A DNA stretch of 64,000 bases, taken from assembly GCF_001889045.1 (NCBI RefSeq), contig NZ_CP018155.1:2854001-2918000 (forward strand), given 5' to 3'. The notes under the pieces were generated by a model. The model saw only the letters and a list, made by a program, of their open reading frames with translations. It did not search any database and was not told where the DNA came from. The DNA is from Tenacibaculum todarodis (GTDB taxonomy: Bacteria > Bacteroidota > Bacteroidia > Flavobacteriales > Flavobacteriaceae). The translations under genes were made by a program, and so were the position numbers. Below are positions 1 through 64,000 of the stretch, one piece after another. Position 1 is the first letter of the stretch; every line of letters starts with the position of its first letter.

Positions 1-1
1 A

Positions 2-1324
2 TCTCAAATTATACCAAGCCAAGGATTTTCTATTGGAAGTTTATGGCGAGGTGTTTTAGGAATGGCGGCACTTTTAGTAATCGCTTTCCTGTTTAGTTCA
101 AACAAAAAAGCCATAGATTGGAAAACAGTTGGTTTAGGTATAGCTTTTCAATTAATAATTGCAATTGGAGTATTAAAAGTGCCTTTTATACAAGGTATAT
201 TTGAAACAATTGGAGGTGTTTTTGTAAGTGTTTTAGACTTTACCAGAGCTGGAAGTAAGTTTTTATTTGAAGGCTTAGTGGTAGATATGGACAAATTCGG
301 ATTCATATTTGCGTTTCAAGTATTGCCAACAATTATCTTTTTCTCCGCGTTAACATCATTATTATTCTACTTAGGTATTATACAAAAATTAGTAAAAGCA
401 TTAGCTTGGGCTTTAACCAAAGTATTAAAAATTTCTGGAGCAGAAAGTTTATCAGTTGCAGGAAATATCTTTCTAGGGCAAACAGAAGCTCCTTTATTAA
501 TTAAAGCATATTTAGAAAAGATGAATAAATCTGAAATGCTTTTAGTTATGATTGGTGGAATGGCAACTGTTGCAGGAGCTGTTTTAGCTGCATACATTGG
601 GTTTTTAGGAGGAGATGATCCTGCCTTAAGATTGCATTTTGCAAAACATTTATTAGCAGCGTCAGTTATGGCAGCGCCAGGAGCCATTGTAATTTCTAAA
701 ATATTATATCCGCAAACAGAAGAGGTTAATACAGATGTAAAAGTATCTTCAGAAAAAATAGGTTCTAATGTGTTAGACGCTATTGCAAATGGTACAACAG
801 AAGGTTTGCAATTAGCAATGAATGTTGGAGCAATGCTATTAGTTTTTGTCGCTTTTATAGCAATGATAAACGGAATTTTAGGTTGGTTTGGAGATGTAAC
901 ATCTTTAAATACTTGGATGGCAGAAAATACTGCTTATGGAAGTTTTACTTTAGAAGCAATTTTGGGTTATATTTTTGCGCCATTAATGTGGTTAATTGGA
1001 GTAGCAAGAGAAGATATGGCACTAATGGGACAATTATTAGGAATTAAGTTGGCAGCAAGTGAGTTTGTTGGTTATATACAATTAGCAGAATTGAAAAATG
1101 TAGCTTCAGCAACCCATTTAACTTACAATAAATCTATTATTATGGCAACATATATGTTGTGTGGATTTGCAAATTTTGCATCTATTGGAATCCAAATTGG
1201 AGGAATAGGTTCTTTAGCGCCAGGACAACGTAAAACCTTATCAGAATTCGGAATGAAAGCTTTAATTGGTGGTACAATTGCATCATTAATGTCGGCAACA
1301 ATTGCTGGAATGATAATTGGTTAA
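2..1324 (+). CDS. Concentrative nucleoside transporter, NupC/CNT family (5'-truncated by window edge)
   Basis: Inner-membrane nucleoside symporter. The reading frame is open to base 2, so the N-terminus lies outside the window; an internal ATG at 62 is not the real start because the upstream codons (SLWRGVLG) continue the conserved family sequence. About 440 residues are visible and are almost entirely hydrophobic helices. Family signatures are present: GQTEAPLLIKAY (nucleoside-binding GQ-S/T-E-A motif), ASEFVGY and GFANFASIGIQIGG near the C-terminus. A hairpin terminator follows and thyA comes next, so nucleoside uptake sits beside thymidylate synthesis. The family is clear; the substrate range and coupling ion cannot be read from sequence. 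Confidence 0.93.
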   Translation, partial: SQIIPSQGFSIGSLWRGVLGMAALLVIAFLFSSNKKAIDWKTVGLGIAFQLIIAIGVLKVPFIQGIFETIGGVFVSVLDFTRAGSKFLFEGLVVDMDKFGFIFAFQVLPTIIFFSALTSLLFYLGIIQKLVKALAWALTKVLKISGAESLSVAGNIFLGQTEAPLLIKAYLEKMNKSEMLLVMIGGMATVAGAVLAAYIGFLGGDDPALRLHFAKHLLAASVMAAPGAIVISKILYPQTEEVNTDVKVSSEKIGSNVLDAIANGTTEGLQLAMNVGAMLLVFVAFIAMINGILGWFGDVTSLNTWMAENTAYGSFTLEAILGYIFAPLMWLIGVAREDMALMGQLLGIKLAASEFVGYIQLAELKNVASATHLTYNKSIIMATYMLCGFANFASIGIQIGGIGSLAPGQRKTLSEFGMKALIGGTIASLMSATIAGMIIG

Positions 1325-1345
1325 TAACTTATTAATATTATTTAG

Positions 1346-1380
1346 AAAAGCATCGGTAAAATAAGCCGATGCTTTTTTAT
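1346..1380 (+). terminator. Rho-independent terminator after the nucleoside transporter
   Basis: An 11-bp perfect stem (AAAAGCATCGG at 1346-1356 with CCGATGCTTTT at 1366-1376) is followed by a short T tract. It separates the transporter from thyA. Confidence 0.85.
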
Positions 1381-1405
1381 TTTTACATAAATCTTATAGC
1401 ATAAA

Positions 1406-2230
1406 ATGAAACAATATCACGACTTAGTACAACACGTTTTAGAAAGTGGAAACGAAAAAGGAGATAGAACTGGGACAGGAGCAAAAAGTGTTTTTGGTCA
1501 TCAAATGCGATTCGATTTAAGCAAAGGTTTTCCAATGGTAACTACTAAAAAGTTACATTTAAAATCTATTATTTATGAACTGTTGTGGTTTATAAAAGGC
1601 GATACAAATATTAAGTATTTACAAGAAAATGGTGTTAAAATATGGAATTCTTGGGCAGATGAAAATGGAGATTTAGGTCCTGTTTATGGGCATCAATGGC
1701 GTAATTGGAATAGTGATGAAATAGATCAGCTAAAAGATGTTATTGCTACTTTAAAAACCAATCCAAATTCTAGAAGAATGCTAGTTTCTGCATGGAATCC
1801 TTCAGTTTTACCAGATAATTCAGTTTCATTTTCAGAAAATGTAGCAAACGGAAAAGCTGCATTACCACCTTGTCATGCATTTTTTCAATTTTATGTAGCT
1901 AACGGAAAATTATCTTGTCAATTATACCAAAGAAGTGCAGATATATTTTTAGGAGTTCCGTTTAATATTGCTTCGTATGCATTATTTACTATGATGATAG
2001 CACAAGTTTGCGGTTATGAAGCAGGAGAATTTATCCACACTTTTGGAGACGCTCATATTTATAGCAATCATATAGAGCAATTAGAATTACAATTATCTAG
2101 AGAAGTTAGAGAACTTCCGACGATGAAAATAAATCCAGAAATTAAAAACATAGAAGACTTTACTTTTGAGGACTTTGAATTAGTTAATTATAATCCACAT
2201 CCACATATAAAAGGAAAAGTATCCGTATAA
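1406..2230 (+). CDS. thyA: Thymidylate synthase ThyA
   Basis: Converts dUMP to dTMP with methylenetetrahydrofolate. The 274 residues align along the whole ThyA family: folate/dUMP-binding N-terminus ([13 protein letters not shown]), nucleophile Cys156 in [12 protein letters not shown], the [18 protein letters not shown] block and the C-terminal [10 protein letters not shown]. It is about ten residues longer than the 264-residue E. coli enzyme; the extra stretch (around FSENVANGK) lies just before the active-site Cys, a small insertion seen in some ThyA lineages. The partner dihydrofolate reductase gene is in the same window at 50453 but not adjacent. Confidence 0.97.
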
Positions 2231-2349
2231 AAAAGTTTTCTAGAATTCAATAGAAAAAGATTGTTAAAATAGATATACTTTAAAATTAACAACTAATTGA
2301 AATTAGTTTTTACAGAATTCATAAAAAGTTGTAATCTTTTACCAAAAGG

Positions 2350-2380
2350 TTTGTTTATATCAATATAATCTTTAGATTTG
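2350..2380 (+). promoter_or_regulatory. Promoter of the Phe/Tyr operon
   Basis: TTTG at 2350-2353 and TAGATTTG at 2373-2380 are separated by 19 bases, matching the Bacteroidota consensus TTG-(17-23)-TAnnTTTG. The expected transcription start is near 2386, just upstream of the leader peptide. Confidence 0.75.
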
Positions 2381-2403
2381 TTGCTCAAACAGAGAGAATT
2401 AAG

Positions 2404-2484
2404 ATGTTAAATACTACTTGGACACGTTTCTATTTTTACTTTTATTTTTACAATAAGAGGAGAGACTTTGTATCATGTTGTTAA
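2404..2484 (+). CDS. Phe/Tyr leader peptide (attenuator peptide)
   Basis: A 26-codon open reading frame, ATG at 2404 and TAA at 2482. It contains an unbroken run of eight alternating Phe and Tyr codons (FYFYFYFY, 2428-2451) and one more Phe codon at 2467. It lies between a matching promoter and a terminator directly upstream of the prephenate dehydratase gene. This is the organisation of the E. coli pheL leader, but here both Phe and Tyr codons are used, fitting a downstream operon that makes both amino acids. Stalling at the run would leave the antiterminator strand at 2462-2473 free. No independent function is expected for the peptide. Confidence 0.88.
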   Translation: MLNTTWTRFYFYFYFYNKRRDFVSCC

Positions 2485-2535
2485 AACAATAAAAAAATAT
2501 ATAAAGTCTCGAATTTACTTCGAGGCTTTTTTTTT
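2462..2535 (+). promoter_or_regulatory. Transcription attenuator: antiterminator and terminator
   Basis: Two mutually exclusive helices are visible. Antiterminator: GAGACTTTGTAT (2462-2473) pairs with ATATAAAGTCTC (2499-2510), 12 bp with one G-U. Terminator: AAGTCTCGAA (2504-2513) pairs with TTCGAGGCTT (2519-2528), 10 bp with one G-U, loop TTTAC, followed by a run of T to 2535. They share 2504-2510. The leader stop codon at 2482 would place a terminating ribosome over the antiterminator strand, favouring termination when Phe and Tyr are plentiful. The rest of the 313-base gap before it (2231-2349) holds nothing else I recognise. Confidence 0.88.
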
Positions 2536-2543
2536 GATTAAAA

Positions 2544-3371
2544 ATGAAAAAGGTAATTGCTATTCAAGGAGCAGAAGGCTCAAATCATCATAAAGTTGCT
2601 CACGACTTTTATGGAACGTCAATAGAATTAAAAGAATGTATGTCTTTTGATGTCTTGGTAGATAGTTTATTGGACGGTTCTGCAACACTTGCTGTTATGG
2701 CTTTAGAGAATACAATTGCAGGTTCAATTATTCCTAATTATGCTTTAATTGATAATAACAACCTTCATATAATTGGAGAAGAATATTTAAATATTAATCA
2801 TCATTTAATGTGTTTAAAGGGTCAGGAACTTAAAGATATTAAAGAAGTTTGGTCGCATCCAATGGCATTATTGCAGTGTAAAGAGTTTTTTAAAAAGCAT
2901 CCTCATATTAAATTAATCGAAGATGTAGATACTGCTGAAGTTGCAAAACGAATAGCAAATAAAAATTTGAAAGGAATTGCAGCTATTGCACCAAAAATAG
3001 CCGCAGAAATATTTGATTTAGTAGTTATTGAAGATGAAATTCAAACAATAAAAGACAATTCTACAAGATTTGTAATTGTACAAACCACAGCACCAAATAA
3101 CGGAATAGATCAAATTAATAAAGCATCGTTAAAATTTCAATTAAATCATAAAAGAGGAAGTTTAGCAGCAATTTTAAATGTGTTAAGCGATTGTAAAATG
3201 AGTTTAACAAAAATTCAATCGTTGCCAGTTATAGAAACACCTTGGAAGTATTCATTTTTTGTAGATGTTACTTTTGATGATTATAAGGAATACAAAAAAG
3301 CGGAAGCAATTTTAAAGATAATGGCAGAAGAATTCAAAATACTAGGAACCTACAAAAATGGGAGAAAATGA
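2544..3371 (+). CDS. pheA: Prephenate dehydratase
   Basis: Converts prephenate to phenylpyruvate. The 275 residues comprise a PDT domain (about 1-180) with the catalytic NSTRFVIV motif (Thr-Arg-Phe) and a C-terminal ACT domain (about 190-275). No chorismate mutase domain is present; that activity is on the DAHP synthase gene at 5515. In the ACT domain the Phe-binding ESRP motif usual in this family reads IQSLP, so feedback by Phe may be weak or altered. It is the first gene after the attenuator and overlaps the next gene by 4 bp (ATGA), indicating translational coupling. Confidence 0.93.
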   Translation: MKKVIAIQGAEGSNHHKVAHDFYGTSIELKECMSFDVLVDSLLDGSATLAVMALENTIAGSIIPNYALIDNNNLHIIGEEYLNINHHLMCLKGQELKDIKEVWSHPMALLQCKEFFKKHPHIKLIEDVDTAEVAKRIANKNLKGIAAIAPKIAAEIFDLVVIEDEIQTIKDNSTRFVIVQTTAPNNGIDQINKASLKFQLNHKRGSLAAILNVLSDCKMSLTKIQSLPVIETPWKYSFFVDVTFDDYKEYKKAEAILKIMAEEFKILGTYKNGRK

Positions 3372-4510
3372 TTAAAGCTGCTAAAAGATTAGATACAGTT
3401 CAAGAATACTATTTCTCTAAAAAGTTAAGAGAAGTACGTGGTTTGGTTGCTGCAGGAAAACCAATTATTAATATGGGAATTGGTTCTCCAGACTTGCAAC
3501 CGCCAACAAAAGTTTTGGAGGCAATCCAAAAAAGTTTGGGTGATGCAAGCGCACATAAATATCAATCATATCAAGGTTTACCGGAGTTAAGAAATGCAAT
3601 TTCAACTTTTTATAAAAACAAATTTTCTGTAGAGTCGAATCCAGAAAATGAGGTTTTACCATTAATGGGAAGTAAGGAAGGAATTATGCATATTTCTATG
3701 GCTTTTTTAAATGAAGGCGATAAGGTTTTAATTCCCAATCCAGGTTATCCAACCTATACATCAGTTACGAAGTTAGTAGGAGCAGAACCACTTTTTTATG
3801 ATTTAAGAGCGGACAGTAATTGGCAGCCAAATTTTGAGGAATTAGAAAGTCAAGATTTAGAAAACGTAAAAATTATGTGGGTAAATTATCCACACATGCC
3901 AACAGGAACAAATGCAACCTTATCAACTTTTAAAAAGTTGGTTGCCTTTGGTAAAAAACATAATATTTTAATTATAAATGACAATCCGTATAGTTTTATT
4001 TTAAATGATAAACCTATTAGTATTTTACAAGTTGAAGGCGCAAAAGATATAGCATTAGAGTTAAATTCACTAAGTAAAACCTTTAACATGGCAGGTTGGC
4101 GAGTTGGTATGTTGTTAGGGAATTCAACGTTTATTAATGAAGTTTTAAAGGTGAAGTCTAACATGGATTCAGGTATGTTTTACGGAATTCAAAAAGGGGC
4201 CATAGAAGCTTTAGAACTATCTGATGAATGGTTTTTAAAACAAAATAAAGTGTACGAAAAACGTAGAAGTTTAATTTTTCAGTTGGCTGATAAGTTGAAT
4301 TGTATTTATAATAAAAATTCAACAGGATTATTTGTTTGGGCAAAAATTCCCGAAGGAAAAAAATCTGAAGAAGTTACAGATTCAGTTTTATATGAAAACG
4401 ATATTTTTATAACACCAGGAACCATTTTTGGTTCACAAGGAGAAGGATATATTCGTTTTTCATTATGTGTAACAACAGATGTAATTAAAGAAGCAATTAA
4501 TAGGTTATAA
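3368..4510 (+). CDS. Class I/II aminotransferase (probable aromatic transaminase)
   Basis: PLP-dependent aminotransferase fold type I, 380 residues, with the PLP lysine K237 in SLSKTFNMAGWRVG and the substrate-binding Arg in YIRFSLC near the C-terminus. It overlaps pheA by 4 bp and is followed by tyrA, so the likely job is transamination of phenylpyruvate and 4-hydroxyphenylpyruvate. The family also includes aspartate and LL-diaminopimelate aminotransferases, so the substrate assignment is by context only. Confidence 0.85.
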   Translation: MIKAAKRLDTVQEYYFSKKLREVRGLVAAGKPIINMGIGSPDLQPPTKVLEAIQKSLGDASAHKYQSYQGLPELRNAISTFYKNKFSVESNPENEVLPLMGSKEGIMHISMAFLNEGDKVLIPNPGYPTYTSVTKLVGAEPLFYDLRADSNWQPNFEELESQDLENVKIMWVNYPHMPTGTNATLSTFKKLVAFGKKHNILIINDNPYSFILNDKPISILQVEGAKDIALELNSLSKTFNMAGWRVGMLLGNSTFINEVLKVKSNMDSGMFYGIQKGAIEALELSDEWFLKQNKVYEKRRSLIFQLADKLNCIYNKNSTGLFVWAKIPEGKKSEEVTDSVLYENDIFITPGTIFGSQGEGYIRFSLCVTTDVIKEAINRL

Positions 4511-4592
4511 ATAAGTTTGCAGTTTTCAGTCGCAATTGGCAGTTAGTCTGTTTGCTGAAAAATTATCAAATAAAAAGTTTAAGCGTAAGAGT

Positions 4593-4624
4593 GTCATTCC
4601 GAATGAGGAACGAAGAGGAATCTC
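4593..4624 (+). repeat. GTCATTCC-type dispersed intergenic repeat, copy 1
   Basis: Begins GTCATTCCGAATGAGG and ends AGAGGAATCTC, an imperfect palindrome (ATTCC/GGAAT). It fills part of the 132-base gap between the aminotransferase and tyrA. Related copies are at 23801, 41826 and 44868. Confidence 0.6.
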
Positions 4625-4642
4625 ACTTAAAGAGAAAAGAGA

Positions 4643-5494
4643 ATGAAAAACATTTACTTAATTGGTGTTGGTTTAATTGGCGGTAGTTTTGCTATCGATA
4701 TAAAAAAGAACAATCCAGAAACTGTAATTTATGGAATAGATGCCAATGAAGATCATTTAGATGAAGCATTAGCAATAGGTATTATTCAAGAAAAAGCAGT
4801 TTTAGACGATATTGAAAAAGCAGACTTGGTAATTGTGTCAATTCCGGTAGATGCAACAGTAAAATTATTGCCAACAATTTTAGATAAAATTTCGGATACT
4901 GGACTAGTTGTAGATGCTGGTTCAACAAAAGAAGCAATTTGTAAAGCGGTTGAACATCATCCTAAAAGAAGAAATTATTTAGCATGTCATCCAATTGCAG
5001 GAACAGAAAATTCTGGGCCAACAGCAGCTATTTCTGGCTTATACGTTGGTAAAACGAATATTATTTGCGAAGTGGAAAAGACAACTTTTAAATTACAAGA
5101 GAAAGCTTTAAAGCTTTTTACCGAGATTGGAATGCGTATTAGATACATGGATGCAGTTTCGCATGATAAACATATTGCCTATGTTTCGCACTTATCTCAC
5201 ATAAGCGCGTTCATGTTAGGAAAAACAGTAATAGATAAAGAAAGAAACGAACGTGATATTTTTGATATGGCAGGTTCAGGTTTTAGATCTACAGTTCGTT
5301 TGGCAAAAAGTAGTCCAGCAATGTGGACACCAATTTTTGAGCAGAATAAAGAAAACGTAATAGAAACATTAGAAGAATACATCAGTAATTTACAACATTT
5401 TAAAAAACTGATGGAACAAGATAATTTCTCCGAAATTTTTAACGAAATGGAGAACACAAATTATATAAAACAAATATTAAACGGCATAAACTAA
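4643..5494 (+). CDS. tyrA: Prephenate dehydrogenase
   Basis: Oxidatively decarboxylates prephenate to 4-hydroxyphenylpyruvate for tyrosine. The 283 residues start with a Rossmann NAD-binding motif (LIGVGLIGGSFA, about 5-16), followed by the conserved HPIAGTENSGP substrate motif and the helical dimerisation domain (SHLSHISAFML). No fused chorismate mutase or ACT domain is present. It is the third enzyme of the attenuator-controlled operon and lies 20 bp before the DAHP synthase gene. Confidence 0.92.
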   Translation: MKNIYLIGVGLIGGSFAIDIKKNNPETVIYGIDANEDHLDEALAIGIIQEKAVLDDIEKADLVIVSIPVDATVKLLPTILDKISDTGLVVDAGSTKEAICKAVEHHPKRRNYLACHPIAGTENSGPTAAISGLYVGKTNIICEVEKTTFKLQEKALKLFTEIGMRIRYMDAVSHDKHIAYVSHLSHISAFMLGKTVIDKERNERDIFDMAGSGFRSTVRLAKSSPAMWTPIFEQNKENVIETLEEYISNLQHFKKLMEQDNFSEIFNEMENTNYIKQILNGIN

Positions 5495-5514
5495 AAGCCA
5501 AAACAAGTAGAAAG

Positions 5515-6597
5515 ATGAAGAATACAAAAGAATTAAGAACATGGTTGGACGATATGAAATTAGATCATCCACTAGTAATAGCAGGGCCTTGTAGTGCAGA
5601 AACCGAAGAACAGGTTTTAAAAATTGCACACGAATTAAAAGATTCTGATGTAAATTATTTCCGTGCCGGAATTTGGAAACCAAGAACAAGACCAGGAAAT
5701 TTTGAAGGAGTAGGAGCTTTAGGTTTAAAATGGTTACAAAAAGTAAAAGCAGAAACAGGTATGAAAACCTGTACAGAAGTTGCAAATACAGCACACGTAA
5801 AGTTAGCTTTAGAGCACGATATCGATTTATTATGGATTGGTGCTCGTACAGCAGTTTCTCCATTTATAATGCAAGAACTAGCAGATGCTTTACACGGAAC
5901 GGATAAAATTGTATTGGTTAAAAACCCAATAAATCCAGATTTAGCTTTATGGTTAGGTGGTATTGAAAGATTATACACTGCAGATATTAAAAATTTAGGA
6001 GCAATCCACAGAGGTTTTTCTACTTATGAAAAATCTAAATACAGAAACGTCCCAGAATGGCAAATTGCAATTGAATTTCAAAACAGATTTCCAGATTTAC
6101 CTTTAATTAACGATCCATCACACATTACAGGAAACAGAGAAATGATTTTTGACGTTTCTCAAACCGCTTTAGATTTAAATTTCGATGGATTAATGATAGA
6201 AACTCATTACGATCCAGATAACGCTTGGTCTGATGCTGCACAGCAAGTAACACCAACAAAGTTGAAGCAAATAATGGAAGATTTAAAGATTAGAAAACAG
6301 ACAGAAACCGATTCTAGTTACAGAGATTCATTAGAAAATTTAAGAGCCCAAATTAATGTTGTAGACGGTCAGTTAATAGAAATGATGGGTAAAAGAATGC
6401 AAGTTGCCGACCAAATTGGAGCGCTTAAAAAAGAGCAAAATGTAGCCGTTTTACAATCTAGACGTTGGAATGAAATTCTTGGAAACATGATCTTAGAAGG
6501 AGAAAGCAAAGGTTTAAGTGAAGAGTTTGTGTTAAGGATGTTTAAAGCAATTCACCAAGAATCAATCAATCATCAAGAAAAAATTATTAAAGGATAA
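5515..6597 (+). CDS. Bifunctional DAHP synthase / chorismate mutase
   Basis: Entry enzyme of the shikimate pathway fused to chorismate mutase. Residues 1 to about 265 form a DAHP synthase of the AroA-I-beta/KDO8PS-like type (IAGPCSAETEEQ, FRAGIWKPRTRPGNFEG, DPSHITGNR). Residues about 270-360 are an AroQ-type chorismate mutase (LRAQINVVDGQLIEMMGKRM...IGALKK). This fusion order is established for Bacteroidota, where prephenate produced by the mutase domain feeds back on the synthase. Last gene of the operon; a terminator follows. Confidence 0.94.
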   Translation: MKNTKELRTWLDDMKLDHPLVIAGPCSAETEEQVLKIAHELKDSDVNYFRAGIWKPRTRPGNFEGVGALGLKWLQKVKAETGMKTCTEVANTAHVKLALEHDIDLLWIGARTAVSPFIMQELADALHGTDKIVLVKNPINPDLALWLGGIERLYTADIKNLGAIHRGFSTYEKSKYRNVPEWQIAIEFQNRFPDLPLINDPSHITGNREMIFDVSQTALDLNFDGLMIETHYDPDNAWSDAAQQVTPTKLKQIMEDLKIRKQTETDSSYRDSLENLRAQINVVDGQLIEMMGKRMQVADQIGALKKEQNVAVLQSRRWNEILGNMILEGESKGLSEEFVLRMFKAIHQESINHQEKIIKG

Positions 6598-6651
6598 TAA
6601 TCTAATAAGATTATTACGCTGAACTTTTTTCAGTGTATTTATATAAATTTT

Positions 6652-6694
6652 AACCGCAAGTTCACGAATTATTTCTGAATTTGTGGTTTTTTTT
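6652..6694 (+). terminator. Terminator of the Phe/Tyr operon
   Basis: AACCGCAA (6652-6659) pairs with TTGTGGTT (6681-6688), enclosing a second short pairing, then a T run. A further hairpin (AATAATCT/AGATTATT, 6595-6614) overlaps the stop codon of the upstream gene. Confidence 0.7.
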
Positions 6695-6815
6695 GGCGTT
6701 ACCTTTCAGGTCAGGCTTTTCGCTATATCTTTTTTCTGAGTTCTCGATACAAATTTGCAAAAAAGCAAATTCACTCGAACTCGGAAAAAAGGATGCCGCT
6801 TCAATCCTTAACGCA
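6695..6815 (+). repeat. GGCGTTAC...AACGC flavobacterial intergenic repeat, copy A
   Basis: Left end GGCGTTACCTTTCAGGTCAG then GCTTTTCGCTATATC; right end GGATGCCGCTTCAATCC then TTAACGCA. The middle is a variable imperfect hairpin built on GAGTTC/GAACTC and AATTTGC/GCAAATT. Shares both ends with copies B (9102) and C (44909). It lies in the 551-base gene-free stretch 6598-7148. Confidence 0.7.
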
Positions 6816-6829
6816 GGCTTATTTATAAA

Positions 6830-7030
6830 CTAATTGTTTTTTAATAAACAAAGAGTGATTTATAAACAATGTAATCAATGCGTAGCATTGAAACTACGAC
6901 ATCTTGAAGGTTTGTCGTAGAATTTACAATGAAGTTGTCGTAAAATTTTAAGCTGTTTGAGCGTAGCGAGTTCTTAAAATTTAGACAACGAATAATAAAT
7001 TCAGATAAATATTCAGTAGTCTAGATTTTT
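6830..7030. repeat. Cluster of inverted repeats in a gene-free stretch
   Basis: Several perfect or near-perfect palindromes follow each other: TCAATGC/GCATTGA (6875-6891), CTACGACA/TGTCGTAG (6894-6920) and TAAAATTTTAAG with CTTAAAATTT (about 6941-6983). No reading frame with family resemblance is present. It looks like decayed intergenic repeat material. Confidence 0.5.
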
Positions 7031-7148
7031 TTGTTTCTTTTTTCATCAATGGAAAAAAGATAGAAGAAGAAAACCTTTTTTCTCTTAAAATAAAAAATCA
7101 CTGGAAACCACACCAAAGTTTTAGTTAAAATTCAGCATCTTTGTAATA

Positions 7149-8093
7149 ATGACAGGAATCGTATACAAATCTACAGGAAGTTGGTATCAAGTAAAATCTC
7201 ACGAAGGAGAATTTTATAACTGCCGTATGAAAGGAAAATTCCGATTAAAAGGAATTAAAAGCACTAATCCAATTGCGGTTGGAGACGTTGTAGACTTTGA
7301 GTTAGAAACCAAAAACGATGAAGAAACAGGTGTAATTAACAACATACACGAACGTAAAAACTGTATTGAACGAAAATCGGTAAATTTATCTAAGCAAACC
7401 CATATAATTGCGTCTAATATAGATCAAGTTTTTTTGTTGATTACCATTAACAATCCACCAACATTTACCACATTTATAGATCGTTTTTTAGTGTCAACAA
7501 GAGCCTATAGAATAGATACCATTTTAGTGTTTAATAAAATTGATAGCTACCAAATAGAAGAACGAGCTGAGATTTTATATTTAAAAGATGTGTATGAAGC
7601 TATTGGTTATAGATGTGTTGAGGTTTCTGCTACACAAAATAAAAATGTAGACACTATAAAAGAAATGATGACTGGTAAAACATCTATGTTTGTTGGTCAT
7701 TCCGGAGTAGGTAAAACAACGTTGGTAAATGCTATTGAGCCAAGTTTAGATTTAAAAACCAAAGCAATTTCTGAACAACACAAGCAAGGACAACACACCA
7801 CAACCTTTGCGGAGCTTTTTGAATTAAGTTTCGATGCTAAAATTATTGACACACCCGGAATTAAAGGTTTTGGAGTTGTAGATATAGACAAAGAAGAACT
7901 AGGTGATTACTTTCCTGAGTTTTTTGCCTTAAAAGAACACTGTAAGTTTAATAACTGTATACATGTAAAAGAACCAAATTGTGCAGTAAAAGACGCATTA
8001 GAAGAAGAAACTATTTCTTGGTCTCGTTATAAAAGTTACCTACAAATTTTAGAAGGAGAAGAAGAACATTACAGAACCGATATTTGGGAGTAA
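7149..8093 (+). CDS. rsgA: Ribosome small subunit-dependent GTPase RsgA
   Basis: Assembly factor that acts late in 30S maturation. The 314 residues show the circularly permuted GTPase order typical of the family: N-terminal OB fold (about 1-75), G4 NKID before the P-loop GHSGVGKTTL (about 182-191), then DTPG (G3), and a C-terminal zinc-binding segment with HCKFNNCIH and PNC. Length is normal. It is convergent with accD, sharing a bidirectional terminator. Confidence 0.95.
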   Translation: MTGIVYKSTGSWYQVKSHEGEFYNCRMKGKFRLKGIKSTNPIAVGDVVDFELETKNDEETGVINNIHERKNCIERKSVNLSKQTHIIASNIDQVFLLITINNPPTFTTFIDRFLVSTRAYRIDTILVFNKIDSYQIEERAEILYLKDVYEAIGYRCVEVSATQNKNVDTIKEMMTGKTSMFVGHSGVGKTTLVNAIEPSLDLKTKAISEQHKQGQHTTTFAELFELSFDAKIIDTPGIKGFGVVDIDKEELGDYFPEFFALKEHCKFNNCIHVKEPNCAVKDALEEETISWSRYKSYLQILEGEEEHYRTDIWE

Positions 8094-8127
8094 AAAAAAC
8101 CGAAGCAAATTTGCTTCGGTTTTTTTG
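8093..8127. terminator. Bidirectional terminator between rsgA and accD
   Basis: AAAAAACCGAAGCAAATTTG continues as TTCGGTTTTTTT, a near-perfect palindrome with A and T tails. It serves the converging genes on both strands. Confidence 0.88.
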
Positions 8128-8128
8128 T

Positions 8129-8986
8129 TTATGCTCTAACAGGTTGGTTTTGTATTAAATCTATATACAAATTAACTTGTTTTTTTAAGTCTTTACGTTC
8201 GTAAATCGCATCTAAGAAACCATGCTCTAAAACAAACTCAGAACGTTGGAAACCTTCAGGTAAATCTTTACCCGTTGTGTCTTTTACAACTCTTGGTCCT
8301 GCAAAGGCAATTAATGCGTTTGGCTCTGCAATATTTATATCTCCTAACATTGCAAATGATGCTGTTGTACCTCCAGTTGTTGGATCTGTACATAGTGATA
8401 TATAAGGCAATTTAGCTTCTGCTAATTGTGCTAATTTTGTAGAAGTTTTAACTAATTGCATTAAAGAAAGCGAAGCTTCCATCATACGTGCTCCACCAGA
8501 CTTTGATACCATTAAAAATGGTAACTTATTTTTTATTGCGTAATCTATAGCTCTTGCTATTTTTTCTCCAACTACAGATCCCATAGAACCACCAATAAAA
8601 GCAAAATCCATAGAAGCAATAACTAAATCTTTTCCGTTGGATTTACCTACAGCTGTTCTTACAGCGTCTTTTAATCCTGTTTTTTTCTGTGCAGCTTTTA
8701 CTCTTTCTGGATATTTTTTGGTGTCTTCAAACTTTAAAGGGTCTTTAGATGTTAATTTTTCATCTAATTCGGTAAATTTATTTTCGTCAAAAAATAACTC
8801 AAAATATTGTTTACTTCCAATTCTTACATGGTAACCGTCTTCTGGACTTACATATAAGTTTTCTTTAAGTTCTTCGGTATCTATTATTTTTCCGCTTGGT
8901 GTTTTATACCACAAGCCTTTAGGTGTATCTTTTTTATGTTCTGTAGGAGTTTGAATTCCTTTATCTGTACGTTTAAACCAAGACAT
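8129..8986 (-). CDS. accD: Acetyl-CoA carboxylase carboxyltransferase subunit beta
   Basis: Carboxyltransferase beta subunit of acetyl-CoA carboxylase, first step of fatty-acid synthesis. The 285 residues contain the crotonase-like core with [15 protein letters not shown] and [15 protein letters not shown]. The N-terminus ([20 protein letters not shown]) aligns with the region that in E. coli AccD carries a four-Cys zinc ribbon, but none of the four cysteines is present here. The fold is otherwise intact, so it is probably functional without zinc. Lies downstream of fba on the same strand, separated by a repeat element. Confidence 0.94.
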
Positions 8987-9101
8987 AGTTAGTTGGTGTT
9001 TAGTTTATTATTTGTTAAATATACTTTTTAATTTTATAAAAAGTGCAGACTACAAATGTAAAAGTTTTTTATGAACTACAATTCTTTCTTTACTATTATC
9101 T

Positions 9102-9232
9102 CTGCGTTAAGGATAGAAGCTTTGTCTGAACTCATAAAAAAAGCATTTTGATGTTTTTCAAAATGCTTTTTTTATAGTGAGTGCGGATAGCCTGACTTTA
9201 ATCCTAAATGCTTTTAGGATAAAGTAACGCCC
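9102..9232 (-). repeat. GGCGTTAC...AACGC intergenic repeat, copy B
   Basis: On the minus strand it begins GGGCGTTACTTTATCC and ends CTATCCTTAACGCA, with the shared inner words GTCAGGCTATCCGCACTC and GAGTTCAGACAAAGCTTC. Its core is a strong hairpin (AAAAAGCATTTTG with CAAAATGCTTTTT, about 9136-9174) that can act as a terminator for fba. It occupies most of the 251-base gap between fba and accD. Confidence 0.7.
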
Positions 9233-9237
9233 AAAAA

Positions 9238-10296
9238 TTAAAGTGTATTTACATTGTTTAAGTCTGAAAACGCTTGTTTTAAACGTGTTTTAAATGTTTC
9301 TTCACCTAAACGTAACCATTTTCTTGGGTCGTAATATTTTTTATTTGGTTTATCTGCTCCGTCTGGATTACCAATTTGAGATGCTATAAAAGCTGCCTTT
9401 TCATGCATGTAATCTCTAACTCCTTCTGTAAATGCATATTGTAAATCGGTATCAATATTCATTTTTATAACTCCGTAACCAATTGCTTCTCTAATTTCTT
9501 CTAAAGTAGAACCTGAACCACCGTGAAAAACAAAATCGATATGATTTTCTTCTACACCATATTTTTTTGTGATAAATTCTTGAGAGTTTTTTAAGATTTT
9601 TGGCGTTAATTTTACATTACCTGGCTTGTAAACTCCGTGTACGTTACCAAATGCTGCTGCAATGGTAAATTGTGGAGAAACTTTCATTAATTCTTCATAA
9701 GCATAGGCAACTTCTTCTGGTTGTGTGTATAGTTTAGAAATATCTACATCCGAATTATCTACACCGTCTTCTTCACCACCTGTAATACCTAACTCTATTT
9801 CTAAAGTCATGCCCATTTTGCTCATACGAGCTAAATATTTTTTACAAATTTCTATGTTTTCTTCAAGTGGTTCTTCACTTAAATCAATCATATGTGAGCT
9901 ATATAAAGGTTTACCAGTTTCTTTAAAGTGTTGTTCGGAAGCATCTAATAAACCATCGATCCAAGGCAATAATTTTTTTGCTGCATGGTCTGTATGTAAA
10001 ATTACCGGAACTCCATAAGCTACTGATAATTCATGTATATGTTTTGCGCCTGCAACTGCTCCTGCAATGGCTGCTTTTTGATTTTCGTTAGCTAAACCTT
10101 TACCTGCGTTAAATTGTGCTCCACCATTAGAAAATTGAATAATTACTGGGGCATTTAGTTCTTTTGCTGTTTCTAAAACGCCATTAATTGTGCTAGAACC
10201 TACAACATTAACTGCTGGTAATGCAAATCCTTTTTCTTTGGCAAGGTTAAAAATTTCTTGAACTTCTGTACCTGTGGCAACTCCTGGTTTAATCAT
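9238..10296 (-). CDS. fba: Class II fructose-bisphosphate aldolase
   Basis: Zinc-dependent cleavage and condensation of fructose-1,6-bisphosphate in glycolysis and gluconeogenesis. The 352 residues match the FbaA-type (longer) class II enzyme: zinc ligands in LHTDHAAKK, GNVHGVYKPGNVKL and VFHGGSGS, and the phosphate-binding NIDTDLQYAFTEGVR block. Length is normal for the subfamily. The 3' side carries intergenic repeat copy B. Confidence 0.95.
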   Translation of the reverse strand: MIKPGVATGTEVQEIFNLAKEKGFALPAVNVVGSSTINGVLETAKELNAPVIIQFSNGGAQFNAGKGLANENQKAAIAGAVAGAKHIHELSVAYGVPVILHTDHAAKKLLPWIDGLLDASEQHFKETGKPLYSSHMIDLSEEPLEENIEICKKYLARMSKMGMTLEIELGITGGEEDGVDNSDVDISKLYTQPEEVAYAYEELMKVSPQFTIAAAFGNVHGVYKPGNVKLTPKILKNSQEFITKKYGVEENHIDFVFHGGSGSTLEEIREAIGYGVIKMNIDTDLQYAFTEGVRDYMHEKAAFIASQIGNPDGADKPNKKYYDPRKWLRLGEETFKTRLKQAFSDLNNVNTL

Positions 10297-10409
10297 TGGT
10301 TTAAAGATTTAGTTATTTAAAATTTTAATACAGCAAAATTACATTTTTTTTGTGCAAAATGGAAAGAATTACCCGTCTTTAAACTTTTACGTTTTCGGGA
10401 GTTTGTACT

Positions 10410-12884
10410 TTAAAATGGATAGTTAATACCAATATTGTAGACGGTATTACCAAAATTAAAGTTTCTAAACCATCTATTTCCGCTTAAATAAGGTTCGTGT
10501 GCTTTAAAACCTAAATCTAAACGTGCTACTAAGAATTTAAAATCATATCGAAGTCCAAAACCAGCTCCTACAGCTAAATCTTTTATTGAAGAAAAGCCGT
10601 TAAATTTAGATGCATCGTCTATAAAATCTTGACCTGTAATATCCCAAATGTTACCAGCGTCTATAAAAATAGCACTTTTTAGACTTCCAACTAAATCGAA
10701 ACGATATTCTAGAGAGGATAAAAATTTAAAGCTTCCAATATTATATTCTAAACCTTGTTGTCTTGTTCCGGGTCCTAAATCATAAGTCTTCCAAGCTCTA
10801 ATATCATTAGAACCACCTGCAAAATAACTTTTAGAAAAAGGAATGTCAGAATCTCCATAAGGCATAATAACACCTGTAAAAGCTCTAAAACCTAATACAG
10901 AATTTTCTCCTAGTTGCCAGAATTTCTTGTATTCAATATCTGTTTTAAAGTATTGTGCAACCGGAATTTTAAATACTGTTTTTTGATTTCTATTATTTGT
11001 TTGATTGGAAAGTAAACCCATTACATTTCCAGAATTTGCTATTCTAATTCTAAAATATGAAAAGTCTTGATCTTCATAATTACTTTGGTTGTTGTAAGTG
11101 AAATTGTATGCGATAACCGGTATTAAGAAATCTGAAGAAATAATATTATAACGATTTAAGATATTTAAATTACTTTGAGATTCTATAGGGTTATTGGTAG
11201 CAAATGAAGTGTCTGTTGCTACCATACTCATAAAACTTAATACTTCATTTGGCACACTTAATTGATACGTTGGGTCATTATAAAATGTTTGTGCTACGGT
11301 ATTTAATTTACTGTATTCAGATGCGTAAACATTAAAGTAATTATCTACATTTAGGTTTCTAATGTATTGTGCATTTAAGACTTCTAATTGCAGTGTTTTT
11401 TTACTGTTATAATTCCATTTGTAATTTACACCGACATTAATATTTTGTTTATCTAGACCAATATTACGTTGTACGACAAGACCTGTATAGAAACTGGTTG
11501 TTGGTGACATTCTTTTTGGAACTAACTTGTTTAACCCAAAAGGAGCCATAAAACGAGGTACTTCTAATGATAAATCTGTACCAAGTTCCCAACCAGGACC
11601 ATTATTAGAATTAAAATAAGAACCGGAAACGGATAGTTTAAATATTTCTGCGCCTCTAAATGTGTTTCTATTTAATATTGAAAACTTACCAGAAACATCA
11701 AAATTTCTAATATTAGATCTAGAAAGTTCTGTTTCAAAACCTAACGTATATTTTTCAATTGGAGTTAAATAAATATTGGCTTCAAGTTCATCATCATTTA
11801 ATTCACGATATTTAATTGTATTAGTTTTAAAATTTTTTAACCCACGTAGATGGCTTCTAGTTAAATTTCTTAAAGAATCTGAATAAATTTCATTTGGATG
11901 AATAAATAATGATTGAGATAAGTATTTTGGGTTGTATTTTAATTTATCATGCGCTAAATAAGATACGCCTTTGTAAGATAAAGAATCTTTAATTTTTTTG
12001 TCTTTATCAGAATACGTGTAGTCTGTATAAACATTTATCTTTTTTATTTTCTGAATTTTATAAGGCTTATAAAAATAGTCGCCATCTTCTTCAATAATTC
12101 TATCTGAAATTTTTAAATCTACATTTGTTTTGTAATTTACACTTGCCGTATCAATTTCATGAAAACCAATTGAATTAAGGTTAAAATGATAAACACCATT
12201 GTTTCTATAAAGCTTTGTAATACGTTTTGCTTCGTTTTCAAAATTACTGTTATTGTATTGATCCCCAGATTTTAAAAAAGTATATTTTTTGTTTTCTTCA
12301 TAAATAGAATCTAAAACGGGAGACATTATTTTTTTAGAAATACTATCTAAAAATGTAGCCTTTCCTTTTCCTATATAATAATTTACAGCTCCTTTTTTTG
12401 TGCCAACGGTATCTCTTTTTGAGGTTACTTCTGCTTGAAAATAGCCTTCTGTAAAATAATATGATTTTAATTCATTTACAGTTCTATTAATTTTAATATC
12501 ATCTATAATAACAGGTGCTTGTCCGCTAGTTAAAAACCAATTATTTATACCAATAAAAGATTTTGCTACACCAATACTTTGCTTTTCTGAAAATACGTTT
12601 TTAAAAAATTTATATGTTTTTGGATGTCTTTTTTCCCATTCAGCTGAATTTTTTGAACCATCTGGATTACCTAAGTTGTAGAAATAGAGTGATAAAGGTA
12701 TTCCAAGTGCTTTAGCGTTAGGGCGTTGAATTACATAATTATAGTCTTCTGTGCCTGATGTTTTTTTATCATCAACAAAAATTGTGTTTTTTGTAAGTAA
12801 CTGTTCTCCTTCTGCAACTCGTTTTATAGAATTACACGAGGTTACTAAAAGTACAAGAAGTATGTAAAAAGAAAGTTTTTTCAT
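10410..12884 (-). CDS. TamL-like BamA/TamA-family outer-membrane lipoprotein
   Basis: Outer-membrane Omp85 family protein. I choose the ATG at 12884 (MKKLSFYILLVLLVTSCN) because it gives a clean lipoprotein signal with lipobox VTSC; an in-frame TTG at 12902 would add six residues. The mature N-terminal half is POTRA-like, the C-terminal half an alternating beta-barrel (from about residue 380) ending in a terminal Phe (NIGINYPF), as in Omp85 proteins. A lipidated TamA homologue (TamL) is known in Bacteroidota and is the best fit at about 824 residues. No TamB-like gene is adjacent. It is divergent from a SpoU methyltransferase gene. Confidence 0.85.
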   Translation of the reverse strand: MKKLSFYILLVLLVTSCNSIKRVAEGEQLLTKNTIFVDDKKTSGTEDYNYVIQRPNAKALGIPLSLYFYNLGNPDGSKNSAEWEKRHPKTYKFFKNVFSEKQSIGVAKSFIGINNWFLTSGQAPVIIDDIKINRTVNELKSYYFTEGYFQAEVTSKRDTVGTKKGAVNYYIGKGKATFLDSISKKIMSPVLDSIYEENKKYTFLKSGDQYNNSNFENEAKRITKLYRNNGVYHFNLNSIGFHEIDTASVNYKTNVDLKISDRIIEEDGDYFYKPYKIQKIKKINVYTDYTYSDKDKKIKDSLSYKGVSYLAHDKLKYNPKYLSQSLFIHPNEIYSDSLRNLTRSHLRGLKNFKTNTIKYRELNDDELEANIYLTPIEKYTLGFETELSRSNIRNFDVSGKFSILNRNTFRGAEIFKLSVSGSYFNSNNGPGWELGTDLSLEVPRFMAPFGLNKLVPKRMSPTTSFYTGLVVQRNIGLDKQNINVGVNYKWNYNSKKTLQLEVLNAQYIRNLNVDNYFNVYASEYSKLNTVAQTFYNDPTYQLSVPNEVLSFMSMVATDTSFATNNPIESQSNLNILNRYNIISSDFLIPVIAYNFTYNNQSNYEDQDFSYFRIRIANSGNVMGLLSNQTNNRNQKTVFKIPVAQYFKTDIEYKKFWQLGENSVLGFRAFTGVIMPYGDSDIPFSKSYFAGGSNDIRAWKTYDLGPGTRQQGLEYNIGSFKFLSSLEYRFDLVGSLKSAIFIDAGNIWDITGQDFIDDASKFNGFSSIKDLAVGAGFGLRYDFKFLVARLDLGFKAHEPYLSGNRWFRNFNFGNTVYNIGINYPF

Positions 12885-12955
12885 TAACTTTACGCATCGC
12901 AATAAGAACCAAAAATACTATTTTTTAACGGTTTTAAGTTGTTAAAAATTATTTA

Positions 12956-13681
12956 ATGAGTTTATCAAAAAATCATATTAAACTAATAACAAGTTTACAG
13001 CAAAAAAAGTATCGTCAAAAGCATAAATTATTTATTGCTGAAGGGATAAAAGTCGTTGAAGAATTACTGAAATCCTCTTTAGTTTTAGAGAAGTTGTTTG
13101 TTACAAATGAATGTTCTTTTGATATTCCTGTAGATAAAACTTTTGAAGTTTCTGATGTTGAACTTAAAAAAATAAGTCAACTAAAAACGCCAAATAAGGT
13201 TTTAGGTTTGTTTCAAATTCCGGAACAAAAACTACTTAAAAACAACGGTTTGGTAATTGCGTTAGATGCAATAAATGATCCTGGAAATCTGGGCACAATA
13301 ATACGTTTGTGTGATTGGTTTGGGGTTGAACAGTTATTGTGTTCTAAAGATACTGTAGATTGTTATAATGCTAAAGTTGTACAGGCAAGTATGGGTTCTT
13401 TAACAAGAATTCAGATTAATTACGTTGATTTAAATTCTTATTTATCAGAAACGAAACTACCAACATTTATTGCCGATATGGATGGCGAAAATGTATATAA
13501 AAGTCAGCTTCCAAAAGAAGGTGTTTTAATAATGGGTAATGAGGCTAATGGTGTTTCTAAAGAAATAAAAGAACTCGCTAAAAATGTAGTTTCTATTCCA
13601 CGCTTTGGCGTAAAACAAGAAACAGAAAGTTTAAACGTTGCAACTGCAACTGCTATTTTATTGAGCGAATTTAGACGTTAA
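12956..13681 (+). CDS. TrmH/SpoU-family RNA 2'-O-methyltransferase
   Basis: SPOUT-fold RNA ribose methyltransferase, 241 residues. Motifs of the trefoil-knot domain are visible: NDPGNLGTIIRLCDWFG (motif 1), IMGNEANGVS (motif 2) and SLNVATATAILLSEF (motif 3). An N-terminal substrate-binding domain occupies about 1-95. The target nucleotide (rRNA or tRNA) cannot be assigned. Its end overlaps the convergent deoxynucleoside kinase gene by 4 bp. Confidence 0.9.
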   Translation: MSLSKNHIKLITSLQQKKYRQKHKLFIAEGIKVVEELLKSSLVLEKLFVTNECSFDIPVDKTFEVSDVELKKISQLKTPNKVLGLFQIPEQKLLKNNGLVIALDAINDPGNLGTIIRLCDWFGVEQLLCSKDTVDCYNAKVVQASMGSLTRIQINYVDLNSYLSETKLPTFIADMDGENVYKSQLPKEGVLIMGNEANGVSKEIKELAKNVVSIPRFGVKQETESLNVATATAILLSEFRR

Positions 13682-14292
13682 AATAAACCGTTTATTTGGG
13701 CGTCAATTCTATCAATAATATATCCTAAATCTTCCTGGTTTTCAACAAAATCTAAATTATCAACATCAATAATTAATAATTTTCCTTTTGTGTATTTGCT
13801 GATAAAAGCTTCGTAACGTTCGTTCAATCTACTTAAGTAATCGATACTTATTGAGTTTTCATATTCTCTACCACGTTTGTGAATTTGCCCAACTAGGGTA
13901 GAAATATCTGCGCGTAAATAAATAAGTAAATCTGGTGGAGTAACTAAATTTTCCATCAATTCAAAAAGTGAAGAATAATTGCTAAAATCACGATTTGTCA
14001 TTAATCCCATTGCATGTAAATTGGGCGCAAAAATATGTGCGTCTTCATAAATAGTTCTGTCTTGAATTATTTTCTTCCCAGATTGGCGTAATTCTAACAC
14101 TTGACGAAAACGACTATTCAAGAAAAATACTTGTAAGTTAAAAGACCAACGTTCCATTTCTGCATAAAAATCATCTAAGTAAGGATTTTCATCAACCGAC
14201 TCAAAATGAGGAGTCCATTTATAGTGTTTGGCTAATAATTTAGTAAGTGTGGTTTTTCCAGCTCCAATGTTTCCGGCAATTGCTACGTGCAT
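13678..14292 (-). CDS. Deoxynucleoside kinase
   Basis: Salvage kinase of the deoxyadenosine/deoxyguanosine kinase (dNK) family, 204 residues. P-loop GNIGAGKTT at residues 7-15, the catalytic DRTIYEDAHIFA motif and the lid Arg region HKRGREYE are present. Phosphorylates deoxynucleosides to monophosphates; the exact base preference is not readable from sequence. Convergent with the SpoU gene, overlapping it by 4 bp. Confidence 0.9.
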   Translation of the reverse strand: MHVAIAGNIGAGKTTLTKLLAKHYKWTPHFESVDENPYLDDFYAEMERWSFNLQVFFLNSRFRQVLELRQSGKKIIQDRTIYEDAHIFAPNLHAMGLMTNRDFSNYSSLFELMENLVTPPDLLIYLRADISTLVGQIHKRGREYENSISIDYLSRLNERYEAFISKYTKGKLLIIDVDNLDFVENQEDLGYIIDRIDAQINGLF

Positions 14293-14362
14293 AATTCTAG
14301 GTGTAAAGTGTTACAATTATAGGGACGGTAAATTTACACAAAAAAAGGAATTAAAATAATGT

Positions 14363-15043
14363 TTAGCACATCAATTTATAACCAAAACCACGAATGTTTA
14401 CAATTTGAATGTTTTCATCTTTTTTAAGTTTTTTTCTAAGTTTAGAAATAAAGACATCCATGCTTCTTGCGTTAAAAAAATCGTCATTTCCCCATAACTT
14501 TTTTAAGATGAATGTTCTGTCCAAAACTTCGTTTTTTTGTTGCCAAAGATTGTACAATAATTCCGCTTCTCTATGGGTTAATAAATTGGAAATGTTATCT
14601 AGTTCTAGTGTCTGTTTCTTGTAATTGAAAGTATAATTTCCGATTTTTATTTTTTCAACATCTTTTATTTTTTCAACTCTGTTTAATAAAGAATGAATGC
14701 GAACAATTAATTCTTCCATAGAAAATGGTTTCTTTAAGTAATCGTTTCCACCGTGAGAAAATCCTTCTAAAACATCTTTTGTTTGTGATTTTGCTGTTAA
14801 AAAAATAATAGGAATTGTACTGTTTTCTTCTCGTATTTCTTTTGCCAAAGTAAAACCATCTTTCTTTGGCATCATTACATCTAAAACTAAAATTGCTGGT
14901 TGTTCTTCTTTATATATTTTATAAGCCTCTTCACCATTTTCTACATGAAAAACTTCAAAGTTTCTAGTTTCTAGACTTTCTTTTACAATTTGTCCTAAGC
15001 TTGGTTCGTCTTCGGCAAGTAATATTTTTATAGTATTATTCAT
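14363..15043 (-). CDS. OmpR-family response regulator
   Basis: 226 residues: receiver domain (about 5-118) with phospho-acceptor Asp55 in LVLDVMMPKKDGF and Lys in YLKKPFS, then an OmpR/PhoB winged helix (about 130-226) with the recognition-helix region RSMDVFISKLRKKLK. It overlaps the upstream histidine kinase gene by 8 bp, so the pair is co-translated. It resembles RprY-like regulators of Bacteroidota. A likely target is the divergent promoter at 16693-16747, which carries three TTAAC direct repeats at 10-bp spacing. Confidence 0.93.
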   Translation of the reverse strand: MNNTIKILLAEDEPSLGQIVKESLETRNFEVFHVENGEEAYKIYKEEQPAILVLDVMMPKKDGFTLAKEIREENSTIPIIFLTAKSQTKDVLEGFSHGGNDYLKKPFSMEELIVRIHSLLNRVEKIKDVEKIKIGNYTFNYKKQTLELDNISNLLTHREAELLYNLWQQKNEVLDRTFILKKLWGNDDFFNARSMDVFISKLRKKLKKDENIQIVNIRGFGYKLMC

Positions 15044-16652
15044 TTGGCAAAAGAATTTTAAAAACGGTGTTTTTTATATTCGGAACTAAGTTGATAATTC
15101 CGTTGTGTTTTTCAATGATTTTCTTGGTGTAATACAAGCCAATTCCAAAGCCTTTAACATCGTGTGTGTTTCCTTTTGGAACACGATAAAATTTCTCAAA
15201 TATTTTTTCTTGTTGATTTTTTTCGATTCCATTTCCATTATCAACAATACTAATTTCAATAGTATTTAAAACCGAATTCAGATTAACTTCAACTGTTTCT
15301 CCACCATATTTAATAGCGTTGTCAATTAGGTTTGAGATTGCATTTTCAAAATGAAAAGCATCTATATTTGCTGTTATTTCAGAAATATTAGAAGAAAACA
15401 GCACTGTTTTATTTTCTGAAATTAATTGATGTTTTTTTGTGATTTTATCAATCAAGTCAACAATGTTTACTTCCTCTTTTTGTAATAATAAACTCTCAGA
15501 ATCTAAGGTAGCTGTTTCCAATAATTTCTCTACCATTTGATGTAGTTTTTTCAATTGAACGTTAGAAATTGAAACGTATTTTTTGGTTTTTTCTTTATCA
15601 TCAATGGCATTAAAATTACCAATTGCTTCCAAAGCTGTAGAAACAGTGGTAATTGGTGTTTTAAATTCATGCGTAATATTGCTAATTAAATCGTTTTTAA
15701 TTTCTGCTAATTCTTTTTGCTGATTGATTATTTTCAATAAATAAAATAAACTAGAAACTACGGCTAAGGACAATAAGAGTGATAATAAAATTCCTGTAGA
15801 ACTTCTTTTTAAAGTTTCTTTAGAAGGATTTGTATGCAATAAATCAAAACGATTATTATCTTGAAAATAAGTTGAGTTTGAATTAGTGATTACATTCTTT
15901 TCAATATTTTCCGAAACATTATAAGCGTAAAAAAGGGTGTCTTTTTTAAAGTGATTAAAAGCAAAATCAAGATTAATTTTTCTGCTTTTTAGTTTAGAAG
16001 TTAATAAGGAGTCTAAAACGGTATAATCTAAAGAATCATTATGTATAGCAATAAACATGGTTTTTAAACCTTTAATAAGTTTAATGCTGTCTCGTGCTTT
16101 TTCTCCTCTAAATACTTGTATTGATGTTATTTTGTTTGCAGAATCTTTGGCAATATGAATACCTTTTTTTTTATTGTCCCCTAATTGTATTAGTCCACTT
16201 ATTTTTTTGTTTTTAGGTAGGTCTTTTTGGTAACTTTTATTTAATTTATCTAGTAAATCATTAGTTATTATTGAATCTGTTTTTTCAAAATCTCTTTTTT
16301 CTTCTGTACTTATCTCAATTGAAGAAATTTTAAATTCGGGTGCTTTTTTATTTGTTCCTGAAGTCTTTTTTTGTGGTATTGCATTCTTGAAAAAATCTTT
16401 CCAAAGTTGTTTTTTTCTTAAACTATCTGCTGCTGTTGGATTGTCTGGTTCAATTATAGTTAACAAATTTTTCTTAGAAAGATTAGTATAGTAATCATCT
16501 ATAGATTCATCTAAACTACTTTTAATTTCGTTTAAGACTCTTTGCTTGTTTTCTTCGTAGTTTTTATAATTCCAATATAATTGAACAGCTATAGTTGTTA
16601 TAATAGTAGCTGTTATAAAGTATAAAATCCAACGTTGTTTTTTGGTGTTCAT
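15036..16652 (-). CDS. Membrane sensor histidine kinase
   Basis: 538 residues. Transmembrane helix at about 8-27, a large periplasmic sensor domain (about 28-285, Lys/Asp/Ser-rich, no recognised fold), second helix about 286-307, HisKA domain with His328 in SNITHEFKTPITT, and HATPase_c with NAIKYG, DNGNGIE and GFGIGLYYTKKI. No HAMP domain is obvious. It is translationally coupled to the response regulator and divergent from an operon of secreted proteins, suggesting envelope sensing; the signal is unknown. Confidence 0.92.
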   Translation of the reverse strand: MNTKKQRWILYFITATIITTIAVQLYWNYKNYEENKQRVLNEIKSSLDESIDDYYTNLSKKNLLTIIEPDNPTAADSLRKKQLWKDFFKNAIPQKKTSGTNKKAPEFKISSIEISTEEKRDFEKTDSIITNDLLDKLNKSYQKDLPKNKKISGLIQLGDNKKKGIHIAKDSANKITSIQVFRGEKARDSIKLIKGLKTMFIAIHNDSLDYTVLDSLLTSKLKSRKINLDFAFNHFKKDTLFYAYNVSENIEKNVITNSNSTYFQDNNRFDLLHTNPSKETLKRSSTGILLSLLLSLAVVSSLFYLLKIINQQKELAEIKNDLISNITHEFKTPITTVSTALEAIGNFNAIDDKEKTKKYVSISNVQLKKLHQMVEKLLETATLDSESLLLQKEEVNIVDLIDKITKKHQLISENKTVLFSSNISEITANIDAFHFENAISNLIDNAIKYGGETVEVNLNSVLNTIEISIVDNGNGIEKNQQEKIFEKFYRVPKGNTHDVKGFGIGLYYTKKIIEKHNGIINLVPNIKNTVFKILLPNE

Positions 16653-16692
16653 ATTTCAAAGGTAAGTTCTAAAAAGGAATAAAAATAATTGG

Positions 16693-16747
16693 TTAACACT
16701 AGTTAACACTCATTAACCTAAAATATGTTTCATCATAGTCATCTTTG
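16693..16747 (+). promoter_or_regulatory. Candidate response-regulator operator and promoter
   Basis: Three direct repeats, TTAACACTAG, TTAACACTCA and TTAACC, start at 16693, 16703 and 16713, exactly 10 bp apart. CATCTTTG (16740-16747) resembles the TAnnTTTG box, with no good TTG upstream. Repeats placed where the -33 element should be are typical of activation by OmpR-family regulators. The site lies between the divergent kinase gene and the secreted-protein operon. Confidence 0.6.
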
Positions 16748-16774
16748 TAGTGTTCAATTTAAAAATCATATACA

Positions 16775-17119
16775 ATGAGAAAATTACTATTTATTATATG
16801 TTTATTTACTAGCCTATTTGTTAATGCTCAAGATAAACCAATTGCAGAAATGAATTTTACAGAAGCAACTGTTAACAGTTTAAAGTTTTCGGTAGATTCT
16901 GCTGAAGAATTAAAAGATATTAATTGGGATGATATAAAGGAAATTTTTTCTGAAAATAAACCCGAAGATTTAATTCTTCTTGAATTTGAAGTTAATTATC
17001 CAAAGGATAAAAAAGATGCTAAAAAGAGTTACAAATTTACTTCCAAAGGGAAATCTAAAAATATTGATAACACTATTGCAATGGCAAAAAAGATACTAAA
17101 CAAACTTACTAAAATTTAA
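16775..17119 (+). CDS. Small secreted protein of unknown function
   Basis: 114 residues with a Sec signal peptide (MRKLLFIICLFTSLFVNAQ, cleavage after about residue 18 at NA-Q, the usual flavobacterial form). The mature part is Lys/Asp/Glu-rich with no domain I recognise. It is the first gene downstream of the TTAAC-repeat promoter and lies 11 bp before the first GLPGLI gene, so it is very likely part of the two-component system's target operon. Confidence 0.8.
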   Translation: MRKLLFIICLFTSLFVNAQDKPIAEMNFTEATVNSLKFSVDSAEELKDINWDDIKEIFSENKPEDLILLEFEVNYPKDKKDAKKSYKFTSKGKSKNIDNTIAMAKKILNKLTKI

Positions 17120-17130
17120 AACCCATAAAG

Positions 17131-17982
17131 ATGAAAACAATTATAACACTTATTATTTTGACAATTTCTTTTTCAATAAACGCACAAGATTTTATGGGAA
17201 AAGCAACTTACAAAACACATAGAAAAAGTAATATTTCTTTTGGAGATGGTAAAAATGCTCCAAATCCAGAAATGCAAAAAAAATTAGAGGCTCAAATGAA
17301 GAAAATGAATCAAAAAACATTTACACTCAACTTTAATAGGTTTGAATCTACCTATAAAGAAAACGAATCTTTAGCTGCTCCACAAACAAAAATGGGTGGC
17401 ATAAAAATGATTTCTTTTGGAGGCGGAGGAACAGATTTACTGTACAAAAATGTTAAAGAAAATACGTATGCCAAGAAAACGGATATTATGGGGAAAAACT
17501 TCCTAATTAAAGATGAAATTAAAAAGATTGATTGGGAGTTAAGTGATGAAACCAAAAATATAGGAATGTATACATGTTACAAAGCAACATTTTCAAGAGA
17601 AGTAGAGGAGATAGATTTCTCAAGTTTTAGTGCTGGAGATTCAAAAGAAAACGAAGTAAAAGAAGAGAAAAAAATGAAAACTATTGTTACCACAGCTTGG
17701 TACACGCCGCAAATACCAATTAGCAATGGACCAAGAGAATTTGGTGGTTTACCAGGTTTAATTTTAGAGTTGAGACAAGGTGAATTAACCATTGTTTGTT
17801 CTGAAGTTGTGTTAAACCCGTCTAAGAAAGTTGAGATTAAAGAACCAAAAAAAGGAAAGGTTATTTCTCAAAGTAAATTTAATGAGATTCAAGAAAAAAA
17901 ATCTAAAGAAATGATGGAGAAATTTAAAAGTAGAAACGGATTAGATCTTGGAAATGGAACAACTATTAAGATTGGTGGTTAA
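17131..17982 (+). CDS. GLPGLI family secreted protein (first copy)
   Basis: 283 residues with a signal peptide (about 1-18, ending INAQ). The family hallmark is seen in EFGGLPGLILEL in the C-terminal half, together with TTAWYTPQIPISNGP, the conserved pre-motif. The family occurs in Bacteroidota, often near outer-membrane receptors; its function is unknown. A paralogue follows 100 bp downstream. Confidence 0.9.
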   Translation: MKTIITLIILTISFSINAQDFMGKATYKTHRKSNISFGDGKNAPNPEMQKKLEAQMKKMNQKTFTLNFNRFESTYKENESLAAPQTKMGGIKMISFGGGGTDLLYKNVKENTYAKKTDIMGKNFLIKDEIKKIDWELSDETKNIGMYTCYKATFSREVEEIDFSSFSAGDSKENEVKEEKKMKTIVTTAWYTPQIPISNGPREFGGLPGLILELRQGELTIVCSEVVLNPSKKVEIKEPKKGKVISQSKFNEIQEKKSKEMMEKFKSRNGLDLGNGTTIKIGG

Positions 17983-18082
17983 ATATTTACTTTTTTTTAA
18001 TCTTAGATTAAACCTTCGTGTTTTATTGTAGTCTTATATGAGGTAGCGAAAGCTATTTTAAATAAAAAAATAAATAAAAAAC

Positions 18083-18946
18083 ATGAAAAAAGTATTTACT
18101 TACGCTTTCTTATTATTTTCTATTGTAACTTTTTCTCAAAAAGATTTTACAGGAAAAGCAGTCTACATGTCTAAAACAACAATGGATATGAATAATTTTG
18201 GAGGAAGACAAATGACTGACCAAAGAAAAAAACAGATCCAAGAACGTATGAAATCTATGTTAGAAAAGACGTTTACGTTAAACTTTAACAAATCCGAATC
18301 TTTATACAAAGAAAACGAAAAATTAGAAGCTCCTGGCGGCGGACGAGGTTTTAGATTTGGAGGCATGTCTGGTGGCGGAACTCAATATAAAAACAGTGCA
18401 GATAAAGTAGCCTTAGAGTCGACAGAGTTTTTTGGAAAACAATTTTTAATTTCGGATGATATGAGTCAGCCAAAATGGGAGTTAGGTTCTGAATCTAAGC
18501 AAATAGGAAACTACACGGCTTTTAAAGCTACAATGTTAAAAGAAGTTGATCCAACAGATTTTTCTAACTTCAGAAGAGGTCCAAGAGGAAATAATAATAA
18601 AGACGAAGCTAAAAAAGATTCTACAAATACAGCTTCAGATGAAATAAAAAAACCAGAAACGGTTTTAGTAACTGCGTGGTTTACACCACAGATTCCAGTT
18701 GGTACAGGACCAGGAGAATATTGGGGTTTACCAGGTTTAATTTTAGAAGTTAGTACAGGTAGAACAACAATACTTTGTACAGAAATTGTAATTAATCCAA
18801 CTGAAGAAAGCACTATTTCTAAACCAACAAAAGGAAAAGAAATTTCTAGAGAAAAATACAACGAAGTTGTAAAAGTTAAAATGGAAGAATTGAGAGAGCG
18901 TTTTAGAGGTCGTGGCGGAAGAGGTCGTGGCGGAAGAGGGCGTTAA
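18083..18946 (+). CDS. GLPGLI family secreted protein (second copy)
   Basis: 287 residues, clear paralogue of the preceding gene: signal peptide (about 1-18, VTFSQ), shared TAWFTPQIPVGTGPGEYWGLPGLILEV block, and the shared ESLYKENEKLEAP segment. It differs in a Gly/Arg tail of RGRGG repeats at the C-terminus, in which GGAAGAGGTCGTGGC is repeated. The tail is strongly basic and could bind nucleic acid or polyanions, but that is speculation. Followed after 28 bp by the outer-membrane receptor gene. Confidence 0.9.
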   Translation: MKKVFTYAFLLFSIVTFSQKDFTGKAVYMSKTTMDMNNFGGRQMTDQRKKQIQERMKSMLEKTFTLNFNKSESLYKENEKLEAPGGGRGFRFGGMSGGGTQYKNSADKVALESTEFFGKQFLISDDMSQPKWELGSESKQIGNYTAFKATMLKEVDPTDFSNFRRGPRGNNNKDEAKKDSTNTASDEIKKPETVLVTAWFTPQIPVGTGPGEYWGLPGLILEVSTGRTTILCTEIVINPTEESTISKPTKGKEISREKYNEVVKVKMEELRERFRGRGGRGRGGRGR

Positions 18947-18974
18947 TCAATAAATATCAAGCAAATTTACACAC

Positions 18975-21725
18975 ATGAAAAAATTACTACTCGTAGCCAT
19001 TTTTATGGTTATAGGAACTGCTAATGCACAAATTACACTTACTGGTGTAGTAAAAGATAGTATTGGTAATCCTTTAGAAATGTCTAATGTTTTAGCATTA
19101 AACAAGTCGACTAACAAAATGCAATCATACGGTTTTACAGATGCAAGTGGGCGTTATAAATTATCATTATCTAAAAATACAGCTTTTGCTATTAAAATAA
19201 GTTACGTAGGTTTTATAACTGCGGAGTTTGATGTAGATGTAAAAGAAGAAAAACTGACTAAAAACGTTACTTTAAAAGAAGATAACTCTTTAGAAGAAGT
19301 AAATATTACCTATAAAATGCCTGTAACTATAAAAGGAGATACAATTGTTTACAATGCAGATTCTTTTAAAAACGGAAGCGAACGTAAGTTAGAAGATGTT
19401 TTAGAAAAGTTGCCAGGCGTAGAAGTTAATGATGCCGGTGAAATAGAAGTAGAAGGTAAGGTTGTTGAAAAAATAATGGTTGACGGTAAAGAATTTTTTA
19501 GCGGAGATACAAAATTGGCAAGTAAAAACATACCTTCTAATGCGGTTGATAAAATTCAGGTTTTAAGAAATTACAGTAATGTAAATCAGTTAAGTGGCGT
19601 ACAAAATAACCAAGATAGAGTTGCTATTAATATTAAACTAAAAGAAGGAAAAAAGAACTTTTGGTTTGGAGATGTTTTAGCAGGTGGTGGTTCTGCGCCA
19701 GATGAAGGTTTGTACCTTTTTCAACCGAAATTATTCTATTACACGCCAAAATACACGTTAAATGTTATTGGAGATGTTAATAATCTTGGAGAAGTTGTAT
19801 TAGATAGAAGAACCTTAAGAAGCTTTGGAAATAATTTTAGAAGCCAAAGTCCTTCAAACGGAACAAATATTGATATTTCTGATGCCGGAATCGGTTTTTT
19901 AAACGCAAGCGCAAGAAATGCAAATAGAATTGAAACAAAATTAGCTGCATTAAATTTCAGCTATTCTCCAAATTCAAAGTTAGATTTAAGTGGATTTTTA
20001 ATTTGGTCTGGTAATAGTAATGGGCAAAGAAATATTAACACAATAGATTATCTTGATCCAGATACGCCAGACGATACAGTTGATAACTCAACAAACCAAA
20101 CAAGTAATTCAGGGGTGTTTAAATTAAGTGCTGGTTACAAGAAAAACGCTAACAATCAATTAAATTATAATATTTCTGGACGTTTTACAAACGAGTATAA
20201 AACGGAAGATGTAAACTCTTTTGTATTAAGTGATATTGCAGAAAAAGAAGATGCAACTCCTTTTACAATCAATCAAGACTTTAGTTATTTTTATACAGCA
20301 AGTGAAAAAAATATATTTGCTTTAGAGGTGAAGCACCTTTTGCAAGATGAAGATCCTTTTTATGCAGCTTCACTAGAAAATGATCCAAACAATAATGACG
20401 ATGCAAATAATGATGGTTTTGATGACGCAGCAGAAAGTTTAGGTTTAGATAGAACTAATTTGTTTTATGATTTAAATCAAGAAAGACGTGTTAAATCGAA
20501 CCAATTAGACGCAAAGTTAGATTACTATTATATTTTAAATGATAAAAGTAATTTAAATGTTGTTGCAGGTACAATTTTAAGTACTCAAAACTTTAATTCT
20601 AGATTTTTTCAAACGTTAGATAACGGAACAGAATTTACTCCAGATCCAACAATTGATGGAATAGACAATCCTATTACTACCAATGATACTGAATATAATT
20701 TCACGGATATTTATGCAGGTTTAAGATACCGTTTAAAATCAGGTATCTTCACATTTACACCTGGATTTACGTTGCATTCTTACAGTTCGGAAAATACACA
20801 ATTTGGAAACGAGTATTTCCAAGACGAATTTGTTAGTTTGCTTCCAGAGTTTGAAATGGTAACGCAGTTTAAGAAAAGTGAAAGCTTAACCTTAAGTTAT
20901 AAGAAAGAAATTAATTTTACAGATGTAAATCAAATTGCAAGAGGTATTGTTGCTAATAACTATAATTCTTATTTTGCTGGTAATGCAGATTTGGTAAACT
21001 CAAGCTTTCATAACCTATCATTATTCTACAGAAGCTTTAACTTGTTTAATAACAGCTCTGTTTTTGCAAGAGTAAATTATAGAAAAACAGCCGATCAAGT
21101 TAATAGTAATACTATTTTTGAACCAGGTTCAGTAGTGTCAAGTAGTACAACTATAAACTCACCTTTTAGTAATGAAAGTATAAGTTCTTTCTTCTCAGCT
21201 AGTAAGTCTATTAGAAAGCTACAATTTAGAGTAGGAGGAAACTTCTCTTATAATAAATCGTATCAGTTTATAAACTCTTTAGAGAATGTAAGTAAGATTT
21301 ATAACACAGGATTAAATACTAGAATTGGTACAAATTTTAGAGAAGCGCCAAATGTAAGTTTAAACTATAGAGTTTCTTTTTCTGACCAAGAAAATAGTTC
21401 TAGAGAAGGAACCATTAAAAGTGTTACACATGCGCCATCAATAAATTTTGATGCTTATATCTGGAATTCTGTAACCTTAACTTCAGATTATTCTTTTACA
21501 GATGTTAGGCAAAACGGAGCTAGTACAAATACTTTTGATATTTGGAATGCTAAATTAGCATACAGAAAAGACAAAGATGCTAAATGGGAATATGAAATAG
21601 TAGGTAATAATCTATTAGGAACCGGATCTCAAACTTCTGTAAACCAAAGTATTCTTTCTTTTAGTATTAACGAAAGATTTATTTTACCAAGGTTTATAAG
21701 TTTTAGAGTTAGATATCAATTGTAA
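18975..21725 (+). CDS. TonB-dependent-receptor-like outer-membrane beta-barrel protein
   Basis: 916 residues. Signal peptide about 1-18 (ending ANAQ), then a carboxypeptidase-regulatory-like (CarboxypepD_reg) domain (about 22-105), a plug-like domain (KLEDVLEKLPGVEVNDAGEI..., about 120-225) and a long beta-barrel to the C-terminus (FISFRVRYQL). This is the architecture of the outer-membrane beta-barrel/TonB-receptor-like proteins of Bacteroidota. No SusD partner is adjacent; it is instead linked to the two GLPGLI genes. Substrate unknown. Confidence 0.88.
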   Translation: MKKLLLVAIFMVIGTANAQITLTGVVKDSIGNPLEMSNVLALNKSTNKMQSYGFTDASGRYKLSLSKNTAFAIKISYVGFITAEFDVDVKEEKLTKNVTLKEDNSLEEVNITYKMPVTIKGDTIVYNADSFKNGSERKLEDVLEKLPGVEVNDAGEIEVEGKVVEKIMVDGKEFFSGDTKLASKNIPSNAVDKIQVLRNYSNVNQLSGVQNNQDRVAINIKLKEGKKNFWFGDVLAGGGSAPDEGLYLFQPKLFYYTPKYTLNVIGDVNNLGEVVLDRRTLRSFGNNFRSQSPSNGTNIDISDAGIGFLNASARNANRIETKLAALNFSYSPNSKLDLSGFLIWSGNSNGQRNINTIDYLDPDTPDDTVDNSTNQTSNSGVFKLSAGYKKNANNQLNYNISGRFTNEYKTEDVNSFVLSDIAEKEDATPFTINQDFSYFYTASEKNIFALEVKHLLQDEDPFYAASLENDPNNNDDANNDGFDDAAESLGLDRTNLFYDLNQERRVKSNQLDAKLDYYYILNDKSNLNVVAGTILSTQNFNSRFFQTLDNGTEFTPDPTIDGIDNPITTNDTEYNFTDIYAGLRYRLKSGIFTFTPGFTLHSYSSENTQFGNEYFQDEFVSLLPEFEMVTQFKKSESLTLSYKKEINFTDVNQIARGIVANNYNSYFAGNADLVNSSFHNLSLFYRSFNLFNNSSVFARVNYRKTADQVNSNTIFEPGSVVSSSTTINSPFSNESISSFFSASKSIRKLQFRVGGNFSYNKSYQFINSLENVSKIYNTGLNTRIGTNFREAPNVSLNYRVSFSDQENSSREGTIKSVTHAPSINFDAYIWNSVTLTSDYSFTDVRQNGASTNTFDIWNAKLAYRKDKDAKWEYEIVGNNLLGTGSQTSVNQSILSFSINERFILPRFISFRVRYQL

Positions 21726-21747
21726 CAAAATATATAAATTGAATAAT

Positions 21748-21785
21748 AAAAAAGCCTCGTAAATTTAAATTTACGAGGCTTTTTT
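21748..21785. terminator. Terminator of the GLPGLI/receptor operon
   Basis: A 19-bp perfect palindromic arm starting AAAAAAGCCTCGTAAATTT, followed by its complement and a T tail. Confidence 0.88.
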
Positions 21786-21806
21786 ATTTTGCTGTTTTTG
21801 AGATGT

Positions 21807-21862
21807 TTCGCTAACTTAAATGATATGCCGAGTTTTAATTCGATATATCAGGAGTTAGCGAA
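21807..21862. repeat. Two-armed inverted repeat between converging terminators
   Basis: TTCGCTAACT (21807-21816) is perfectly complementary to AGTTAGCGAA (21853-21862); inside it TGATAT pairs with ATATCA. It sits between the receptor-operon terminator and the metK terminator, in a region with no genes. Confidence 0.55.
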
Positions 21863-21911
21863 GTTAGGTTTTTAAAATTAAAAAATCAAGGAGGAAAACC
21901 TTGTTTAAAAC

Positions 21912-21943
21912 AAAAAAAGCACAACAATTGTTGTGCTTTTTTT
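21912..21943. terminator. Terminator of metK
   Basis: Palindrome with core GCACAACAATTGTTGTGC flanked by runs of A and T, located just after the metK stop on the minus strand. Confidence 0.85.
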
Positions 21944-21964
21944 AATATTTACAAGTTGTAATAA

Positions 21965-23221
21965 TTACAAACTAAATGCTTGTTTAACTTGAGGTACATA
22001 ATCTAATTTTTCCCAAGTAAAAGTTTCTACTTCTTGAGAAACTGTTTCTCCCATTGGGTTAGAAAACGTTACTGTCTTTACTTCTGGAGTTCTTCCCATG
22101 TGTCCGTAAGCAGCAGTTTCAGAATAAATTGGTGTTCTTAATTTTAAACGTTTTTCAATAAAATAAGGTCGCATATCAAAAATAGTTTCTACTATTTTAC
22201 TAATCTCTCCATCTGTTTTATCTATAGTTGCAGTTCCGTAAGTTTCAACGTTAATACTTGTTGGTTTTGCAACACCAATAGCATACGAAACTTGTACTAA
22301 AACTTCTTTACATAAACCTGCGGCAACTAAATTTTTAGCAATATGTCTTGTTGCGTAAGCGCCTGATCTATCAACTTTTGAAGGGTCTTTTCCAGAGAAA
22401 GCTCCACCACCGTGTGCACCTTTTCCTCCATAAGTATCAACAATAATTTTACGTCCTGTTAAACCAGTATCTCCGTGAGGACCACCAATTACAAAAACAC
22501 CAGTTGGATTAATATGATAGGTAATATTGTCTGTAAATAACGTTTGAATATGTGCTGGTAACTTTGCAACAACTCTAGGAATTAAAATTTCAACAATATC
22601 CTTTTTAATTTTTGCTAACATAACATCGTCAGATGAATCAAAATCATCATGTTGTGTAGAAATTACAATTGCATCAATTCTTTGCGGAACATTATCGTCA
22701 GAATACTCAATAGTTACTTGAGATTTTGCATCTGGACGTAAATACGTAATATCGTTATTCTCTCTTCTAAGTTCAGCAAGCTCAATTAATAATCTGTGCG
22801 ATAATTCTAATGCCAAAGGCATGTAGTTTTCAGTTTCAGCAGTTGCATAACCAAACATCATTCCTTGGTCTCCAGCTCCTTGTTCTTCTGGGTTTGCTCT
22901 GTCAACTCCTTGGTTAATATCTGGAGATTGTTCGTGTATTGCAGAGAAAACTCCACAAGAATTTCCGTCGAACATATATTCGCTTTTTGTGTAACCAATT
23001 TTATTGATTACATCTCTAGCAATTTGCTGAACGTCTAAGTAGGTTTTAGACTTAACTTCACCAGCCAAAACAACTTGACCAGTTGTTACTAATGTTTCAC
23101 AAGCAACTTTTGAAGTTGCATCAAAAGCTAAAAAATTATCGATTAGTGCATCACTAATTTGATCTGCAACTTTATCTGGGTGACCTTCAGAAACACTTTC
23201 TGAGGTAAATAAATATGACAT
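21965..23221 (-). CDS. metK: S-adenosylmethionine synthetase
   Basis: Makes SAM from methionine and ATP. The 418 residues carry the family signatures: [20 protein letters not shown] at the N-terminus, [12 protein letters not shown], the P-loop-like [19 protein letters not shown], and ligand residues for Mg/K. It is somewhat longer than E. coli MetK (384), mainly in the middle and C-terminal domains. On the minus strand its 5' leader (23222 to about 23350) contains a candidate SAM-II-class riboswitch, which would give direct feedback by its product. Confidence 0.96.
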
Positions 23222-23290
23222 AATAAATCTTCTTTAATATTTTTATTTGAGAAATAAATTTGGATTGCTTGGTCGCTTAAAGAAGTAGAA

Positions 23291-23352
23291 AATTACTGCT
23301 TTAGCATTTTTTTATTGAGGTTGCAATCAGTTCAAATTTTTCCTCCAATTCT
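23291..23352 (-). promoter_or_regulatory. Candidate SAM-II-class riboswitch in the metK leader
   Basis: Read on the minus strand: P1 GAGG/CCTC encloses a loop with TTTGAACTGATTGCAA; downstream AAAAAATGCTAAAGCAGT. The words ATTGCA and TGCTAAA are those I recall as conserved in SAM-II, and loop ACTG (plus-strand 23328-23331) can pair with CAGT (23295-23298), giving the H-type pseudoknot of the class. A TACCTTTG box at 23364-23357 would start transcription directly at the 5' end of the element. A covariance search was not possible. Confidence 0.65.
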
Positions 23353-23474
23353 GAGGCAAAGGTAAGTCAATAATCTAAAATATTTTAAATTTTCACAAAT
23401 AATTATGAATGTCAAAAAAAAAGGTGCAGTAATCTGCTTATTTGTTAAATGTTTTAAAATAAATACTTTTTTAC

Positions 23475-23506
23475 TTGGATATTAAATTTTTCTGAACATA
23501 TATTTG
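23475..23506 (+). promoter_or_regulatory. Promoter of the metY operon
   Basis: TTG at 23475-23477 and TATATTTG at 23499-23506, spacing 21, fitting the Bacteroidota consensus and placed about 30 bp before the SAM-I aptamer. Confidence 0.72.
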
Positions 23507-23536
23507 CATTCACAAAGTTCAATAACTTATTGAAAT

Positions 23537-23657
23537 GTTATCAAGAAAGGTGGAGGGATTAGACCCTGTGAAACCTTAGCAACCCTTTTCGTGAGGAAAT
23601 GAAGGTGCTAAATTCTACTTAATTTCAGATTCATTTATCAGAAATTGGATAGATAAC
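23537..23657 (+). promoter_or_regulatory. SAM-I (S-box) riboswitch upstream of metY
   Basis: Conserved S-box core: GTTATCAAGAAAGGTGGAGG, GATTAGACCCTGTGAAACC, TTAGCAACCC and AAGGTGCTAAATTC, closed by P1 GTTATC (23537)/GATAAC (23652-23657). P4 hairpin AATTTC/GAAATT is present. No strong U-tailed terminator follows; two modest hairpins (23668-23683 and 23719-23736) lie in the 190-base leader, so control may be translational or by weak termination. Confidence 0.93.
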
Positions 23658-23800
23658 CCAAAAACAAATACACTTCCGTGTATCTGTATAATTCTTTATA
23701 ACATTTTTCTAGTAAGCTACATCTAAAATAGATGTGTTTTGACTTTTGGTTTAATCTCAAATTGGTTCAAAATATTTTATATTTTGTTTCTTTTGAAAAT

Positions 23801-23825
23801 GTCATTCCTGTAAAAACAGGAATCT
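23801..23825 (+). repeat. GTCATTCC-type repeat, copy 2
   Basis: GTCATTCCTG, AAAA spacer and CAGGAATCT form an 8-bp hairpin (ATTCCTGT/ACAGGAAT) ending 23 bp before the metY start. Related to copies at 4593, 41826 and 44868. Confidence 0.6.
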
Positions 23826-23848
23826 AAATTAACTCAAAAAATAGAAAA

Positions 23849-25123
23849 ATGAGTACTCAAAAATTAGCAACTAACGCGTTGCACGCAGGACATGATGTAA
23901 CTACAAACGGAAGTGCAAGAGCAGTTCCAATTTACCAAACATCATCGTATGTTTTTAATGATGCAGATCATGCTGCAAATCTTTTTTCATTAAAAGAATT
24001 AGGGTTTATTTATACACGTTTAAATAATCCTACAAATCAAATTTTACAAGATCGTTTAGCTGCGGTTGAAGGTGGTATTGGAGCCGTTGTTTTTGCTTCT
24101 GGAACTGCTGCAATTTCTACAGGATTGTTAACGCTTTTAAAATCGGGAGATCACATTGTGGCTTCAAGTAGTTTATACGGCGGAACTTACAATTTATTAA
24201 GTGTTACCTTACCAAGATTCGGAATTACAACAACGTTTGTAGATGCCTCTAATCCAGCTAATTTTGAAGCTGCTGTTCAAGATAATACAAGAGCATTTTT
24301 TGTAGAATCTTTAGGAAATCCGAAGTTAGATGTATTAGATTTAGAAGAGATATCTAAACACGCTAAAATTGCTGAAGTTCCTTTTATTGTTGACAATACC
24401 GTGGCAACACCAGCATTGTTAAATCCAATAAAACATGGAGCCGATTTAGTAATTCATTCTTTAACAAAATATATTGGCGGACAAGGAACTTCTTTAGGAG
24501 GCGCAATTATAGATGCAGGAACTTTTAACTGGGCAAATGGTAAATTCCCTGAGTTTACTGAACCTTCAGCAGGTTACCATGGTTTAAAATATTACGAAAC
24601 TTTAGGCGCAGCGTCTTTTGTTTTTAAATTAATTTTAGAAGGATTACGTGATTTTGGTGGTGCATTAAGTCCAACAAATGCCTTTAATATTATTCAAGGT
24701 TTAGAAACATTAACGGTTAGAATAAAGCAGCATTCAGAAAACGCTTTAGCATTGGCAAAATGGTTAGAGCAGCAAGATGCAGTTGAATGGGTTAATTATC
24801 CTGGTTTAGAAAGTAGTAAATACAAATCTTTAGCAAATAAATATTTACCAAAAGGGCAAAGCGGAATTGTAACTTTTGGAGCAAAAGGTGGTTTTGAAGC
24901 GGCAAAAACTATTTCTAATAAAACAAAAGTATTCTCTTTATTGGCAAACATTGGTGATACAAAATCATTAATTATTCATCCAGCAAGTACAACGCATCAG
25001 CAGTTAGATGAAGCAGCACAAGCAAGTGCAGGTGTTTCTCAAGATTTAATAAGATTGTCTGTTGGTATTGAAGATTTAGAGGATTTAAAAACTGATTTAA
25101 CAGCTGCTTTTTCAGAATTATAA
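23849..25123 (+). CDS. metY: O-acetylhomoserine sulfhydrylase
   Basis: PLP enzyme of the Cys/Met metabolism family that makes homocysteine from O-acetylhomoserine and sulfide. The 424 residues, with PLP Lys207 in HSLTKYIGGQGTSLGG, match the MetY (longer) subgroup; FASGTAAISTGLL and the C-terminal LIIHPASTTHQQL are conserved. It is the first gene after a SAM-I riboswitch and is followed by the acetyltransferase fusion that supplies its substrate. A second family member (MetZ-like) lies at 28818. Confidence 0.93.
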   Translation: MSTQKLATNALHAGHDVTTNGSARAVPIYQTSSYVFNDADHAANLFSLKELGFIYTRLNNPTNQILQDRLAAVEGGIGAVVFASGTAAISTGLLTLLKSGDHIVASSSLYGGTYNLLSVTLPRFGITTTFVDASNPANFEAAVQDNTRAFFVESLGNPKLDVLDLEEISKHAKIAEVPFIVDNTVATPALLNPIKHGADLVIHSLTKYIGGQGTSLGGAIIDAGTFNWANGKFPEFTEPSAGYHGLKYYETLGAASFVFKLILEGLRDFGGALSPTNAFNIIQGLETLTVRIKQHSENALALAKWLEQQDAVEWVNYPGLESSKYKSLANKYLPKGQSGIVTFGAKGGFEAAKTISNKTKVFSLLANIGDTKSLIIHPASTTHQQLDEAAQASAGVSQDLIRLSVGIEDLEDLKTDLTAAFSEL

Positions 25124-25138
25124 TATTAGTGTCTCCTT

Positions 25139-25195
25139 GAGCGCAGTCGAAAGGTCTTTTTACCTTTTGTAACTTATGACTTCTCGACTGCGCTC
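25139..25195. repeat. GAGCGCAGTCGA inverted repeat
   Basis: GAGCGCAGTCGA (25139-25150) and its exact complement TCGACTGCGCTC (25184-25195) flank AAGGTCTTTTTACCTT, itself a hairpin. CTTCTCGACTGCGCTCGAA is a sequence I recognise as a very common intergenic repeat in Bacteroidota genomes. Confidence 0.65.
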
Positions 25196-25227
25196 GAACA
25201 GACAAATAACTTTAATTTATCAAATAA

Positions 25228-28200
25228 TTGAAACATTTATTAGAACATATCAAAATAAAAAACTTCACCACAGAATCTGGTGCTTTAATTTCTGAATTGA
25301 ATTTAAGTTACCAGGTTTTTGGGAAAAGTTTAGGTACAGCACCCGTTATTTTAGTAAATCATGCTTTAACAGGAAACAGTGATGTTGCTGGAGAAAATGG
25401 TTGGTGGCAAGATGTTGTTGGGGAAGAAAAAGCCATAGACACAGCTGTTTATACAATTTTATCTTTCAATATTCCAGGAAATGGTTTTGATGGTTTTTTA
25501 ATTGAAAACTACAAAGATTTTATTGCCAGAGATATTGCGAGAGTTTTCTTAGAAGGATTAAATCAGCTAAAAATAACACAATTATTTGCATTAATTGGAG
25601 GTTCGTTAGGCGGCGGAATTGCTTGGGAAATGATGGTGATAAACACAAAATTAACCCAACACTTTTTGCCAATTGCAACCGATTGGAAATCGACCGATTG
25701 GTTAATTGCAAATTGTCAAATTCAAGAACAATTTTTAGTAAATTCTAGCAATCCTGTTCATGATGCACGCATGCATGCAATGTTATGTTATAGAACTCCA
25801 GAATCTTTTAAAGACCGTTTTAAGAGATCTAAAAATGAAAGTCAACAACTTTTTAATGTAGAAAGTTGGTTGTTACATCATGGAGAAAAATTACAGGAAC
25901 GTTATCAGTTGTCTTCGTATAAATTGATGAATCAGTTACTTAGAAGTATTGATGTTACAAAGAATGGAGAGAAAAAGATTGATATTTTAGATGAAATTGA
26001 AGCTAATATTCACATTATTGGTGTGGATTCTGATCTATTTTTTACTGCGGAAGAAAATAGAGAAACGCATAAAAAATTAGCATTAACAAAAGAAAATGTA
26101 ACCTACAATGAAATAAATTCGTTGCATGGACATGATGCTTTCTTAATAGAATATGATCAGCTTCAAAAAATAATAGAACCTATTTTCAATAAAGATTATA
26201 GACCAAAAAAAATGAAAGTATTAAAGTTTGGAGGAAAGTCTTTAGCAAACGGAAAAGGACTTAAAAATGCTATTGAAATTATCCTTAATAAGCATCAAAA
26301 CGGAGAAAAAGTAACAGTTGTAGCTTCAGCAAGAGGTAATACAACAGATTTATTAGAAGCTATTTTAGAGAAAGCAAAATCGAAAATAACCTATAAAAAG
26401 AAATTTAAAAAATTTAAAGAATATCAACAAGAACCTAATAGTAAAGTAGATTTATCCAAGGAGTTTAAAACGTTGGAAACCATTTTTGAAGGCGTTTCAT
26501 TATTAGGAGATTATAGCACTAAAATTAAAGATGAAGTTTTAGCGCAAGGCGAGTTACTATCAACTAAGATGGTAACAAGTTTATTGCAAAAAGAAGGTGT
26601 TTCGGCTAATGCTGTGGATGCAAGAGAATTAATTATTACAGATGATAATTTTGGAAATGCACAGCCAATTAATGCAATTTCTTCAGAAAATGTAATTTCA
26701 TTTTTTAAAGAAAATAGTAATACAGTTAATGTTGTTGCTGGTTTTATTTCATCAAATAAAAAAGGAGAAACAACAACTTTAGGAAGAAACGGAAGTAATT
26801 ACACAGCAGCACTTTTAGCAAATTATTTAGACGCAGATGAGTTGCAGAATTATACACATGTAAGTGGAATTTTTACAGCAAATCCAGATTTGGTAGCTGA
26901 TGCAAAGAAAATAGAAAAATTATCGTTTTCTGAAGCTAATGAATTAGCAAATTTTGGTGCCACCATTTTACATGCAAAAACCATTATTCCGCTTTTAGAG
27001 AAAAACATCAATTTAAGAATATTAAATACGTTTAATAAAGAAGATAAAGGGACTTTAATTACATCTGAGACTTCTGAAAAAGGAATAAAATCGATTTCAA
27101 CAATTGACAACGTTTCTCTTTTAAATTTTGAAGGAAGAGGTTTGTTAGGAAAAGTTGGAGTAGATGCACGTATTTTTAGAGCATTAAGCGATAAAAATAT
27201 TAGCGTAAGTATTGTTTCTCAAGGTTCTTCAGAAAGAGGAATTGGTTTAATAATTGATTCAAATAGAGCTTCAGAAGCAGTTTTAGCATTAGAAGCAGCA
27301 TTTGAAAACGATTTTTACTCGCAAGATGTAAATCAGATTTCTATTATAGAAAATGTAGCTGTTATTTCTATTATTGGTCAAGATTTAAGCGAATTTCATT
27401 TGCCTTATAACGCATTGATAAAAAATCAAATTGTACCTGTTTTATTTAACAATACAGTTACAGGTAAAAATGTGAGTTTAGTTGTTAAGAAAGATGAACT
27501 TCATAAAGCTGTAAATGTAATTCATGGTCAAGTTTTTGGAATTGCAAAGAAAATAAACATTGCCATTTTTGGTAAAGGAACCGTTGGAGGAACTTTAATT
27601 GATCAAATTTTAGAGAATACAGCTTCAGTTTTAGAGCGAAGAAAAATACAGTTAAACGTTTTTGCTGTTGCAGATTCTAAAAGAACTTTGTTAAATGAAA
27701 ATGGAGTTTCTAAAAACTGGGAGCAAGATTTACTAACAAACGGACAAGAAAATACTTCAATTGAAGATATTATTGAGTTTGCTAAATCGCATCATTTCGA
27801 AAACTTAATTGCGGTAGATAATACAGCAAGTGTGCCTTTTGTGGGTAATTATATTCAGTTTATAGAAGCAGGTTTCGATTTAGTTTCTTGTAATAAAATT
27901 GCAAATACCTTGTCTTTTGATTTTTACAAAGAAGTAAGAGCAAAATTAAAAGAATACCAAAAGCAATATTTGTATGAAACTAATGTTGGTGCTGGTTTAC
28001 CATTAATTGATACGATTCGTTTATTACACGAATCTGGAGAGAATATCACTAAAATTAGAGGTGTTTTCTCTGGAAGTTTAAGTTATTTATTCAATACTTT
28101 TTCAGCAGAAAATAGAAGTTTTTCTAAGGTTTTAAAAGAAGCAATTGATAGCGGATATACAGAGCCAGATGCAAGAGAAGATCTAGGTGGAAATGATGTT

Positions 28201-28629
28201 GCAAGAAAATTACTGATTTTGGCAAGAGAATTAGAGTTAGAAAACGAATTCAAAGATGTTAATATTCAGAATTTAATTCCAGAAAATTTAAGAGAAGGCG
28301 AGGTTGGAGATTTTCTATCTAATTTAGACTTAATGAATGATGAATATCAGGAATTAAAAGAAAACCAAGAAGAAAATCATGTTTTGCGTTATATTGGTGA
28401 ATTAAGTGGAGATTTATCACAAAATAAAGGAAATTTAGACGTAAAATTGGTGTCGGTTTGTAAAAATTCTCCTTTGGGATCTTTAAAAGGATCGGATGCT
28501 ATTTTTGAAATTTATACAGAATCTTACGGAGAACAACCTATTGTTATTCAGGGAGCAGGAGCAGGTTCTAAAGTAACAGCAAGAGGCGTTTTTGGAGACA
28601 TTTTAAGACTGGCAAAACATAACAACTAA
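25228..28629 (+). CDS. Trifunctional homoserine O-acetyltransferase / aspartokinase / homoserine dehydrogenase
   Basis: 1133 residues in one frame. Residues 1-328: MetX-like alpha/beta hydrolase with Ser126 in GGSLGGG, Asp269 in DSDLFF and His302 in GHDAFL. Residues 329 to about 770: aspartokinase (KFGGKSLANG, FISSNKKGETTTLGRNGSNY) with ACT domains. Residues about 771-1133: homoserine dehydrogenase (FGKGTVGGTL, ETNVGAGLP, GVFSGSLSYLFN). The start is a TTG directly after an in-frame stop; no ATG occurs before the catalytic Ser. An internal ATG at 26212 begins exactly at the kinase domain and might be used separately. It joins three steps towards O-acetylhomoserine, the substrate of MetY and MetZ on either side. 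Confidence 0.93.
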   Translation: MKHLLEHIKIKNFTTESGALISELNLSYQVFGKSLGTAPVILVNHALTGNSDVAGENGWWQDVVGEEKAIDTAVYTILSFNIPGNGFDGFLIENYKDFIARDIARVFLEGLNQLKITQLFALIGGSLGGGIAWEMMVINTKLTQHFLPIATDWKSTDWLIANCQIQEQFLVNSSNPVHDARMHAMLCYRTPESFKDRFKRSKNESQQLFNVESWLLHHGEKLQERYQLSSYKLMNQLLRSIDVTKNGEKKIDILDEIEANIHIIGVDSDLFFTAEENRETHKKLALTKENVTYNEINSLHGHDAFLIEYDQLQKIIEPIFNKDYRPKKMKVLKFGGKSLANGKGLKNAIEIILNKHQNGEKVTVVASARGNTTDLLEAILEKAKSKITYKKKFKKFKEYQQEPNSKVDLSKEFKTLETIFEGVSLLGDYSTKIKDEVLAQGELLSTKMVTSLLQKEGVSANAVDARELIITDDNFGNAQPINAISSENVISFFKENSNTVNVVAGFISSNKKGETTTLGRNGSNYTAALLANYLDADELQNYTHVSGIFTANPDLVADAKKIEKLSFSEANELANFGATILHAKTIIPLLEKNINLRILNTFNKEDKGTLITSETSEKGIKSISTIDNVSLLNFEGRGLLGKVGVDARIFRALSDKNISVSIVSQGSSERGIGLIIDSNRASEAVLALEAAFENDFYSQDVNQISIIENVAVISIIGQDLSEFHLPYNALIKNQIVPVLFNNTVTGKNVSLVVKKDELHKAVNVIHGQVFGIAKKINIAIFGKGTVGGTLIDQILENTASVLERRKIQLNVFAVADSKRTLLNENGVSKNWEQDLLTNGQENTSIEDIIEFAKSHHFENLIAVDNTASVPFVGNYIQFIEAGFDLVSCNKIANTLSFDFYKEVRAKLKEYQKQYLYETNVGAGLPLIDTIRLLHESGENITKIRGVFSGSLSYLFNTFSAENRSFSKVLKEAIDSGYTEPDAREDLGGNDVARKLLILARELELENEFKDVNIQNLIPENLREGEVGDFLSNLDLMNDEYQELKENQEENHVLRYIGELSGDLSQNKGNLDVKLVSVCKNSPLGSLKGSDAIFEIYTESYGEQPIVIQGAGAGSKVTARGVFGDILRLAKHNN

Positions 28630-28690
28630 AATAGTAGGCTGTTTTCAGTTGGAAGTAATTCAGTCAATAATAAAACTGATTGAAAAATAT

Positions 28691-28746
28691 AAAAGAAACA
28701 AGAAACAAGATAAAAGAAACAAGATAAAAGAAACAAGATAAAAGAG
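28691..28746 (+). repeat. Short tandem repeat, 14-bp unit
   Basis: About three and a half copies of AAAAGAAACAAGAT in the 188-base gap before metZ. No gene or regulatory motif is evident in the rest of this gap. Confidence 0.75.
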
Positions 28747-28817
28747 GAGAATGATGTGTTTTAGTCCTTGTTCTTGGTTCTAAAAGCGTTAGCGGTCTTG
28801 ATTCTAAACAACATAAT

Positions 28818-29984
28818 ATGAAAAAACATTTTGAAACAAAAGCAATAAGAACTCAAACAGAAAGAAGTCAGTTTTCTGAGCATTCAACACCATTATATTT
28901 AACATCTAGTTTTGTTTTTGATGATGCGGAAGAAATGCGAGCTTCCTTCGCAGAAGAAAAACAACGTAATTTATATAGCCGATTTACAAACCCAAATACA
29001 ACAGAGTTTGTAGATAAAATTGTTGCTATGGAAGGAGCAGAAGCTGGTTATGCTTTTGCAACTGGAATGTCGGCAATATTTTCAACATTTGCTGCCTTAT
29101 TAAATGCTGGAGATCATGTGGTTTCTTGTCGTTCAGTTTTTGGATCTACACACAGTATGCTTACTAAGTTTTTACCAAAATGGAATATTGAAACATCATA
29201 TTTTAAGGTAAATGAAGTCGATTTGGTTGAAAGTTTAATTCAACCCAATACAAAGATTTTATACATTGAAACACCTACAAATCCGGCTGTAGATATTTTA
29301 GATTTAGAAGTAATTGGTAAGATTGCTAAGAAGCATAACCTTATTTTTATTGTTGATAATTGTTTTGCAACACCTTATATTCAGCAACCAATTAAATTTG
29401 GTGCAGATTTAGTTGTACATTCTGCAACAAAATTAATTGACGGTCAAGGACGTGTTTTAGGTGGCGTTACAGTTGGGAATAAAGAATTAATGCGAGAAAT
29501 CTATTTATTTTCAAGAAATACCGGTCCTGCAATGTCTCCTTTTAATGCTTGGGTTTTGTCTAAAAGTTTAGAAACATTATCAATTAGAGTAGAAAAACAC
29601 TCAGAAAATGCATTAAAAGTTGCTCAGTTTTTAGAAACGCAAGAAAATGTTGAATTGGTAAAGTACCCGTTTTTAAAATCGCATCCACAGTATGAAGTTG
29701 CCAAAAATCAGATGAAATTAGGTGGAAACATAGTCGCTTTTGAAATTAAAGGAGGAATTGAAGCAGGAAGAGTTTTTCTAGACAACATAAAAATGTGTTC
29801 ATTATCTGCAAACTTAGGAGATACAAGAACAATTGTTACGCATCCGTCATCTACAACCCACGGAAGATTGTCTGAAGAAGATAGATTAGAGGTTGGTATT
29901 ACTAAAGGTTTGGTAAGAGTTTCTGTTGGTTTAGAAAATGTTGAAGATATTATTGCTGATTTAGAACAGGCTTTAAACGGTTAA
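28818..29984 (+). CDS. metZ: O-succinyl/acetylhomoserine sulfhydrylase, MetZ-like
   Basis: Second PLP sulfhydrylase/cystathionine gamma-synthase family member, 388 residues, shorter than MetY. PLP Lys205 in HSATKLIDGQGRVLGG, substrate-binding YSRFTNPNT and FATGMSAIFST are as in MetZ; CSLSANLGDTRTIVTHPSSTTH is conserved. Since the upstream acetyltransferase supplies an acylhomoserine, the enzyme probably uses the same ester with sulfide, but cystathionine gamma-synthase activity cannot be excluded. It lies 29 bp before the Rrf2 regulator gene. Confidence 0.88.
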   Translation: MKKHFETKAIRTQTERSQFSEHSTPLYLTSSFVFDDAEEMRASFAEEKQRNLYSRFTNPNTTEFVDKIVAMEGAEAGYAFATGMSAIFSTFAALLNAGDHVVSCRSVFGSTHSMLTKFLPKWNIETSYFKVNEVDLVESLIQPNTKILYIETPTNPAVDILDLEVIGKIAKKHNLIFIVDNCFATPYIQQPIKFGADLVVHSATKLIDGQGRVLGGVTVGNKELMREIYLFSRNTGPAMSPFNAWVLSKSLETLSIRVEKHSENALKVAQFLETQENVELVKYPFLKSHPQYEVAKNQMKLGGNIVAFEIKGGIEAGRVFLDNIKMCSLSANLGDTRTIVTHPSSTTHGRLSEEDRLEVGITKGLVRVSVGLENVEDIIADLEQALNG

Positions 29985-30013
29985 ACTAATTTAAAATTCC
30001 GTAATTTTGTTTT

Positions 30014-30427
30014 ATGCTTTCTAAAAAAACCAAATACGGAATTAAGGCACTTACTTTTCTTGCAAAACAAGAAGAGAAGATTCCTGTTGCAATTGCAACT
30101 ATTTCTAAAAGTGAAAATATATCGTTGAAATTTTTAGAAACAATATTACTAACACTTCGTAAAAACGGAATCTTAGGTTCTAAAAAAGGAAAAGGTGGAG
30201 GTTATTATTTATTGAAGTCTTCTTCAGAAATACAAATGACAACTGTTATGAGAATTTTAGAAGGACCAATTTCTATGGTACCTTGTGTAAGTCTTAACTT
30301 CTATGAAAAATGTGATGATTGCCCTGATGAAAATGCATGCGCAGTTCATAATTTAATGCTAGAAGTAAGAGATAGTACACTCCAAATTTTTAGAAATACC
30401 ACTTTAGCAGACTTATGTAAATGTTAA
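30014..30427 (+). CDS. Rrf2-family transcriptional regulator (cysteine/sulfur regulator type)
   Basis: 137 residues: N-terminal winged helix (about 1-80, MLSKKTKYGIKALTFLAKQ, GSKKGKGGGYYL) and a C-terminal helix. Cysteines occur as C-x12-C-x2-C-x5-C (PCVSLNFYEKCDDCPDENAC) plus CKC at the end. The group includes CymR and IscR; position between metZ and the sulfate-assimilation operon, and two palindromic sites in the next promoter, point to control of cysteine synthesis. Whether it binds an Fe-S cluster or a CysK-type partner cannot be read. Confidence 0.9.
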   Translation: MLSKKTKYGIKALTFLAKQEEKIPVAIATISKSENISLKFLETILLTLRKNGILGSKKGKGGGYYLLKSSSEIQMTTVMRILEGPISMVPCVSLNFYEKCDDCPDENACAVHNLMLEVRDSTLQIFRNTTLADLCKC

Positions 30428-30510
30428 TTTTTAGTTTTTAATAGTATCCTTCAAATTATTTCTAGTTTTCTTTCTCATATTCTTAATAATTAATTCTTTT
30501 TATTATTAAT

Positions 30511-30527
30511 CTACTAAATCTATAGGG
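30511..30527. promoter_or_regulatory. Candidate Rrf2 operator, distal
   Basis: CTACTAAATCTATAGGG, which shares CTACTAAAT and ATAGGG with the proximal site 79 bp downstream. It lies in the 205-base gap between the regulator and the sulfate operon. Confidence 0.6.
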
Positions 30528-30576
30528 CAATAGTGTTTTATTTATTTTTTATAGTATGTAGTATTTTTTTTTGAAG

Positions 30577-30607
30577 TAAGTTTGCTTATCCTACTAAATT
30601 AATAGGG
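30577..30607 (+). promoter_or_regulatory. Promoter -7 box with overlapping proximal Rrf2 operator
   Basis: TAAGTTTG (30577-30584) fits TAnnTTTG, giving a start near 30590. CCTACTAAATTAATAGGG (30590-30607) is an imperfect palindrome covering the start, well placed for repression. No clear TTG lies 17-23 bp upstream. Confidence 0.65.
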
Positions 30608-30632
30608 TAGTGTAAAATTGAATTATTTAACC

Positions 30633-30896
30633 ATGATTTTAAACCAAGTCATTTTTAGTAGAAAAACACAAAGTAGAGGTTTTGAAGAAGATAAAGTTTC
30701 TGAAAAACCTTTACGTAGTGTTGCAAAAGCTTTCAGCTGGAGGCTTATAGGAACTATAGATACTTTAGTTGTGTCTTATGTTTTAACGGGTCAAATAAAG
30801 TTAGCAGCATCAATTGCGTCTATAGATTTTATAACAAAATTAGTATTGTATTTTTTTCATGAAAGAATATGGAACAAAATAAAATGGGGAAAATAA
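30633..30896 (+). CDS. DUF2061 family small membrane protein
   Basis: I choose the ATG at 30633 (87 residues) over an in-frame TTG at 30618. The sequence RSVAKAFSWRLIGTIDTLVV and the ending YFFHERIWNKIKWG are the DUF2061 signature; two hydrophobic helices (about 38-55 and 60-76) are expected. Function unknown. It heads the sulfate-assimilation operon and is the only membrane protein in it, so a role in sulfate entry or in membrane tethering is possible but unproven. Confidence 0.85.
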   Translation: MILNQVIFSRKTQSRGFEEDKVSEKPLRSVAKAFSWRLIGTIDTLVVSYVLTGQIKLAASIASIDFITKLVLYFFHERIWNKIKWGK

Positions 30897-30901
30897 AGAA
30901 G

Positions 30902-31510
30902 ATGAATTTAGGAGAAATAAATAAAGAATTAAGAGATAAAAGCCCTGCAGAAATTATTGCTTGGGCGGTTTCATTTGCAAAAAATGCAGTGATAACAACT
31001 AACTTTAGACCTTATGAAGTAGCAATTTTAAATGCAGTTTCAGAAGTGAAAAAAAACATAAAAGTAATTTGGTGCGACACAGGTTATAATACAAATGAAA
31101 CCTACAAGCACGCAGAAGAGATTATTGAAAAACTGAATTTAAACATCCAGTTATATGTGCCAAAACAAACTGCTGCTCATAGAAATGTAGTATTGGGAGT
31201 TCCTTCAATTGAAAGCCCAAAACATAAGGTTTTTACAGAGCAAGTAAAGCTAGAGCCATTTTCTAGAGCCATGAAAGAGCACCAACCAGATGTTTGGTTT
31301 ACAAATTTAAGAAAAGGGCAAACAGCTTTTAGAGATAGCATCGATATTGTCTCATTAAGTAAAGACGGAATTATAAAAGTAAGTCCATTTTATAATTGGA
31401 CAGATGAAGAATTAGATACTTATTTAGACGAAAAAGGGTTGCCAAATGAGTTTGCATATTTCGATCCAACAAAAGTAGAAAGTAATAGAGAATGTGGTTT
31501 GCATATCTAA
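30902..31510 (+). CDS. cysH: Phosphoadenylyl-sulfate reductase
   Basis: Reduces adenylyl sulfate to sulfite with thioredoxin. Start at ATG 30902 (202 residues) is preferred: it lies 5 bp after the preceding stop, whereas ATG 30869 would overlap that gene. The PP-loop core and the C-terminal catalytic Cys in RECGLH are present. The two Cys pairs that ligate the 4Fe-4S cluster of APS reductases are absent (only two Cys in all), so it is of the PAPS-using type. No APS kinase gene (cysC) is found in this window to supply PAPS. Confidence 0.9.
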   Translation: MNLGEINKELRDKSPAEIIAWAVSFAKNAVITTNFRPYEVAILNAVSEVKKNIKVIWCDTGYNTNETYKHAEEIIEKLNLNIQLYVPKQTAAHRNVVLGVPSIESPKHKVFTEQVKLEPFSRAMKEHQPDVWFTNLRKGQTAFRDSIDIVSLSKDGIIKVSPFYNWTDEELDTYLDEKGLPNEFAYFDPTKVESNRECGLHI

Positions 31511-31521
31511 AAGACATGATT

Positions 31522-32427
31522 ATGAATCAAAGAACGATACAAGTAGATGCTTTAGAAAGTGAAGCAATTTATATTTTTAGAGAAGTAGTAGCGCAGTTTG
31601 AAAAACCTGTGTTACTTTTTTCAGGAGGAAAAGACAGTATAACATTAGTGCGTTTGGCGCAAAAAGCTTTTTTTCCGGCAAAAATTCCTTTCCCTTTAAT
31701 GCATATAGATACAGGTCATAATTTTCCTGAAACTATAGAGTTTAGAGATCGTTTAGCAAAAGAATTAGGTGTTAAGTTAATTGTAAGAAACGTACAAGAT
31801 AATATAGATTCTGGACGTGTAAAAGAGGAAACTGGCAGATATGCGAGTAGAAATATGTTGCAAACAGAAACACTTTTAGATGCTATAGAAGAATTTGGAT
31901 TTGATGCATGTATTGGTGGAGCAAGAAGAGATGAAGAAAAAGCAAGAGCTAAAGAAAGAATCTTTTCTGTAAGAGACGATTTTGGTCAATGGGACGAAAA
32001 AAACCAACGTCCAGAAGTATTTGATATGTTAAACGGAAAAATTGATTTAGGTCAAAATGTACGTGTTTTTCCAATTTCTAACTGGACAGAATTAGACGTT
32101 TGGTCTTACATAGAACAAGAAAATATTGAAATTCCATCTATTTATTTTGCACATACAAGAAAAACATTTGTAAGAGATGGTATGATCTGGTCTGCAGACG
32201 ATGCAGTTGTGTATAGAGATGAAGAAGAAAAGGTAGAAGAAAGAATGGTGCGTTTTAGAACTGTGGGTGATATGAGTTGTACGGCGGCAGTTTTATCTGA
32301 AGCAGTAGATATAGCAAAGGTTGTGGAGGAAATTAGAGATTCATCTATTTCAGAAAGAGGTGCAAGAATAGATGATAAGCGTTCTGAAGCGGCAATGGAA
32401 AAAAGAAAACAACAAGGGTATTTTTAG
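31522..32427 (+). CDS. cysD: Sulfate adenylyltransferase subunit 2
   Basis: ATP sulfurylase catalytic subunit, PP-loop fold with SGGKDSITLVRLA, HIDTGHNFPETIEFRD and the C-terminal CTAAVLSEA. I choose ATG 31522 (301 residues, same as the family) over ATG 31492, which overlaps cysH. Acts with CysN to form APS from sulfate and ATP. Confidence 0.95.
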   Translation: MNQRTIQVDALESEAIYIFREVVAQFEKPVLLFSGGKDSITLVRLAQKAFFPAKIPFPLMHIDTGHNFPETIEFRDRLAKELGVKLIVRNVQDNIDSGRVKEETGRYASRNMLQTETLLDAIEEFGFDACIGGARRDEEKARAKERIFSVRDDFGQWDEKNQRPEVFDMLNGKIDLGQNVRVFPISNWTELDVWSYIEQENIEIPSIYFAHTRKTFVRDGMIWSADDAVVYRDEEEKVEERMVRFRTVGDMSCTAAVLSEAVDIAKVVEEIRDSSISERGARIDDKRSEAAMEKRKQQGYF

Positions 32428-32434
32428 AAAAAAT

Positions 32435-32500
32435 GCTTTTAGCTTTTGGTTTATAGCCTTTAGCGAAAAATTAAAAAAGAATACAAATTAAGCTAAAAGC
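32435..32500. repeat. Inverted repeat between cysD and cysN
   Basis: GCTTTTAGCTT (32435-32445) is perfectly complementary to AAGCTAAAAGC (32490-32500), with related fragments (TTTAGC, AATAGCG) between and after. It occupies the 102-base gap between two genes of one complex. Confidence 0.5.
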
Positions 32501-32529
32501 CAACGGCCAATAGCGAACAGCTCATAAAA

Positions 32530-33777
32530 ATGAAAGTACTAAAAATAGCAACAGCAGGAAGTGTAGATGATGGTAAAAGCACCTTAATTGGTCGTATTTT
32601 ATATGATACAAAATCATTGACTGATGATAAGCTAGAAGCAATAGAAGAAAAAAGTAGACAACGTGGTTTTGATTATTTAGATTTTTCTTTAGCAACAGAT
32701 GGTTTGGTAGCAGAGCGTGAACAAGGAATTACAATTGATGTTGCGCATATTTATTTTTCAACAAGAAAAAAGAGTTTCATTATAGCTGATACTCCTGGTC
32801 ATATAGAATATACAAGAAACATGGTAACGGGTGCTTCTACAGCACAAGCTTCTATTGTTTTAATTGATGCTAGAAATGGAGTTGTAGAACAAACTTACAG
32901 ACACTTTTTCATCAATAATTTACTACGAATTAAAGACGTTGTAATTGCCATCAATAAAATGGATTTGGTAGATTTTTCCGAAGAAAAATACAATCAAATT
33001 AAAGGAGAAATAGAGTATTTAGCAAGTAAAAGTGAGTATAAAAATCAGAATTTAACATTTATTCCATTATCAGCTTTACAAGGAGATAATGTTGTCAATA
33101 AATCTGAAAATACACCTTGGTATAACGGAGAAACATTAATGCATCATTTAGAAAGATTAGATGCAGATGATATTAATGAAGTTTCTCAAGTACGTTTTCC
33201 TGTGCAAACTGTTATCAGGCCAAAAACAGATGAGTATCATGATTTTAGAGGTTATGCAGGTAAAATTTACGGAGGAGATTTTGAAATTGGAGATGAGGTT
33301 GCTGTGTTACCATCGCAAACAAAATCAAAAATAAAAAGCATTCATTTTTTCGATAAAGAATTTGCAAAAGCTAAAAACGGAAGTTCAGTAACAATTACTT
33401 TAGAAGATAATGTAAATGTAAGTAGAGGAGATATGTTGGTAAAAGTTGCAGAAGAACCAACAATTACCAAAGAATTAAATGCAACTATTTGTTGGATGGA
33501 TAAAGAGCCTTTACAAGCTTCACAGAAATATTATATAAAACATGGTGTAAATGATGCGCAAGCAAAAATCACTCAATTATCTAGTATTATTAAAACAGAT
33601 TTTTCGGGTAAGACTGATAATCCGTCTGAATTAGAATTAAATCAAATTGGAGATATTCAATTAAAATTAAGCAAACCATTATCGGTAGATGCTTTTAATA
33701 AAAATAAATCGAATGGGTCGTTTATTTTAATCAACCCAAAAACAAACAATACAGTTGGTGTCGGTTTTATCCGATAA
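32530..33777 (+). CDS. cysN: Sulfate adenylyltransferase subunit 1 (GTPase)
   Basis: EF-Tu-like GTPase that drives CysD. P-loop GSVDDGKSTLIGR (about 10-22), DTPGH and NKMDLVD motifs, followed by beta-barrel domains. At 415 residues it ends where the translation-factor part ends; the C-terminal APS kinase found in NodQ/CysNC fusions is absent. Confidence 0.95.
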   Translation: MKVLKIATAGSVDDGKSTLIGRILYDTKSLTDDKLEAIEEKSRQRGFDYLDFSLATDGLVAEREQGITIDVAHIYFSTRKKSFIIADTPGHIEYTRNMVTGASTAQASIVLIDARNGVVEQTYRHFFINNLLRIKDVVIAINKMDLVDFSEEKYNQIKGEIEYLASKSEYKNQNLTFIPLSALQGDNVVNKSENTPWYNGETLMHHLERLDADDINEVSQVRFPVQTVIRPKTDEYHDFRGYAGKIYGGDFEIGDEVAVLPSQTKSKIKSIHFFDKEFAKAKNGSSVTITLEDNVNVSRGDMLVKVAEEPTITKELNATICWMDKEPLQASQKYYIKHGVNDAQAKITQLSSIIKTDFSGKTDNPSELELNQIGDIQLKLSKPLSVDAFNKNKSNGSFILINPKTNNTVGVGFIR

Positions 33778-33791
33778 TAAAAAGAAAGATT

Positions 33792-35885
33792 ATGCAGAGT
33801 TTTAGAACAGAAATAGAAAATCCAGTTGTAGAAAAAGATATTATTGAGTTAGCAGATAAAATTGCTGCATTCAATAATCTACAAATAGATGAAGAAAAAT
33901 TTAGAAGTTTACGTTTAGCAAGAGGTGTTTATGGTCAGCGTCAAGCAGGCGTTCAAATGATTCGTATTAAATTACCTTACGGAAAAGTAAAGAGTAATCA
34001 ATTAAGAAGAATTTCTGAAGTTTCAGATGAATATTCTAGAGGAAGATTACATATTACTACACGTCAAGATATTCAAATTCATTATGTAGATTTAAATAGA
34101 ACGCCAGAATTATGGGCAGAGTTAGAGCGTGATGATGTAACATTGCGTGAAGCTTGTGGTAACGTTGTTAGAAATGTAACAGCATCAGAAACTGCAGGAA
34201 TAGATGTAGATGAGCCTTTTGATGTTTCTCCGTATGCAGATGCATTGTACAAGTTCTTTTTACGTAACCCAATTTGTCAAGAAATGGGACGTAAATTCAA
34301 AGTTTCTTTTTCTTCTACTGATGAAGATACAGGATTGTCTTATTTACACGATTTAGGTTTTATCGCCAAAATAGAAAACGGAGTAAGAGGTTTTAAAGTA
34401 ATGGTTGCAGGAGGTTTAGGTTCTCAGCCAAGACATGCAGAAACTTTATATGAATTTTTGTCTTCAGATAAAATAATTCCAGTAATGGAAGGTGTTTTAA
34501 GAGTTTTTGATCGTTATGGTGAGCGTAAAAGTAGAGCTAAAGCACGGATGAAATTCTTATTAAAAGATATCGGTTTAGAGGCTTTTAGAGATTTAATTGC
34601 TCAAGAACAAAAAGCAATCGAATTTAAAACGGTTGCTATTGATGTAGATTCTTATGTTGCGTCTACACCAGTTTCTGTAGAAACCCCAAAAGTTGAAATA
34701 AAAGACCAAGCTGCATTCGATTTATGGAAATCTACCAACTTAATTCCGCAAAAACAAGCAGGTTTTGTAGCAATTGGAATTAAAGTTTTATTAGGAGATT
34801 TTTATACAGATAAAGCACGTTTATTAGCAGATTTAGTTGATACATATGCTGCAGGAGAAGTTCGTTTAACCTTACGTCAGAACATTGTAATTCCTTTTGT
34901 AAAAGAAGAATTAGTGCCTTATTTCTATCAAGAATTAGAAAAATTAGGATTTGTAGAAGCAGGTTATAATAAAGCGGTTGATATTACTGCGTGTCCAGGA
35001 ACAGATACCTGTAATTTAGGTATTGCAAGTAGTACAGGAATTGCCGTAGAATTAGAAAAAGTAATTGCTGCGGAATATCCTCAGTATTTAAAAAACAAAG
35101 ATCTTATTATTAAAATTAGTGGTTGTATGAATGCTTGTGGGCAACACAACATGGCAAACATTGGTTTTCAGGGAATGACAGTAAGAACACCAGATAAATT
35201 AGTAGCACCAGCATTACAAGTTTTATTAGGTGGAGGGAATTTAGGAAACGGAAACGGAGTTTTTGCTGATAAAGTTGTAAAAGTACCAAGTAAAAGAGGT
35301 CCAGAAGCGTTACGTAGAGTTTTAGATGATTTTGAAGCAAATGCAAACGGAAATGAATTTGTAAATTATTATAAGGAAAAAGGTGAAAAATATTTTTATA
35401 ATTTATTAAACGATTTACAAGATGTTTCCAATTTAACTCAAGATGATTTTATTGATTGGGGAGAAGAAGAAAAGTATGTGAAGGAAATAGGAATTGGAGA
35501 ATGTGCTGGTGTTGTAATCGATTTAATTGCAACCTTATTTTTTGAAAGTGAAGAAAAAATTGATAGCGCAAAAGTAGCCTATAATAACAAAGTATATTCT
35601 GGTTCAATTTACTACGCATATCAATCAATTGTTAACTCTGCAAAAGCATCTTTAATGGCAGAAGACCAAAAAACAAATACGCATGCAGGTATTATTGCTA
35701 ATTTTGACACCTATTTTATTACTTCTAAAAAAATAGAGTTAGAAACATCTTTTTCAGATTTAATTTATCAAATAAAAAATGCTGCTCCCACTGAAGAATT
35801 TGCTAAAAAATATATTGCAGATGCAAATCTTTTTTTAGAAAAAGTAAGAACGTATAGAAACGATGAAACTTCAGTTTTAAAATAA
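33792..35885 (+). CDS. Sulfite reductase (siroheme, ferredoxin type) with C-terminal HEPN-like domain
   Basis: 697 residues. The first about 550 form a complete nitrite/sulfite reductase hemoprotein: two ferredoxin-like half domains and the siroheme/4Fe-4S ligands C401, C407 (ACPGTDTC) and C445, C449 (GCMNAC). Residues about 560-697 are extra and helical; YSGSIYYAYQSIVNSAKASL followed by THAGIIANFDTYFI (His631) resembles HEPN domains. The operon context (cysHDN, siroheme genes, ferredoxin) favours sulfite over nitrite as substrate. The role of the added domain is unknown. Confidence 0.9.
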   Translation: MQSFRTEIENPVVEKDIIELADKIAAFNNLQIDEEKFRSLRLARGVYGQRQAGVQMIRIKLPYGKVKSNQLRRISEVSDEYSRGRLHITTRQDIQIHYVDLNRTPELWAELERDDVTLREACGNVVRNVTASETAGIDVDEPFDVSPYADALYKFFLRNPICQEMGRKFKVSFSSTDEDTGLSYLHDLGFIAKIENGVRGFKVMVAGGLGSQPRHAETLYEFLSSDKIIPVMEGVLRVFDRYGERKSRAKARMKFLLKDIGLEAFRDLIAQEQKAIEFKTVAIDVDSYVASTPVSVETPKVEIKDQAAFDLWKSTNLIPQKQAGFVAIGIKVLLGDFYTDKARLLADLVDTYAAGEVRLTLRQNIVIPFVKEELVPYFYQELEKLGFVEAGYNKAVDITACPGTDTCNLGIASSTGIAVELEKVIAAEYPQYLKNKDLIIKISGCMNACGQHNMANIGFQGMTVRTPDKLVAPALQVLLGGGNLGNGNGVFADKVVKVPSKRGPEALRRVLDDFEANANGNEFVNYYKEKGEKYFYNLLNDLQDVSNLTQDDFIDWGEEEKYVKEIGIGECAGVVIDLIATLFFESEEKIDSAKVAYNNKVYSGSIYYAYQSIVNSAKASLMAEDQKTNTHAGIIANFDTYFITSKKIELETSFSDLIYQIKNAAPTEEFAKKYIADANLFLEKVRTYRNDETSVLK

Positions 35886-35898
35886 AAAAAATAAAGAA

Positions 35899-36660
35899 AT
35901 GAGTTTCAAAAATCCAAAATTAACAGTAGTTGGAGCTGGTCCTGGAGATATAGATTTAATCACAGTAAAAGCAATTAAAGTCTTAAAAACTGCGGATGTA
36001 GTTTTATATGACGCTTTGGTTAATGAAGAATTATTGTCATATATAAACCCAGAAGCTGAACAAATTTTTGTTGGAAAGCGAAGAGGTTGTTATAAGTATC
36101 AACAAGAACAGATTAATGAATTAATTGTTGCTCGTGCAAAAACGCACGGACATGTAGTTCGTTTAAAAGGTGGAGATCCTTTTATTTTTGGTAGAGGTGC
36201 AGAAGAAATGGAATATGCAGCAGATTTTGGAGTAGAAACCGCTATGGTTCCAGGAATTTCATCTTCATTAGCAGTTCCTGCATATCAAAATATACCAGTT
36301 ACTAAACGTGGTAGCGCAGAAAGTTTTTGGGTAATTACAGGTACAACAAAAGAGCATAAATTATCGAAAGATGTTGCATTGGCAGCAAAATCGAATGCGA
36401 CGGTTGTTGTATTAATGGGAATGGGGAAATTGCCAGAAATCATACAATTGTTTCAACAAGAAAATAAAAATGATTTACCAGTTGCAATTATTCAAAACGG
36501 AACAAGAAGTAACGAAAAAGTTGGAATTGGAACGGTTGATACAATTATAGATATTGTAAAAGAACAAGAATTAAGCAATCCTGCAATTATAATTTTGGGT
36601 GAAGTTGTAAAACATAGAGCAGTTTTAGCAAATGTTCAACAAGAATTTGCAAATATTTAA
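35899..36660 (+). CDS. cobA: Uroporphyrinogen-III C-methyltransferase (SUMT)
   Basis: Makes precorrin-2 from uroporphyrinogen III with two SAM, the first step to siroheme. The 253 residues show TVVGAGPGDIDLITVKA at the N-terminus, RLKGGDPFIFGRG, and PGISSSLAVPAYQNIPVTKRG, all typical of SUMT. It is a stand-alone methyltransferase; the dehydrogenase/chelatase half of CysG is encoded by the next gene. Confidence 0.94.
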   Translation: MSFKNPKLTVVGAGPGDIDLITVKAIKVLKTADVVLYDALVNEELLSYINPEAEQIFVGKRRGCYKYQQEQINELIVARAKTHGHVVRLKGGDPFIFGRGAEEMEYAADFGVETAMVPGISSSLAVPAYQNIPVTKRGSAESFWVITGTTKEHKLSKDVALAAKSNATVVVLMGMGKLPEIIQLFQQENKNDLPVAIIQNGTRSNEKVGIGTVDTIIDIVKEQELSNPAIIILGEVVKHRAVLANVQQEFANI

Positions 36661-36672
36661 AGGGATAGAATT

Positions 36673-37248
36673 ATGGAACAAAACGAACTATATCCTATCT
36701 TTTTAAAAACACAACAGCTAGAAACGCTAATTATTGGTGGAGGTTTTGTAGCATTAGAAAAGTTGTCTTTTTTATTAAAATCGAGTCCGAACTCTAAAGT
36801 AACCATGGTTTCTCCTTTTTTTAGGGAAGAAACAAAAGAGTTAGCAAACAAATTCGGAATTAAAATGATTGTTGATGGTTATAATAATTCCTATTTAAAA
36901 GACAAACACATTGTAGTTGCAACAACTGATAAAGTTGAAGTTAATATTCAGGTCTATAAAGATTGCAAAGAACAAAAGATATTGGTAAATGTTGCTGATA
37001 ATCCGCCATATTGCGATTTTTATATGGGCGGAATTGTAACCAAAGGAAATGTAAAAGTAGCCATTTCTACAAACGGAAAATCGCCAACAACAGCCAAAAG
37101 ATTACGTCAGTTTTTTGAGGAAGTAATTCCAGATAATATTGATGATTTAGTACAAAATTTAAATAAATACAGAAAAACCCTTAAAGGAGATTTTGAGGAT
37201 AAAGTTGAAAAACTAAACGAATTCACAAAAAGTTTGGTTGAAAAATAA
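36673..37248 (+). CDS. Precorrin-2 dehydrogenase / sirohydrochlorin ferrochelatase
   Basis: 191 residues matching the N-terminal part of CysG (Met8p family): LYPIFLKTQQLETLIIGGGFVA-type NAD-binding start, PPYCDFYMGGIVTKGNVKVAISTNGKSPTTAKRLR in the middle (shown in parts, conserved Ser-Thr-x-Gly-x-S-P). Completes siroheme for the upstream reductase. Twelve bases separate it from the methyltransferase gene. Confidence 0.88.
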   Translation: MEQNELYPIFLKTQQLETLIIGGGFVALEKLSFLLKSSPNSKVTMVSPFFREETKELANKFGIKMIVDGYNNSYLKDKHIVVATTDKVEVNIQVYKDCKEQKILVNVADNPPYCDFYMGGIVTKGNVKVAISTNGKSPTTAKRLRQFFEEVIPDNIDDLVQNLNKYRKTLKGDFEDKVEKLNEFTKSLVEK

Positions 37249-37254
37249 AAAAAA

Positions 37255-38310
37255 ATGATTACAACAGATATACTAATAATAGGAGCAGGACCAACAGGAT
37301 TATTTACAATTTTTGAAGCTGGTTTATTAAAATTAAAGTGTCATTTAATTGATGCATTACCACAACCTGGTGGGCAATGTTCAGAAATTTATCCGAAAAA
37401 ACCTATTTATGATATTCCTGCATATCCAGAAATTTTAGCAGGAGATTTAACAGATAAGTTGTTAGAACAAACAAAACAATTTGAACCTGGTTTTACGCTA
37501 GGAGAAAGAGCAGAAACAATAGACAAACAAGATGATGGAACTTTTATTGTAACCACAAATAAAGGAACAAAACATCATGCTAAAATAGTTGCAATTGCAG
37601 GTGGTTTAGGTTCTTTTGAGCCAAGAAAACCAAAAATTGAAAATCTGGAAAAATTTGAAGATAATGGTGTGGAATACATTATTAAAGAACCAGAATTATA
37701 TAGAGATAAAAAAGTAGTTATTTCTGGAGGTGGAGATTCTGCTTTAGATTGGGCAATTTTCTTATCAGATGTTGCTTCAGAAGTAACGTTAATTCATAGA
37801 AGAAATGAGTTTAGAGGCGCGTTAGATTCTGTAGAAAAAGCACAAGAATTAAAAAATCTAGGAAAAATAAATATTATAACTCCTGCAGAAGTAAAAGGAA
37901 TTTTAGGTACCGATAAAGTAACTGGAGTTGCCGTAGAAAAGAAAGGAGAAGATGCATTTATTATAGACACAGATCACTTTATTCCGCTTTTTGGATTGTC
38001 TCCAAAGCTAGGTCCAATAGGTAATTGGGGCTTAGAAATAGAGAAAAATGCCATAAAAGTTAATAACGCTTTAGATTATCAAACCAACATTCCTGGAGTG
38101 TATGCAATTGGTGATGTAAACACCTATCCTGGAAAATTAAAATTGATTTTATGTGGATTTCACGAGGCTACTTTAATGTGTCAAAGTGCGTACAAACGTA
38201 TTTTTCCAGATAAGAAGTATGTTATGAAATATACAACAGTTGGTGGTGTAGAAGGTTTCGATGGAACAAAAAAAGAAGCGCCAAAAGCGGTAGTAAAAGC
38301 AATTCAATAG
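37255..38310 (+). CDS. Ferredoxin-NADP+ reductase, thioredoxin-reductase-like type
   Basis: 351 residues; FAD motif IIGAGPTGLFTIFEAG, PGGQCSEIYP, NADPH-binding SGGGDSALDWA and C-terminal FAD motif YAIGDVNTYPGKLKLI. The redox-active CxxC of thioredoxin reductases is absent, which defines the FNR type 2 group. Probably supplies electrons through the following 2Fe-2S ferredoxin to sulfite reductase. Confidence 0.9.
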   Translation: MITTDILIIGAGPTGLFTIFEAGLLKLKCHLIDALPQPGGQCSEIYPKKPIYDIPAYPEILAGDLTDKLLEQTKQFEPGFTLGERAETIDKQDDGTFIVTTNKGTKHHAKIVAIAGGLGSFEPRKPKIENLEKFEDNGVEYIIKEPELYRDKKVVISGGGDSALDWAIFLSDVASEVTLIHRRNEFRGALDSVEKAQELKNLGKINIITPAEVKGILGTDKVTGVAVEKKGEDAFIIDTDHFIPLFGLSPKLGPIGNWGLEIEKNAIKVNNALDYQTNIPGVYAIGDVNTYPGKLKLILCGFHEATLMCQSAYKRIFPDKKYVMKYTTVGGVEGFDGTKKEAPKAVVKAIQ

Positions 38311-38322
38311 CATGTTTTTAGA

Positions 38323-38404
38323 AGCTATTTCCAGCTTTCAGCACTCGCTTTTTTTGCCTGAAAAAGGCAAAAAAGAGCTCAGACAAATGCTTCAATCTGG
38401 GCTA
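38323..38404 (+). repeat. Intergenic repeat related to the GGCGTTAC family, copy D
   Basis: CCAGCTTTCAGCACTCGC, hairpin TTTTTTTGCC/GGCAAAAAA, then GAGCTCAGACAAATGCTTC and AATCTGGGCTA. The words GCACTC and CAGACAAA-GCTTC match copy B, but the outer ends differ, so it looks like a second subfamily. Lies between the reductase and ferredoxin genes and can act as a hairpin barrier. Confidence 0.6.
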
Positions 38405-38513
38405 AACTTGTTTGAAACAATTTGTTTCTTTTCATGTTCTTTACCTATAAATATATAATTTACATTGTTAGGTTTGCTTAACTTTGCAGACAATATCAAT
38501 AAAAGAAAAGTAG

Positions 38514-38843
38514 ATGCAAGACATCAATATTAAAATAACAGACAGAAATGGCGTAACACATGATGTAGTTGCACCAACAGACATGGCAATGAACCTAATG
38601 GAGGTTGTTCGTTCTTACGAATTAGCAGAAGAAGGAACTATTGGTATTTGTGGAGGCGCAGCAATGTGTGCATCTTGTCAATGTTATATTGAATCTGATC
38701 ACCAGTTGCCAGAAATGTCAGATGATGAAGATGCAATGTTAGCAGAAGCTTTTGATGTTGAAGATAATAGCCGATTAGGTTGTCAAATACAAATGACACC
38801 AGAAATTAATGGTTTAGAAGTGGTTTTAGCTCCAGAATCTTAA
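38514..38843 (+). CDS. 2Fe-2S ferredoxin, adrenodoxin/Isc type
   Basis: 109 residues with cluster ligands C46, C52, C55 and C90 ([10 protein letters not shown]...LGCQI). A TAnnTTTG-like box (TAACTTTG, 38479-38486) lies 28 bp upstream, so it may have its own start in addition to read-through. Context makes it the likely electron carrier between the preceding reductase and sulfite reductase; a role in Fe-S assembly is an alternative because the sequence type is shared with Isc ferredoxins. Confidence 0.9.
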
Positions 38844-38854
38844 ACTACTTAGAC

Positions 38855-39613
38855 ATGAAAGAGGTAGCGCCCAAAATAGGATTAAAGAATTACAGCATGT
38901 GTTTAAAAGACGCTGTAGAAATCTTTACAAAAGAGTTGATAAATTGCCTTTTTGATGAAAATTATCAACAAGAAAAAGGAACAGCAACTAAAAATAAATT
39001 TTTCAAAATTTTAGAAAGATTATCAATTGAAAACAAAGATTGTTTTTGGTTAGATTTTGAGAGTTCATTCAAAGAAATAAGAAGAAAGTTAGATTTAGAC
39101 GCAGTATTTGCTTTAAATAGCGATCCAGCGGCAAAAAGTTTAAGAGAAATTTATTTAGCATATCCTGGTTTTTATGCAATTGCCGTTTACAGGTTAAGTC
39201 ATCAATTATTAAAACAAGAAATCCCTGTTTTACCAAGAATGATGAGTGAATTTGCACATGGATTAACAGGGACAGATATTCATCCTGGAGCACAAATTGG
39301 AGACTCATTCTTTATAGATCATGCAACAGGAATTGTAATTGGAGAAACCACTGTTATAAAAAACAATGTAACCATTTTTCAGGGAGTTACTTTAGGTGGA
39401 ATTCAGGTAAAGAAAAGTCTGGCTTCTACAAAAAGACATCCAACAATAGAAAATAATGTAACAATTTATGCAAATGCAACTATTCTTGGTGGAGATGTTG
39501 TAATTGGAGAAAACTCAATTATTGGAGCTAATGTTTGTGTTACAGAATCAATTCCAAAAGACGTAATTGTTATTGAAAAATTGGAAAATAAAATTATTAA
39601 AAAAACAAGATGA
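38855..39613 (+). CDS. cysE: Serine O-acetyltransferase
   Basis: Makes O-acetylserine. The 252 residues have the N-terminal helical domain and a C-terminal left-handed beta-helix: [20 protein letters not shown] with catalytic His, GVTLGGI and the hexapeptide region to [11 protein letters not shown]. Starts 11 bp after the ferredoxin gene and is followed by cysteine synthase. Confidence 0.93.
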
Positions 39614-39669
39614 AACCGACATGATTAAAAAAACCATTAAAACAGTTTAAGATTTTTTTAATTATCAAA

Positions 39670-39683
39670 GGTCACATGTGACC
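39670..39683. promoter_or_regulatory. 14-bp perfect palindrome before cysM
   Basis: GGTCACATGTGACC is fully self-complementary and lies 26 bp before the cysM start. It resembles a binding site for a dimeric regulator (Crp/Fnr-like half-sites in inverted order), but the protein is unknown. Confidence 0.45.
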
Positions 39684-39708
39684 AATAATAAAGTATAAAA
39701 ATAAGCAC

Positions 39709-40599
39709 ATGAAAACAAAAAGTATCATAGATTTTGTTGGAAATACACCTTTGGTGGAAGTTCAAAATATTTTACAAAAAGAAGGTGTAAAGTTATTGTT
39801 AAAGTTAGAAGGGAATAATCCTGGAGGTAGTGTTAAAGATAGAGCTGCTTACAACATGATTAATGAAGCTATCCAAAGAAAAAACATAAGAGTAGGAGAT
39901 ACTTTAGTAGAAGCAACTAGTGGAAATACGGGTATTGCATTAGCTTTAATGGCAAAAGTTTTGGGTGTGAATATGGTTTTGGTTTTACCAGAAAATTCAA
40001 CCGAAGAAAGAATAAAAACTATGCGTTCTTATGGTGCGGAAGTAGTTCTTACACCTAAAGAATTAGGTATGGAAGGTTCTAGAGATTATGCCTTAAAGTT
40101 AAAATATAAAAAAGGGTACTTTAGGTTGAATCAGTTTGATAATACAGACAATTCTAAAGCACATTATAAAACTACAGGTCCTGAAATTTGGAGAGATACT
40201 GAAGGAGAAGTTACTCACTTTGTATCAGCAATGGGAACTACAGGAACAATAATGGGAGTTTCAGATTATTTAAAAGAACAAAATGATAATATAACTATTG
40301 TTGGGGCGCAACCAAAAGAAGGTTCAAAAATACCTGGAATAAGAAAATGGACAGACGATTATGTTCCGGCTATTTTCAATGCTTCTAAAGTAGATAAAGT
40401 TATAGAAGTTAGTGAAGAAGAGGCAAAAGCTATGACACAAAGATTAGCAGCCGAAGAAGGAATTTTTGCTGGTATGAGCAGTGGAGGAGCTGTTGCAACT
40501 GCGCTAAAAGTTGCTAACCAAATAGAAAAAGGAGTAATAGTTGCAATTATTTGCGATAGAGGAGATAGATACTTGTCATCAACTTTATTTGAAAAATAA
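39709..40599 (+). CDS. cysM: Cysteine synthase, CysM type
   Basis: PLP enzyme making cysteine from O-acetylserine and sulfide. The 296 residues contain PLP Lys43 (GGSVKDRAAY), the SGNTGIALALMAK loop and EGSKIPGIRKW, which point to the CysM rather than CysK branch. Separated from cysE by 95 bp with a perfect palindrome, so it may be separately controlled. A SAM-I riboswitch and the metH genes follow. Confidence 0.93.
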   Translation: MKTKSIIDFVGNTPLVEVQNILQKEGVKLLLKLEGNNPGGSVKDRAAYNMINEAIQRKNIRVGDTLVEATSGNTGIALALMAKVLGVNMVLVLPENSTEERIKTMRSYGAEVVLTPKELGMEGSRDYALKLKYKKGYFRLNQFDNTDNSKAHYKTTGPEIWRDTEGEVTHFVSAMGTTGTIMGVSDYLKEQNDNITIVGAQPKEGSKIPGIRKWTDDYVPAIFNASKVDKVIEVSEEEAKAMTQRLAAEEGIFAGMSSGGAVATALKVANQIEKGVIVAIICDRGDRYLSSTLFEK

Positions 40600-40677
40600 T
40601 TTATTTGCTCGTATATAATTATGAAAATAAAAAAATAGTACGTTTATTTGTGCTTTAGTTCATACTCTTATTGATAC

Positions 40678-40799
40678 GTTATCACGAAAGGCAGAGGGAT
40701 TAGACCCGTTGAAGCCTTAGCAACCCTTTTCTTTAATTAGAAAAAGAAGGTGCTACATTCTACAAGTTTTACCAAACTTGACAGATAACAGCGAAAAGA
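40678..40799 (+). promoter_or_regulatory. SAM-I (S-box) riboswitch upstream of metH
   Basis: Core sequences CGAAAGGCAGAGGGATTAGA, CCCGTTGAAGCCTTAGCAAC and GAAGGTGCTACATTC, closed by GTTATC (40678-40683)/GATAAC (40794-40799). P4 hairpin CAAGTTT/AAACTTG is present. No terminator separates it from the ATG at 40839, only 39 bases away, so sequestration of the start region is the likely mode. No clear promoter box upstream was found. Confidence 0.92.
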
Positions 40800-40838
40800 A
40801 CACCTTTCCTGATGACATACTGATAAAAAATATCAAAC

Positions 40839-41840
40839 ATGTCGAACATACATACAGAAATAAAAAAAAGAATCCTTGTGCTAGATGGCGCAATGGGTAC
40901 AATGCTTCAAGAATATAAATTCTCTGAAGGAGATTTTCGTGGAGAACGGTTTAAGGATTATCCATCTCCGCTTCAAGGGAATAATGATTTACTTTCACTT
41001 ACGCAGCCAGAAGCAATCAAAACAATTCATGCAAAATATTTTGAGGCTGGAGCTGATATTATTGAAACCAATACTTTTTCTGGGACTACCATTGCTATGG
41101 CAGATTATAATATGCAAGACTTAGTGTATGAGTTAAATTATCAATCAGCAAAAATAGCCAAAGAAGTTGCTGAAGAATTTACAGCGAAAGAACCTCATAA
41201 ACCTCGTTTTGTAGCGGGTTCAATTGGACCAACAAACAGAACGGCAAGTATGTCTCCAGATGTTAATGATCCTGGTTACAGAGCAGTAACTTTTAATGAA
41301 TTACGCATTGCTTATAAACAACAAACAGAAGCTTTAATTGATGGAGGTGTAGATTTGTTATTAGTAGAAACTGTGTTTGATACCTTAAACGCAAAAGCGG
41401 CTTTATTTGCTATTGAAGAGGTGAAAGATGAAAGAGGTATTGAGATTCCAATAATGTTAAGTGGAACTATAACGGATGCCTCAGGAAGAACTTTATCTGG
41501 TCAAACAGCAGAAGCTTTTTTAATTTCAGTATCTCACATTCCATTATTAACGGTTGGCTTTAATTGTGCTTTGGGTGCAAATTTATTACAGCCACATTTA
41601 GAGGCAATTGCAAGTAAAACCAATTTCGGAATTTCAGCACATCCAAATGCAGGATTACCAAATGCTTTTGGAGAATACGATGAAACCCCAGAAGAAATGG
41701 GAGAACAAATTGAAGAATATTTAAAGAAAGATTTAATAAATATTATTGGAGGTTGTTGCGGTACAAGTCCGGCTCATATAAACGTGATAGCAAATATTGC
41801 AGCTAAATACAAACCTCGTAAATCTGTCATTCCTGCGTAG
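40839..41840 (+). CDS. metH: Methionine synthase, homocysteine-binding part (split MetH, N-terminal gene)
   Basis: 333 residues covering only the homocysteine methyltransferase domain of Met[27 protein letters not shown] and zinc ligands in [10 protein letters not shown] and [11 protein letters not shown]. The rest of MetH is encoded by the gene at 42145, with an unrelated gene between. The last codons (SVIPA-stop) come from an intergenic repeat at 41826. Controlled by the SAM-I riboswitch directly upstream. Confidence 0.93.
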
Positions 41841-41849
41841 GTAGGAATT
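41826..41849 (+). repeat. GTCATTCC-type repeat, copy 3, overlapping the end of metH-N
   Basis: GTCATTCCTGCGTAGG then TAGGAATT, an imperfect hairpin followed by a T run. The in-frame stop TAG (41838) lies inside it, so the repeat supplies the last residues of the gene. Confidence 0.6.
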
Positions 41850-41863
41850 TTTTAATTTAAAAT

Positions 41864-42145
41864 ATGATTTTAGAAGTAGCAATTTTAAATGTAAAAGAAG
41901 GGTTATCGAAAGATTTTGAAGCTAATTTTAAAATAGCGGAAAAGATAATTTCATCAATGAAAGGATATATTTCTCATCAGTTAAAGAAATGTATAGAAGA
42001 AGAAAATAAATATATTTTATTAGTGAATTGGGAAACCTTAGAAGATCACGAAATCGGATTTAGAAAATCGAGTGAATACCAAGAATGGAAAAACTTATTA
42101 CATCATTTTTATGAACCTTTTCCAACAGTAGAACATTATAAGTAA
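41864..42145 (+). CDS. Antibiotic-biosynthesis-monooxygenase (ABM) fold protein
   Basis: 93 residues matching the small ABM dimeric alpha/beta-barrel fold ([51 protein letters not shown]). Such proteins include quinone or heme-degrading oxygenases, but many have no known activity. It is inserted between the two halves of methionine synthase, overlapping the second half by one base (TAATG), so it is translated with them. Confidence 0.85.
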
Positions 42146-44820
42146 TGAAAGTAAAACAATCGAAATACATGCGTTTATCGGGATTAGAACCTCTAATTTT
42201 GAATGAAAACAGTAATTTTATAAATGTTGGTGAACGTACTAATGTTGCGGGTTCTCGTAAATTTTTACGATTAATCAAAGAAGAAAAATTTGATGAAGCG
42301 TTAGCAATTGCAAGACATCAAGTAGATGGAGGAGCACAAATTGTCGATATTAATATGGATGATGGTTTAATTGATGGAAAAGAATCAATGGTTCGTTTCT
42401 TAAATTTAATTGCTGCAGAACCTGATATTTGTAGAGTGCCAATGATGATTGATAGTTCTAAATGGGAAATTATTGAGGCTGGTTTACAAGTTGTTCAAGG
42501 AAAATGTGTTGTAAATTCAATATCACTTAAGGAGGGTGAAGATAAATTTATTTGGGAGGCAACACAAATAAAACGTTACGGAGCTGCTGTAATTGTAATG
42601 GCTTTTGATGAAGTTGGACAAGCAGATAATTACGAGCGTAGAATTGAAATTGCACAAAGATCTTATAATGTTTTAGTAAACAAAGTTGGTTTTCCTTCTG
42701 AAGATATAATATTCGATTTAAATATATTTCCTGTTGCAACAGGAATGGATGAACACAGAAGAAATGCTATCGATTTTATAGAAGCAACAAAATGGGTTAG
42801 AGAAAATCTAGAAAATGTTTCTGTAAGTGGAGGTGTAAGTAATGTGTCGTTTTCTTTTAGGGGAAACAATGGAGTTCGTGAAGCAATGCACTCTGTATTT
42901 TTGTACTATGCTATTCAAGCTGGTATGAATATGGGAATTGTAAATCCCGCCTTATTGGAAGTTTATGATGATATTCCTAAAGATTTATTAGAACACGTTG
43001 AAGATGTAATTCTTGACAGAAGAGAAGATGCAACAGAACGTTTATTGGATTTTGCTGAAACTGTAAAAGGTTCTAAAAAAGAGAAAACGGTAGATTTATC
43101 TTGGAGAGAAAACGCTTTACAAGACAGAATTACACATGCTTTGGTAAAAGGAATTGATGCTTTTATTATTGAAGATGTAGAGGAAGCAAGACAAGTTGCA
43201 GATAAACCAATTGAAGTTATTGAAGGTAATTTAATGGCAGGAATGAATGTGGTTGGAGATTTATTTGGAGCAGGAAAAATGTTTTTGCCGCAAGTAGTAA
43301 AATCTGCTCGTGTAATGAAAAAAGCGGTAGGTTATTTAAATCCGTTTATTGAAGCCGAGAAAGGAGAAGAACAACAAGCACTTGGTAAAATTTTAATGGC
43401 AACTGTAAAAGGTGATGTACATGATATTGGTAAAAATATTGTGTCTGTTGTTTTGGGTTGTAACAATTACGAAATTGTAGATTTAGGTGTAATGGTTCCG
43501 CCAGAAAAAATTATTGAAGCTGCAAAAAGAGAAAATGTAGATGCCATTGGTTTAAGTGGATTAATTACGCCTTCTTTAGATGAAATGGTGTATTTAGCCA
43601 AAGAAATGGAACGTCAAAATTTTGAATTGCCATTATTAATTGGTGGTGCAACAACATCTAAAGCACATACAGCTGTTAAGATTGATACGCAATATAAAAA
43701 TGCAGTGGTTCATGTAAATGATGCTTCTAGAGCAGTTACTGTTGTGGGTGATTTATTAAATAAGAAAACAAATAATCAATACGTTGCTGATTTAAAGAAA
43801 AATTATGATGAATTTAGAACCAAGTTTTTAAAACGAGGGAAAGAAAAATCATATATTTCTATTGATGAAGCTCGTAAACGCAAATATAGAATCGATTGGG
43901 AAACATCAGAAATTGTAAAACCTAAAGAATTAGGAATTCAGACTTTAGAACAATTAAGTTTAAAAGAATTGGTGCCTTTTATAGATTGGAGTCCGTTTTT
44001 TAGAAGTTGGGATTTGCATGGAAAATTTCCAGCTATTTTAACGGATGAAGTTGTTGGTGAACAAGCATCAATAATGTATGAAGAAGCACAAGCAATGATT
44101 GAAGAAATTATTGCAAAACAATTGTTAAAACCAAAAGCAATTTTTGGTTTGTTTGAAGCAAATTCTATCAATGAAGATGATATTTCTGTTCAGAAAAAAG
44201 GAGAAGAAATAGCCGTTTTTAGAACGTTACGTCAACAATTAAAGAAAAGAGAAGGAATTCCTAATCATGCTTTGGCTGACTTTATTGCTCCAAAAGAATC
44301 TGGTAAAACAGATTATATGGGTGCTTTTTGTGTTGGAATTTTTGGAGCTCAAGAATTAGCAGATAGTTACAGAGCAAAAGAAGACGATTATAACGGAATA
44401 ATGGCACAAGCAATTGCTGACCGTTTTGCAGAAGCATTTGCAGAATATTTGCACAAACAAATTAGAACAAAACATTGGGGTTATGCTTCAGAAGAAACGT
44501 TATCTAATGACGATTTAATTAAAGAAAGTTACAAAGGAATTAGACCTGCACCAGGTTATCCTGCATGTCCAGATCACTTAGAAAAAGAAACAATTTGGGA
44601 TTTGTTAGATGTTGAAAATAAGATTGGTGTAAAATTAACGGAAAGTTTAGCAATGTGGCCAGCAGCAGCAGTTTCGGGATATTATTTTGCCAATAAAGAA
44701 TCTAAATACTTTGGTTTAGGTAAAATTACAGATGATCAAGTAAGTGATTATTCAACAAGAAAAGGAATTAAAAAAGAAAAGGCTAGAAAATGGTTGCACC
44801 CAAATATAGCAGACCAATAA
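42145..44820 (+). CDS. metH: Methionine synthase, folate-, cobalamin- and activation-domain part
   Basis: 891 residues: pterin-binding domain (about 8-280, [14 protein letters not shown]), cobalamin-binding cap and B12 domain with the [16 protein letters not shown] motif (axial His) about 420-560, and the C-terminal SAM-binding activation domain ([12 protein letters not shown]). Together with the N-terminal gene it makes a complete cobalamin-dependent enzyme. The organism therefore needs or makes cobalamin; no metE is in this window. Confidence 0.94.
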
Positions 44821-44867
44821 AATGTTATTAGGAGAAAGAATGACGAAGTAATTTTTTGTTAAATAAT

Positions 44868-44894
44868 AGATTGCTTCACTTTGTTCGCAATGAC
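44868..44894 (-). repeat. GTCATTGC-type repeat, copy 4 (minus orientation)
   Basis: On the minus strand GTCATTGCGAACAAAGTGAA then GCAATCT, a variant of the common GTCATTGCGA...GCAATCT repeat. A second GTCATTC word is at 44834-44844. Part of the 442-base gap 44821-45262. Confidence 0.55.
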
Positions 44895-44908
44895 GCAGGC
44901 AAACAAGT

Positions 44909-45064
44909 TGCGTTAGCGATTGCAGTGGCATCCTTTTTATTTTCAACTTGTTTCAGTATCTATCATAAAAAAATAAAATTAGTTCTAAATAAGAAAAGAT
45001 ACTGAAACAAGTTAAGCATAAATAAAAAGATATAACGAAAAGCGCGACCTGAAAGGTAACGCCC
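44909..45064 (-). repeat. GGCGTTAC...AACGC intergenic repeat, copy C
   Basis: On the minus strand GGGCGTTACCTTTCAGGTCG and CTTTTCGTTATATC at one end and GGATGCCACTGCAATC then GCTAACGCA at the other, matching copy A at both ends. The middle has a perfect 16-bp inverted repeat, AACTTGTTTCAGTATC (44945-44960) and its complement (44998-45013). Confidence 0.7.
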
Positions 45065-45151
45065 AAAAGAAATAATTAATTAACAATTAATTTTATTTAA
45101 ACTAACAACTAATAAAAGAAGAAATAAGAGTTTTGCAGGAAAATAAATCAG

Positions 45152-45238
45152 ATGAAAAAACATAGGTTAGAGTTCGTATTCTTTCTAAAGCTTTTAACAT
45201 TAACTATTACTGCATTAACAATTGCCTATTTCTTCTAA
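45152..45238 (+). CDS. Possible 28-residue membrane microprotein
   Basis: ATG at 45152, TAA at 45236. Basic start (MKKHRLEF) then one hydrophobic stretch (LLTLTITALTIAYFF) able to span a membrane. It ends 24 bp before metF on the same strand. It might be a real small protein or chance; conservation would decide. Confidence 0.4.
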   Translation: MKKHRLEFVFFLKLLTLTITALTIAYFF

Positions 45239-45262
45239 AGAATTGAAAATAAATTCAGCTAG

Positions 45263-46219
45263 ATGAAAATTACAGAACATATAAAAAACGCAAACAGAAA
45301 AACATTATTTTCATTTGAAATTATTCCGCCTAAAAAAGGGAATAATATTCAAGATTTATATAATAATATAGATCCTTTAATGGAGTTTAAACCGCCATTT
45401 ATTGATGTTACAACTTCTAGAGAGGAGTATGTTTATTTAGATAAAGGTAATGGTTTGTTGGATAGAAAAATTACCAGAATGCGTCCTGGAACCGTTGGTA
45501 TTTGTGCTGCAATTAAGCATAAATATGATGTAGATACTGTACCACATGTTCTATGTGGAGGTTTTTCTAAAGAAGAAACTGAATATGTTTTAGTGGATTG
45601 CCATTATCTTGGTATAGAGAATGTTATGGCGTTGAGAGGTGATGCAATGAGTCATCAAAAATATTTTGAGCCTTCTAAAAATGGGAATCATTATGCGAAA
45701 GACTTGGTGGAGCAAATTCAGAACTTAAATTGTGGAAAATATTTACATGACGTAATTGAAGCAAATCATAAATCTGATTTTTGTATTGGAGTAGCAGGTT
45801 ATCCTGAAAAACATTTAGAGGCACCTTCTTTACAAACGGATTTAAAACGTTTAAAAGAAAAAGTAGACGCTGGTGCAGATTATGTTGTTACACAGATGTT
45901 TTTTGATAATCAGAAGTATTTTCAGTTTGTAGAAGCTGCTAAAAAAGCAGGAATAAATGTACCTATAATTCCGGGAATTAAACCGTTAGCTGTAAAAAGA
46001 CATTTGCAATTATTGCCACAGGTTTTTAAGATAGATTTACCTGAAGATTTAATAAATGAAGTAGAACTTTGTAAAACAAATAAGGATGTTAGAGAAGTTG
46101 GTGTAGAATGGGCAATTCAACAATCTAAAGAATTATTAGAAGCAGGTGCTCCAGTTTTACATTATTATTCTATGGGTAAAAGCGATAACATTCATAAAAT
46201 TGCATCTTCAATTTTTTAG
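45263..46219 (+). CDS. metF: Methylenetetrahydrofolate reductase
   Basis: Supplies methyl-THF to methionine synthase. The 318 residues form one TIM-barrel flavoprotein (FSFEIIPPKKG, LRGDAM, YVVTQMFFDNQKYFQFV, PIIPGIKPL). Length is slightly above E. coli MetF (296). It is downstream of metH in the same direction, after a gap filled by intergenic repeats, so it may have a separate promoter. Confidence 0.95.
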   Translation: MKITEHIKNANRKTLFSFEIIPPKKGNNIQDLYNNIDPLMEFKPPFIDVTTSREEYVYLDKGNGLLDRKITRMRPGTVGICAAIKHKYDVDTVPHVLCGGFSKEETEYVLVDCHYLGIENVMALRGDAMSHQKYFEPSKNGNHYAKDLVEQIQNLNCGKYLHDVIEANHKSDFCIGVAGYPEKHLEAPSLQTDLKRLKEKVDAGADYVVTQMFFDNQKYFQFVEAAKKAGINVPIIPGIKPLAVKRHLQLLPQVFKIDLPEDLINEVELCKTNKDVREVGVEWAIQQSKELLEAGAPVLHYYSMGKSDNIHKIASSIF

Positions 46220-46293
46220 TTATTTAAGCGAGTTGTTGTTTGTAAGGATAGAATCCTTTGATAGACAGATAAGCAAAAGTAATTTTGATAAAA

Positions 46294-46323
46294 TTGTTTT
46301 GGCAAAATATTTGCTTACTTTTG
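46294..46323 (+). promoter_or_regulatory. Promoter of trxA
   Basis: TTG at 46294-46296 and TACTTTTG at 46316-46323, spacing 19, 39 bp before the thioredoxin start. Confidence 0.68.
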
Positions 46324-46362
46324 TATAATAAAACTAGAATAACAATTTAAAATATAAATAAA

Positions 46363-46680
46363 ATGGCATTAGAAATTACAGACGCAACTTTTGAAGATGT
46401 AGTATTAAAATCTGACAAACCAGTATTAGTTGATTTTTGGGCAGCTTGGTGTGGACCTTGTAGAATGGTTGGACCAATTGTAGATGAAATTAGTACAGAA
46501 TACGATGGTAAAGCAATTGTAGGTAAGGTTGATGTAGATGCAAATCAAGAATTTGCAGCAAAATACGGAGTACGTAATATACCAACTGTTTTAATCTTTA
46601 AAAACGGAGAAGTTGTAGATAAACAAGTAGGTGTTGCACCTAAAAATGTTTATACAGGTAAAATAGATGCTGCTATTTAG
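46363..46680 (+). CDS. trxA: Thioredoxin
   Basis: 105-residue classical thioredoxin with active site WCGPC (C30, C33), cis-Pro in RNIPT and no signal peptide. General cytoplasmic disulfide reductant and the likely electron donor for the PAPS reductase encoded upstream. Flanked by its own promoter and a terminator. Confidence 0.96.
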   Translation: MALEITDATFEDVVLKSDKPVLVDFWAAWCGPCRMVGPIVDEISTEYDGKAIVGKVDVDANQEFAAKYGVRNIPTVLIFKNGEVVDKQVGVAPKNVYTGKIDAAI

Positions 46681-46704
46681 TAGTATTAACACTTTATAAT
46701 TTAT

Positions 46705-46736
46705 AAAAGGTTTGGCTAACGTCAAACCTTTTTTTA
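46705..46736 (+). terminator. Terminator of trxA
   Basis: AAAAGGTTTG (46705-46714) pairs with CAAACCTTTT (46723-46732), then more T. Confidence 0.85.
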
Positions 46737-46763
46737 TTTTTAGAATCTAAATTATTACCTAAA

Positions 46764-49325
46764 ATGAAATACTTTTTTTCGTTCCTTTTAAGTTTGTTGA
46801 TATTAATTTCTTGTAATAATAATAAAGAAGAAAAGTTAGTATTGGAAAAAGGAGTTTCCTTTGAATTAGCTAAATACAGAAAACAACAAATTTCTGATGT
46901 TGTTTATAAATTAGATTTTAATATTCCGAAGGAGAAAACAACTTCAATTGCGTCTAAATTAGTGTTGAACCTTACTATTCATGATTTAAAACATGCTATT
47001 TTTCTAGATTTTAATGAAGATACTTCAAACTTAAAATCATTAAAAGTAAATGATGTGGATTCAGAAATTAAACATCAGAATGAACATCTAGTTATTGATA
47101 GATCTAAACTTAAACTAGGTAAAAATTCTATAGAAATTTTATTTGATGCAGGAGAATTATCCTTGAATAGAAATGAAGAGTTTTTATACACTTTATTAGT
47201 GCCAGATAGAGCAAGTACTTTATTTCCTTGTTTTGATCAGCCAGATATTAAGGCTAATTATAAATTGACAATTACAGCTCCAAAAGATTGGGAAGTATTA
47301 TGTGGAGGTTTTGAAGAGAGTTCAACGTCTAAAGGTGATTTTATAGAACATGTTTTTGAGAAAACTGACTTAATGAGTACCTATTTATTCTCGTTTGTTG
47401 CAGGGAAATTTACTACAGAAACTAAGAATCCAGGAGCATTTGATATGCGTTTCTTATACAGAGAAAACAACAAAGAAAAGATTAGTGAAAGTGTAGGTGA
47501 AGTTTTTAATATTCATCAAAAATCAATAGACTTTTTAGAAGAATATACGCAGGTTAAATTCCCGTTTCAAAAAATGGATTTTGCTGCAATTCCGCCTTTT
47601 CAATATGGAGGAATGGAGCATGTTGGCGCAATTCAATATAGAGCATCTTCATTATTTTTAGATAAAAACGCTACTCAAAAACAAAAATTAAATAGAGCAA
47701 AATTAATTGCACATGAAACTTCGCACATGTGGTTTGGAGATTTAGTTACCATGAAGTGGTTTAATGATGTTTGGATGAAAGAAGTGTTTGCTAATTTTAT
47801 GGCAGATAAAATTATGAATCCTGTTTTTCCGGAAGTAAATCATGAACTTAATTTTATGATGTCGCATTATCCAAGCGCATATTCCGAAGACAGAACAAAA
47901 GGAACAAATGCTATTCGTCAAGAATTAGGAAATCTTAAAAATGCAGGTTCTTTATATGGAAGAATTATTTATAACAAAGCACCAATTATGATGCGTCAAT
48001 TGGAGTATTTGTTAGGTGAAGAAGCGTTTAAGAACGGAATCCAAGAATACATAAAAACCTATGCAAATTCTAATGCAGATTGGGGTGAATTGGTTTCTAT
48101 TTTAGATGAAAATTCATCAAAAGATATTAAAAATTGGTCGGATGTTTGGGTGAATTCTTCAGGAAGACCTGTTTTTTCGGAGGAGATTCAACTTGATGAA
48201 AATGAAAAAGTAACATCGTTTGCTATTCATCAAAAAGCAGAAGATGGATCCGATAAAATTTGGCCACAATCTTTTAAAATTCAGTTAGTGTATGGAGATG
48301 AAGTCAATGAGGTTAATGTTTCAATTTCTGAAGGAAAAGTAATAATTCCAGAAGCTAACGATTTACCTAAACCAACTCAAATTTTATATAACACAAACGG
48401 ATTTGGTTATGGGGTTTTTCCAGTAGATAAAGATGTAATTAATTCATATAAAAATATAACCGATGATGTTTCAAGAGGATATCAATTTATAAATTTATAT
48501 GAAAATATGTTGAATGGAGAAGTTGCTCCATTAAATGTGTATCAAGTTATGTTTAATGCAATTCAACAAGAAAAAAATGAGTTGATTGTGAGTTATTTGT
48601 CAGGAAAAATTCAGAATATATTTTGGACTTTTTTAAATGAAGAAGCTCAAAATAAATTACAGTATTATGTAAATAATGATTTATACAAATTGTTAGAAAA
48701 AGATTTACCTGCAAACATTAAAAAAACATTATTTGGTTTGTATCAATCAATTGCAATTTCTGAAGAAGGAACAGCTAATTTATATGCTATTTGGTCTAAA
48801 AAGAAAACAATTAAAAATCTCTTTTTAAATGAAAACAATTTTACTTCTTTAGCAATGAAGTTGGCAATATATAAACACCCAAAAACGCCAGAAGTTCTTC
48901 AAAAACAACAGACAAGAATATCTAATTCAGATAGACTGGAACGCTTTAAATGGATGTTGCCTTCTTTATATTCAGATAAAACTGTTAGAGATAACTTTAT
49001 GAAATCTCTTTTAGAAAAAGAAAACAGAGAAAAAGAATCTTGGGTGCAAACAGCATTGAGCAATATACATCATCCGTTAAGGCAAGATTCTTCAACAAAA
49101 CATTTAAAATCGGTTTTAGAGAAATTAGAAGAAGTGCAACTAACAGGAGATATTTTCTTCCCTAAAGGATGGTTAGCGAGTTCAATTGGTAATTATTCAT
49201 CAAAAGAAGCAAATATTATTTTACAAGAGTTTTTTGCTGAAAACCCTAATTACAATCCGGTTTTAATGAAAAAATTATTACAAACAACAGACAATTTAAC
49301 TAGAGCCCAAGAAATTAAAAAATAG
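46764..49325 (+). CDS. M1 family aminopeptidase, lipoprotein
   Basis: 853 residues. Lipoprotein signal with lipobox around ILISC (about 12-18). M1 peptidase core: exopeptidase motif GGMEHVGA, zinc motif HETSH-x18-E (about residue 316, HETSHMWFGDLVTMKW) and an ERAP-like C-terminal helical domain. It is thus a membrane-anchored, probably periplasmic or outer-membrane zinc aminopeptidase. The following DUF58 gene begins 1 bp after its stop. Confidence 0.93.
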   Translation: MKYFFSFLLSLLILISCNNNKEEKLVLEKGVSFELAKYRKQQISDVVYKLDFNIPKEKTTSIASKLVLNLTIHDLKHAIFLDFNEDTSNLKSLKVNDVDSEIKHQNEHLVIDRSKLKLGKNSIEILFDAGELSLNRNEEFLYTLLVPDRASTLFPCFDQPDIKANYKLTITAPKDWEVLCGGFEESSTSKGDFIEHVFEKTDLMSTYLFSFVAGKFTTETKNPGAFDMRFLYRENNKEKISESVGEVFNIHQKSIDFLEEYTQVKFPFQKMDFAAIPPFQYGGMEHVGAIQYRASSLFLDKNATQKQKLNRAKLIAHETSHMWFGDLVTMKWFNDVWMKEVFANFMADKIMNPVFPEVNHELNFMMSHYPSAYSEDRTKGTNAIRQELGNLKNAGSLYGRIIYNKAPIMMRQLEYLLGEEAFKNGIQEYIKTYANSNADWGELVSILDENSSKDIKNWSDVWVNSSGRPVFSEEIQLDENEKVTSFAIHQKAEDGSDKIWPQSFKIQLVYGDEVNEVNVSISEGKVIIPEANDLPKPTQILYNTNGFGYGVFPVDKDVINSYKNITDDVSRGYQFINLYENMLNGEVAPLNVYQVMFNAIQQEKNELIVSYLSGKIQNIFWTFLNEEAQNKLQYYVNNDLYKLLEKDLPANIKKTLFGLYQSIAISEEGTANLYAIWSKKKTIKNLFLNENNFTSLAMKLAIYKHPKTPEVLQKQQTRISNSDRLERFKWMLPSLYSDKTVRDNFMKSLLEKENREKESWVQTALSNIHHPLRQDSSTKHLKSVLEKLEEVQLTGDIFFPKGWLASSIGNYSSKEANIILQEFFAENPNYNPVLMKKLLQTTDNLTRAQEIKK

Positions 49326-49326
49326 C

Positions 49327-50247
49327 ATGAATTTATCCGAAGTAAAATCATCAGAAATAAAAAACTTAGACATACTTGCAAAGCAAGTTGTTGAAGGTTT
49401 TATAACTGGAATGCATAAAAGTCCGTTTCATGGGTTTTCAGTGGAATTTTCTGAACATAAACTTTATAATAAAGGGGAAAGCACACGACATATAGATTGG
49501 AAGCTATTTGCTAAAACTGAAAAATTATATACCAAAAAATACGAAGAGGAAACGAATCTTCGTTGCCATATAATTGTAGATAATTCAGCATCAATGCATT
49601 ATCCAGTTGTAAAAAAGCTAACGATAGATCATCTAAATAAAATTGGTTATGCTGCGGTTGCTGCAGCTTCTTTAATGGAAATTTTAAAGCGTCAGAGAGA
49701 CGCTGTGGGTTTAAGTGTGTATTCTGATAGTTATGAATTTTACGCTCCAGAAAAAGGAAGTGAGCGCCACAGAAAGATGTTGTTAAATCAGTTAGAGCAA
49801 TTGTTAGTTTCAGAATCTACTGCTACCACAGAAACCTATCAATATTTACATGAAATTGCAGAAAACATTCACAGACGCTCTTTAATTTTCTTATTTACAG
49901 ATATGTTTCAAACAACAAAAGATAAAGAAGAGATGTTTGAGGCGCTTCGTCATTTAAAATTTAACAAACATGAGGTAGTTTTGTTTCATACGTATGATGG
50001 AAAGACCGAATTTAACTTCGATTTTGACAGTGCTCCCAAAAAATTTGTAGATCTTGAAACAAAAGAAGAAATAAATTTATATTCAGAAAATATACAAGAA
50101 CAATACAAAGAATCTGTTTCGAATTATTTTAAGGAATTGAAAAATAGTTGCTTACAATATAAGATTGATTATGTTCCTGTAGATATCAATAAAGGATTTA
50201 AAGAAGTTTTAGCAACTTATTTAATAAGTAGGCAAAAAAAAATATAA
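49327..50247 (+). CDS. DUF58 domain protein
   Basis: 306 residues with the DUF58 signature (FSEHKLYNKGESTRHIDWKL) leading into a von Willebrand A-like fold (HIIVDNSASMHYP, a MIDAS-type DxSxS). Such proteins usually work with a MoxR AAA+ ATPase in the Bat operon; here no MoxR or BatA/B gene is adjacent and it follows a peptidase gene instead. Function unknown. Confidence 0.9.
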   Translation: MNLSEVKSSEIKNLDILAKQVVEGFITGMHKSPFHGFSVEFSEHKLYNKGESTRHIDWKLFAKTEKLYTKKYEEETNLRCHIIVDNSASMHYPVVKKLTIDHLNKIGYAAVAAASLMEILKRQRDAVGLSVYSDSYEFYAPEKGSERHRKMLLNQLEQLLVSESTATTETYQYLHEIAENIHRRSLIFLFTDMFQTTKDKEEMFEALRHLKFNKHEVVLFHTYDGKTEFNFDFDSAPKKFVDLETKEEINLYSENIQEQYKESVSNYFKELKNSCLQYKIDYVPVDINKGFKEVLATYLISRQKKI

Positions 50248-50253
50248 TTTTCT

Positions 50254-50283
50254 TTGGAGAACTAAAAAACAAGTGTATATTTG
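50254..50283 (+). promoter_or_regulatory. Promoter of tRNA-Asp
   Basis: TTG at 50254-50256 and TATATTTG at 50276-50283, spacing 19, 17 bp before the tRNA. Confidence 0.75.
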
Positions 50284-50300
50284 CATCCGCTAATAGCAAC

Positions 50301-50374
50301 GGTCTGGTAGTTCAGCTGGTTAGAATGTCGCCCTGTCACGGCGAAGGTCGCGGGTTCGAATCCCGTCCAGACCG
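50301..50374 (+). tRNA. tRNA-Asp (anticodon GTC)
   Basis: 74 nt cloverleaf: acceptor GGTCTGG/CCAGACC with discriminator G, D arm with AGCTGG, anticodon GTC at 50335-50337, T arm CGGGTTCGAATCCCG. The CCA end is not encoded. Confidence 0.97.
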
Positions 50375-50388
50375 CTAAAAAGCAAATT

Positions 50389-50432
50389 AAAATCCTTAAC
50401 AATCTGTTTTTCAGAAAGTTAAGGATTTTTTA
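50389..50432 (+). terminator. Terminator after tRNA-Asp
   Basis: AAAATCCTTAAC (50389-50400) pairs with GTTAAGGATTTT (50418-50429), inner TCTG/CAGA, T tail. Confidence 0.85.
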
Positions 50433-50452
50433 CTTTAAAAACATTCCTAAAT

Positions 50453-50941
50453 ATGATAACAATAATTGCAGCTTTTGGAAAAAACTACGAACTTGGTAAA
50501 GACAACGATTTAATTTGGCACTTACCTGCCGATCTAAAACGTTTTAAAAGAACTACTACAGGTCATCATATCTTAATGGGGCGTAATACGTTTGAATCCA
50601 TAGGGAAGCCATTGCCAAACAGAACTTCAGTAATTATTACCAGAAATGATAATTATTTTATGGACGGTTGTTTGGTTGCAAACAGTTTAGAGGAAGCAAT
50701 TGACTTGGCAGAAGGTAATAATGCTTTTATAATTGGTGGAGCACAAATTTACAAACAAGCATTGGAAAATGATTTAGTAGATAAGTTAGATGTAACTATT
50801 GTGCATGAAAACTTTGAGGCAGATGTGTATTTTCCGGAAATTGATTTAAAAATTTGGGAAGAAACTGCTCGAAAAGACTTTAAAGCAGATGAAAAGAATA
50901 AGCACGATTATAGTTTTGTAACTTTTACAAAAATTAATTAA
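50453..50941 (+). CDS. folA: Dihydrofolate reductase
   Basis: 162 residues, typical DHFR: IAAFGKNYELGKDNDLIWHLPADLKRFK (start, in parts), GRNTFESIGKPLPNR, and FIIGGAQIYKQAL. Regenerates tetrahydrofolate for ThyA and other one-carbon enzymes. It overlaps by 4 bp the end of the convergent lipoprotein gene. Confidence 0.96.
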   Translation: MITIIAAFGKNYELGKDNDLIWHLPADLKRFKRTTTGHHILMGRNTFESIGKPLPNRTSVIITRNDNYFMDGCLVANSLEEAIDLAEGNNAFIIGGAQIYKQALENDLVDKLDVTIVHENFEADVYFPEIDLKIWEETARKDFKADEKNKHDYSFVTFTKIN

Positions 50942-51369
50942 CGTACTTGTCTTCTATTTCCAAGACCTAAACTCATATTGTATTTGCGTTGTGCAAATAA
51001 AAAGTAGTTAAATAATTTATAGTTTACATCGTAACCATAATCTACCGTAGATTGGTAGTCAATTATGTTTTCGTAGATATTTGGGTTGAATCTCGACGGA
51101 TTATTCACTCTCATATTCCAATTGGTAACAAATATTTTGTTTCTGTTTTCTAAATAGGTTTGAGAATAATATCCAGGAGGAAAAGCAGTAGCATTTAGGT
51201 AAGCTGTAAAACCAATATCAATAATTATAATTTGATACTCTAAACTGTCATTTGCAATAACAACAGGCTCTTCTTTTACTTCGGAAGAATTATTTATTGG
51301 AGCAGCACCACATGAGTATAGTAAAATTCCAATAAATAAAAAGGTTGAAATATATTTTAAAGCTTTCAT
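50938..51369 (-). CDS. Small lipoprotein, DUF6146-like
   Basis: 143 residues with a lipoprotein signal (ILLYSCGAAP). The mature part has YQIIIIDIGFTAYL, a Pro-Gly-Tyr-Tyr turn and many aromatic residues; it resembles a conserved flavobacterial lipoprotein family (probably DUF6146). Function unknown; likely in the periplasm or at the outer membrane. Confidence 0.75.
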   Translation of the reverse strand: MKALKYISTFLFIGILLYSCGAAPINNSSEVKEEPVVIANDSLEYQIIIIDIGFTAYLNATAFPPGYYSQTYLENRNKIFVTNWNMRVNNPSRFNPNIYENIIDYQSTVDYGYDVNYKLFNYFLFAQRKYNMSLGLGNRRQVR

Positions 51370-51456
51370 AATAAAACTATTTATACTCTATAAAGTTGCA
51401 AAAATTATTCCGTTTTTCATAGAATTTTAACTAAATTTCAACTTTAAAAATATTAA

Positions 51457-52020
51457 ATGGATAAAAAACGATGCTTTTGGGTAAATAGTGATCAAATTTA
51501 TATTGATTACCACGATAAAGAATGGGGAACACCCGTTTATGATGATAAAACATTGTTTGAGTTTTTAATTCTTGAAACTTTTCAAGCAGGATTAAGTTGG
51601 ATTACCATTCTTAAAAAAAGAGAGAACTTTAGAAAAGCATTTGATGATTTTGATTATCAGAAAATAGCGCTTTATTCCGAAGAAAAATACGATTCCTTAT
51701 TACAAGATTCGGGGATAATAAGAAATAAGTTAAAAGTGAAAAGTGCCATTACAAACGCTAAATTTTTTATGGAAGTACAAAAAGAATTTGGATCTTTTTC
51801 TAAATTTATTTGGGGTTATGTTGATGGAAAACCAATTGTAAATACGTTTCACAAAAGAGAAGACGTTCCGGCAACTACAGAACTATCAGATAAGATTTCT
51901 AAAGACTTAAAAAAACGCGGATTCAAATTTGTTGGTTCAACTGTAATGTATGCGTATATGCAAGCTGTAGGTATGGTTAATGATCATACAACAGATTGTT
52001 TTCGATATAATGAAATATGA
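51457..52020 (+). CDS. tag: DNA-3-methyladenine glycosylase I
   Basis: Base excision repair of 3-methyladenine. The 187 residues show Tag signatures: RCFWVNSDQIYIDYHDKEWG, ETFQAGLSWITILKKRENFR, GSTVMYAYMQAVGMVNDH with zinc ligands Cys and His. Overlaps the next gene by 4 bp (ATGA). Confidence 0.93.
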   Translation: MDKKRCFWVNSDQIYIDYHDKEWGTPVYDDKTLFEFLILETFQAGLSWITILKKRENFRKAFDDFDYQKIALYSEEKYDSLLQDSGIIRNKLKVKSAITNAKFFMEVQKEFGSFSKFIWGYVDGKPIVNTFHKREDVPATTELSDKISKDLKKRGFKFVGSTVMYAYMQAVGMVNDHTTDCFRYNEI

Positions 52021-52817
52021 TTTTTCTTAAATTTTTACTTCACATATTTATTTTTTTCTTACTAACTATTGTAACACAAATTGGTGGCGTTATTTATTTG
52101 TTTTCTGTTTTTTTAGTGAAGAAAAATTCTGAAAAGAAAGTCATAAAAAGGTTCTTGTATTTTTCCATTATATACTTAATAGCTACTTTTCTTGTTGTTC
52201 CAAATGTTTCATCATATTTTGGAAGAGAGAAAATTAAAGATAGCTCAGTACTTCAAGCGCATTCCTTCTTTTATAAATTGGCAAATAGAAATTATGTGAA
52301 ACCAGAATTAAATACTGTAATTTCTAAAATTGCGATAGATTTTTCAAATAAAAATAAAGGAATAAAATTAATATATCTTGATGCAAATTTTCCGTTTTTT
52401 GATAAGTTTCCATTACTTCCGCATTTAAGTCATAACGATGGAAAGAAGATTGATATATCTTTCGTTTATGCAGAAAATGAAAGATTATCTAATAAAAAAC
52501 CATCAATAAGCGGTTATGGGGTTTATGAAAATCCTACAGCAAAAGAATTTAATCAAACTGAATTTTGCAAAGAGAAAGGTTATTGGCAGTATGATTTTCC
52601 AAAGTATTTAACTTTAGTAACTATAAATAAAGACATCACTTTTTCAAATAAAGCTAATAGAGATTTGGTAAATTTAATTGTAAATCAGAAAGAAGTAGGT
52701 AAAATATTTATTGAACCACATTTAAAAAATAGATTAAATTTATCTAGTAGTAAAATTAGATTTCATGGTTGTGGAGCTGTCAGACATGACGACCATATAC
52801 ATTTTCAATTAAAGTAA
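52017..52817 (+). CDS. Membrane protein with predicted LAS-type peptidase domain
   Basis: 266 residues. N-terminal hydrophobic segments (about 3-30 and 42-65), then a domain of about 180 residues. HLSHNDGKKIDISF (H-x6-D) and the C-terminal DDHIHFQL (H-x-H) match the zinc-ligand pattern of LAS metallopeptidases such as MepA and D-Ala-D-Ala carboxypeptidases, which cut peptidoglycan peptides. I therefore infer a membrane-anchored murein peptidase. It is translationally coupled to tag, an unrelated repair gene. Confidence 0.6.
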   Translation: MIFLKFLLHIFIFFLLTIVTQIGGVIYLFSVFLVKKNSEKKVIKRFLYFSIIYLIATFLVVPNVSSYFGREKIKDSSVLQAHSFFYKLANRNYVKPELNTVISKIAIDFSNKNKGIKLIYLDANFPFFDKFPLLPHLSHNDGKKIDISFVYAENERLSNKKPSISGYGVYENPTAKEFNQTEFCKEKGYWQYDFPKYLTLVTINKDITFSNKANRDLVNLIVNQKEVGKIFIEPHLKNRLNLSSSKIRFHGCGAVRHDDHIHFQLK

Positions 52818-52819
52818 TA

Positions 52820-53029
52820 TTAAAAAATATACTTCGATAAAATTAAAACAGCAATTGTAGTAATTAAAGCAATTCCTACATATTTAGCAGTGTTTTTATA
52901 GTGTATTGAATGACTTTTAGCATCTTTTATATAGCTAAAAATCATAAAACCAACAAAAACTATAATAAAGCAAATTGCAAAAACAATTCTTCCTGTTGTA
53001 AACATTTTAGTAGCAATAAGTAAACTCAT
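52820..53029 (-). CDS. Small membrane protein of unknown function
   Basis: 69 residues from the ATG at 53029 (an upstream TTG at 53053 would give 77). Two hydrophobic helices (about 10-32 and 49-68) with a charged middle (YIKDAKSHSIHYKN). No family recognised with confidence. Confidence 0.65.
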   Translation of the reverse strand: MSLLIATKMFTTGRIVFAICFIIVFVGFMIFSYIKDAKSHSIHYKNTAKYVGIALITTIAVLILSKYIF

Positions 53030-53105
53030 AAGGTTATTAATAGTAATTAACAAAACGCGTTAAAAAACGTTATGTTTAGTATTTTTAGCAAAATTACGAT
53101 ATTAT

Positions 53106-53828
53106 ATGAATAAAGCTATTGTATTTGGTGCAACTTCTGGAATTGGTTATGAATTAACAAAGATTCTAGTTCAAAATAACTACAAAGTAGCCATAACGGG
53201 AAGAAGATTAGAGAAACTTGAGGAACTTAAAGCTCAATTTCCGTCACAAATTATAATCAAGCAAAACGATATTCAGCAAATAGAAGATCTTGAAAAAGTG
53301 TTTTTTGAAATGGTTGAAGAATTAAAAACGGTCGATTTAATTGTACAATCTTCGGGAGTTGGTTTTGTAAATCCGAAGTTAGAATGGGGCAAAGAAGAGC
53401 AAACCATAAACACCAATGTTTTAGGAGTTACAAAGTTATATACTTTAGCATATAATTTATTCAGAAAACAGCAATTTGGACATTTGGTTGGTATTTCTTC
53501 TATAGCGTCAATTAGAGGAAATAGATCTTCGCCAGTCTATTTTTCATCTAAAGCATATCAAAAAGCATATTTAGAGAGTTTGTATTTTAAAACAAAAACC
53601 ATAAAATCTAAGAAAGTATTTATTACTGATATTAGACCCGGTTTTGTTGATACACCAATGGCTTTAGGAGAAGAAATTTTCTGGATGGTTCCGGTTAAAA
53701 AAGCGGCAAAACAAATTTACACAGCAATTAAAAAGAAAAAAAGGGTAGCATATATTTCTAAGCGATGGCGTTTGGTAGCTTGGGCTTTAAAAGTTATGCC
53801 TGCAAGAATTTTAAAACAATTTACATAA
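53106..53828 (+). CDS. Short-chain dehydrogenase/reductase
   Basis: 240-residue SDR with TGxxxGxG-type GATSGIGYELTKIL, NNAG replaced by QSSGVG, catalytic Ser (GISSIAS) and YxxxK in YFSSKAYQKAY. Substrate unknown. Followed 9 bp later by a MazG-like gene. Confidence 0.9.
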   Translation: MNKAIVFGATSGIGYELTKILVQNNYKVAITGRRLEKLEELKAQFPSQIIIKQNDIQQIEDLEKVFFEMVEELKTVDLIVQSSGVGFVNPKLEWGKEEQTINTNVLGVTKLYTLAYNLFRKQQFGHLVGISSIASIRGNRSSPVYFSSKAYQKAYLESLYFKTKTIKSKKVFITDIRPGFVDTPMALGEEIFWMVPVKKAAKQIYTAIKKKKRVAYISKRWRLVAWALKVMPARILKQFT

Positions 53829-53837
53829 AATATAAAA

Positions 53838-54224
53838 ATGAAGAACAAAATAAAAGCAGTACACGATTTTCACACAGCGTTTAAAATTAACATACAAGAT
53901 AAACCTACAGTTTCAATTTCTGAAGACAGAAAAAAGTTGCGTTTTGAATTGATGAAAGAAGAAAATGAAGAGTATTTAGAAGCTGCTGAAAATAATGATT
54001 TAGTTGAGGTTGCAGATGCACTTGGAGATATGCTGTACATTTTATGTGGAACAATTATAGAACACGGAATGCAAGATAAAATTGAAGAAGTTTTCAATGA
54101 AATTCAACGTAGTAATATGAGTAAATTAGGCGAAGATGGCAAACCAATTTACAGAGAAGATGGTAAGGTTTTAAAAGGACCAAATTATTTTAAACCCAAC
54201 ATTAAAGAAATTTTAGAAAATTAA
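53838..54224 (+). CDS. MazG-like nucleotide pyrophosphohydrolase
   Basis: 128 residues of the all-alpha NTP pyrophosphatase superfamily: metal-binding E-x3-E (KEENEEYLEAAE) and the ExxD type EVADALGDMLYILCG. The C-terminal part (MSKLGEDGKPIYREDGKVLKGPNYF, in parts) is typical of the phosphoribosyl-ATP pyrophosphohydrolase-like subgroup. Probably a house-cleaning or nucleotide-control enzyme. Overlaps by 4 bp the end of the convergent gene. Confidence 0.85.
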   Translation: MKNKIKAVHDFHTAFKINIQDKPTVSISEDRKKLRFELMKEENEEYLEAAENNDLVEVADALGDMLYILCGTIIEHGMQDKIEEVFNEIQRSNMSKLGEDGKPIYREDGKVLKGPNYFKPNIKEILEN

Positions 54225-54454
54225 TCGGCTAATTCGCCACGATGAGGCTTTAGTGCATCTCTAAAAGTTTTCATGTCTTTTTCATCAATAGTGATAAAAG
54301 CAGAAAATAACATTGGATTTTTTTCTTGAATATCAATTTCATGAAAAGATAAGTTTTCAATTTGAGCAAACTCTTTTAAATGAATGGTGTGATGTTTTGC
54401 AGTTTCTTTTGCATCTTCACCTCTAAAATCCCAAAGTAATTTTATTTTTCGCAT
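54221..54454 (-). CDS. Conserved small hypothetical protein
   Basis: 77 residues, no signal or membrane segment: WDFRGEDAKETAKHHTIHLK followed by a beta-rich middle and a C-terminal RDALKPHRGELAD. Not recognised. It lies downstream of the MotA/ExbB-like gene on the same strand, separated by a terminator. Confidence 0.6.
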   Translation of the reverse strand: MRKIKLLWDFRGEDAKETAKHHTIHLKEFAQIENLSFHEIDIQEKNPMLFSAFITIDEKDMKTFRDALKPHRGELAD

Positions 54455-54459
54455 AAAGC

Positions 54460-54496
54460 AAAAATACTCATTTCAATATTTGGAATGAGTATTTTT
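54460..54496. terminator. Terminator between two minus-strand genes
   Basis: AAAAATACTCATT (54460-54472) pairs with AATGAGTATTTTT (54484-54496), A and T tails on both sides. It would end transcripts of the 54519 gene just before the 54221 gene. Confidence 0.8.
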
Positions 54497-54518
54497 CTGT
54501 GGAATCAAAAAATCAATA

Positions 54519-54860
54519 TTATTTTTCTTTTAATGTCAATCCAATTAAGCCTAAACGAGCAATTAAAAAAGCAACCATTCCAAATGCAGGTGAAAGTAAA
54601 CCAACTCTTAAACCCCAAGCAAGTACTGGAACTGATATATCATTAGCAATGGCAATAGCATCCATTGCACCAATTATACCAATCATAAAACCTAAAAACC
54701 CCCAAACTAATGCAAATAAACCTACATGTTTAAGTAGTTTTTGTGTCTTTACGTCAACATCACCTTTTAAAAATGCTTTAACAATAAATACAACGCAAAC
54801 AATTACACAAATTAAAATTGTGTACATAAATAATGGACCACCTTCTTGTAATAAATTCAT
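54519..54860 (-). CDS. Short MotA/TolQ/ExbB-like membrane protein
   Basis: 113 residues with three hydrophobic helices (about 10-28, 46-66, 78-106). The start LLQEGGPLFMYTILICVIV is like that of ExbB-type proteins in this phylum, and the C-terminal LSPAFGMVAFLIARLGLI resembles their pore helix. It is about half the usual length and lacks an ExbD partner gene, so it may be a reduced relative; function uncertain. Confidence 0.55.
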   Translation of the reverse strand: MNLLQEGGPLFMYTILICVIVCVVFIVKAFLKGDVDVKTQKLLKHVGLFALVWGFLGFMIGIIGAMDAIAIANDISVPVLAWGLRVGLLSPAFGMVAFLIARLGLIGLTLKEK

Positions 54861-55060
54861 AATAAATAGTTTTAAAGTTAATGTGTTTCAAATGTAAATT
54901 AAGAAAGGGCTTTTTAATATTTAACTCGACAATTGACTTATTTTGAAGTAAAAATAACAGTTTTAAGTCTAATTTCAGAAAAATGGTTACTTATCTACAA
55001 AATCCTGAATTTTGTCGCAAAAGTCCATAAATGTATCTAAAAAAATAGATATTGCAAGCT

Positions 55061-56140
55061 ATGAAAAAATCAGTATCGATTTTTACGGTATTAATAACGA
55101 TAACAATTCATTTTATTTTTTGGATTGGCATCTATTTTTTCTATAATTATTTTTTAGGCTACGGAAGTAATAATGTTAAATATGTAAATAGGTTTTCATT
55201 GTTTTTAATGCCAATTACAATTTTTATAAGTTATTTTTTCTTGTACTATTTAGTGCCTACTTATTTAGTAAAGAAGAAACAAAAACTCTTTATTTTATAC
55301 AGTATTTATACATTTATTGTTTCTTTCTTTTTTATTGTGCTTTCTATTTTCTTTGGTTTGGTTTTTTCAGACTTTTTAAAATCTGAAGACATAACTCCAA
55401 TTACAAAAGGATTTTTATTCATTATACTAGGTGTTTATTTTGTGATTTTTATAGTAATTACTTTTGGGATGTTTATCCATAATTATAAACAGAGTATTAA
55501 AAATGAAGACTTAAAAAACAAGTTTTTACAAACACAATTACAACTTAAAGAACAGGAATTAAAGTTTTTAAAAATGCAAATCCATCCACATTTTTTATTC
55601 AATTCGTTAAATACAATTTATGGTTTTGCATTAAAAAAAGCTGATAAAGCCCCAGAAATGATTTTAAAATTGTCTAATCTGTTAGATTATATTTTATATC
55701 AAGTTGAAAAACCTGCGGTACTTTTGCAAGATGAAATAGATCATTTAAAAGATTATGTATCTTTAGAAAAAATGAGGTTTCATGATACTTTAAATGTTAG
55801 TATTTCTGAAGAAGGAAATACTGAAAATGTACAAATTGCACCAATGTTATTAATTCCGTTTGTAGAAAACAGTTTTAAACACGGAACCATAATTGATGGA
55901 AAACTAAAAGTTGTTATTTCAATAAAAATTGAAAATGAATTGCTGTTCTTTAAAATAAGTAATTCAACTTTAGAAGAAACAAGCAACGAAACAGGTATTG
56001 GGTTAGATAACATAAAAAAACGATTAGAAATGCTGTATCCAAATGGGCATCAATTAAAAATTGAACAAGAAAACCAATTGTTTATTGTAGCTTTAAAAGT
56101 GAAAATTAACAGCTTAAATATATTAAAGAATGACCACTAA
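55061..56140 (+). CDS. LytS/YehU-type sensor histidine kinase
   Basis: 359 residues from the ATG at 55061 (an upstream TTG at 55052 is less likely). Four transmembrane helices in the first about 145 residues, a short coiled coil, then the His kinase domain with HPHFLFNSLNTIYGF (phospho-acceptor His near 175) and HATPase N-box PFVENSFKHG, GIGLDNIKKRLEMLY. It overlaps the LytTR regulator gene by 11 bp. Confidence 0.93.
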   Translation: MKKSVSIFTVLITITIHFIFWIGIYFFYNYFLGYGSNNVKYVNRFSLFLMPITIFISYFFLYYLVPTYLVKKKQKLFILYSIYTFIVSFFFIVLSIFFGLVFSDFLKSEDITPITKGFLFIILGVYFVIFIVITFGMFIHNYKQSIKNEDLKNKFLQTQLQLKEQELKFLKMQIHPHFLFNSLNTIYGFALKKADKAPEMILKLSNLLDYILYQVEKPAVLLQDEIDHLKDYVSLEKMRFHDTLNVSISEEGNTENVQIAPMLLIPFVENSFKHGTIIDGKLKVVISIKIENELLFFKISNSTLEETSNETGIGLDNIKKRLEMLYPNGHQLKIEQENQLFIVALKVKINSLNILKNDH

Positions 56141-56846
56141 AATAACCTGCGTAATTGTAGATGATGAGCCAGTTGCAAGAGGAGTTTTAGAGTCTTTTGT
56201 AGAGAAAATTCCTAATTTACAGTTATTAAAAAGCTGTAAAAATGCCATGGAAGCTTTTCAAATAATGAATACTCAAAAAGTAGATTTATTCTTTCTCGAT
56301 ATCAATATGCCAGAAATATCTGGATTGTCTTTGGCAAAGTCTATTCCGAAGAAAACTAAAATAATTTTTACAACTGCTTATAGAGAATACGCTGTAGATG
56401 GTTTTGATTTACAAGCGGTAGATTATCTACTAAAACCCATTGCTTTTGATCGTTTTTTGCAAGCTGTAAATAAGTTTTTTGAAACTACTGTTCCTAATAA
56501 AATTGAAAATAAAAATGAGGATGTAATTGAAAAAAACAATTTCATTTTTGTGCGTTCTGAGCGTAAAATGGTTAAAATTAATTTCGATGAAATCTTATTT
56601 ATTGAAAGTTTGAGTGATTATATTAAAATCACTTTACAAAATAGTGTAGTTGTTACCCGAGAAACCATTTCTAATATTGAAAGTAAGTTGCCTGTTGCAA
56701 AATTTATGAGAACGCACAGATCGTTTATAATTTCGCTGCCTCAAATTACTTCTTATACCAGTGAATTTATTGAAATTGGTAAGAAAGCAATTCCAATTAG
56801 CAGAAGTTACAAAGAAACCGTTTTACAAAAATTAGCAGAAGTGTAG
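56130..56846 (+). CDS. LytTR-family response regulator
   Basis: 238 residues: receiver domain with phospho-acceptor Asp57 (FFLDINMPEISG) and Lys in YLLKPIAFDRF, then a LytTR DNA-binding domain (FIFVRSERKMVKINFDEILF, MRTHRSFI). Forms a two-component pair with the preceding kinase. Its target is unknown; the next gene starts 34 bp downstream. Confidence 0.93.
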   Translation: MTTKITCVIVDDEPVARGVLESFVEKIPNLQLLKSCKNAMEAFQIMNTQKVDLFFLDINMPEISGLSLAKSIPKKTKIIFTTAYREYAVDGFDLQAVDYLLKPIAFDRFLQAVNKFFETTVPNKIENKNEDVIEKNNFIFVRSERKMVKINFDEILFIESLSDYIKITLQNSVVVTRETISNIESKLPVAKFMRTHRSFIISLPQITSYTSEFIEIGKKAIPISRSYKETVLQKLAEV

Positions 56847-56880
56847 GCTAAATTCTATCTTTACAGCAAAATTTAAGACG

Positions 56881-57960
56881 TTGAATACATCAGAATTTAT
56901 ATTTTCTTCGGAAGTAAAGCAAGTAGAAAAAATATCGACAAAATGGCAAACGCCAAGTAATATTGCCTTGGTAAAATATTGGGGAAAAAGCAATCCTCAA
57001 ATACCAAAGAATGCTTCTATAAGTTTTACATTGAATAACTGTCATACAAATACTTCAATTGATTTTCAGAAGGTTTCTAGAAATGAAAAAGCAGATTTCG
57101 AATTGTTTTTTGAAGGAAAAAAGAAAGACGATTTTAAACCGAAAATTGCTACGTTTTTTGAGAGAATTCAACAATATTGTCCTTATATTTTAGACTATAA
57201 AATGACTATTTCTTCGGAAAACTCTTTTCCGCATAGTAGCGGAATTGCTTCTTCAGCAAGCGGAATGAGTGCAATTGCAATGTGTTTAATGAGTTTAGAG
57301 AACGCATTAAATCCAGATTTGTCTGAAGAGTTTATCAATAAAAAAGCATCATTTTTAGCACGTTTAGGTTCTGGAAGTGCAAGTAGAAGTATTGAAGGAC
57401 CTTTGGTTGTTTGGGGAAATCATCTAGAAATTGAAGGAAGTTCAGATTTATTTGGTGTAAAATTCCCACACAAAGCTGCACCAATTTTTAATGATTATCA
57501 AGATGTAATTTTGTTGGTTGATAAAGGCGAAAAACAAGTTTCTTCAACAGTTGGCCATAATTTAATGCATAATAATCCGTATGCCGAAAGCAGGTTTAAA
57601 CAAGCAAATGACAATTTAGCAAAACTGTCTAAAATCCTTCAAAACGGAGAGATTAAAGAATTTATAAGTTTGGTAGAAAGTGAAGCGTTGACATTGCATG
57701 CAATGATGTTAATGAGCAATCCTTATTTTATTTTAATGAAACCAAACACTTTAGAAATCATCAATAAAATCTGGGAATATAGAGCAGAAACCAACAGTAA
57801 TATCTGTTTTACCTTAGATGCAGGCGCAAATGTACACGTGCTTTTTCCTTCTGAAGAAAAAGAAAGCGTGCTTCAATTTATTGATAATCAACTGTCTAAA
57901 TATTGTCAAAATGGACAGTTTATCGTAGATTCGGTAGGATTTGGTGCAAAAAAGTTGTAA
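56881..57960 (+). CDS. mvaD: Diphosphomevalonate decarboxylase
   Basis: Last step of the mevalonate pathway to isopentenyl diphosphate. GHMP superfamily, 359 residues: TPSNIALVKYWGK at the start, ATP-binding SSGIASSASGMSAIA, and SGSASRSIEGPLVVWG. The start is a TTG at 56881, as no ATG precedes the conserved core. Other pathway genes in the window: mevalonate kinase at 58538. Confidence 0.93.
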   Translation: MNTSEFIFSSEVKQVEKISTKWQTPSNIALVKYWGKSNPQIPKNASISFTLNNCHTNTSIDFQKVSRNEKADFELFFEGKKKDDFKPKIATFFERIQQYCPYILDYKMTISSENSFPHSSGIASSASGMSAIAMCLMSLENALNPDLSEEFINKKASFLARLGSGSASRSIEGPLVVWGNHLEIEGSSDLFGVKFPHKAAPIFNDYQDVILLVDKGEKQVSSTVGHNLMHNNPYAESRFKQANDNLAKLSKILQNGEIKEFISLVESEALTLHAMMLMSNPYFILMKPNTLEIINKIWEYRAETNSNICFTLDAGANVHVLFPSEEKESVLQFIDNQLSKYCQNGQFIVDSVGFGAKKL

Positions 57961-57987
57961 ATTAGTTCTCAAATAAATCCCATTATT

Positions 57988-58482
57988 ATGAAAAATTCAA
58001 CATTTTTAGTACTGCTATTTATTGGGTTTTTAACAACATCAATAACTGCACAAGAAACAATTTGGTTAGATGCAAATTGGAAAAAAACAACCAAAGACAA
58101 AGCTGCTTTTTACAGAACCACTCCACAAACCAAAGACAATGGATTTTGGATTGTAGATTACTATAAAGATGGTACAAAACAAATGGAAGGTTTTAGTACA
58201 ACAAACACTTATGATAATGAGCAATTTGAAGGGTTGGTTAAATACTATTTCAAGTCGGGGCAACTATCTCATGAGCTTAATTTTCAAGATGGAAAATTAG
58301 ATGGAAACAGAAAGGAATATTATGAGTCTGGCGAACTTAAAGAGCACGCAAAATACGATGAAGGTAAGCGAAATGGCATTTTTAAGTCGTATTACAAAAA
58401 CGGAAAAATAGCATCAAGAGGTAAATATAGCAAAGGAGAGAAAGTTGGTGTGTGGAAAATTTTCTATAAAAACGACTATTAA
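57988..58482 (+). CDS. Secreted MORN/YwqK-repeat protein
   Basis: 164 residues with a signal peptide (about 1-21, ITAQ) and at least four YwqK/MORN-like repeats of the form YYKSGQL-x-G-x-F-x-GK (KYYFKSGQLSHELNF, EYYESGELKEHAKY, SYYKNGKIASRGKY). Such repeats are often called antitoxin-like, but here there is no toxin partner. It sits between two mevalonate genes. Confidence 0.8.
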   Translation: MKNSTFLVLLFIGFLTTSITAQETIWLDANWKKTTKDKAAFYRTTPQTKDNGFWIVDYYKDGTKQMEGFSTTNTYDNEQFEGLVKYYFKSGQLSHELNFQDGKLDGNRKEYYESGELKEHAKYDEGKRNGIFKSYYKNGKIASRGKYSKGEKVGVWKIFYKNDY

Positions 58483-58537
58483 TCAGTCAATTAATTAATA
58501 TTTATCAGTATTTTTGTATAAAATTATTTGAAATTAG

Positions 58538-59464
58538 ATGAAAGGACCACTTTTTTACGCTAAGATTTTACTCTTCGGAGAATACGGAATCATTAAGGAT
58601 TCTAAAGGATTAGCAATTCCATTCAACTCATATAAAGGCGCACTTAAATCTGTGCAAAATTTATCTGGTGAAGCTAAAAAATCTAACGAAAGTCTAGCTA
58701 AGTATTACACGTATTTAGCGGATTTAGATACGGATCTTGTTTCTTTTAATTTAAGTGATTTAAAGAAAGATATTGATAACGGAATGTATTTCGATTCTTC
58801 GATACCACAAGGTTACGGAGTTGGAAGTTCTGGCGCTTTAGTTGCATCTATTTACGATAAATACGCAGCGGATAAAATTACAGTTTTAGAAAACTTAACA
58901 AGAGATAAATTGTTAGTTTTAAAACAAGTTTTCTCTTTAATGGAGTCTTTTTTTCACGGTAAAAGCTCTGGATTAGATCCTTTAAATTCTTATTTAAGTT
59001 TACCAATCCTTATCAATTCAAAAGAAAATATTGAAGCTGCAGGTATTCCATCTCAAAAAGAAGGAAAAGGAGCAGTTTTCTTATTAGATTCTGAGCAAGT
59101 TGGAGAAACGGAACCTATGGTTTCTATCTTTATGAATAAGATGAAAAACGAGGGTTTTAGAAAAATGATTAACGAAGAATTTGCAACATATACAGATGCT
59201 TGTATTGAAGACTTCTTAAAAGGAAATGTAAAATCGCTTTTTGGAAATGTTAAAAGTTTATCTAAAATTGTTTTAAAGAACTTTAAACCAATGATTCCTA
59301 CAGCTTTTCATAAAGTTTGGGAAAAAGGAATTACAACTAACGATTATTACCTAAAACTTTGCGGTTCTGGTGGCGGGGGTTACATTCTTGGCTTTACTGA
59401 AGACTACGAAAAAGCTCAAAAAAGTTTGCAAGATTATAAATTAGAATTGGTGTATCGATTCTAA
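58538..59464 (+). CDS. Mevalonate kinase family protein (GHMP kinase)
   Basis: 308 residues: KILLFGEYGIIKDSKGLAIP, ATP-binding PQGYGVGSSGALVASIYD and C-terminal LCGSGGGGYILGF, fitting mevalonate kinase. It lies 10 bp before the UbiA-type gene. Phosphomevalonate kinase cannot be excluded from sequence alone. Confidence 0.88.
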   Translation: MKGPLFYAKILLFGEYGIIKDSKGLAIPFNSYKGALKSVQNLSGEAKKSNESLAKYYTYLADLDTDLVSFNLSDLKKDIDNGMYFDSSIPQGYGVGSSGALVASIYDKYAADKITVLENLTRDKLLVLKQVFSLMESFFHGKSSGLDPLNSYLSLPILINSKENIEAAGIPSQKEGKGAVFLLDSEQVGETEPMVSIFMNKMKNEGFRKMINEEFATYTDACIEDFLKGNVKSLFGNVKSLSKIVLKNFKPMIPTAFHKVWEKGITTNDYYLKLCGSGGGGYILGFTEDYEKAQKSLQDYKLELVYRF

Positions 59465-59474
59465 ATTTGTAAGT

Positions 59475-60389
59475 ATGAATGCTACTAAGCAAACATCTAT
59501 ATTTTACAAAATTTTCAGTTTACTATCTGTTGTAAGAGGTTACAATATTTTAGTTTTAATTGCAGCACAATACTTAGCAGCAATTTTTATTTTTTCATCA
59601 AAGAATTCCTTAAAAAGTGTTTTGTTCGATTGGCATTTACTGTATTTAGTAATAGCTTCAGTTTGTGCCGTTGCTGCCGGTTATATTATTAATAATTTTT
59701 ATGATGCCAAAGCAGATCAAATTAACAAGCCTATAAAAACCAACTTAGATAATTATGTAAGACAAGAAACAAAATTGTCTTTATATTTCTTTTTAAATTT
59801 TCTTGGTTTTTTCTTTGGTTGGTTAGTTTCTTGGCGAGCAGCTTTGTTCTTTTCTGGTTACATTTTTTGTATTTGGTTTTATTCACATAAATTAAAAAAG
59901 TACCCTTTTATTGGATTGTTATCTGCTACGATACTAACAATTTTACCGTTTTTTGTAGTTTTTGTACATTATAAAAATTTCTCAAAGATAATTTTTGTCC
60001 ATGCCTTTTTCTTATTCCTAGTGATTATGATAAGAGAATTAATAAAAGATTTGGAAAATATTAAAGGAGCAATTGCTAATAATTATAACACATTTACCAT
60101 AAAATACGGAGAGCAAAAGACGAAGAGATTTGCAATTTTATTACTCTTTTTAACATTAATTCCTGTTGTAATATTATTAATAAATCCTGCGATTAGCGGT
60201 ATGAAATATTACTTTTATATGGCCTTGGTTACTTTGATGTATGTAGGTTTTTCTCTTTTAAAATCTACACAAACAAATCAGTATAGAAAGTTACATAACA
60301 TCTTAAAAATACTCTTGTTAATAGGTGTTTTTAGTCTAATTTTTATTGATACATCATTACTTTTAGAAAAGGTAATTGATAAATTGTAA
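59475..60389 (+). CDS. UbiA-family prenyltransferase
   Basis: 304 residues with eight to nine hydrophobic helices and the two aspartate-rich motifs: NNFYDAKADQINKP (first) and RELIKDLENIKGA (second). Within the family it resembles geranylgeranylglycerol-phosphate transferase-type proteins of Bacteroidota. Downstream of mevalonate kinase, so it uses the pathway's prenyl diphosphates; acceptor unknown. Confidence 0.88.
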   Translation: MNATKQTSIFYKIFSLLSVVRGYNILVLIAAQYLAAIFIFSSKNSLKSVLFDWHLLYLVIASVCAVAAGYIINNFYDAKADQINKPIKTNLDNYVRQETKLSLYFFLNFLGFFFGWLVSWRAALFFSGYIFCIWFYSHKLKKYPFIGLLSATILTILPFFVVFVHYKNFSKIIFVHAFFLFLVIMIRELIKDLENIKGAIANNYNTFTIKYGEQKTKRFAILLLFLTLIPVVILLINPAISGMKYYFYMALVTLMYVGFSLLKSTQTNQYRKLHNILKILLLIGVFSLIFIDTSLLLEKVIDKL

Positions 60390-60393
60390 ATTG

Positions 60394-60427
60394 TTGATTT
60401 TCAATCATAAATAAAGTACTATCTTTG
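60394..60427 (+). promoter_or_regulatory. Promoter of the pseudouridine synthase gene
   Basis: TTG at 60394-60396 and TATCTTTG at 60420-60427, spacing 23, 22 bp before the start codon. Confidence 0.62.
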
Positions 60428-60449
60428 CACGCATTTTAAAAACAAAAAA

Positions 60450-61286
60450 ATGGATTCAAAGAATAACTCGTCGAGAGGACGACAAGCTGGTAAGCGCAAC
60501 AATCCTCAAGCAAAAAAAAGATTTCAAAACACAACTTCTAAGCCAAAAGCTAAACCTCAAGCTCAAAAAAATGAGAGCACAGGTATAAGACTTAACAAGT
60601 TTATTTCTAATTCTGGTATTTGTTCTCGTAGAGAAGCAGATACGTATATAGAGCATGGAAGTGTAACTATTAATGGTAATTTAGTTACAGAAATGGGACA
60701 TAAAGTACAACCTGGAGATGAGGTTCGCTTTGATGGTTCTTTAATTTCTATTGAGCAAAAACGTTATATTTTATTAAACAAGCCTAAAAACTATATTACT
60801 ACTATGGATGATGATCGTGGTAGAAGTACAGTTATGGACTTGGTTGCTAATGCAACAAAAGAAAGAATTTATCCTGTTGGGCGTTTAGATAGAAATACTA
60901 CCGGTTTATTGTTGTTTACTAATGATGGTGAATTGGCTAAAAAATTAACGCACCCTAAACATGATGTTCGTAAATTATATCATGCTTCTTTAGATAGAAA
61001 GTTAGATTTAAAAGATTTACAGAAATTACGTGGAGAAGTAATTATTGAAGGGAAAAAGGTTTTTATTGACGCTGTTGAATATGTTCAAGGACAAAAGAAA
61101 ACAGAAGTTGGTATTGAAATTCATTCTGGAAGAAATAGAATTGTACGTAAAATATTTGAACACGTAGGTTATAAAGTTGTAAAATTAGACCGAGTAATTT
61201 TTGCTGGTATGACCAAAAAGAATTTACCTCGTGGACGTTGGAGAGAGCTTACAAAATTAGAGTTAAGTAATTTACAGATGATATAA
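60450..61286 (+). CDS. RsuA/RluB-family pseudouridine synthase
   Basis: 278 residues: a basic low-complexity N-terminus (about 1-45, Lys/Asn/Gln-rich), an S4 RNA-binding domain (LNKFISNSGICSRREADTYI, about 48-105) and a catalytic domain with GRLDRNTTGLLLFTNDGEL (catalytic Asp). Modifies rRNA; whether it is the RluB, RluF or RsuA type is not resolved. Confidence 0.92.
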   Translation: MDSKNNSSRGRQAGKRNNPQAKKRFQNTTSKPKAKPQAQKNESTGIRLNKFISNSGICSRREADTYIEHGSVTINGNLVTEMGHKVQPGDEVRFDGSLISIEQKRYILLNKPKNYITTMDDDRGRSTVMDLVANATKERIYPVGRLDRNTTGLLLFTNDGELAKKLTHPKHDVRKLYHASLDRKLDLKDLQKLRGEVIIEGKKVFIDAVEYVQGQKKTEVGIEIHSGRNRIVRKIFEHVGYKVVKLDRVIFAGMTKKNLPRGRWRELTKLELSNLQMI

Positions 61287-61289
61287 AAC

Positions 61290-61323
61290 AAAAATCCAGA
61301 GCAATTTGCTCTGGATTTTTTTA
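61290..61323. terminator. Bidirectional terminator
   Basis: AAAAATCCAGAGCA and TGCTCTGGATTTTT form a perfect palindromic stem between the pseudouridine synthase gene and the convergent protease gene. Confidence 0.87.
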
Positions 61324-61338
61324 TGTATTTAGTAATCT

Positions 61339-63831
61339 TTATTTAGGATCTAAAATTTCTTCAATTCTTTCAACTACATCTTGTAAGTGGTATCTTGTAA
61401 GTGTATTTGGGGCAGTTGCAATAGCTCTTTTAGTATCGCGCTTAATTCTGTTTAATTCACCTCTAACAACAGGTTTAATATCAGATAAAGTAGCATTTAC
61501 ATTAGTTTGCTTAAAGTAACCCGAATTTGCACCTCTTTGGCTTTTTAAGATCATTAATTTACCTAATCTATCAATATGTGCTCTTTGTAAGTTTCTTCTG
61601 TAAACATCTATCGATTTTCTAGAATATAATTCAGACCAAACACCTCTACGTAAATCTGTCATCATACTTAAAATAGAATATGCTTGCGCTCCATTTAAAG
61701 TTTGGTTTTCAACCATTCTTGTTAATCTACCAGGTTTTAACAATTTAGACAATGCGTTAGATTGCATTCCCATAATTCTGTCTCCAGAACCAGAAAATTG
61801 TGTTTTGTTGAAGATATTAGTATCTAACATCCAAGTTGGCGTTGTAAATAATTCTTTATTTAAAAAGGCAATAGCTCTTTTTTGCTTTTCTGTAGGTGTA
61901 TGCGAATAAACAGCGCCGTTTTGGTCAGATGTTTTAAAGTTTTCATAAACACCACCAACGTTAGAAGCAACATGTCCCATATAACGGTTAAATTGACTTA
62001 ATACTTGACCATACATTGTTTGTAATTCGTCATAGTTTTCACCTTTCACAGAAGTCCATTCTTCTAATCTTGGTAAAATTCTTTTTAAGTTTCTAATTCC
62101 GTAATCACTTGCGCGCATTGCATCATCACCTAAATCTTCAGTTTGAGAACTTGGATCAATTACATTTCCTGCTTGTTGATGACCAAATCTGTATTTAGCA
62201 TCACCAGCATGTTTTAAAATCCAGCTATCTAAAACTGGTTTTTCATTGTCAGTGTCTAAAATAGGACGATATCCCCAAGAAATTGCGTATTTGTCATAAA
62301 TACCAATGTTTGGCATTAAAGCAACGCCTTTATCTTCAGGTTGTGCTATATAATTAAAACGAGCATAATCCATAATTGAAGGAGCAGTTCCAAATTCTTT
62401 TGTGAATGCTGCCGAACGTAAAGATTCAACAGGATACGCAACAGAACTTCCCATATTATGAGGTAAACCTAAGGTGTGACCAACTTCGTGAGAAGATACA
62501 AAACGAATTAAACGCCCCATAACTTCTTCTTTAAACTCGTTGCTGCGCGCATCAGGGTTAATTGCTGCTGTTTGTATAAAGAACCAATTGTGTAATAAAG
62601 TCATTACATTGTGGTACCAATTGATATCTGATTCTAAAATTTCTCCAGATCTTGGATCACTAACGTGAGGTCCGTTTGCATTTGGAATTGGAGAAGCTAA
62701 ATAACGTACAACAGAATAACGAACATCTTCAGGAGACCATTCTGGATCTTCTTCTTTTGTTGGCGCATCTTTTGCAATAATTGCATTTTTAAAACCAGCA
62801 GCTTCAAAAGCAACTTGCCAGTCATTAATACCTTGTTTTATATAAGGAACCCATTCTTTAGGAGTAGCTCTATCTATATAGTAAACAATTTGTTTTTTTG
62901 GCTCAACTAATTTACCACTGTTAAACTTTGCTAAATCTTCGTCTTTAACTTCTAAACGCCATCTATCTAAATAAGTTACAGACTTACTCTTTTGCGCCTT
63001 TAAACCATAATCGGTTTGAGAGCTTGTAAACCATCCAACACGTTCATCGTGGTAACGTCTTTTCATTGGTACTTTAGGAAGTAAAATCATAGAATTACTT
63101 AATTCCATAGAAATTGAACCTACACTTTTGTTAGAAGGTGGTGCAGAAGAAGCGTATGTTTTTACGTGACGTATTTCTATGTTTTGTGGGTAACTACTAA
63201 TTCTATCAATAAAAGAACGTTCTTTGTCTATTCTGGTTACCTTATATTTTTTTCTGCTTCTTGCAGGGAAACCTAAAGCTTTAACATCTGTAGTAAAAAG
63301 TGAAGTTGCATCAATAACCGTTGCAGTAGAATCTTTGCTAAATGCTTTAATAGGAAAACTAAATAAGATTGGTTCAAAATTAGAATTTACAACAGCTTCA
63401 TGTACAGGTAAAATGGTGTCAGCAACAATATTATGAGAAACTACTCTAAGTAAAACTTTCTTCCCTTTTTTCTGCCAACGTAAAACTTGTGTGTTTTGTT
63501 TTCCACCACCAAAACCAAGTCCGCTTGCAGTTTTAGCAATTCTAGTTACCATTAACATTTCTCTTTCTAATAAAGAATCTGGTATTTCGAATAAGTATTT
63601 TTCGTCTTTTGTGTGTACTTTAAAAAGACCTTCGTCTGTAGCGTGATCTTTAGTTACTACTTTTTCATAAGGCTGAATTTCTCCTTTTTTAGGTTTAGCA
63701 GTAGTTTTTTTTGCTTCAGTTTTTTTATCGTCTTCTTTATTCTTCTTTTTTCTACGTTGAGCACTTGCATCAAGAGAAAAGCTAAAAGCAAAGACAACTA
63801 TTAAAAGTTGGGAGAGTAGTTTTTTAGACAT
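61339..63831 (-). CDS. Secreted zinc-dependent metalloprotease (DUF5117/DUF4953 type)
   Basis: 830 residues. Signal peptide about 1-24 (SLDASAQ), then a basic Lys-rich segment (about 25-50), DUF5118 and DUF5117-like region, and a metzincin catalytic site HEVGHTLGLPHN (HExxHxxGxxH, about residue 447) followed by a Met-turn candidate (SIMDYARFNY). The C-terminal DUF4953-like part is long and helical. Such proteins are exported in many flavobacteria; no Por sorting domain is apparent. Substrate unknown. Confidence 0.9.
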   Translation of the reverse strand: MSKKLLSQLLIVVFAFSFSLDASAQRRKKKNKEDDKKTEAKKTTAKPKKGEIQPYEKVVTKDHATDEGLFKVHTKDEKYLFEIPDSLLEREMLMVTRIAKTASGLGFGGGKQNTQVLRWQKKGKKVLLRVVSHNIVADTILPVHEAVVNSNFEPILFSFPIKAFSKDSTATVIDATSLFTTDVKALGFPARSRKKYKVTRIDKERSFIDRISSYPQNIEIRHVKTYASSAPPSNKSVGSISMELSNSMILLPKVPMKRRYHDERVGWFTSSQTDYGLKAQKSKSVTYLDRWRLEVKDEDLAKFNSGKLVEPKKQIVYYIDRATPKEWVPYIKQGINDWQVAFEAAGFKNAIIAKDAPTKEEDPEWSPEDVRYSVVRYLASPIPNANGPHVSDPRSGEILESDINWYHNVMTLLHNWFFIQTAAINPDARSNEFKEEVMGRLIRFVSSHEVGHTLGLPHNMGSSVAYPVESLRSAAFTKEFGTAPSIMDYARFNYIAQPEDKGVALMPNIGIYDKYAISWGYRPILDTDNEKPVLDSWILKHAGDAKYRFGHQQAGNVIDPSSQTEDLGDDAMRASDYGIRNLKRILPRLEEWTSVKGENYDELQTMYGQVLSQFNRYMGHVASNVGGVYENFKTSDQNGAVYSHTPTEKQKRAIAFLNKELFTTPTWMLDTNIFNKTQFSGSGDRIMGMQSNALSKLLKPGRLTRMVENQTLNGAQAYSILSMMTDLRRGVWSELYSRKSIDVYRRNLQRAHIDRLGKLMILKSQRGANSGYFKQTNVNATLSDIKPVVRGELNRIKRDTKRAIATAPNTLTRYHLQDVVERIEEILDPK

Positions 63832-63947
63832 GTAAATTGATTATTTGAATTAGCTCACGAAGTTAAGTAAACATGTTATGCACACTTCTTAATGAAATGT
63901 TAAAGAGATTGTTAAAGTTTATTGTTTTATATGAGTCAAAATTAAAA

Positions 63948-63998
63948 CTATTCATATAAAAAAGGAGTAATAGAAATTTGCTCTATACCTCCTTTTGG
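63948..63998 (-). CDS. Possible C-terminal end of a gene cut by the window edge
   Basis: On the minus strand one frame is open from the window edge to TAG at 63948-63950 and reads PKGGIEQISITPFLYE-stop. It is too short to identify and may be chance. Between it and the protease start (63832-63947) I see no other feature. Confidence 0.3.
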   Translation of the reverse strand, partial: PKGGIEQISITPFLYE

Positions 63999-64000
63999 CT

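Follow-up and report, generated by a model that had tools for sequence, protein, structure and literature searches.

A candidate leader-peptide attenuator with mixed Phe and Tyr codons upstream of pheA in Flavobacteriaceae

How does Tenacibaculum todarodis adjust transcription of its aromatic amino acid biosynthesis operon to the supply of phenylalanine and tyrosine? We addressed this question in a window of 64,000 nucleotides, i.e. the whole stretch of DNA analysed (contig NZ_CP018155.1, positions 2,854,001 to 2,918,000 of the forward strand), which belongs to a genome of 3.02 Mb assembled as a single contig. Upstream of pheA, the window holds a leader open reading frame with codons for the end products of the pathway, a terminator ahead of the first gene, and a mutually exclusive antiterminator that a stalled ribosome would set free. 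With a probability of roughly 0.9, we take this arrangement to be a classical ribosome-mediated transcription attenuator that responds to the charging of tRNA-Phe and tRNA-Tyr, with a possible minor input from Trp. A shortage of Phe or Tyr that stalls ribosomes very probably switches the pathway on.

Organization of the region upstream of pheA

All elements of the locus are located on the forward strand. A putative promoter, assigned by the consensus that we take to be that of the Bacteroidota, spans positions 2350–2380 and consists of TTTG (2350–2353), a spacer of 19 bases and TAGATTTG (2373–2380), exactly as an earlier note on this DNA had proposed from the sequence. It is followed by an open reading frame at 2404–2484 that encodes a leader peptide of 26 amino acids, MLNTTWTRFYFYFYFYNKRRDFVSCC, and ends with the stop codon TAA at 2482–2484. 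Codons 9–16 (2428–2451) read F Y F Y F Y F Y and represent eight consecutive control codons in which Phe and Tyr alternate; both the length of the leader and the position of this run agree with the previous description. A single Trp codon is present at 2419–2421.

Downstream of the control codons, segment 2, the 5' arm of the antiterminator (2462–2473), and segment 3, its 3' arm (2499–2510), form the 12-bp helix that had been predicted; all twelve pairs are standard, one of them being G-U. Segment 3 is common to the antiterminator and to an intrinsic terminator at 2503–2535, which comprises an 11-bp stem (2503–2513 with 2519–2529), a loop at 2514–2518 and a T run at 2527–2535. The competing hairpin and its T run had been recognized before at 2504–2535, with a stem of 10 bp that has to be extended by the pair starting at 2503. 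Similarly, the start of pheA lies just past the T run as expected, and the ATG at 2544 follows after 8 bases, not 9. The gene pheA, encoding prephenate dehydratase, occupies 2544–3371 (NCBIfam match below the curated cut-off).

From this arrangement we infer the following course of events, from transcription start and leader translation through stalling to read-through and a Trp input. Transcription would begin a few bases past 2380, and a ribosome would start on the leader. With charged tRNA-Phe or tRNA-Tyr in short supply, the ribosome would stall at codons 9–16 and leave segment 2 free to pair with segment 3 once the latter has emerged, and the terminator (2503–2529) would come too late. 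With the terminator blocked, RNA polymerase would continue into pheA, the aminotransferase gene, tyrA and aroF. If both tRNAs were charged, the ribosome would reach the stop codon at 2482 and cover segment 2, segment 3 would fold with segment 4, and transcription would stop in the T run. Given the alternation of F and Y in the run, the operon should open whenever either of the end products runs short. The Trp codon at 2419–2421 could contribute a weaker Trp input, which would be sensible because the operon has the only evident DAHP synthase.

The aromatic leader is conserved among Flavobacteriaceae

An F/Y-rich leader starting with ATG was found 5' of pheA in all 80 close relatives, i.e. the best 80 of 209 matches, among which the closest named pheA is that of Tenacibaculum aquimarinum with 95% identity. 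The search was extended to a sample of 149 genomes of the family from 148 genera (own genome included), 130 of which had pheA, and the upstream regions of the 129 pheA loci besides our own were surveyed for a small ORF with at least six aromatic residues in ten. Such a leader occurred at 123 of the 129 loci; among the controls, 80 of 1290 dinucleotide-shuffled sequences and 5 of 129 reverse strands qualified. Among the six remaining loci, that of G048 comprises 128 bases of contig in which a cut F/Y run and a terminator are visible; no leader was found in the regions upstream of pheA in G080, G128, G013, G023 and G035. Beyond the family, an aromatic-rich leader was identified at 32 of 53 pheA loci (compared to 2.1% of shuffles), and the same definition identified none at the other 21. 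These 53 loci form an uneven sample from the phylum draw, the class search and extra fetches. In the class search, 146 of 198 genomes gave no match to this pheA query, which may have missed divergent pheA genes. The phylum draw provided loci from 30 of 128 matching genomes, with six more added later, so that we do not claim a phylum-wide rate. The element is near-universal in the sampled family genomes that bear pheA and frequent beyond them, and is thus not an isolated occurrence.

The mixture of Phe and Tyr codons in one leader, previously noted for the window, is a general property, as both residues are present in all 124 family leaders analysed. A feature absent from the earlier note is the occurrence of Trp codons, which are found in 85 of these 124 leaders. 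Counted over related sequences with no correction for kinship, Trp represents 85 of the 1773 residues that lie before or within the control run and 1 of the 1057 that follow it; the corresponding share in seven proteins of the window is 30 of 2306 residues. The Trp codon may render the element weakly pan-aromatic. Six-codon F/Y runs were also considered as genome-wide evidence and rejected, with 94 matches versus 104 for a reversed-pattern control. Because the genome is AT-rich and the control is just as frequent, such a run by itself proves nothing.

Competing pairings covary across genera

The pairings were analysed in 147 leaders, comprising that of the window, 123 from the family and 23 from the phylum draw; L216, L217 and L221 are second copies from genomes already counted. 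A terminator hairpin with a T run was located between the F/Y run and the gene in all 147 leaders. All of them likewise possess the competing pairing in a conserved geometry, with segment 2 beginning 2–17 bases past the last aromatic codon. In 134 of the 147, the antiterminator pairing was matched by at most 10 of 200 shuffles. When the 143 distinct leaders were compared without correction for sequence relatedness, the real segment 2/segment 3 partners outscored all 2000 permutations, as did the real partners of the terminator arms. Under the same limitation, the median share of swaps in which a foreign segment 3 equalled or bettered the leader's own was 12%. Position-wise covariation was determined in 137 leaders, again uncorrected for relatedness, after six of the 143 that lacked the anchor motif had been dropped. 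Six of ten antiterminator positions pair in 113–136 of the 137 leaders and the outer four in 60–81; one pair is A-U in 67 leaders and G-C in 63, and is formed in 134 of 137. When segment 3 was swapped between leaders in this analysis, none of 500 trials attained the real score.

The earlier note had suggested aligning related upstream regions for the F/Y run, the two helices and compensatory changes. The run and both helices are kept in close as well as distant relatives. The alignment of close relatives, from which four of the 80 loci with longer spacers were left out, contains 75 distinct rows, in which 90.5% of cells are paired in the antiterminator and 99.5% in the terminator (10 of its 11 pairs counted). 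Codon-sized gaps occur within the F/Y run of L049 and L050. Compensatory changes appear as covarying pairings across genera; the close set displays hardly any covariation, its variation being too small.

These data bear on two explanations other than codon-dependent stalling. The nascent aromatic peptide might arrest the ribosome, a process for which TnaC is the model, or bind a free amino acid in the exit tunnel, in which case free Phe or Tyr would be sensed. The strong conservation of an aromatic-rich peptide would suit this explanation. However, it is the aromatic class and the place of the residues that are conserved and not their sequence: the order of F and Y varies, and the peptide ends differ widely. 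In addition, segment 2 begins right past the run, as codon stalling predicts. Accordingly, peptide arrest appears very improbable. Even less credit can be given to the idea that the hairpin ends the upstream thyA unit as a fixed terminator, or serves constitutively in processing, and that the F/Y ORF is the by-product of a U-rich linker. The terminator is indeed strong, and six-codon F/Y runs are common by chance in an AT-rich genome. In view of the comparison across relatives, however, neither chance nor a fixed terminator is tenable: the aromatic ORF occurs at 123 of 129 family loci versus 6% of shuffles, the competing pairing has been maintained and shows covariation, and a promoter-like TAnnTTTG box lies just 5' of the leader, at most 60 bases from its ATG, in 63 of 80 relatives, where single-base shuffles predict 4.6. 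This explanation is therefore already disfavoured.

Predicted folding with and without ribosomes

Folding of the full leader at equilibrium was discarded as a proxy for regulation, as the terminator wins in nearly all states. It was favoured in every ribosome state for the window and also by the median values of the 147 leaders; in 34 of the 147, some control codon still gave a probability of segment 2 pairing with segment 3, P(2:3), above 0.5. The switch must thus be largely kinetic, with timing being decisive, as is the case in standard attenuation models. Because the full-length equilibrium fold mostly fails to show a switch, we used a truncated transcript, folded before segment 4 emerges, and masked 30 bases around each A-site codon. 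This approach is crude. Among eight known E. coli leaders, it yielded a clear contrast for thrL, pheL, trpL and pheM, a weak one for leuL and ivbL, none for hisL and an erratic pattern for ilvL.

In the window, the predicted P(2:3) was 1.0 while the ribosome occupied any of the first seven control codons, 0.86 when it stood on the eighth, and 0.28–0.54 past the control codons, the value at the stop codon being 0.54. A value of 1.0 was also obtained on every codon before the run, including the Trp codon; on the 5' side, the fold therefore fails to distinguish the control codons from those preceding them. Over the 147 leaders, P(2:3) had a median of 0.85 for ribosomes on control codons, compared to 0.26 at the lowest later position, and fell by more than 0.3 past the control codons in 122 of them. 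At the stop codon, it exceeded 0.5 in 64 of the 147. E. coli pheL behaves alike in the same calculation, with P(2:3) being high on the control codons and low at the stop.

A difference to the E. coli systems emerged for transcripts free of ribosomes. Here, the window gave a P(2:3) of 1.0, and 123 of the 147 leaders exceeded 0.5 (median 0.71), compared to 0.06–0.46 in seven of the eight E. coli leaders and 0.73 for ilvL. Untranslated pheL adopts a protector fold with a P(2:3) of 0.17, in contrast to 1.0 in the window. While trpL and pheL of E. coli have a strong protector hairpin, no strong one was calculated here, and in the absence of a ribosome segment 2 is predicted not to be held by segment 1. 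A protector thus seems to be weak or absent, and an untranslated leader is therefore predicted to read through. The low G+C content may contribute to the contrast with E. coli.

The favoured antiterminator in the ribosome-free truncated transcript, along with the structured 5' region as such, would also be compatible with control without leader translation, by a metabolite riboswitch or by a protein-bound antiterminator, but we consider this highly improbable, as a search of 2350–2543 returned no Rfam family at the curated score and conservation resides in the coding run and in the arms common to two exclusive helices. Returning to the ribosome-mediated attenuator, the results permit a more specific version, which we put forward tentatively and regard as possible rather than probable: a pan-aromatic attenuator (Phe, Tyr and one Trp codon) that lacks a protector hairpin and is on by default, kept throughout the Flavobacteriaceae and, presumably, widely in the class Bacteroidia. 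Leaders free of ribosomes would then read through, and fast, complete translation of the leader would shut the operon. If true, this would imply close coupling of transcription and translation in these bacteria. The element as such bears on the questions whether loss of leader translation turns the operon on rather than off, and whether the coupling of ribosome and RNA polymerase in Bacteroidota is tight enough for attenuation.

Gene content of the operon

Downstream of pheA, and overlapping it by 4 bases, the operon contains a gene for a class I aminotransferase (3368–4510), followed by tyrA, encoding prephenate dehydrogenase (4643–5494), and aroF/aroQ, encoding a fusion of DAHP synthase and chorismate mutase (5515–6597), all on the forward strand. 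The NCBIfam matches agree with the earlier assignment as dehydratase, aminotransferase, dehydrogenase and DAHP synthase/mutase, with tyrA scoring above the curated cut-off and the three others below it. The presence of all four genes in one unit fits the sensing of Phe and Tyr. One short leader would couple the Phe branch, the Tyr branch and the entry step of the pathway to tRNA charging, which would concern a large group of environmental bacteria.

The aminotransferase gene directly follows pheA at all 80 close loci and at all 29 family loci whose downstream sequence was examined; a tyrA match lies downstream at 77 of the 80 and at all 29, respectively. An aminotransferase gene also adjoins pheA at 13 of the 14 phylum-draw loci L211–L224 and at 23 of 31 loci beyond the family, some loci beyond the family having a DAHP synthase gene after pheA in its place. 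The latter was observed at L225, L226, L228, L231, L232 and L234, where pheA is succeeded by a DAHP synthase match and has retained its F/Y leader, with no aminotransferase match in the stretch searched.

A search of the genome for a class II DAHP synthase had no result. Besides aroF, two other DAHP synthase matches were obtained, both partial and with 30% identity; they represent the same weak DAHP-synthase-like gene, observed twice with identical scores near both contig ends (G000:C1:20730-21479 and 3010285-3011034). This gene perhaps encodes a KDO8P synthase, and its two copies possibly represent the terminal overlap of an uncircularised assembly.

Comparison with known attenuators and published elements

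A closely related system is E. coli pheL-pheA, in which the first gene likewise has the pheA function, the short leader is rich in Phe, and the antiterminator overlaps the terminator. In contrast to the leader described here, pheL contains Phe codons but neither Tyr nor Trp codons, and tyrA and aroF of E. coli are located on the opposite strand. The leader of E. coli pheM-pheST resembles the present one in mixing F with one Y; however, it precedes the genes of Phe-tRNA synthetase and not biosynthesis genes.

Structured 5' elements that match no Rfam family have been noted at pheA and hisG of Flavobacterium psychrophilum, the pheA element being conserved in Flavobacteriaceae and found in other genera, and the regions preceding amino acid operons were described to offer strong clues for attenuation by leader peptides (Guerin et al. 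2021, PMC9723704). That element precedes the same gene in the same family; the accessible parts of the article do not give its codons, pairings or census. The claim that such a leader is little described in Bacteroidota thus has to be modified, as the pheA element had already been flagged, and holds for its details. In the Bacteroides thetaiotaomicron transcriptome (PMC7366714), short ORFs in long 5' UTRs were reported to be reminiscent of attenuation leader peptides; the example given in the accessible text precedes the hypothetical protein BT_4401, with no mention of an aromatic leader. Short ORFs with F, or with F and Y, occur before shikimate-pathway genes in two further studies, namely uORFC-13-1 before aroF in Acholeplasma (PMC8632094) and uORF candidates with F/Y near shikimate genes (PMC6429828). 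The former deals with Acholeplasma and environmental sequences, and the available portions of neither describe the element reported here. The literature searched, as far as accessible, yielded no description of the F/Y codons, pairings and distribution, although the work of Lopatovskaya et al. 2010, for example, may overlap; little was found there on aromatic amino acid control in Bacteroidota. The element is ordinary in kind and the evidence for it solid, while its detail and breadth are new as far as searched. As it is kept in more than 120 of the genera sampled, it provides a natural mutational data set.

Other leaders and RNA elements

Two further amino acid genes of the same genome are preceded by a leader peptide and a terminator. 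Upstream of hisG, a leader with HHHH, MTFIQNHHHHFYNCTRAI, is followed by a terminator (L297 1261–1318, 0-based start, reverse complement), and upstream of trpE, a leader with WWW, MNKQLNISWWWNSLN, is likewise followed by one (L300 1331–1379, 0-based start, reverse complement). The mask fold of the trpE leader was as expected, with P(2:3) predicted at 0.77 on the W codons and 0.23 at the stop; that of the hisG leader gave a weak contrast (0.29 and 0.07). Since WWW and HHHH leaders occur in the same genome, leader peptides look like a general habit. A genome-wide pattern of five His codons had 11 matches versus 3 in the control and missed the four-His leader of hisG. The region before ilvB holds three small ORFs rich in Ile, Leu and Val on the forward strand, none of which is located just 5' of the long ORF there.

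Several other RNA elements were observed in the window. A SAM-II riboswitch (23291–23351, reverse strand) precedes an apparent metK (21965–23221, reverse strand; named by eye), and a SAM-I riboswitch (23535–23659, forward strand) precedes a gene that by eye encodes a PLP enzyme of Cys/Met metabolism (23849–25123, forward strand), so that riboswitches of two different classes are arranged back to back. An ORF of 1133 amino acids at 25228–28629 (forward strand) reads by eye as a MetX-type acyltransferase fused to an aspartokinase/homoserine dehydrogenase, and a further SAM-I riboswitch is located at 40676–40791. Finally, the Flavo-1 RNA was matched three times, at 38324–38407 (reverse strand), at 44907–45053 (forward strand) and, just 3' of the aromatic operon, at 6705–6823 (reverse strand).
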